From a virus, in IMG/VR virus record IMGVR_UViG_3300017725_000072, positions 1 to 23,455 of that record: DNA of 23,455 bases; one strand, 5' to 3'. The position numbers and the translations under genes are program-made. Positions 1 to 23,455 of the stretch are shown here, piece after piece. Each line of letters opens with the position of its first letter. Positions within the stretch are counted from its first letter, which is position 1. A model generated the notes under the pieces. That model was not told where the DNA came from, did not search any database, and was given only the letters and a program-made list of their open reading frames with translations.

Positions 1-273
1 AGTAAAGTATCATTAGAAAAAGATTTAGAGAATGCCTATTGTACTGTATCATATCAATCAACTGTCTGTATAGATTCAATTATGGCAGGTGTACCTAGTT
101 TTTGTGCAAATGAATCAATGAGTTTACCAGTATCATTAACAGACTTATCACAAATAAAAGATCCATTATATTGTGGCGAAAGACAAGAATGGATTGATTC
201 ATTATTAGCCAATCAATTTACAATGTCAGAAATCGAAGACGGAACGGCGTGGAAATATGTTAGTAACACATAA
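1..273 (+). CDS. GT-B-like glycosyltransferase-type protein, C-terminal fragment (5' end outside window)
   Basis: The reading frame is open from base 1, so this is the last 90 residues of a longer protein; an internal Met codon at 82 is not a convincing start. The segment CTVSYQSTVCIDSIMAGVP resembles the sugar-nucleotide-binding end of capsule-synthesis or KDO-transferase-like GT-B enzymes, where a serine/threonine loop precedes an 'alpha-helix plus G-x-P' turn. It is clearly paralogous to the C-terminus of the next gene: both end with NQFT-[M/L]-SEI-x-DGTA. A role in modifying host or virion surface glycans is inference. The end overlaps the next gene by 17 nt. Confidence 0.6.
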   Translation, partial: SKVSLEKDLENAYCTVSYQSTVCIDSIMAGVPSFCANESMSLPVSLTDLSQIKDPLYCGERQEWIDSLLANQFTMSEIEDGTAWKYVSNT

Positions 274-1063
274 GATAGCTTGGGACCAATGTTTGTCTAA
301 TCAAATATGGCCTGCCATAGAAAAAGGTTGGAAAGATGAAGATAGACCTATACATTTCTTTTGGGGTTTAGCAGGACAAAATAGAAAACATATTATAGAG
401 TGTAATGAAAAGAATGAAGAGTGGTGGTATGTAGATGTTGGTTATATTACTGAACAAATTACCAGATATCCTGTACCTAAAATTAATGATTACGATAAAA
501 CATATTTTAGAATTGTAAAAGGTGGTATTCATACTGTAGATGGTGTACCAGGATCCACAGAAAGAATACAAAAGTTAGAAAGTCAAGGTATAGATGTACA
601 CTTCAAAGGGTGGGGAGATGGCGAACATATATTATTATGTCCTTCATCACCAACTGTAACTATGCAAATAAATGGTATAACACAAAATCAATGGGTAGAA
701 GAAGTAACGAGTGAGATAAAAGCTTATACAAATAGACCAATAAAATTTAGAAATAAACCTAGACCAGAAAATGAATGGTGGGGAACTGATATAAAAGATG
801 ATTTAAAAAACTGTCATTGTTTGGTAACTAATATGTCATTGTCAGCCATAGACGCAATACTAAATCAAACACCAATAGTAACACACAAAAATAATGTTGC
901 CTCTGTATTATCAGATAGTATAAGAAATATAGAACAACCATTTAAACCTAGTAGAAAACAAGTACAACCATGGCTAAATATGTTATCACAAAATCAATTT
1001 ACTTTGTCAGAGATAGCTGATGGCACAGCATACATAGTATTAAATGAAAATAAGATATTATAA
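257..1063 (+). CDS. GT-B-like glycosyltransferase-type protein, paralogue of the upstream gene
   Basis: A 268-residue protein without signal peptide or membrane segment. The C-terminal third carries the stretch CHCLVTNMSLSAIDAILNQ followed by TPIVT, which fits the donor-binding helix-turn of GT-B polysaccharide enzymes (about residues 193-216). The last 25 residues match the fragment just upstream, including NQFTLSEIADGTA. The two genes therefore look like a tandem duplication that has diverged. The ATG at 257 lies inside the end of the upstream gene (17-nt overlap), suggesting translational coupling. No catalytic residues can be assigned by eye, and the acceptor and donor sugars are unknown. 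Confidence 0.6.
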   Translation: MLVTHKIAWDQCLSNQIWPAIEKGWKDEDRPIHFFWGLAGQNRKHIIECNEKNEEWWYVDVGYITEQITRYPVPKINDYDKTYFRIVKGGIHTVDGVPGSTERIQKLESQGIDVHFKGWGDGEHILLCPSSPTVTMQINGITQNQWVEEVTSEIKAYTNRPIKFRNKPRPENEWWGTDIKDDLKNCHCLVTNMSLSAIDAILNQTPIVTHKNNVASVLSDSIRNIEQPFKPSRKQVQPWLNMLSQNQFTLSEIADGTAYIVLNENKIL

Positions 1064-1292
1064 AGATATTAATGGTGCAAGATGGATAGGTTTCGGCCTA
1101 GCTATGTTGTCTGTCTTTATTTTATCTAGTGCGAATATATCTACTCAATGGGTAGGTTGGTTATTAAGTGTAGTTGCCTGTATGATGTGGGTCTATTTTG
1201 GTTATAAAGATAGAGATTGGCCTAGAACTTTGATGGAGTTTATGTATTTAATTTTTAGTATGAGGGCAATGTATAATTGGTTGATAGTATGA
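1044..1292 (+). CDS. small three-helix membrane protein (DUF6552-like)
   Basis: An 82-residue hydrophobic protein with three likely membrane helices (about residues 14-30, 35-52 and 62-80). A W..Y.GYKDRDWP loop lies between helices 2 and 3. It is a recognisable paralogue of the protein at 18590-18913: both have a STN or SANIS element before helix 2, a W-x-x-x-G-[Y/L]-x-x-[D/H]-[D/R]-[R/A] loop and a final x-x-W-[L/F]-I. The size and three-helix pattern recall PnuC or semiSWEET-like small transporters, but no diagnostic transport motif is visible, so function is open. It overlaps both neighbours (20 nt upstream, ATGA downstream). Confidence 0.65.
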   Translation: MKIRYYKDINGARWIGFGLAMLSVFILSSANISTQWVGWLLSVVACMMWVYFGYKDRDWPRTLMEFMYLIFSMRAMYNWLIV

Positions 1293-1954
1293 ATTTTGCT
1301 TGTGTTTGTTATGGTCAAAAATATTCTGTAGAGTATGTACAAAAACTCTATAACATGGTGCAAAGAAACACCACAGTAGACCATAAATTTTATGTGTTTA
1401 CAGATCATGTAAAAATGGAAAAAATGGTAGAAGGAAATATCATTGTAAAACAATTTCCTATGTTAGACTTACAAGGTTGGTGGAATAAAATGCAACTGTT
1501 TCATCCAGGTATTTTAGAAGGTGATACTTTGTATATGGATTTAGATGTAGTTATAACAGATAATATTGATTGTTTCTTTACATATAAACCAGAGGCTGAT
1601 TTTGTAGGTATGAATGACTTTAATCCATTATCAGGTCAGTTTAATTCTAGTGTAATGAGGTTTAAACCTGAGGTAATGAAAGATAAGTTATGGCAGCCAT
1701 TTATAGACGATAGACCAAAATACTTTAAAATGTTTGGAGATCAGGTGGCTATATCAGACTTGATAAAGAAAGAATCTGAAACATTTCCAGACGAGTGGAC
1801 ACAAAGCTATAAATGGTATGATAGAAAAGGTGAGAGATACCATAAATCAACTTGGACGTTTGAACATAATGGCGAATCGAAAGTTACCATATTCCACGGA
1901 TCACCAAATCCACATGAATCCGACAAGGAATGGATCAAAAATCACTGGAAATAA
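1289..1954 (+). CDS. DxD-containing GT-A glycosyltransferase-like protein
   Basis: A 221-residue protein. The ATG at 1289 forms an ATGA overlap with the upstream stop and is preferred to an in-frame TTG at 1277. Seen in the sequence: a Rossmann-like start (FACVCYG), the acidic DxD-type motif YMDLDVV at about residues 82-88, and a C-terminal FHG-x-P-x-PHE segment. This is the layout of GT8-like GT-A enzymes, where DxD binds the metal and nucleotide sugar and the late histidine completes the metal site. With the two GT-B-like genes upstream it forms a small glycan-modification cluster. The actual sugar and target are unknown. Confidence 0.72.
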   Translation: MNFACVCYGQKYSVEYVQKLYNMVQRNTTVDHKFYVFTDHVKMEKMVEGNIIVKQFPMLDLQGWWNKMQLFHPGILEGDTLYMDLDVVITDNIDCFFTYKPEADFVGMNDFNPLSGQFNSSVMRFKPEVMKDKLWQPFIDDRPKYFKMFGDQVAISDLIKKESETFPDEWTQSYKWYDRKGERYHKSTWTFEHNGESKVTIFHGSPNPHESDKEWIKNHWK

Positions 1955-1990
1955 CACTTTCCTAGCTGTGTCCAGGTGTCGCACCTAAAT

Positions 1991-2016
1991 AAACCATTGA
2001 TTTATAAGGGTTTTTT
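1991..2016 (+). terminator. weak candidate terminator after the glycosyltransferase cluster
   Basis: AAACC (1991-1995) can pair with GGTTT (2009-2013), followed by further T residues to 2016. A second small hairpin (AGGTG/CACCT, 1974-1986) lies just before it. Stems are only 5 bp and the loop is long, so this is a weak call supported mainly by position, between a gene end and a new promoter. Confidence 0.3.
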
Positions 2017-2040
2017 ATTATAAAAAAGTTAAAAAAAGGC

Positions 2041-2069
2041 TTGCAAACCTCAGCGTTTTCATGTATAGT
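2041..2069 (+). promoter_or_regulatory. sigma70-like promoter, apparently leaderless start at 2076
   Basis: -35 TTGCAA at 2041-2046, exactly 17 nt, then -10 TATAGT at 2064-2069. The -10 box lies on top of the first possible ATG (2061), so that codon should not be in the transcript. The next in-frame ATG at 2076 begins 7 nt after the box, where transcription would be expected to start. Confidence 0.6.
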
Positions 2070-2075
2070 ATAGAT

Positions 2076-2480
2076 ATGTTAACGAAAAAAGGCACACTAC
2101 ATCTGGTTTATGCCAGAGAATATTACGATAGTGAAGAAAAATACGATCCTTATTTCTTCTCTTATCATACAATTTTTAGAAACTTACCGTTATCACAACT
2201 TAATAGATTAAATTCTAAATCTCTTAAAGAGAAAGTAAAAGCTTTCTGTGATAAGAACTACAAAGAAACTGCTAGTAACTTTACAGGTACTAGTAAAGTT
2301 GAAATGATAAGTGGTGATGAATACTATAGAACATACGGTGAAGTTTATGATCTATCAGGTTATCCTGATGACAACCATTTACATAACGATTATGGTCAAT
2401 TTTACAAAAGACAATTTTTTAAATACGATTTTGATAAAGAACTAACACAACAAGTTATAAAGGAGAATACTGTACGATGA
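2076..2480 (+). CDS. hypothetical phage protein
   Basis: A 134-residue soluble protein rich in Tyr, Lys and Asp, with no motif I recognise. The ATG at 2061 is in the same frame and gives five extra residues. That codon falls inside the promoter (-10 box at 2064-2069), so 2076 is the better start, probably on a leaderless mRNA. No Shine-Dalgarno sequence precedes either ATG. The 3' end overlaps the next gene by ATGA. It is the first gene after a promoter and starts a run of small early-type genes. Confidence 0.65.
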   Translation: MLTKKGTLHLVYAREYYDSEEKYDPYFFSYHTIFRNLPLSQLNRLNSKSLKEKVKAFCDKNYKETASNFTGTSKVEMISGDEYYRTYGEVYDLSGYPDDNHLHNDYGQFYKRQFFKYDFDKELTQQVIKENTVR

Positions 2481-2794
2481 ATTTATTAGACTATGCTAAC
2501 TTTAAATTAGATGATTACGAGCCAAGTAATTTTAGAGAGTTACTTGTTAAAGAAGCTACGAATGCTTACAAAGCATATACGGAGGGAAGGGTGGTTGAAA
2601 TGGTAAATAATGTACCAGTAGAAACCTCAGTATCAACAGTAGTTGAATATTTTAGTGAAGCATTAAGTCAGATGGATAGAACACATGAAGTTTTTGAAGA
2701 CATTAATTATACTACAATAATGGATGATTTAATGTTGTATGTAGATGAAAACAATATTGCTCTAAAAAAACATAATAACAAAACAATACATTAA
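2477..2794 (+). CDS. hypothetical acidic phage protein
   Basis: A 105-residue protein with many Glu/Asp and Asn residues and predicted to be mostly helical. There is no signal peptide or recognised domain. The start is fixed by the ATGA overlap with the preceding gene, and a purine-rich AAAGGAG lies about 13 nt upstream. It is part of the operon running from the promoter at 2041. No function assigned. Confidence 0.65.
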   Translation: MNLLDYANFKLDDYEPSNFRELLVKEATNAYKAYTEGRVVEMVNNVPVETSVSTVVEYFSEALSQMDRTHEVFEDINYTTIMDDLMLYVDENNIALKKHNNKTIH

Positions 2795-2801
2795 GGATAA
2801 T

Positions 2802-3062
2802 ATGAAATATAACGAAGATAAAATAGTAAAAGAAATCGGAGATTACATCAAAGGTACTTATGGTGAACACTATAGTACAACAAAAGATGGTTTCCAAGTA
2901 CAAGATATGTTAAGACAATTAGGTATTGCAAATGATTTTTGCCATGCCAATGCAATTAAATATCTTTGTAGATATGGTAAAAAAGGCGGTAAGAACCGTA
3001 AAGACTTATTAAAGGCTGTACACTACATTGTGCTTTTAATGAGTGGTGACGATAGTAAATAA
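2802..3062 (+). CDS. DUF3310 family protein (phage nucleotide-kinase-associated domain)
   Basis: An 86-residue protein whose central segment FCHANAIKYLCRYGKKGG (about residues 46-63), followed by a DLLKAVHYIVLL helix, is the hallmark of DUF3310. That domain is widespread in phages. It also occurs in T7 gp1.7, a nucleotide kinase, so a role in nucleotide metabolism is plausible but not shown for a stand-alone domain of this size. AAGGAT lies close to the start codon. It sits among small early-type genes. Confidence 0.8.
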   Translation: MKYNEDKIVKEIGDYIKGTYGEHYSTTKDGFQVQDMLRQLGIANDFCHANAIKYLCRYGKKGGKNRKDLLKAVHYIVLLMSGDDSK

Positions 3063-3077
3063 CAAAAGGAGAACACT

Positions 3078-3314
3078 ATGATAATTAATGTAGGTGATAC
3101 AATAGAAGATAACAGAGGCAGACAAGGTGAGATTGTCAATATAGGTATTGCAACCGAAAGAACCGATATAGCTGCTGAGAATGATACAAGTTTGAATGCT
3201 CAAACATATGATACAGAGTTAGGTTATACAGGTGCAATAACATTTGGTAGTAACTGGTGCTATTTTGAACAGATTGAGAAAATAGTAAAAAGAAAACAAG
3301 ACGATACGGAGTAA
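3078..3314 (+). CDS. small conserved phage protein with SH3/KOW-like N-terminus
   Basis: A 78-residue protein beginning with a V-G-D-T-I-E-D-N-R-G-R-Q-G-E-I-V strand pattern, the kind of five-stranded barrel start seen in SH3 or KOW-like folds. It ends with a GAITFGSNWCYFEQIEK segment. A strong SD (AAAGGAG) precedes the ATG at 3078. The pattern feels familiar from marine T4-like phages, but I cannot name a function. No membrane segment or catalytic motif is visible. Confidence 0.65.
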   Translation: MIINVGDTIEDNRGRQGEIVNIGIATERTDIAAENDTSLNAQTYDTELGYTGAITFGSNWCYFEQIEKIVKRKQDDTE

Positions 3315-3317
3315 ATT

Positions 3318-3515
3318 ATGATACAAGAAATAGCAACAATAGATGTGATTAACCTGGCTTTAAAAGATTTAAACGAGGGTAAAGTCGATGTGGCAAAAGA
3401 AACATTGACTAACTACAGAGATAAAATTCAACACCAAGTAGATGAGTTTGATAAATGGGCTGAAACACAATCAGACATAGATACTCAGATTTCACTAGAT
3501 TTAGAGGGAAACTAG
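3318..3515 (+). CDS. small helical phage protein of unknown function
   Basis: A 65-residue, acidic, probably all-helical protein starting 3 nt after the previous stop, with GGAG overlapping the end of that gene as its ribosome-binding site. The sequence VINLALKDLNEGKVDVAKETL looks like a short TPR-like or coiled-coil hairpin, which is inference from amphipathic spacing only. It is the last gene of the run that starts at 2076; an intergenic region with terminator-like and promoter elements follows. Confidence 0.6.
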   Translation: MIQEIATIDVINLALKDLNEGKVDVAKETLTNYRDKIQHQVDEFDKWAETQSDIDTQISLDLEGN

Positions 3516-3554
3516 GTGTACTTAGACCTTAGAACAGCTACGATTCGCTACTCC

Positions 3555-3610
3555 AGCGCCATCCTAGACGCTTTTTTCCTGCCGAAAAGCAGTAAAATCA
3601 ACGTTTTTTT
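3555..3610 (+). terminator. weak tandem terminator candidates in the 3516-3677 intergenic region
   Basis: Two short hairpins are followed by T tracts: AGCG (3555-3558)/CGCT (3569-3572) with T to 3577, and CTGC (3579-3582)/GCAG (3589-3592) with T7 at 3604-3610. Stems are only 4 bp, so each alone is weak. Their position just before a clear promoter supports a transcription boundary. The rest of the gap shows no ORF. Confidence 0.35.
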
Positions 3611-3615
3611 AAGGC

Positions 3616-3644
3616 TTGACATTTTAAACGATTTATGGTAGGAT
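3616..3644 (+). promoter_or_regulatory. sigma70-like promoter for the 3678 operon
   Basis: -35 TTGACA (perfect) at 3616-3621, 17-nt spacer, -10 TAGGAT at 3639-3644. The predicted leader of about 27 nt contains AAAGGAAAA before the ATG at 3678. It contains ATATATTAAC followed by AAAGG, a pattern also seen in the leader of the gene at 9100. Confidence 0.75.
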
Positions 3645-3677
3645 ATAAGAATATATTAACAACGAAAGGAAAACACT

Positions 3678-4004
3678 ATGCAAAAATCAGAATTTAGATA
3701 CAACCAAGACACTTTATTTGCCGAATTTCAAGTGGCAAAAGATAAAGATATTAAGTTATCTAAAAAGAAATCTGAACACGATCAATTTAAAAACCGTGTA
3801 CAGTTTTGTAAGGATCACATTTCATTAAGACAGGTGAATCCAGAAGTTTACGAACACTTAGATGTAAACTTTACAAATTTATTAGAGGCGTATTCAGCCC
3901 CTAATCCTAGAGACCATTTCTATCTAAAGGTATTTGGTAAAACATATGCTGAGAAAATGGCTGAACAAGAGGCTGAAGATATATCAGTTAACGATAAAGA
4001 ATAA
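3678..4004 (+). CDS. hypothetical phage protein
   Basis: A 108-residue soluble, charged protein (many Lys, Asp and Glu), probably helical, with no recognised motif. It is the first gene behind a good sigma70-like promoter, with SD AAAGGAAAA about 8 nt upstream of the ATG. The stop overlaps the next start (TAATG). Its position suggests early expression. No function can be assigned. Confidence 0.65.
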   Translation: MQKSEFRYNQDTLFAEFQVAKDKDIKLSKKKSEHDQFKNRVQFCKDHISLRQVNPEVYEHLDVNFTNLLEAYSAPNPRDHFYLKVFGKTYAEKMAEQEAEDISVNDKE

Positions 4005-4381
4005 TGGCTATTATATACACAAATAATTCTAGTGGTGCTATTCGTAGGTTGAAATCTAAAAAACCTACGAAGAGTTACTTAGAAGCTCTTGTTAAACATA
4101 TCAAGTGGTTGAGATCAAAAGGTTTCAATGTAAATGATAATGGCAAGATTATACTATCTAAGAGAAAAACTGTTATGAGTTTAGGTGTATCATATGTAGA
4201 TCAACCAAAAGAAGAAGTAAAAACAAATGCGTTTATGGGTAACGGTAAACAAATATCTTGGAAAGAAAAACAAGAAAGATTAGAAATCAGTAAACAATAC
4301 TCTATAGCGCCAGCTTACAACAAAGGCCCTTACATGGTAGTTGCTAAAGAAGATATCAAAACGGCCGGGAGAAAAGTTTAA
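4004..4381 (+). CDS. hypothetical basic phage protein
   Basis: A 125-residue, strongly basic protein (Lys-rich, several Arg), consistent with nucleic-acid binding, though no known domain is visible. Features are a positively charged N-terminus containing SSGAIRRLKSKKPTKSY, a central amphipathic helix and a C-terminal YNKGPYMVVAKEDIK segment. The start overlaps the stop of the upstream gene by one base, and the stop overlaps the next ATG by one base, so translation is likely coupled. Function unknown. Confidence 0.65.
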   Translation: MAIIYTNNSSGAIRRLKSKKPTKSYLEALVKHIKWLRSKGFNVNDNGKIILSKRKTVMSLGVSYVDQPKEEVKTNAFMGNGKQISWKEKQERLEISKQYSIAPAYNKGPYMVVAKEDIKTAGRKV

Positions 4382-4569
4382 TGTTACATAAGATAAGTGA
4401 TTTTTGTAAAAAGATTGATGGTATAAAAAAACTTAGTGATGATTTATACAATATAAAGTATAATAATCCAAAAACTGAGGCAAGAGATAAAGAAATCGAT
4501 AACTTAATACAAGATATACAATCACAATGTTTAATAATTTCAAAAGACACAATGCCATATGATAAGTAA
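4381..4569 (+). CDS. small helical phage protein
   Basis: A 62-residue, charged, probably coiled-coil protein. The start overlaps the upstream stop by one base (TAATG), and GGGAG lies about 12 nt before the ATG inside the upstream gene. It overlaps the following lipoprotein gene by 11 nt. No motif recognised. The tight coupling suggests it is translated together with the envelope genes downstream. Confidence 0.6.
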   Translation: MLHKISDFCKKIDGIKKLSDDLYNIKYNNPKTEARDKEIDNLIQDIQSQCLIISKDTMPYDK

Positions 4570-5035
4570 AAAGATTATAATTTTATTATCAACACTACTT
4601 ATTGCTAGTGGTTGTGCGAATAGATCACAAACAGGTGCTGTATTAGGTGGTGCAACCACAACAGCAGCTTGTGTACAAATGCAAGTAAACGATCCATATC
4701 TAATAGCTACTTGTGCTATAGTTGGTTCTTTTGCAGGTGCAGAAATTATGTACAATTCAGATTATGATGTACACAATGCCGTATTCGTAGACCATTTAAA
4801 TACGGCGCCAGGTTACGGTCAGAGTTATACAAACTGGTACAATGGCAAAACAGGTAATAGTGGTATTATCAAAGTAAATAGAAGTTACTTAAAGGGTCCA
4901 ATCAAGTGTAAAGATTATACAGCTACTGTAGATATTACAAACAACTGGCCTCTTTTAGGTATTGGTGGTGTTAATAGAAAAGAAGTATTTGGTACTGCTT
5001 GTCAAACACCAGACGGACAATGGTTTGAAGGATAA
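4559..5035 (+). CDS. lipoprotein resembling 17-kDa surface antigen (glycine-zipper 2TM type)
   Basis: A 158-residue protein with an N-terminal hydrophobic signal and a lipobox ASGC with Cys19 as the lipidation site. Residues about 25-65 are Gly/Ala-rich (GAVLGGATT, later GSFAGAEIMY) like the glycine-zipper domain of the rickettsial 17-kDa surface antigen family. The C-terminus fits the same family: a CKDY segment (117-120) and FGTACQTPDGQW (144-155), resembling the 'C-R-x-Y...G-x-A-C-R-x-x-D-G-x-W' end of those antigens. It would sit in the outer membrane. A phage copy suggests acquisition from an alphaproteobacterial host and a role in envelope modification or superinfection control (inference). 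Confidence 0.7.
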   Translation: MISKKIIILLSTLLIASGCANRSQTGAVLGGATTTAACVQMQVNDPYLIATCAIVGSFAGAEIMYNSDYDVHNAVFVDHLNTAPGYGQSYTNWYNGKTGNSGIIKVNRSYLKGPIKCKDYTATVDITNNWPLLGIGGVNRKEVFGTACQTPDGQWFEG

Positions 5036-5036
5036 T

Positions 5037-5453
5037 ATGAAATACAACGATAGAATTAGAGAATACTCAAAAGGCATATACACAGCAGGTAAAATTGTGG
5101 CTATAACAATTATAATAGGTTTTATAGTTGCGTGGTCGTTTAGTGCATATGGTGAGGAACAAGTTTATACAAAAATTAAAACAATAGAACCTGCCGAAGT
5201 AAACGGACAATATTGTTTTGTTAAGATAACTATAAAAGAAGTTAATGATGAAGTTATCAAAGAAGAAATTTTAGAGTGTGCCGATGGCAAAAAAGGTATC
5301 GATACACCAGGATATTGGGAGCTATTTGCTCAATACTACTATAGAGATGTTAATACACCAGATTATTGCAGATACTATAGTCGTTCCAATCATGCTTTCA
5401 AGTCGTTTGGGAAAGTATGTTTAATGATAAACGGTGAATGGGAGGTACAATGA
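5037..5453 (+). CDS. membrane-anchored or exported protein of unknown function
   Basis: A 138-residue protein. The ATG at 5037, one base after the upstream stop and preceded by GAAGGATAA, is preferred to an in-frame upstream codon at 4962. One hydrophobic segment (about residues 17-38) acts as a signal anchor or signal peptide, with possible cleavage after SAYG. The rest is periplasmic, with Cys residues in YCF, LEC, DYC and VCL contexts that could form disulfides. It sits between two lipoprotein genes, which suggests an envelope function. No family recognised. Confidence 0.6.
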   Translation: MKYNDRIREYSKGIYTAGKIVAITIIIGFIVAWSFSAYGEEQVYTKIKTIEPAEVNGQYCFVKITIKEVNDEVIKEEILECADGKKGIDTPGYWELFAQYYYRDVNTPDYCRYYSRSNHAFKSFGKVCLMINGEWEVQ

Positions 5454-5590
5454 TTAAGAATATAATCATAATAGCTCTTGTAATTACTATATTATATGAT
5501 GTGTCCAGCGATGACGCTTGGACATGGGTTCAATCCACGCTTGACTTTTTGCAAGAAGTAGTATATAGTATGAATGGGAGTGTAAAGTAA
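5450..5590 (+). CDS. 46-residue single-TM peptide gene with an embedded promoter
   Basis: A short ORF starting with an ATGA overlap and a strong SD (GGGAGG), and ending exactly where the next ATG begins. The peptide has a hydrophobic N-terminus (MIKNIIIIALVITILY) and a soluble tail containing STLDFLQEVVYS. Its 3' third doubles as the promoter at 5541-5569, and a hairpin lies in its middle. Good coupling at both ends supports translation. Function unknown; small membrane peptides of this kind can be lysis or envelope modulators (inference). Confidence 0.6.
   Translation: MIKNIIIIALVITILYDVSSDDAWTWVQSTLDFLQEVVYSMNGSVK
5502..5524 (+). other. stable hairpin inside the 46-residue ORF
   Basis: TGTCCAGCG (5502-5510), loop ATGA, then CGC-T-TGGACA (5515-5524). 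This gives 9 bp with one bulged T. It lies 17 nt upstream of the internal promoter and has no T tract, so it is not a typical terminator. Confidence 0.45.
5541..5569 (+). promoter_or_regulatory. sigma70-like promoter inside the 3' end of the small ORF
   Basis: -35 TTGACT at 5541-5546, 17-nt spacer, -10 TATAGT at 5564-5569. The predicted start near 5576 gives a leader of about 15 nt carrying GGGAG before the ATG at 5591. The 18 nt at 5534-5551 are identical to 20189-20206, where another promoter lies. Confidence 0.75.
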
Positions 5591-6226
5591 ATGAATAAAA
5601 TGTTAAAAAATATAACTTTAGTCGTTACTGCTTTGGCTTTAGGTGCTTGTTCAACTAACACCTACAAGATTAAAAGTGAGAATGGTAAAGTTTTAAATAA
5701 AGTTCCTGAATGGTACATGGCTGATATTGCAGAAAAGAAAGCCTGTGATCTCAAAATCTTTGATACAAAAGATAATGAAAAGCAATGTATATTCGGTGTA
5801 GCAACGGCAGTATCGCCAGACCTACAGCTCGCAATTGAAAAGGCTAAGATGTTAGCTAAATCTGAATTAGCAGATATTATCAAAGGCGAAATGAATAAAC
5901 AATCAAAACAATTCATCACAGAGTTGGGTAAAACAGAAACTAAGACGGTTGTAACCGAAGTAGAATCTACCTTAATTAATATAATTAAGAATACTCCTGT
6001 GAGAGGTTATGAAATCTTTGAACAAGATGTAACATTAACTGATAAGGGTTACTACCGTGCATGGGTAGGGTTAAGATTACCATTAGGTGATTTTAATAAG
6101 ATGTATGACTATAATATTGACCAGGCTGTTGACGCCCACAATATAAAGTTACAATCTGATAATGCTTATAATGAATTGTTATCAAAAGTAGATGATGGAA
6201 AAAATGAAAATACAAATATACAGTAA
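5591..6226 (+). CDS. LPP20-like lipoprotein
   Basis: A 211-residue protein with a signal sequence and lipobox LGAC (lipidated Cys20). After it comes P-E-W-Y (about 39-42), then CIFGVATAVSPDLQLAIEKA and a long helix AKSELADIIKGEM. This is the order found in LPP20-family lipoproteins (P-x-W, an [I/Y]-x-G-V-[G/A] strand, then A-rich helices). The C-terminal part, with YYRAWVGLRLPL, fits the same fold. It probably lies on the periplasmic side of the outer membrane. It has its own promoter at 5541. LPP20 domains are often associated with outer-membrane assembly or secretion proteins; the role in a phage is unknown. Confidence 0.65.
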   Translation: MNKMLKNITLVVTALALGACSTNTYKIKSENGKVLNKVPEWYMADIAEKKACDLKIFDTKDNEKQCIFGVATAVSPDLQLAIEKAKMLAKSELADIIKGEMNKQSKQFITELGKTETKTVVTEVESTLINIIKNTPVRGYEIFEQDVTLTDKGYYRAWVGLRLPLGDFNKMYDYNIDQAVDAHNIKLQSDNAYNELLSKVDDGKNENTNIQ

Positions 6227-6473
6227 ACCAAACTGTGTCTATTGTAATAAGGCAAAGGCCTTAGTAAAAGGCCTTAACTTAGAATACGAAGAATTAATGT
6301 TTGGTAAAGACTTTAGTTCACCTGAAGAATTATATGAGGCCATTGGTAAAAAAGTTAGAACAATGCCTCAGATTAAGATTGAAGGAGAATTAGTTGGTGG
6401 TTATAACCAATTGGTAGAATACTTTGTAGAAAAAGGTAAAGTTAATTATCAAGGTCAGATTATAAATGAGTGA
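6204..6473 (+). CDS. glutaredoxin
   Basis: An 89-residue thioredoxin-fold protein. The start at 6204 gives the usual glutaredoxin opening MKIQIYSKPN; an in-frame ATG at 6192 would add four residues. Active site CVYC at residues 11-14, cis-proline motif TMP at 53-55 and the GGY glutathione-binding turn at 65-67 are all present. Length is normal for the family. It would reduce disulfides using glutathione, most likely as electron donor to ribonucleotide reductase, as for T4 NrdC and other phage glutaredoxins (inference). It overlaps the upstream lipoprotein gene by 23 nt. Confidence 0.88.
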   Translation: MKIQIYSKPNCVYCNKAKALVKGLNLEYEELMFGKDFSSPEELYEAIGKKVRTMPQIKIEGELVGGYNQLVEYFVEKGKVNYQGQIINE

Positions 6474-6579
6474 TGAAGACGCTAAAATTATACAGTTTCC
6501 TACTAATAGGATTACTAGGCCTGTAGAGCGACCTGATTCAAAAGAAGATGTACAATTTAAAAGAAGAATTGAAAAATAA
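6466..6579 (+). CDS. N-terminal part of a conserved phage protein, ended by an in-frame TAA
   Basis: Thirty-seven codons starting at 6466 (overlapping the glutaredoxin end by 8 nt) and stopping at TAA 6577-6579. The peptide begins MSDEDAKIIQFPTNRITRP, and the IIxFPTNR opening looks like the start of a larger marine T4-like phage protein. The same frame stays open after the TAA to 6945, and the downstream segment has no good start of its own. The simplest reading is one gene interrupted by a single stop, for example GAA or CAA changed to TAA. Confidence 0.6.
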   Translation: MSDEDAKIIQFPTNRITRPVERPDSKEDVQFKRRIEK

Positions 6580-6945
6580 CAAACTAAAAAGTTTATCGAA
6601 ACAACAGTTGACGATTTGTCATTGGATTTAATTAGGAGATTTGTGAGTTTAGCAGTTAAAACAAATAATGTAAATTTCTTAAAAGACTTGGCTCTTTTAG
6701 TTGATGTTATGAGAGGATTATTGTACAGAGATTTTGGATTAAATCATCCAGCACAAAGATTAATTGATAAAATGGTTCAGGTTGTACCATCGAATGGTCA
6801 AAATGCAGCCAAGATTGATTACTCTAGTGTGTTGGAGTTTAAGAAAAAGTCATCTAAGCCCTTAAATGAAGATATACAAAATGAATTAAATGATTTATAT
6901 AATGGGTCAGATATGTTTGAGTCTGATATGGACTTAGATGATTAA
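6580..6945 (+). pseudogene. C-terminal part of the same protein, separated by the TAA at 6577
   Basis: The frame runs directly on from the stop codon: QTKKFIETTVDDLSLDLIRR, then a helical region ending in an acidic tail. The first usable start is a TTG at 6616 without SD; the first ATG in frame comes only near 6709. The segment LALLVDVMRGLLYRDFGLNH, followed by PAQRLIDKM, is well-conserved-looking coding sequence with normal local codon use, so loss would be recent. It may be made by readthrough, by re-initiation at TTG 6616 (109 residues), or not at all. Sequencing error or population polymorphism is possible. Confidence 0.6.
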
Positions 6946-7049
6946 AAGAATTGCAAACGCAATCGCCGTCGCCGGTTGTAAAATAGTTAACGTGAAAGGA
7001 GTTAAACACAATGTTTAATTTTTTATTTAATAATAAAGGAGATAAAGTT

Positions 7050-7313
7050 ATGGCAAGAGCTAAACTATCAAAAACTGAAAAGGTAAGAAACCTTTTCTCA
7101 ACAGGTAAAAATGTTACCTGGAAATCACTAAGATCAACATTTGATCTTAGATCACCAGCTGCAATGGTTGGTAAATTAAGAAACGAAGGAATGATGATTT
7201 ATGAAAATCGTGGTTCTAACGGCGTTTCTTACAGAGTAGGTACACCATCAAAAGCTATTATAGCTGCTGGTATTACTGCTGTGTTCGGTAAACAAGTAGG
7301 TTACTCAGCGTAA
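7050..7313 (+). CDS. small basic HTH-like protein, conserved in T4-like marine phages
   Basis: An 87-residue basic protein. The segment NVTWKSLRSTFDLRSPAAMV, then GKLRNEGMMIYENR and GVSYRVG, reads as a helix-turn-helix plus wing, so DNA binding is likely. Two in-frame starts each have a strong SD: ATG 7050 (AAAGGAG, 8 nt away; protein begins MARAKLSKTEK) and ATG 7011 (AAAGGAG, 9 nt away; 13 extra residues, MFNFLFNNKGDKV). I prefer 7050 because a basic MARAKLSK opening suits the domain. A strong terminator follows immediately. Its target is unknown; a transcription regulator is possible. Confidence 0.7.
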   Translation: MARAKLSKTEKVRNLFSTGKNVTWKSLRSTFDLRSPAAMVGKLRNEGMMIYENRGSNGVSYRVGTPSKAIIAAGITAVFGKQVGYSA

Positions 7314-7321
7314 CTAATTCT

Positions 7322-7349
7322 AAGGGGGCGGCCTTGTGTCGCCCCTTTT
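7322..7349 (+). terminator. intrinsic terminator after the HTH gene
   Basis: AAGGGGGCG (7322-7330), 9-nt loop, CGCCCCTTT (7340-7348). This is a 9-bp stem with one G-U pair and a short T4 tract (7346-7349). Only 3 nt separate it from the next ATG at 7353. Confidence 0.8.
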
Positions 7350-7352
7350 CCT

Positions 7353-7592
7353 ATGCCAGATAATCATTTAAGAAATATTAGAGCGTTACTAGAAAACGCA
7401 AAAGAATTTAAAGTCAGCCGTAAGGTTGATACATACGAATATGAATCATTAGAAAAAATGATATTAGACGACCAAATTAGATATAGTGAAATATTAGAAC
7501 TGTTTACAGATAGCATATATAGGGAATGGTTTTATAAAAGAAACTTTGATGATAATAGACCAATGAAGATAACAAAATATTCCGAATTATGA
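7353..7592 (+). CDS. small phage protein upstream of the Rnh-type nuclease
   Basis: A 79-residue charged, helical protein with no recognised domain. The ATG at 7353 comes just after the terminator stem and has no SD. Its start would therefore be read only from transcripts passing the terminator, or translation begins internally (no in-frame ATG until late). The end overlaps the nuclease gene by ATGA, implying coupling to it. Function unknown. Confidence 0.55.
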   Translation: MPDNHLRNIRALLENAKEFKVSRKVDTYEYESLEKMILDDQIRYSEILELFTDSIYREWFYKRNFDDNRPMKITKYSEL

Positions 7593-8428
7593 TACTAGTA
7601 GATTTAAACCAAGTATTGATCTCTAACTTAATGGCACAGACTAGAGGTCAGGCAGAACCAAATAAAGATATGATAAGACACATGGTCTTAAATTCTATCA
7701 GAGGTTTTAATACAAAGTTTAAATCAGAATATGGTATACAAGTGTTATGCTCAGACGCAGCTAATCCTTGGAGAAGAGATATATTTCCACACTACAAACA
7801 CAGTAGACGAAAAGGTAGAGAAACCAGCTCTGTAGATTGGGAAAATATATTTAATATTATTACAGAGATTAAAAATGAAATTAAAGAGAACTTTCCTTAC
7901 AAAGTATTACATATTGAGAAGTGTGAAGCTGATGATATTATTGCTACTTTGGTCAAGCATTATCATAATGATAAAGTAATGATAATTTCAGGCGATAAAG
8001 ATTTTATACAACTACAAAAACATGAGAATGTAAAACAATATTCACCAATACAAAAAAAGTATGTAGGTGAAGATGAAAACCCTATAACGTATTTACATGA
8101 ACAGATTATAAAAGGTGATAGATCAGATGGTATACCAAATATATTATCACCAGACGATGTGTTTACAACTGAAGCTAAACAATCACCAATAACTAAAAAA
8201 AGATTGGCAGAGTGGTCCAATATGGAAAGAATACCATTAGGTTCTGAAACTCTTAAAAATTATGAGAGAAATAAGACACTAATTGACTTGACACAAATAC
8301 CAGAACCACTAGAAAATGAGATTATAAATACTTATAATAACTATGAGATAAGAGATAGATCAAAACTATTCAATTATTTTATGGAAAAGAAACTAAAATC
8401 ATTGATTGAGAATATTAATGACTTTTGA
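7589..8428 (+). CDS. rnh: T4 Rnh-like 5' nuclease (RNase H / flap endonuclease family)
   Basis: A 279-residue FEN/PIN-fold nuclease. Visible metal-binding acidic residues and motifs: MILVDLNQ (Asp5), CSDAANPWRRDIFPHYK (53-70), the cluster CEADDIIAT (112-120), SGDKDF (134-139) and GDRSDGIPN (176-184). This is the order in T4 RNase H, which removes RNA primers and 5' flaps from Okazaki fragments with help from gp32 (also in this window). Length is slightly below the 305 residues of T4 Rnh. Start is set by an ATGA overlap with the upstream gene. Confidence 0.9.
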   Translation: MILVDLNQVLISNLMAQTRGQAEPNKDMIRHMVLNSIRGFNTKFKSEYGIQVLCSDAANPWRRDIFPHYKHSRRKGRETSSVDWENIFNIITEIKNEIKENFPYKVLHIEKCEADDIIATLVKHYHNDKVMIISGDKDFIQLQKHENVKQYSPIQKKYVGEDENPITYLHEQIIKGDRSDGIPNILSPDDVFTTEAKQSPITKKRLAEWSNMERIPLGSETLKNYERNKTLIDLTQIPEPLENEIINTYNNYEIRDRSKLFNYFMEKKLKSLIENINDF

Positions 8429-8451
8429 AATATATGCATATGGAGTAAATA

Positions 8452-8961
8452 ATGGCACAAAACCCAAATTTAATACCTAAAAAAAATATGGAAGCTTTAG
8501 CTGCTACGGCAGGTAGTGGTGATCCTTTTTTTAGCGAAATCTTTACAAAGGTTAATAACGCCAAAGATAAACCAAAGAAAATTGCTGTCTTAAAACAATA
8601 CGATTCACAACCATTGAGAATGGTATTGAAAGGCGCTTTTGATCCTAAAATAGAATGGGATTTACCAGAAGGAATACCACCTTACATGGCCAACGAGGCG
8701 CCAGCTGGTACTGAACATACTATACTAAAGGGTGAAGCGAAAAGATTGTACCACTTTATTAAAGGTGCGGACAAAACCCTATCTAAGACAAGAAAAGAAA
8801 CTTTGTTTATCCAAGTTTTGGAAGGTCTTCACAAAGACGAGGCCGAGTTATTAATTAATGTTAAAGATAAGAAACTTAATAAGGTTTATAAGGGTCTTAC
8901 CGAATCGGTTGTCAAAGAAGCCTTCGGTTGGGACGAAAACTTTACAAAACCAACAAAATAA
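8452..8961 (+). CDS. DUF6433-like conserved T4-type phage protein
   Basis: A 169-residue soluble protein. The segment LKGAFDPKIEWDLPEGIPPY, followed by a GTEHTILKGEAKRLYHFIKG region, is, from memory, the conserved core of the DUF6433 family of T4-like marine phages. Function of the family is not known to me. GGAGTAA precedes the ATG, and a strong terminator follows the stop. Its placement after Rnh and before a transcription boundary suggests co-transcription with replication genes. Confidence 0.7.
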   Translation: MAQNPNLIPKKNMEALAATAGSGDPFFSEIFTKVNNAKDKPKKIAVLKQYDSQPLRMVLKGAFDPKIEWDLPEGIPPYMANEAPAGTEHTILKGEAKRLYHFIKGADKTLSKTRKETLFIQVLEGLHKDEAELLINVKDKKLNKVYKGLTESVVKEAFGWDENFTKPTK

Positions 8962-8969
8962 GACATTTT

Positions 8970-8998
8970 AAGGGGGCTGCGACATAATGCCCCCTTCT
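8970..8998 (+). terminator. intrinsic terminator after the DUF6433-like gene
   Basis: AAGGGGGC (8970-8977), 11-nt loop, GCCCCCTT (8989-8996). The perfect 8-bp GC-rich stem is followed only by a weak TTCT tail. Its A-run upstream and T-run downstream would also allow some reverse-strand function. Confidence 0.75.
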
Positions 8999-9038
8999 AA
9001 ATCGTTGAATCCTCTCACTTTTTTAATCAAATTAGCTG

Positions 9039-9067
9039 TTGACTTTCTCTCAGGAATGGTGTATATT
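9039..9067 (+). promoter_or_regulatory. sigma70-like promoter for the 9100 operon
   Basis: -35 TTGACT at 9039-9044, 17-nt spacer, -10 TATATT at 9062-9067. The leader of about 25 nt contains ATATATTAACC and the SD AAGGGAG before the ATG at 9100. Confidence 0.78.
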
Positions 9068-9099
9068 ATACATATATTAACCAAAAGGGAGATTATATT

Positions 9100-9435
9100 A
9101 TGAAGAAATTTGTTATGTTTGTTATTGTTATGCAAGCCTTGTTATGGTTTGGATTATCATCGATAGCAAAAGCAAATACAAATGATTATAATACGGCTGT
9201 TATAGGTCATATTATATCACAAAAAATGCAAGGTGTGAATGTTGACACCTCTGTATTAGAGTTTGAAATGCAGAAATTAATTTACAACTATACGTTAGAA
9301 ATGACCAATGTTTTACAAAAACATTTACCGTCAATACTTGATAGTTTATCAGCTCAGATAAGAGTTATGAGTGATAGTGAATATAAATGTGCATTGTTAA
9401 AAGATAGTAAAATTAAAGATAAAGAATGTAACTAA
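9100..9435 (+). CDS. exported small protein with Sec signal peptide
   Basis: A 111-residue protein. Residues 1-25 form a Sec-type signal (MKK, a hydrophobic core, then SIAKA) with likely cleavage before NTND. The mature part is about 86 residues, helical, with two Cys residues near the C-terminus (KCALL and KECN) that may form a disulfide. It is the first gene after a good promoter and terminator pair, so it is probably strongly expressed. A periplasmic role in lysis or host interaction is possible. No family recognised. Confidence 0.65.
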   Translation: MKKFVMFVIVMQALLWFGLSSIAKANTNDYNTAVIGHIISQKMQGVNVDTSVLEFEMQKLIYNYTLEMTNVLQKHLPSILDSLSAQIRVMSDSEYKCALLKDSKIKDKECN

Positions 9436-9445
9436 GGGAGTAATG

Positions 9446-9748
9446 ATGGCAAAAAAGAAAATTAATAAATCAGATAAATTGCCTGGCATACCTTTTCATT
9501 ATGAGTTTTATATGGTTTATTGGGAGGATATACAGAGCGATTCAGGTTGGCGTACTCTAAAAGAGATACAAAAATCTAAACCAGCTATATGTGTATCAAC
9601 AGGTTGGCTAGTTAGAAACGATTCGAAAGTACACGTTTTGATGAGTGATTATAACTATGATGACCACGGCGAACTGTCAGATGGTGGTAATACAACTGTC
9701 ATACCGACAAAAAATGTTATTGAGAAGTTTTTAATCAAAGGTTTATAA
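9446..9748 (+). CDS. conserved small phage protein of unknown function
   Basis: A 100-residue protein. ATG 9446 has SD GGGAG at a normal 6-nt spacing; ATG 9443, one codon earlier, is too close to the SD. The body contains YMVYWEDIQSDSGWRTLKEI and CVSTGWLVRNDSKVHVLMSD, alternating strands that suggest a small beta-barrel (SH3-like) fold. Similar sequences feel common in marine T4-like phages. No catalytic motif is seen. It follows the exported protein by 10 nt, so it lies in the same operon. Confidence 0.65.
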   Translation: MAKKKINKSDKLPGIPFHYEFYMVYWEDIQSDSGWRTLKEIQKSKPAICVSTGWLVRNDSKVHVLMSDYNYDDHGELSDGGNTTVIPTKNVIEKFLIKGL

Positions 9749-9764
9749 ACCAGGGAGATATATT

Positions 9765-10064
9765 ATGAGTAACGTGAGGAAGAAGTCCAAAGAACTAGAT
9801 CATCATTTAAAACATGAGATCAAAAAGATACCTGATATTTTAAATAATTTTTTAGAGGGTAAAGAAAAGAAAATAGTCTATTATACAGGCCAATTTCAAA
9901 AAGATGTGTTAGATAATTTTACACCAAAACAATCAGAAAAGATATTTGATGGTGTACAAAAGTTTTCAGACAATGTAATATTTGTACAAAAAAGATTACA
10001 GAGTTTTACCTGTGCAGAGGGAGATACCTGGTCAGGTTATGATTATATAGCGGTGAGGAGATAA
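9765..10064 (+). CDS. hypothetical phage protein
   Basis: A 99-residue basic, helical protein, with SD AGGGAG upstream of ATG 9765. The N-terminus is rich in Lys and His, and the C-terminal half ends SFTCAEGDTWSGYDYIAVRR. No membrane segment or known domain. It lies two bases before the glucosaminidase gene and in the same operon. Function unknown. Confidence 0.6.
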   Translation: MSNVRKKSKELDHHLKHEIKKIPDILNNFLEGKEKKIVYYTGQFQKDVLDNFTPKQSEKIFDGVQKFSDNVIFVQKRLQSFTCAEGDTWSGYDYIAVRR

Positions 10065-10066
10065 TT

Positions 10067-10687
10067 ATGAGTTTTATGAATAAAGTATCAATAGTCTTTA
10101 AAACACTTATGTTTGTTTTTGTATTATCAGCTTGTACGGCTGTTGTTTATGCATACCATTTACAAGGTGAAAAACAAATAGAAACATTAGAAGAATTTGA
10201 AGTACAAAAACCTGATTTTGAACATAGTAGCAATCAGACGTTTTTAGATAGTGTAAATATGTGTGTAGATTATATTTACCATACAACAACTGATATTATG
10301 CCTGTCAATAGAGAACTATTATTAGCTCAGGCAGCCTTAGAAAGTGGTTGGGGTACAAGTAGATTTGCCTTAGAGGGTAAGAATTTATTTGGTATTCGTA
10401 CATACGATTTAAGAGAACCACATATGTTACCATGGAAAGATAAACCTAAAAAATGGGGTGTAAAAGTATTCTTCCATGAATGTGATAGTGTCCAGAACTA
10501 TATGGATATACTAAATAATGGATCAGCATTTGAAGAATATAGAAAATTAAAACATGAAGGCGAGAATGATCCTTTTATTTTAATTACAACATTAGGTGCC
10601 TATGCTTCAGACGCAAATTACTTTGTAAAAGTTAAGAGTATTATTAAGAAAATAAGATCAGAGTATAAATTAAACTACATTAAATAG
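10067..10687 (+). CDS. membrane- or lipid-anchored glucosaminidase (GH73/Bax-like) peptidoglycan hydrolase
   Basis: A 206-residue protein with an N-terminal hydrophobic segment (about residues 9-30) containing a possible lipobox LSAC (20-23). The catalytic domain follows: LLLAQAALESGWGTSRF (84-100) with the probable catalytic Glu92, then NLFGI (106-110), the two signature blocks of GH73/FlgJ/Bax-type N-acetylglucosaminidases. These cleave the glycan backbone of peptidoglycan. Because it is exported or anchored and a second, signal-less endolysin lies at 13349, it may act from the periplasm in wall remodelling or lysis timing (inference). SD GAGGAG precedes the start. Confidence 0.8.
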   Translation: MSFMNKVSIVFKTLMFVFVLSACTAVVYAYHLQGEKQIETLEEFEVQKPDFEHSSNQTFLDSVNMCVDYIYHTTTDIMPVNRELLLAQAALESGWGTSRFALEGKNLFGIRTYDLREPHMLPWKDKPKKWGVKVFFHECDSVQNYMDILNNGSAFEEYRKLKHEGENDPFILITTLGAYASDANYFVKVKSIIKKIRSEYKLNYIK

Positions 10688-10695
10688 GACAATCT

Positions 10696-11658
10696 ATGTT
10701 TACAATATTAATTACATTTCTATCAGCTATTTCTATATCTGTTATAGCAGCTGGTTACTCCATAGTAGGATTAGCCACACTATTTGCAGGTGCAGTAGTA
10801 CCTATCATTGCTATGGGTAGTGCATTAGAAGTAGGTAAACTAGTAGCCGCCAGTTGGTTGTATAATAACTGGCGTAATGAACTAGTACCTAAGACCATAA
10901 AACTATATCTTACATTTGCAGTTATAGTATTAATCTTTATAACATCAATGGGTATATTTGGTTTTCTATCAAAGGCACACCTAGACCAAGTGCAACCAGT
11001 ATCATCTAACAATATTAAAATTGAATTGATTGATAAACAAATAGACCAACAACAAATTATTATAGACAGATCACAAAGTACATTAACTCTATTAGATAGT
11101 GCATTAGAAAAATATGTAGATATGGAGTATGTGACCAGAGGTCTAAAGGAAAGAGAAAAACAAAAGCCTGAAAGAGAGGCTTTGAATTTGGCAATCAATA
11201 ATGCAATTGATGAGATATCAAAATTATCAGACCAAAAAGGTGAGTTACAATTAGCACAAGATAAGATAGAAGCTGAAGTAGGACCAATCAAATACGTTGC
11301 AGAATTAATTTATGGTGATGAGGCACAAGATCAGTTTGACAATGCTGTAAGGTGGGTAATAATAGTATTGATATTTGTATTTGACCCTTTAGCAGTATTG
11401 TTATTGATAGCGGCCAACATATCGTTGAGAACTAGAAACGAAGAAAAAGAAGAGATTAAAAATACCAAAAAGGTAAACCTAACTAAAGAATTAGCAAAAG
11501 AAAAGGCCAAAAGTGCCAAGCTCAGAAAAAAAGAACGTGATTATAAGGGATTTGTCAGAAAACTAGGTGCCAAAGAACTAAAAGACCTGGATCCTGATGA
11601 AATAAAACTCAAATTAGACCAAATAATGGACTGGAATGAGAAATCTAAGCAACCATAG
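10696..11658 (+). CDS. four-TM membrane protein with central coiled coil
   Basis: A 320-residue protein with membrane helices at about 4-24, 27-45, 68-90 and 218-243. A long charged helical region lies at about 105-205 (IDKQIDQQQIIIDRS..., EREKQKPEREALN...), and there is a Lys/Glu-rich C-terminal tail. The part SALEVGKLVAASWLYNNW and ITSMGIFGFLSKAH looks conserved among T4-like marine phages from memory. It starts 8 nt after the glucosaminidase gene. The layout, with helices bracketing a coiled coil, resembles sensors or superinfection or lysis-control proteins more than a simple holin, but no function can be assigned. Confidence 0.7.
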   Translation: MFTILITFLSAISISVIAAGYSIVGLATLFAGAVVPIIAMGSALEVGKLVAASWLYNNWRNELVPKTIKLYLTFAVIVLIFITSMGIFGFLSKAHLDQVQPVSSNNIKIELIDKQIDQQQIIIDRSQSTLTLLDSALEKYVDMEYVTRGLKEREKQKPEREALNLAINNAIDEISKLSDQKGELQLAQDKIEAEVGPIKYVAELIYGDEAQDQFDNAVRWVIIVLIFVFDPLAVLLLIAANISLRTRNEEKEEIKNTKKVNLTKELAKEKAKSAKLRKKERDYKGFVRKLGAKELKDLDPDEIKLKLDQIMDWNEKSKQP

Positions 11659-11660
11659 GC

Positions 11661-11689
11661 TTGACAACTAGTGAGGAGTAGTATATAAT
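11661..11689 (+). promoter_or_regulatory. consensus sigma70 promoter with leaderless start
   Basis: TTGACA (11661-11666), 17 nt, TATAAT (11684-11689): a perfect consensus promoter. The -10 box overlaps the ATG at 11688, so that codon cannot serve this transcript. The in-frame ATG at 11697 begins 8 nt after the box. Confidence 0.85.
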
Positions 11690-11696
11690 GAATGAT

Positions 11697-11864
11697 ATGT
11701 TTGATAAACCAACTGAAAGTCTAAAAGATAGACGAATCAAAAATGCAGAAACAGCCTGTAGAGATTCTAAGACCGATTGGTCAAAGAACTATTGGTTTAA
11801 TGTGTTTGCTAAATTATGTAAGATGTATGACCGTGAGGATTACTTCAGGAAGACGATAAATTAA
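11697..11864 (+). CDS. small phage protein, probably on a leaderless mRNA
   Basis: Fifty-five codons from ATG 11697 (MFDKPTESLKDRR...) to TAA 11862-11864. An in-frame ATG at 11688 would add three residues but lies inside the -10 box. The peptide is charged and aromatic, with CRDSKTDWSKNYWFNVF and a basic C-terminus. No domain recognised. The stop overlaps the next start (TAATG), so it is coupled to the following gene. There is no SD. Confidence 0.6.
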   Translation: MFDKPTESLKDRRIKNAETACRDSKTDWSKNYWFNVFAKLCKMYDREDYFRKTIN

Positions 11865-12433
11865 TGAATGTATTTTATGTAGATAAACATCCAGTAAGAG
11901 CTGCTGAACAAATGATTGACAAACACGTTGTCAAAATGATTTTAGAATCAGCACAACTATTGTCAACTTGCCACCGTGTACAAGACGGTACTGAATACTA
12001 TGGCAAGACAGCCAATGGTAGAAAGATCAAAAGGTGGACACACCCTAATCCAAATTTAGAACCATTACTATACAAAGCAGGTTGGGTAAAACATCCTAGT
12101 ACAATATGGTTATTTGAATCTGCTTATAACTATATGTGGCTATACAAACATATGATGGCTTTGAATGAAGAATATAAAAAAAGATATAATCATACAAAGA
12201 ATCATGTAACGATTGATAAACTTGGTGAAGTTTTAAAACAACCACCAAAAAATGCTAAATATAATGTGATTGCAACAGAACCAAAACCAGCAATGCCAGA
12301 ATATTGTAAGATACCTGGTGACGCAGTTGCTAGTTATAGAAAGTATTATATTATGGAGAAACGAAGATTTGCAACCTGGAAAAGTCCAGCTGTAATGCCA
12401 GAATGGTACAAAGAAGGAGTTAATAATGGCTGA
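11864..12433 (+). CDS. conserved phage protein of the 'DKHVVKM' family
   Basis: A 189-residue protein opening MNVFYVDKHPVRAAEQMIDK, followed by HVVKMILESAQLLSTCHR, HPSTIWLFESAYNYMWLYKH and a C-terminal MPEYCKIPGDAVASYRKYY block. This pattern of aromatic and His residues is common in tailed phages, and I know the family mostly as uncharacterised. The conserved D-K-H and E residues could build an active site or nucleic-acid pocket. A link to pyrimidine-dimer glycosylases has occurred to me but I cannot support it from sequence. Coupled to genes on both sides. Confidence 0.65.
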   Translation: MNVFYVDKHPVRAAEQMIDKHVVKMILESAQLLSTCHRVQDGTEYYGKTANGRKIKRWTHPNPNLEPLLYKAGWVKHPSTIWLFESAYNYMWLYKHMMALNEEYKKRYNHTKNHVTIDKLGEVLKQPPKNAKYNVIATEPKPAMPEYCKIPGDAVASYRKYYIMEKRRFATWKSPAVMPEWYKEGVNNG

Positions 12434-12632
12434 TTTAAGAAAAGAAACAATTGAGGGATTAAAATCTCACGCTAAAGGTCACATTGATAAACATAAAGTC
12501 AATGTAGAAGTATTAATGCAAAAAGCAGTAGGTATAGGTGAACACGGAGATGTCCTTACCGAAATAGAAAAAGAATTAAAAGTTATCGCTGAGTATGATG
12601 ACCAATTAGAAATGTTAAACAAGTATTTTTAA
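12426..12632 (+). CDS. small helical conserved phage protein
   Basis: A 68-residue protein with SD AAGGAG upstream and an 8-nt overlap with the preceding gene. The segment GHIDKHKVNVEVLM, then VGIGEHGDVLTEIEKELKVI, recalls a small conserved helical protein of T4-like marine phages. No enzyme motif is seen. The stop overlaps the next ATG. Function unknown. Confidence 0.65.
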   Translation: MADLRKETIEGLKSHAKGHIDKHKVNVEVLMQKAVGIGEHGDVLTEIEKELKVIAEYDDQLEMLNKYF

Positions 12633-12949
12633 TGCCAATTTACACATTTGAAGATAGTAAGACAGGTCAAGTCTATGATGATATGATGTCTATTTCTGAA
12701 AAGGAGACTTTTCTTAAAAAGAATAAACACATAAAACAATTAGTTACAAGAATAAATATATCTAGTGGTGTTGTTGGTATGGGTGATATGAAAAGTGATA
12801 ATGGTTGGAAAGAAATGCAGAGTAGAATTGCAGAAGCACATCCAGCCTCAGAGTTTGCTAAACAACATGGTAAGAGGTCTATAAAAGACGTTAAGACACA
12901 GCAAGTGGTAGAAAAACACCGTAAAAGACAAGCACAAAGGAAAAAGTAA
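12632..12949 (+). CDS. conserved phage protein with FmdB-like opening but no zinc cysteines
   Basis: A 105-residue basic protein. The start MPIYTFEDSKTGQVYDDMMS resembles the first strand of FmdB-type zinc ribbons, but no cysteines are present, so a zinc site is absent. The middle is rich in Gly and Met (GVVGMGDMKSDNGWKEMQSR), and the C-terminus is a Lys/Arg helix (VEKHRKRQAQRKK) suited to nucleic-acid contact. It overlaps both neighbours by one base. Function unknown. Confidence 0.65.
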   Translation: MPIYTFEDSKTGQVYDDMMSISEKETFLKKNKHIKQLVTRINISSGVVGMGDMKSDNGWKEMQSRIAEAHPASEFAKQHGKRSIKDVKTQQVVEKHRKRQAQRKK

Positions 12950-13347
12950 TGGCAGATATACCAGATTATATGCGAGGTTTTGATTTAGAGCAGGATTGGG
13001 GAATGACGCCTGTTTCAAAACCAGCTGAAACAACAGAAACAAAAGTTGATGTTGATATGTCGGCAGTTAAAGCTAATGGTTTAGAAATTGCTAAAATTAA
13101 ATCAGATGTAACTGATGTCAAATCAATGATGAATGAGATAATGCAGATAGTGGCTGAAAAAGAAACTATAACAAATGAAATCTCAGACGAAGAAACACAA
13201 AAGAGATTCAAAGATATAGAAAAAATTGTATTGCCGTTTTTGTACAATCTATCTAAATCTGAAGAACCTTATATACATTGGCCTAACAGAGGACCAATTA
13301 TTAAGGCACAGATAGAAAACATATTAAAATTAACAAGAGGTAAATAA
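12949..13347 (+). CDS. conserved coiled-coil phage protein
   Basis: A 132-residue acidic protein. A disordered, Thr/Glu-rich N-terminus (residues about 20-40) is followed by a coiled coil (ANGLEIAKIKSDVTDVKSMM) and a C-terminal helical domain with EEPYIHWPNRGPIIKAQIEN. The last block looks conserved among T4-like marine phages. Possibly a structural or scaffold-associated component given its form, but this is inference. It is coupled to the upstream gene (TAATG) and followed closely by the endolysin gene. Confidence 0.65.
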   Translation: MADIPDYMRGFDLEQDWGMTPVSKPAETTETKVDVDMSAVKANGLEIAKIKSDVTDVKSMMNEIMQIVAEKETITNEISDEETQKRFKDIEKIVLPFLYNLSKSEEPYIHWPNRGPIIKAQIENILKLTRGK

Positions 13348-13348
13348 A

Positions 13349-13861
13349 ATGCAAGCAAATTATGATAAATGCTTAAAGACTATTTTACACCATGAAGGTG
13401 GTTATGTAAACCACCCTAAAGATCCAGGTGGAGAAACTAATTTAGGTGTAACTAAAAGAGTATATGAAGAGTTTGGTGGTACAAAAGATATGAAAGACTT
13501 AACAGTTGAAGACGTAGCACCGATTTACAAAAAAGGCTATTGGGATAAAATGAAAGGTGATGAACTACCAAATGGTTTAGACCTTTGCGTTTTTGACTTT
13601 GGTGTCAATGCAGGTCCAGGCCGAAGTGCGAAGTATCTACAGACAATGATTGGTACAGTTGCAGATGGTGGTATCGGTCCTAATACATTAGCAAAACTAA
13701 AAGAGTATGTTGACGCTAAAGGATTAGAAAGATGTATTGAAGACTTCCAAGGTGCAAGACAAACTTATTATGAAGATTTAAGTACATTTGCTACATTTGG
13801 TAAAGGTTGGACAAGACGAGTAGATGAAACTACTGAATTAGCCTTGTCAATGATTAGCTGA
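13349..13861 (+). CDS. GH108-type N-acetylmuramidase endolysin
   Basis: A 170-residue protein without signal peptide. The N-terminal block LHHEGGY (13-19) carries the catalytic Glu16 of the glycosyl hydrolase 108 family, followed by DPGGETNLGVT (25-35). Next come YWDKMKGDELP and FDFGVNAGPGRS, typical of the family and of its peptidoglycan-binding C-terminal domain. Length fits GH108 endolysins. It would cut peptidoglycan at the end of infection after holin-mediated release. No obvious holin adjoins it. It starts two bases after the previous stop. Confidence 0.88.
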   Translation: MQANYDKCLKTILHHEGGYVNHPKDPGGETNLGVTKRVYEEFGGTKDMKDLTVEDVAPIYKKGYWDKMKGDELPNGLDLCVFDFGVNAGPGRSAKYLQTMIGTVADGGIGPNTLAKLKEYVDAKGLERCIEDFQGARQTYYEDLSTFATFGKGWTRRVDETTELALSMIS

Positions 13862-13926
13862 GAAACAGAACCGTTTAAGTCGGATAGAGATTATTTAAAC
13901 GATTTGTACGCTAAAAAAGGTATATA

Positions 13927-14523
13927 ATGAATTACACAATTGAAAATCATATAGGGGTGTTTGATGATGTTATGTCTTACGAACAATGTTTTGACATTAT
14001 CAAATACTTCGATGATCTTTCAATGCTTAATAAAACCACAACCAGAACTGAGGACGAAAATGTATCTGGTATGGATAAAGATAATAAATTATATCATTTA
14101 GACTTTACACCAAATCAAGTTTACTATAATAGCAATATCAAAATTTTAGATAACTTTAATAATGCAGTTGATATGTGTTATCAATTGTATAGAAAAAAAT
14201 ACCACGCATTAGATAACTTAGGTCAACATAGACTATCACACGAAGTTAAAATACAAAAGACAAGTCCTGGTGAAGGCTATCATGTATGGCATTGTGAACA
14301 CGCCAACGTAACCACAGGTAGAAGATTGTTATTAGTTATGTTATATTTAAACGATGTACCAAATGGCGGTGAAACAGAGTTTTTATATCAACACAAAAGA
14401 ATAGAACCAAAGAGAGGTAGAATGGTAATTGTACCTTCTGGTTTTACACATACTCATAGGGGCAATCCACCACTCGATGATAACAAGTATATGGTAAACG
14501 GTTGGGTAGAATTTGTAGAATAA
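13927..14523 (+). CDS. 2OG-Fe(II) oxygenase (prolyl-4-hydroxylase-like)
   Basis: A 198-residue protein with a double-stranded beta-helix pattern. Iron ligands are probably H122 and E124 (WHCEH) and a distal His (H175 or H177 in FTHTHRGN). The strand LYLNDVPNGGETEF (139-152) and PKRGRMVIVPSG (161-172) are characteristic, and K187 may bind 2-oxoglutarate. Here the first metal motif is H-x-E rather than the common H-x-D. Such enzymes are frequent in marine T4-like phages; substrates are unknown. ATG 13927 follows AAAAAGG. Confidence 0.82.
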   Translation: MNYTIENHIGVFDDVMSYEQCFDIIKYFDDLSMLNKTTTRTEDENVSGMDKDNKLYHLDFTPNQVYYNSNIKILDNFNNAVDMCYQLYRKKYHALDNLGQHRLSHEVKIQKTSPGEGYHVWHCEHANVTTGRRLLLVMLYLNDVPNGGETEFLYQHKRIEPKRGRMVIVPSGFTHTHRGNPPLDDNKYMVNGWVEFVE

Positions 14524-14526
14524 AGC

Positions 14527-14555
14527 TTGACAATCCAAGCGGAAAGTGATATAGT
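14527..14555 (+). promoter_or_regulatory. sigma70-like promoter giving a leaderless or near-leaderless nuclease mRNA
   Basis: TTGACA (14527-14532), 17 nt, TATAGT (14550-14555) with TGA just before it (extended -10). The ATG at 14565 is 9 nt downstream with no SD. Sixteen bases (14538-14553) are identical to the promoter at 20207-20222. Confidence 0.8.
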
Positions 14556-14564
14556 AGATACATT

Positions 14565-15239
14565 ATGACAAATAAATTTAAATTTATAGACTTAGACAAG
14601 ACCAATTTACCTCAAACAAAAGGTAAAAATATTAATGGTATGCGATTTTATGATATTGATGGCAAGGCATATCCCTCTGTAACAACAGTATTAGGCCACA
14701 AAAAAGGTAAAGAACTCCAGAAATGGAGAGAATCAATTGGTGAAGATGTTGCCAAATGGGAGATGAATAGAGCTTCTCGTAGAGGTAAATCTACACATAA
14801 CTTAGTTGAAGAATACATCAAAGGCGAAACACCAAGTGAGAGATCAGTATTACCATTAGGTTTATTTAAACTATTAAAACCTTATGTAGATCAAATTCAA
14901 AATGTACATTGTTTAGAAACAATCATGTACAGTAAAAAATTAACTATTGCAGGTCAAGTTGATTGTATTGCAGAATACAATGGTAAACTATCAGTAATAG
15001 ATTTTAAGACAGCTAACAAGTATAGAGAAGAAGGTTGGATTGAAAATTACTTTATGCAGACAACTGCCTATGCAATAATGTATGAAGAATTATACGGTAC
15101 ACCTATCGAACAGATTGTAATATTGATTGCTTCTGAGGACGGAACTTCTCAGGCATTCGTTAAGAACAAAGCAGACTATATAGAAAAACTAGGCAAAACA
15201 ATACAAGAATTTTATAAATATTTAGAAGAAAAGAAGTAA
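14565..15239 (+). CDS. PD-(D/E)XK nuclease (Cas4/RecB-like exonuclease family)
   Basis: A 224-residue protein. Motifs in order: RGKSTHNLVEEY (73-84, the early His/Glu helix), TIAGQVDCIAEYNG (127-140, Asp133), LSVIDFKTANK (142-152, the D-F-K core with Asp146 and Lys148) and QTTAYAIMYEE (165-175). This is the Cas4/RecB-type PD-(D/E)XK fold, lacking the Fe-S cysteines of Cas4. It likely degrades or trims DNA ends during recombination or host-DNA breakdown. It has its own promoter, and no SD precedes the start. Confidence 0.85.
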   Translation: MTNKFKFIDLDKTNLPQTKGKNINGMRFYDIDGKAYPSVTTVLGHKKGKELQKWRESIGEDVAKWEMNRASRRGKSTHNLVEEYIKGETPSERSVLPLGLFKLLKPYVDQIQNVHCLETIMYSKKLTIAGQVDCIAEYNGKLSVIDFKTANKYREEGWIENYFMQTTAYAIMYEELYGTPIEQIVILIASEDGTSQAFVKNKADYIEKLGKTIQEFYKYLEEKK

Positions 15240-15254
15240 TTATAAAGGGGTAAT

Positions 15255-15617
15255 ATGACTAAAATAATAGCCCTCATTTTCTCTGTATTTTTATTTGCTT
15301 GTGCTTTTTCATTTGAGTCAAGAGCTGACCATAAGTCAACAACTGAATACGATGGTTTAGAATGGTCACAGTTACCAGTTATTTGTGGTACTACAGACGC
15401 CGTAAATGAATATCTAGTACATAACGAATTTATATTAGAGAGTTTATCTGTGGGAAAAGAGAACGCTAAAGAATCAGGTCAAAGTGTTTATATGGTAAGT
15501 TACTTTATAAACGAAAAGAGAACTGAAACTATGGCAGTAATTACAGCTCCGTCAGGTACGGAAAGTTGTATGCTGTACAGATCATTTCAATTGGCTTTTC
15601 CTGGTCTTATGCTATAG
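15255..15617 (+). CDS. exported small protein of unknown function
   Basis: A 120-residue protein with a Sec signal (residues 1-24, cleavage probably after ESRA). The mature part contains two Cys residues (LPVICGTTD and ESCMLY) placed to form a disulfide, and a VSYFINEKRTETMAVI strand pair. SD AAAGGGG precedes the start. The family is not one I can name. It probably acts in the periplasm. The tmRNA gene starts soon after its stop, and a possible tmRNA promoter overlaps its last codons. Confidence 0.65.
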   Translation: MTKIIALIFSVFLFACAFSFESRADHKSTTEYDGLEWSQLPVICGTTDAVNEYLVHNEFILESLSVGKENAKESGQSVYMVSYFINEKRTETMAVITAPSGTESCMLYRSFQLAFPGLML

Positions 15618-15618
15618 G
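15591..15618 (+). promoter_or_regulatory. possible promoter for the tmRNA gene
   Basis: TTGGCT (15591-15596), 16 nt, TATAGG (15613-15618), overlapping the end of the preceding gene. Transcription would start near 15625, shortly before the acceptor piece. The match is imperfect, so this is tentative. Confidence 0.4.
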
Positions 15619-15639
15619 AATTCTTGTTGAAGGTAATGT

Positions 15640-15845
15640 GAGTAAACATTTGGGACTAGGGGGCAGTACCCTACACCTCCACCAAAATTATATGGGGGTG
15701 AACTAGGTTCGACCAATGACTAGAAAACGTGCTGGAGAGGATAGTCGGAAGACTTAAAATTTATATAAACGCAAACAATAACTTTGCTATGGCTGCCTAA
15801 TTGGTAGTCGGCGTTTGGTGGTACGTGGCAACAGAAACCACCATT
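15640..15845 (+). ncRNA. ssrA: tmRNA gene, circularly permuted (two-piece)
   Basis: The order is reversed: the 3' acceptor part comes first, then the 5' coding part. CACCTCC (15674-15680) plus encoded ACCA pairs fully with GGGGGTG (15694-15700), a 7-bp acceptor stem with the G3-U70 wobble that marks alanine. A T-arm-like TAGGG/CCCTA (15657-15673) precedes it. Only 9 nt (15685-15693) separate the two ends. The coding piece has the conserved TTCGAC (15708-15713) and a tag frame GCA...TAA at 15771-15800 encoding ANNNFAMAA. AAACGC/GCGTTT (15767-15772 with 15811-15816) and TGGTGGT/ACCACCA (15816-15822 with 15837-15843) form further helices. The T-loop GGCAGTA is non-canonical. Outer boundaries are approximate. 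Role: rescue of stalled ribosomes. Confidence 0.9.
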
Positions 15846-15872
15846 TACTTTTGTACTTAATTATGATATATT
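15844..15872 (+). promoter_or_regulatory. sigma70-like promoter for thyX, leaderless start
   Basis: TTTACT (15844-15849), 17 nt, TATATT (15867-15872). The ATG of thyX at 15879 is 7 nt downstream with no SD in between, repeating the spacing seen at 2076 and 22074. Confidence 0.55.
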
Positions 15873-15878
15873 AATAAT

Positions 15879-16493
15879 ATGAATATTGAACTTATAGATA
15901 AAATGGGTAGTGATTTATCCATAGTCAATGCAGCTAGAGTATCCTTTTCTAAAATCAAATCACAATTTGATGAGAAAGATGAAAGACTTATAAAATATCT
16001 AGCAACTCACAATCATTGGTCCCCATTTGCTCATGCAAGTTTACAATTCAGAATAAAGGCACCAATATTTGTCGCAAGACAATTAGTAAAACATCAAGTC
16101 GGTTTAGTTTGGAACGAAGTCAGTAGAAGATATGTTGACTACGAACCTGAATTTTACATACCATTTTTATGGCGAAACAAAGCTGTAGATAAGAAACAAG
16201 GTAGTGGTAAAGACGAAATAGAATATGATGTTACAGATTTGATTACACAAGCAAAACAATTGTATAGTGATATGATAGAAAAAGGTATTGCACCAGAAAT
16301 GGCAAGAATGATTTTACCTCAAAGTATGATGACAGAATGGATCTGGTCAGGTACTTTATATGCATTTGCTCGAGTTTGTCAATTAAGAAACCAAGACGAT
16401 TCACAACAAGAAACAAGAATGATAACTGAACAGATGGCTAAACATTGTAGAGACCATTTTCCTGTCAGTTGGAGGTATTTAAATGAACAGTAA
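15879..16493 (+). CDS. thyX: flavin-dependent thymidylate synthase ThyX
   Basis: A 204-residue protein making dTMP from dUMP with FAD and methylene-tetrahydrofolate. The ThyX signature lies at about 67-85: RQLVKHQ followed by NEVSRRY. The usual R-H-R opening reads K-H-Q here, a variation I believe occurs in phage ThyX. N-AARVSF (17-23) and HWSPFAHASLQF (46-57) are the expected FAD/substrate strands, and RNQDDSQQETR near residue 170 fits the C-terminal binding helix. It supplies dTMP for an AT-rich genome. No SD is seen, so it is probably leaderless. Confidence 0.93.
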   Translation: MNIELIDKMGSDLSIVNAARVSFSKIKSQFDEKDERLIKYLATHNHWSPFAHASLQFRIKAPIFVARQLVKHQVGLVWNEVSRRYVDYEPEFYIPFLWRNKAVDKKQGSGKDEIEYDVTDLITQAKQLYSDMIEKGIAPEMARMILPQSMMTEWIWSGTLYAFARVCQLRNQDDSQQETRMITEQMAKHCRDHFPVSWRYLNEQ

Positions 16494-16698
16494 AGAGTTT
16501 TCTTTATTAATAGAGGGCATGGTAAGAAAAAAAAGATGTTCTTATATGGACGCAATAGTATTATATTGTGATGATAATGAAATAGATATAAGTACAGTTA
16601 AGTCTATGGTATCTAAATCACTAAAAGAAAAAATTAAAGCAGAGGCAGAAAGATTAAATATGTTAAAGTCGAAGAGAGGTGGTGTTTTACCAGTATGA
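16483..16698 (+). CDS. 33: gp33-like late-transcription coactivator
   Basis: A 71-residue protein: FSLLIEGMVRKKRCSYMDAI, then a second helix, KSLKEKIKAEAERLNML and a short LPV tail. It resembles the short gp33 versions of T4-like marine phages, which link the sliding clamp and RNA polymerase for late transcription. T4 gp33 itself is longer (112 residues). The late promoter TATAAATA at 22060 fits such a system. The start overlaps thyX by 11 nt, and the stop forms ATGA with the next gene. Assigned from remembered family appearance, not by search. Confidence 0.65.
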   Translation: MNSKEFSLLIEGMVRKKRCSYMDAIVLYCDDNEIDISTVKSMVSKSLKEKIKAEAERLNMLKSKRGGVLPV

Positions 16699-17294
16699 GG
16701 CCTGTATTTCTTCCTAACTTTGGTTTCATACAAGATAGATTACCAAAAGATTTATTTAAATCTATAAAAAAAGAATGTAATGAAATAGAAAAACAAAAGA
16801 GAACAGAGATGATTTCTGGTCTTTCAGGTGATGGTGTACCTAAACATTATTACTTAGAAGATACAAAGACACAATTTACAAGATACTTATCGGAGGTTAT
16901 ATTTGAATACAATAAATATTTTAACGCTTTTAATCATATTAAGTTATTTGACAGAGATGTACCATTAAAGATTAATACACCATGGGTCAACGTACAAAAG
17001 AAACATGAGTTTATACCTAATCATACCCACGGTGGTTTGTTAAGCTATGCATTATGGGTAAAGATACCATATGATATAAAAGAAGAACTAAAGACAGGTA
17101 AATATGCCAGTACATTTGAATTTAATTACAATACAATTATGGGTACAAATTTAGATTATAGAATAGAAGTAGATAAAAGTTTTGAGGGAGAAATAATATT
17201 GTTTCCTGCTAACTTACAGCATTGTGTTTATCCTTTTGCTACAAGTGATGACAACAGAATATCTGTATCAGGAAATGTGTTTTACGATATATGA
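16695..17294 (+). CDS. 2OG-Fe(II) oxygenase-like protein (HxH type, PF13759-like)
   Basis: A 199-residue protein. NVQKKHEFIPNHTHGG (99-114) supplies two closely spaced His (H110, H112), as in the phage 2OG-Fe(II) family that has HTH-P-G in place of H-x-D. EGEIILFPANLQHCVYPF (164-181) carries the distal His176, and R188 (DDNRISVSGN) suits 2-oxoglutarate binding. The first ligand pair differs from classic H-x-D, so activity is not certain. It lies between gp33 and gp59 and has ATGA overlaps on both sides. Substrate unknown. Confidence 0.75.
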   Translation: MRPVFLPNFGFIQDRLPKDLFKSIKKECNEIEKQKRTEMISGLSGDGVPKHYYLEDTKTQFTRYLSEVIFEYNKYFNAFNHIKLFDRDVPLKINTPWVNVQKKHEFIPNHTHGGLLSYALWVKIPYDIKEELKTGKYASTFEFNYNTIMGTNLDYRIEVDKSFEGEIILFPANLQHCVYPFATSDDNRISVSGNVFYDI

Positions 17295-17989
17295 TTACAG
17301 TAGGTTGGTGTCCATATAAAAGAACTGCTAAGTACTTAGACAAGTACGAATTAGAGTTTGTACATAATGTTTATTTTGAACCTGAGATGTTATCAGATTT
17401 ATATAAAGATAATACAGCTTTGTTTAGCCAATGTCCGGCACATACACATTTTTTAAAATCATTTTGGGTAATTAAATCACCTGTTGATCTAACTTTAAAT
17501 GTAGATAGAGAAAATGAAAGAGCAACCATAAATCAAAATCAAAAGTTTTATGACTCATTTGTTGATATGCGTTGGGGTCAATACAGTAAAACAGATAAAG
17601 CATTATGTTCATTATACTTTCAATATATGTTTGTAGCTGATGAACAAGTTTGGATGGAGCAGTATCCTGCCTTCTTACATGGTGGTGTGGATAATACTAG
17701 ATTTATAAATGCAGGTTTTAACATTTACAATTGGCAAAGACCAATTGATTTCTCTTTTGAAATAATAGATGATAAGAAACCAGTAATTATTAAAAGAGGT
17801 CAACCTTTGTTTTATGTTAAATTTATTGGTGAAAAACTAAACGAAGACTTTAAATTAAAAGAGATAGAGTGGACAGATGAATTATACCAGATGAATAAGA
17901 GATGTCAACCACAAAATTGGATTAAGAAAATAAGCTGGCAATTGATGAACAAAGGCAATAGAAATAGACCTAAAAAGTTGGTTAAATAA
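17291..17989 (+). CDS. conserved phage protein of unknown function
   Basis: A 232-residue soluble protein with ATGA overlap at its start. Visible features: an early GWCPYKR, then FSQCPAHTHFLKSFWVIKSP followed by VDLTLNVD, a central AFLHGGVDNTRF, and a C-terminal basic stretch NRNRPKKLVK. The CPA-x-x-x-x-x-K-S-x-x-V pattern looks like a marine-phage family I have seen without a name. It may form a beta-rich fold similar to the flanking oxygenase-like genes, but no metal motif is evident. Confidence 0.65.
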   Translation: MITVGWCPYKRTAKYLDKYELEFVHNVYFEPEMLSDLYKDNTALFSQCPAHTHFLKSFWVIKSPVDLTLNVDRENERATINQNQKFYDSFVDMRWGQYSKTDKALCSLYFQYMFVADEQVWMEQYPAFLHGGVDNTRFINAGFNIYNWQRPIDFSFEIIDDKKPVIIKRGQPLFYVKFIGEKLNEDFKLKEIEWTDELYQMNKRCQPQNWIKKISWQLMNKGNRNRPKKLVK

Positions 17990-18597
17990 TGGAAGGATTT
18001 GATGTATTTAAAACTTATCTAGCCTTGAAGTTACATTTTACTTCAAAGTCATATGATTACCATAAATATGAGGGTAAGATAACAGCTAAATTAGATACAT
18101 TTACAAAAAGAAATGATAGATACTTTTTTTATAAACTTAGTAAAAAATATAAAGCGAATCAAATTGAAGATTTTTTTGTTTCTAACTTTATTAAAAACGA
18201 TAGAAATTGGGTAGGGAGCTTACTAGACAATGAAGGAGAAAATACATATAAAGACTATATCAAATATTCACAATCACTTTCTTATAATTTTCGAATGGAT
18301 TGTGTACATATTAGCGATAACTTTAATGCTAATAATGTTTCTTTCGATACTGGTCTATTACCACCTAATGGACAACATCCTAGATTGTTACAATTACTTA
18401 TTCAAAAGAAGATTACTTACCAGACCGCCGTTATTATCGACCACTATCTGTCGTATATTAAGAACTGGAATGTGGAGATTAAAGAAAAAGTGGTATGGCC
18501 GAAGATTGCATTTAAGATAAACAAGTTAAAAAAGTTTGTTAAGTTTAATGAAACAAAGTGTAAATTAATTATGAAAGAAGTTTTTGTTAATGGATGA
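17989..18597 (+). CDS. 59: gp59-like helicase loader
   Basis: A 202-residue basic all-helical protein. The opening DVFKTYLALKLHFTSKSYDY (5-24) matches T4 gp59 (VYKLYLMIKQHMNGKYDV). The block RNDRYFFYKLSKKY (41-54) followed by FFVSNFIKNDRNWVG matches the gp59 pattern RRDKYFFQKLSEKY...IFISNLVANQDAWIG. T4 gp59 loads the gp41 helicase onto gp32-coated forks and coordinates origin-independent replication. Length (217 in T4) agrees. gp32 lies 2.5 kb downstream. It overlaps the preceding gene by one base. Confidence 0.88.
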   Translation: MEGFDVFKTYLALKLHFTSKSYDYHKYEGKITAKLDTFTKRNDRYFFYKLSKKYKANQIEDFFVSNFIKNDRNWVGSLLDNEGENTYKDYIKYSQSLSYNFRMDCVHISDNFNANNVSFDTGLLPPNGQHPRLLQLLIQKKITYQTAVIIDHYLSYIKNWNVEIKEKVVWPKIAFKINKLKKFVKFNETKCKLIMKEVFVNG

Positions 18598-18913
18598 TAA
18601 AGAGATAAAACCTATTACTGAGAAGTTAGACGAGAAGATAGCTAAGTTAAATAGTACAAGAGTCTATAAAAAAGTTACACCAAGATATGATCTATCATGG
18701 TATATAAAATGGGCAAGTAGTATTATGTTGATTATTGCTATGATTATGACTTCAACAAATATCTTCCCTTGGAATTTATATCCTGCTATTGTAGGTATGA
18801 TAGGGTGGTTAATTGTAGGATTATTATGGCATGACAGAGCATTGATTGTTTTAAATGCAATTAGTGTGGCTATCTACGCTATGGGTATTGTGAATAGTTG
18901 GTTTATACAATGA
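18590..18913 (+). CDS. small membrane protein, paralogue of the 1044 gene (DUF6552-like)
   Basis: A 107-residue protein. ATG 18590 is preferred to an in-frame TTG at 18584. A soluble, charged N-terminal 35 residues (DDKEIKPITEKLDEKIAKL) precede three hydrophobic helices with STNIFPWN before helix 2, GWLIVGLLWHDRA in the loop and a last NSWFIQ. This is the same layout as the 82-residue protein at 1044, with an added N-terminal extension. Function unknown; a small transporter is possible. It overlaps gp59 by 8 nt and the next gene by ATGA. Confidence 0.65.
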   Translation: MDDKEIKPITEKLDEKIAKLNSTRVYKKVTPRYDLSWYIKWASSIMLIIAMIMTSTNIFPWNLYPAIVGMIGWLIVGLLWHDRALIVLNAISVAIYAMGIVNSWFIQ

Positions 18914-19392
18914 TAGAATACATAGATAATTTCTTAGATGAAGATCATGCTACAATGATGTATAATACTATGAGTGGTGATGACTTTCCATGGTATATTA
19001 CAACAAAGGTTGCTAAAGAAGATCAGAAACAAGATGATTATTATTTTACACATATGTTTTATTATGCCCCAGATGTAAGATCAAAATATTTTGATACATT
19101 TATAAAACCAATAACAGATAAATTAGAAGCTAAAAATCTTATTAGAGTAAAAGGTAATTTATATACAAATCAAAATAAATTCATAGAACACCCACAACAC
19201 ATAGATTACGATTTCAAACACAAAGGTGCCATATATTGTTTAAACACTTGTAATGGTTATACAGCCTTTAAAGGTATAAATGTAGATAGTGTATTTAATA
19301 GAATGATATTATTTGATCCTTCAGAAATACATAACAGTACTACAACAACAGATAAGTTAATAAGATTAAATATAAATTTTAATTATGAGTAA
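18910..19392 (+). CDS. 2OG-Fe(II) oxygenase-like phage protein
   Basis: A 160-residue protein; ATG 18910 forms ATGA with the upstream stop and is better than the TTG at 18898. Metal-binding pattern H97-x-D99 (QHIDY), distal His141 (PSEIHNST) and Arg152 (IRLNINF) for 2-oxoglutarate are in the right order and spacing, with IYCLNTCNGYTAF between them. The protein is short for the fold but complete in these residues. Substrate unknown. It is the third oxygenase-like gene in the window. Confidence 0.72.
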   Translation: MIEYIDNFLDEDHATMMYNTMSGDDFPWYITTKVAKEDQKQDDYYFTHMFYYAPDVRSKYFDTFIKPITDKLEAKNLIRVKGNLYTNQNKFIEHPQHIDYDFKHKGAIYCLNTCNGYTAFKGINVDSVFNRMILFDPSEIHNSTTTTDKLIRLNINFNYE

Positions 19393-20218
19393 AGTATTTT
19401 GTATAGGTAATGGTGAAAGTAGAAAAGGTTTTGATTTAGAAACATTAAGACCTCACGGCAAGATTTATGGTTGTAATGCTCTGTATAGAGATTTTACACC
19501 AGATGTATTAACTGCTGTAGACCAAGGTATATGCCACGAAATATACCATTCAGGTTATAAGGGTAAAGTTTACTTTAGAAACTGGACAAAGTTGCCAGCA
19601 CAAAACTATGAAATGGTTTTATATGCAGGCCTTACACAAGAGGAAATTAATTTAACAAAATCACAATGGGACGGTTTATATGAAAATGACAGAGGTAATG
19701 CTACTGAGTTTGTTATGCACGGCTCTAATATGGCTGGAATTGTAAACATAATCAGAAAAGATAAAACAAAATACAAAGAACGAATTAATAAAAGTTATGC
19801 TTATATTTCTTGGATTAGAGAAGATGATAATTCAAGTTGTATAACCGATGTAAACAAGAACGAGAGAGATAGAGGTTGGGCTTGTGGTGCAATGTCAGGA
19901 TATATTGCAGTAATGAATGAGAAACCAACCGATGTATATTTGATAGGACAAGACCTGTATAGTCATACCACAAAAGTAAACAATCTATACAAGGGTACAA
20001 AGAATTATGTTACTTCCGATCACCACCCTACACCAGCTTCGAACTGGATAGACCAATGGAGTAACCTTTTTAGAGAGTTTCCTAATATCAATTTCTACAA
20101 GGTAAATCGATATAATGACGCCAGAGATGATGTAAATAGAGAGATACCAGAGTGGAAAGATATCAACAATATTAAGTATATCGATTATTCCACGCTTGAC
20201 TTTTTGAGCGGAAAGTGA
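19385..20218 (+). CDS. Rossmann-like protein of glycan/DUF115-type appearance
   Basis: A 277-residue protein. It begins VFCIGNGESRKGFDLETL (a nucleotide-binding-like G-N-G-E-S loop at about 8-12), then YGCNALYRDFTPDVLTAVD, a HGSNMAGIVN block and a GQDLYSHTTKVNNLY segment. The opening resembles DUF115 or sialyltransferase-type proteins that use CMP- or UDP-sugars, which fits the glycosyltransferase cluster at 1-1954. No catalytic residue is certain. Its last 30 bases carry the next promoter (20196). It overlaps the preceding gene by 8 nt. Confidence 0.55.
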   Translation: MSKVFCIGNGESRKGFDLETLRPHGKIYGCNALYRDFTPDVLTAVDQGICHEIYHSGYKGKVYFRNWTKLPAQNYEMVLYAGLTQEEINLTKSQWDGLYENDRGNATEFVMHGSNMAGIVNIIRKDKTKYKERINKSYAYISWIREDDNSSCITDVNKNERDRGWACGAMSGYIAVMNEKPTDVYLIGQDLYSHTTKVNNLYKGTKNYVTSDHHPTPASNWIDQWSNLFREFPNINFYKVNRYNDARDDVNREIPEWKDINNIKYIDYSTLDFLSGK

Positions 20219-20224
20219 TATATT
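20196..20224 (+). promoter_or_regulatory. sigma70-like promoter within the 3' end of the preceding gene
   Basis: TTGACT (20196-20201), 17 nt, TATATT (20219-20224) with TGA just before it (extended -10). Transcription should begin near 20231 and run into the structured leader of the peroxiredoxin gene. Parts are identical to the promoters at 5541 and 14527. Confidence 0.8.
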
Positions 20225-20230
20225 AGAGAT

Positions 20231-20466
20231 AATGCAAAAGAAAACTAATTACTTTCTTTTTATAGTGCAAGGAAGAGGGCTTTACCAGAGGCTCGAACTT
20301 GACAGTTTAGGGGTTGTTCCCAGGTTGCTAGACTTATCATCTAGTGGTCACACTACCGACAGGTAGAAACTGGTTGCTGGCGGATAGGAATGGAATCCGG
20401 TCGTTGGCTTGTGGGTAATTCCATAGTCCCACCTATTATGCATTTAACTATTAACTACAAGGAATT
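20231..20466 (+). ncRNA. long GC-rich structured leader RNA of the peroxiredoxin gene (riboswitch-like)
   Basis: About 235 nt from the predicted transcription start to the SD. 20271-20440 is 49 percent GC by hand count, well above the AT-rich surroundings. Pairings seen: CAGTTT/AAACTG (20303-20308 with 20367-20372) closing CTAGA/TCTAG (20328-20332 with 20340-20344) and CTACC/GGTAG (20353-20357 with 20362-20366); ATGGAAT/ATTCCAT (20390-20396 with 20418-20424); GTGGG/CCCAC (20411-20415 with 20428-20432), which crosses it. AATTCC (20417-20422) can instead pair with GGAATT (20461-20466) over the SD. No class I know matches. An ORF 20232-20366 (44 residues) also exists but has atypical codons. It may be a separate small RNA. 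Confidence 0.6.
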
Positions 20467-20468
20467 TT

Positions 20469-20999
20469 ATGAATGTTAAACCTCATACGTTTAAATTTAG
20501 AACAGGCGATACAGACGAAAAAGGCGGATGTACTTTTATCGGTGGCTCGTGGGTTGACAAAACAACAGATGAATTATTTAAGGGAAAGAAAATAGTATTG
20601 TTCAGTTTACCTGGTGCATTTACACCAACGTGTTCAGGTGAAGAACTACCAAGTTACGATAGAATGTATAACGATTTTATTAACAAAGGTTTTGATGATG
20701 TTTATTGTGTATCAGTAAATGACGCTTTTGTTATGAATGCTTGGGCAAGAGATTTAGAAATTAAAAATGTTAAAATGATACCAGACGGCTGTGGTACATT
20801 TACAAGTAACATGGGAATGCTGGTTGCAAAACCTAAACAAGGTTTTGGCATGAGGTCTTGGAGATATGCAGCTATCGTAAATGATGGCAATGTAGAAAAG
20901 ATTTTTGAAGAACCAGGTTTTAATAATTTTTCAGATGATGACGATCCGTATGTAGAGTCAACACCTGAGAATGTAATGAATTATTTAAATGCAAGCTAA
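20469..20999 (+). CDS. peroxiredoxin (Prx5-like)
   Basis: A 176-residue thioredoxin-fold peroxidase. The active-site loop LPGAFTPTCSGEELPSY (47-63) gives the peroxidatic Cys55 with the P-x-x-x-T-x-x-C pattern. NDAFVMNAWA (84-93) and the arginine-bearing MRSWRYAAIV fit the Prx5 subfamily. It would reduce hydrogen peroxide or organic peroxides with thiol donors; the window also has a glutaredoxin. Prx5-type genes in marine phages would be host-derived. AAGGA is the SD, and it may be masked by the structured leader upstream. Confidence 0.9.
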   Translation: MNVKPHTFKFRTGDTDEKGGCTFIGGSWVDKTTDELFKGKKIVLFSLPGAFTPTCSGEELPSYDRMYNDFINKGFDDVYCVSVNDAFVMNAWARDLEIKNVKMIPDGCGTFTSNMGMLVAKPKQGFGMRSWRYAAIVNDGNVEKIFEEPGFNNFSDDDDPYVESTPENVMNYLNAS

Positions 21000-21005
21000 A
21001 ACTTG

Positions 21006-21013
21006 TATAAATA
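21006..21013 (+). promoter_or_regulatory. candidate T4-type late promoter before gp32
   Basis: TATAAATA, the T4 late -10 consensus, lies 68 nt upstream of the gp32 start in noncoding DNA. Because such 8-mers arise by chance in AT-rich DNA (others sit inside genes at 8323 and 15213), support is moderate only. T4 gene 32 has several promoters, which fits. Confidence 0.45.
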
Positions 21014-21081
21014 ATAATGATACCGACAATACAGGTAACACAAATACGAAATACGATTAATACAAATACAAGGAGTAAAAT

Positions 21082-21993
21082 ATGGATTTCGAAGCATTAA
21101 AAAGTTCCTCTAGTAACTTTGACAAACTAACAAAAGCACTAGAACAAAACCTCAATCCTGAGGACCAATCTAACAAAAACAAATACCAAGACGAGAGAAT
21201 CTGGAAACCTGAGATGGATAAAACAGGTAACGGCTATGCTGTACTTCGTTTTTTACCAGCTGTTGAAGGTGAAGATATGCCTTGGCAGAGAGTATGGTCT
21301 CATGCCTTCCAAGACAAAGGTGGTTGGTATATTGAAAACTCTTTAACAACACTTGGTCAAAAAGATCCTGTTAGTGAAGAGAACACTAGATTATGGAATA
21401 CAGGTGTTGATAGTGATAAAGATATTGCTAGAAAGAGAAAAAGAAAACTCTCTTACTTTAGTAATGTTCTTATCGTAAGTGATCCAAAAAATCCACACAA
21501 TGAGGGTAAAGTATTCTTGTTCAAGTTTGGTAAAAAAATCTTTGATAAGATTACTGAAGCAATGCAACCAGCATTTGAAGATGAATCACCAATCAACCCA
21601 TTTGATTTCTGGAAAGGTGCAAACTTTAAACTGAAATTAAGAAAAGTTGATGGTTATTGGAATTATGACAAGTCTGAATTTGAGTCTGTTTCACAAATAA
21701 AAGAAAGCGATGATGAAATCAAAGCTATCTGGTCGAAACAGTATGCTCTAAAACCATTCTTAGATCCTAGCAATTTTAAGACCTATGATGAACTCAAAGA
21801 GAAACTGAATAGGGTAATTAGCGGATCGAAGAGTGCTGGAACTGTTGAGAATGTAGACCTCCCGCCTCAGATCAATAGCGCACCAGCTAAAAGTCCTGAA
21901 GTTGCTCAACCAAAGGTAGATACTAAAATTGAACTAGATGATGAAGAAGATGATACTTTGTCTTACTTTAGTAAACTAGCTAACGAAGAGTAA
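21082..21993 (+). CDS. 32: gp32-like single-stranded DNA-binding protein
   Basis: A 303-residue protein with the gp32 layout: a short N-terminal cooperativity segment (SSSNFDKLTKAL), an OB-fold core (WKPEMDKTGNGYAVLRFLP, WSHAFQDKGGWYIENSL, EGKVFLFKFGKKIFDKI, NPFDFWKGANFKLKLRK), a Ser/Ala/Pro linker, and a very acidic tail (DDEEDDTLSYFSKLANEE) that would recruit gp59 and other replication proteins. There is no cysteine at all, so the zinc-binding site of T4 gp32 is missing. A strong SD (AAGGAG) and a strong terminator flank the gene. Confidence 0.92.
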   Translation: MDFEALKSSSSNFDKLTKALEQNLNPEDQSNKNKYQDERIWKPEMDKTGNGYAVLRFLPAVEGEDMPWQRVWSHAFQDKGGWYIENSLTTLGQKDPVSEENTRLWNTGVDSDKDIARKRKRKLSYFSNVLIVSDPKNPHNEGKVFLFKFGKKIFDKITEAMQPAFEDESPINPFDFWKGANFKLKLRKVDGYWNYDKSEFESVSQIKESDDEIKAIWSKQYALKPFLDPSNFKTYDELKEKLNRVISGSKSAGTVENVDLPPQINSAPAKSPEVAQPKVDTKIELDDEEDDTLSYFSKLANEE

Positions 21994-22017
21994 TCTCTCC
22001 ACTTCATATATGACTTT

Positions 22018-22049
22018 AAAGGGGCAGTAGAAATACTGTCCCTTTTTTT
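22018..22049 (+). terminator. strong intrinsic terminator after gp32
   Basis: AAAGGGGCAGTA (22018-22029), GAAA tetraloop, TACTGTCCCTTT (22034-22045): 12 bp with one G-U pair, followed by T to 22049. The best terminator in the window; it separates replication from late structural genes. Confidence 0.93.
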
Positions 22050-22059
22050 ATTCCGAGTA

Positions 22060-22067
22060 TATAAATA
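22060..22067 (+). promoter_or_regulatory. T4-type late promoter before the structural genes
   Basis: A perfect TATAAATA, 10 nt after the gp32 terminator and 6 nt before the ATG at 22074. No -35 box is needed in the gp55/gp33 system. The spacing predicts an almost leaderless mRNA. Confidence 0.7.
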
Positions 22068-22073
22068 TAGTAT

Positions 22074-22634
22074 ATGGCAAACGTATTAGACCCTTTAGTT
22101 GATAGGCAAGGTGGAGTAACAAAATCTGTTAGTTGGTACAGAAATGCAGTAAATTCCATAGCTAATAAGGCAACTGCTAATAAATTAATGAGTCAGAATA
22201 AGTTAATTGGTAGACCTAGTGCAGGTAGATTAAATCTATTTTTCTATGATCCTAAGTATAAGAAAACATTACCATATTACGATACGTTTCCGTTAGTGTT
22301 ACCTTTAGAACCAATCAAAGGTGGTTTTATGGGTATGAATTTTCACTACTTATCGCCTGTAATGAGATTTAGATTATTACAGACTATGGATAAGTTTAAA
22401 AATAGAAATGAGTTAACATCAGCAACAAGGTTTGATGTAAACTACAATGATGTAAGAAGAATACCAATGGTAAAACCAACAATTAAAAAATATTTGTTTC
22501 AACACCTTATGTCAAACTTTTTAAGAATAGACGCACAAGAGGCTGCTATTGCAGTTTACTTGCCTGTACAACAGTTTAAGAAAAGATCAGCTAGTTTCGT
22601 TTACGGAAGAAGTAGATCAATAATAGGGAGCTAA
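22074..22634 (+). CDS. T4-type virion-associated protein, precise gp unassigned
   Basis: A 186-residue basic protein. The central part RLNLFFYDPKYKKTLPYYDT, followed by FPLVLPLEPIKGGFMGMNFH and YLSPVMRFRLLQTM, is a strongly conserved-looking block that I associate with T4-like marine phages. I cannot settle which T4 gene it corresponds to. It follows a perfect late promoter and precedes a tube/baseplate gene by 2 nt, which supports a structural or assembly role. No SD is present. The C-terminus is Arg/Ser-rich. Confidence 0.6.
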   Translation: MANVLDPLVDRQGGVTKSVSWYRNAVNSIANKATANKLMSQNKLIGRPSAGRLNLFFYDPKYKKTLPYYDTFPLVLPLEPIKGGFMGMNFHYLSPVMRFRLLQTMDKFKNRNELTSATRFDVNYNDVRRIPMVKPTIKKYLFQHLMSNFLRIDAQEAAIAVYLPVQQFKKRSASFVYGRSRSIIGS

Positions 22635-22636
22635 AG

Positions 22637-23455
22637 ATGGCAATTTTAAGAGGCGGTCGAAGAATAGGACCATTTGATATACGACTAGGTATTCCTAGAG
22701 ATAGGTCACTTGATAATGTCGAAGGCGATAAACGATTAGGTAGAGTGCAAGGTGGTAATCCTGAATCTACTATTGGTCGTGTTATGGGTCAGATTGCACA
22801 AGGCGAAGGCTTTGCAAGACCAAATAGATTTATGGTTGACTTTATATTGCCAAAAGGTGTAGGTGTACAAGATATAGGACCAGATGACCAAGATTTTGGT
22901 ATCATGTTTGAGGAAGAAGTACAACGAAGTACTAAAGCTGGTGAACTACAAGCAAATAAAGAAGTACAAAGAGGTCTAAGAGCATTTGTTGAAAGTGTTG
23001 ATATGCCAGGTAGAAACCTTGATACAACAGATTTTAAAGTATATGGACCAAAAAGACAGATTGTAACAGGCCACAGTTTTAGTGGTGAGATTACAATGAC
23101 CGTATATTGTGATAAGTATTTAAGACAAAGATCATTTTTTGAAATGTGGCAAAAGGCTGCATTTGACCAAGGTACAAACAATGTACACTTTTATGATGAG
23201 TACACAGGTGGTTTAAGAATTTATCAACTAGGTGCATTTGCTGAAAATGCCGATAGAGATAGAATATCATACGGTGTTGAATTGTTTGAGTGTTTTCCTA
23301 AAACAATAAGTGCTGTATCTTACAATCAAGGTGCAAATAACGATATACAAAGAATTTCAGTTTCATTAGCATTTAAAAGTTGGATAAATCTAACACTAGA
23401 TCAAGTAGGTAATTATACTGTAGGTGGTGGATTTAAGGCACCAACTGTTACAAGC
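22637..23455 (+). CDS. gp48/gp54-type baseplate tube cap or initiator protein, partial (3' end outside window)
   Basis: 273 residues are visible from ATG 22637 and the frame is open to the edge. The fold of the T4 tail-tube family is suggested by NRFMVDFILPKG, the later VESVDMPGRNLDTTDFK, GHSFSGEITMTVYCDKYL, and the tube-like end YGVELFECFPKTISAVSYN followed by RISVSLAFKSW. T4 gp54 has the same 'C-x-P-x-x-I-S..., D-V-T-F-A-Y' end, as do gp48 and gp19. A baseplate junction role is more likely than the tube itself given the long Gly-rich N-terminus (MAILRGGRRIGPFDIR). SD GGGAG precedes it. Confidence 0.7.
   Translation, partial: MAILRGGRRIGPFDIRLGIPRDRSLDNVEGDKRLGRVQGGNPESTIGRVMGQIAQGEGFARPNRFMVDFILPKGVGVQDIGPDDQDFGIMFEEEVQRSTKAGELQANKEVQRGLRAFVESVDMPGRNLDTTDFKVYGPKRQIVTGHSFSGEITMTVYCDKYLRQRSFFEMWQKAAFDQGTNNVHFYDEYTGGLRIYQLGAFAENADRDRISYGVELFECFPKTISAVSYNQGANNDIQRISVSLAFKSWINLTLDQVGNYTVGGGFKAPTVTS

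Follow-up and report, generated by a model that had tools for sequence, protein, structure and literature searches.

The leader in front of a phage peroxiredoxin gene in the stretch of DNA analysed here (the window: an IMG/VR virus record, 23,455 bases long) is, as judged by sequence comparison, a divergent member of the manA RNA family (RF01745), not an RNA of an unknown class. In our view manA RNA is probably no riboswitch leader; more likely it is a phage RNA gene that stands on its own and is followed, in the window, by peroxiredoxin. Slightly less firmly, we would argue that the family has been misfiled: manA would be a stand-alone RNA gene widespread among marine T4-like phages, housed in tRNA arrays and exchangeable slots, and its product would act in trans, with translation or tRNAs as possible targets. 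manA has been a riboswitch candidate since 2010, without a known ligand; if it is indeed a stand-alone gene, a ligand search guided by the genes behind it is bound to fail, and trans-acting assays would become applicable to an abundant family of marine phage RNAs.

The window virus is T4-like (Kyanoviridae-type) and lies near isolated Pelagibacter phages, its closest isolate relatives being Mosig EXVC030M and HTVC008M; these relatives, together with a permuted tmRNA, gp32, and a DNA end protector gene (22074-22634), point to a T4-like virus whose host is probably SAR11. On the plus strand, a sigma-70-like promoter with 10/12 matches (20196..20224; TTGACT at 20196-20201, a 17 nt spacer, and TATATT at 20219-20224, with TG before the -10 hexamer) is followed by the manA-class structured RNA (20231..20444, about 214 nt including its closing stem P0), the Shine–Dalgarno (SD) sequence AAGGA (20459..20463), the peroxiredoxin gene (20469..20999; 176 aa; phrog_2281, 7.7e-68), a late-promoter-like TATAAATA (21006..21013), which we take to be of the T4 type, and the gene for the ssDNA-binding protein gp32 (21082..21993; phrog_224), the usual downstream neighbour of manA RNA where peroxiredoxin is absent. 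The promoter match is not by itself significant within this window. Since no terminator or second promoter was found in the window between the RNA and peroxiredoxin, manA RNA is here predicted to be part of the peroxiredoxin mRNA leader, with peroxiredoxin as a cotranscribed downstream neighbour. The permuted tmRNA gene of the window (15581-15891) scores 114 bits against alpha_tmRNA and 103 bits against tmRNA_permuted, and has the predicted tag ANNNFAMAA. HTVC008M carries peroxiredoxin, and no manA match was found in it. A published motif search of SAR11 phages reported no riboswitches (PMC7029224); the range of manA RNA now includes viruses akin to SAR11 phages.

An Rfam scan at the gathering threshold is empty at the leader because its score of 42.3 bits lies below the 55.2 bits set for RF01745, a database threshold and not a structural feature; an RF01745 search of the window's own record also gave no match. 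With weak matches (to E 10) included, cmscan aligns 20237-20442 with the full RF01745 model (positions 1-192; E 1e-9), all model helices being present. The window copy is, moreover, homologous to leaders that do score above the cut-off (L006, 65.0 bits; L001, which is Mosig, 64.0; L022, 58.9; L016, 57.7; L005, 57.0), with an identity of 72-79% to those of L005, L006, L007, and L022 and of 71% to that of Mosig EXVC030M. It is this combination of a full-length match with homologues above the cut-off that leads us to class the element as a divergent manA RNA. A sequence-only reading of the same DNA had recognised no known riboswitch class here; the cmscan search that it proposed does bring out a described family, once sub-threshold matches are listed and homologues are scanned.

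Comparison across homologues clearly supports the presence of a structured RNA in front of peroxiredoxin, as that reading had supposed. The folding energy of the single leader is unremarkable (z = -0.05) and so does not by itself set the leader apart from chance. The leader does contain a GC-rich stretch, with up to 44% GC over 170 nt, its surroundings having about 30-33%. Using an alignment of 35 non-redundant class-A homologues, drawn from the class-A matches listed, RNAalifold predicted 52 pairs, 37 of them with both sides changed. When a fixed 65-pair structure was imposed on the same homologues, 91.3% of cells were paired (shuffled mean, 76.7%; slid structures, 38-50%), both-side changes occurred in 38/65 pairs, and double-change cells numbered 348 versus 111 expected; none of 500 shuffles reached the observed value on any measure. 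The covariation check on homologous leaders thus comes out in favour of the predicted fold.

All helices of this fold lie on the plus strand. The closing stem P0, which is outside the Rfam model and whose first base is the predicted +1 position, pairs AATGCA (20231..20236) with TGCATT (20439-20444), with 97.1% of cells paired and covariation in 4/5 pairs. The P1 hairpin (20237-20242 with 20254-20259) is placed by the RF01745 match and the covariation analysis, and the long-range closing helix P2 (20261-20265 with 20433-20437, including one U-U mismatch) by the RF01745 match; because 4/5 of the P2 pairs are invariant, no covariation test is possible for it. P3 (20268-20271 with 20298-20301) is likewise invariant, and the P4 hairpin that it encloses (20277-20283 with 20288-20294) covaries. 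The multiloop helix P5 (20303-20308 with 20367-20372; 99.5% paired, 6/6 pairs covarying) encloses P6 (20310-20312 with 20319-20321), P7 (20323-20327 with 20345-20349), and P8 (20353-20357 with 20362-20366), and is followed by the P9 stem-loop (20376-20381 with 20403-20408, 6/6 outer pairs covarying; inner helix, 20387-20389 with 20396-20398). The GTGGG/CCCAC helix (20411-20415 with 20428-20432), previously read as a crossing element that might lock one of two states, is instead the strongly covarying P10 hairpin (100% paired, 3/5 pairs covarying). Its 3' strand directly adjoins that of P2, a layout that looked tRNA-like (T-arm/acceptor-like) to us and on which we base no claim. The pairing of ATGGAAT with ATTCCAT corresponds to the loop–loop pseudoknot of the family (20390-20395 with 20419-20424), which is weakly supported (69% of cells paired, a nearly invariant GG/CC core, and weak covariation) and is marked 'pseudoknot?' in Weinberg 2010 (PMC2864571).

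Copies embedded in tRNA arrays carry much of the argument for a stand-alone gene. In subclass C, a tRNA lies 0-2 nt away on the 5' side in 10/10 loci and a downstream tRNA 3-6 nt away in 7/10; measured against rough expectations from the tRNA density on the same contigs, a tRNA ends within 30 nt upstream of P2 in 10/10 loci (expected 0.26) and starts within 20 nt of the 3' end in 7/10 (expected 0.18), and for class D, among the matches listed, tRNA adjacency is found in 8/110 (expected 0.06 on the same rough basis). Isolate phages show the same arrangement: in S-CREM1, tRNA-Leu ends at 10213, manA spans 10215-10429, and tRNA-Asn starts at 10429; in S-SSM7, manA ends at 151563 and tRNA-Gly starts at 151564; and in Synechococcus phage ACG-2014f manA lies between tRNA-Arg and tRNA-Asn. 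The two flanking tRNAs of the last phage, tRNA-Arg(TCT) and tRNA-Asn(GTT), are missing from the annotation of its record (L360, NC_026927.1, ~132,720-133,110). By Rfam-defined boundaries, L394, L402, and L525 have the order tRNA-manA-tRNA with gaps of 0-2 nt or overlapping ends, and L441 the order manA-tRNA; L441 (171 bits) and L525 (184.9 bits) are canonical, high-scoring copies. Four tRNAs (L050:1961-2031, L067:2900-2970, L441:393-463, and L525:2519-2589; Rfam 43-53 bits), of which those in L050 and L067 escaped ARAGORN, are to judge by sequence apparently tRNA-Gly(UCC)-like and have an unusual T loop (GGCAGTA, for example). In pelagiphages they stand before peroxiredoxin, in cyanophage-like contigs directly after manA.

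Copies outside tRNA arrays come with signals of their own, called throughout as sequence matches in metagenome fragments that were found by pattern scans and are partly related to one another, hence not independent, the pooled class A set being of mixed lineages. A sigma-70-like promoter with at least 10/12 matches lies just upstream in 94% of the 78 class-A homologues listed (2.8% in shuffled sequence) and in 89% of the class D matches listed (1.2% shuffled), so that in about 90% of the class A and D copies listed a dedicated promoter runs up to the 5' end of the RNA. The tRNA-embedded subclass C copies have an own promoter in 0/8 cases, which fits an origin from the tRNA transcript. At the other end, intrinsic terminators occur within 80 nt after the class-A RNA in 35/81 loci listed, compared with 0 in control stretches, with 23 different terminator arms 8-17 nt after P0, and many gp32-linked copies have the late-promoter motif 6-7 nt after the RNA; both counts are approximate because the 3'-end finder misplaces some class-A ends. 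Copies with a terminator or late promoter after the RNA are therefore separable from the next gene. Immediately behind manA, L416 (from 3487), L443, L450, and numerous loci of class D also carry GACCTAAGATGCAACTC...GAGTSGGGCAGATGGTCTTTTTT, a conserved element that resembles a terminator hairpin, is conserved in its interior as well, and has no Rfam match at gathering score.

The slot before peroxiredoxin is itself exchangeable. Across 80 relatives of the gene it holds class-A manA RNA, a class B RNA, a tRNA (as in L050 and L067), a permuted tmRNA (L051, L052), or a promoter and SD only; in the closely related phages L011, L013, and L017 the promoter and peroxiredoxin are kept and the RNA is missing. 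Seen from the RNA, the gene that follows class A and B copies is gp32 in at least 59 loci, peroxiredoxin in at least 33, and one of many others elsewhere; the downstream genes fall into at least 22 clusters for types A and B and at least 32 for C and D, with gp32 (24/119) and talC (15/119) as recurring C/D neighbours among the matches listed. In isolate phages manA follows pstS or gp23, lies between regA and purL, precedes talC, or adjoins tRNA genes. Peroxiredoxin is an incidental neighbour of an RNA that also precedes gp32, rubrerythrin, talC, and dozens more genes. With their tRNA arrays, terminators, and late promoters, many members look like transcription units independent of any protein gene, the window copy being joined to peroxiredoxin. 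The class B leader RNA (GGAGGGTTAYGRCCRARTGG) occupies the same slots in L008:1206-1440, L009, L012, L025, L031, L046, and several dozen more loci; it matches manA at only 26-29 bits, in two loci, which is why Rfam misses the group, and it is probably a separate subfamily. Two further observations concern neighbouring annotation: one phage peroxiredoxin gene is preceded, at a distance of about 300 nt, by a glutamine riboswitch (RF01739, 53 bits; L068:632-680), and hypothetical proteins annotated over manA RNAs in P-SSM4 (PSSM4_169.1, 164884-165057), S-SSM5 (SSSM5_127, 116417-116623), and S-SSM7 (SSSM7_180, 151441-151572) are probably spurious.

Weinberg 2010 presented manA as a riboswitch candidate and scored it as certainly cis-regulatory (PMC2864571), the Rfam entry is classed Cis-reg, and cyanophage papers up to 2023 still call it 'cis-regulatory' (PMC9964418, PMC10665884). 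A cis-acting riboswitch or leader regulator that senses a metabolite or the infection state and controls the downstream gene, here peroxiredoxin, would fit the predicted cotranscription across a terminator-free gap in the window, the short distance to the gene in many loci, and the recurrence of gp32, talC, and peroxiredoxin as neighbours, and the class A order of promoter, RNA, and terminator would equally suit a termination switch. We nevertheless hold this account to be unlikely, because a riboswitch needs a gene in cis and the tRNA-wedged copies have none; dozens of unrelated genes stand downstream of other copies, and late promoters sit between RNA and gene. No manA ligand was found in the open-access literature. 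Nor is there RNA-specific pairing with terminator arms: across the 23 different arms, antiterminator pairing was 12.96 for the RNA's own arm and 12.90 for swapped RNAs, and an antiterminator switch was rejected on this ground. The swap tests on terminators and SD regions revealed no conserved expression platform joining the fold to either.

A more specific form of cis control, put forward in the sequence-only reading, has a ligand, redox, or temperature signal act by SD masking, with AATTCC of the P10 loop alternating between the P9 loop and the SD. The motifs lie where they were described (ATGGAAT, 20390-20396; ATTCCAT, 20418-20424; GGAATT, 20461-20466; and GTGGG/CCCAC), and both pairings exist in the window sequence, but the AATTCC/GGAATT pairing is absent from relatives with the same RNA and gene. 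When RNAs and SD regions were swapped among 7 class-A leaders, each ahead of a peroxiredoxin or rubrerythrin gene, the best helix of an RNA with its own SD region was no better than with swapped ones; in addition, L012 has this SD region (AACTACAAGGAATTTTATG) behind another type of RNA, and the link of the RNA with peroxiredoxin is not a fixed one. We therefore regard an SD-masking switch as highly improbable. Somewhat less remote, yet still doubtful, is a dual use in which a stand-alone RNA is excised by RNase P, RNase E, or RNase III and the excision also matures the peroxiredoxin mRNA: promoter, RNA, and gene form one unit in the window, and other lineages hold a tRNA or permuted tmRNA, both processed RNAs, before peroxiredoxin, whereas the window copy has no adjoining tRNA. 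The stand-alone gene, which the sequence-only reading had mentioned as a further possibility, is the better-supported option.

For the stand-alone gene we infer how transcription, processing, and action in trans might proceed. A host-type promoter would start transcription at the first base of P0, and the resulting RNA of roughly 214 nt would fold into P0-P10 and the loop–loop pseudoknot, with its two ends paired together. In other phages its ends would arise by tRNA processing (in tRNA arrays), at an intrinsic terminator, or through a switch to a late promoter; in the window phage, the transcript would lack an end signal and run on into peroxiredoxin. Here the RNA may also have a local effect in cis on peroxiredoxin, since no terminator or second promoter parts the two. 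The tRNA-array setting leads us to guess that the action in trans is tied to tRNAs or translation.

Compared with described manA RNA (RF01745; PMC2864571), the window copy shares the full-length alignment, the helices, the putative pseudoknot between the P10 and P9 loops, and T4-like marine phages as hosts; it differs in its sub-threshold score, its extra closing stem P0, the presence of AGTGCAAGGAAGAGG where manA RNA has GUGACUGAAUAAaCUU, and a position upstream of peroxiredoxin rather than of a mannose, nucleotide, or photosynthesis gene. The permuted tmRNA of T4-like pelagiphages (RF04321, RF01849) is likewise a phage-encoded structured RNA and in some lineages stands before peroxiredoxin in the place that manA takes here, whereas manA has no tag reading frame, no CCA end, and another fold. 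GOLLD and ROOL are phage RNAs of unknown function that often occur near tRNA islands (PMC12286853); manA is about 190-215 nt long, has an unrelated secondary structure, and gives no sign of oligomer cages, but shares with them the character, in its case probable, of a stand-alone structured phage RNA in a tRNA-island setting, a likeness of setting and not of membership.
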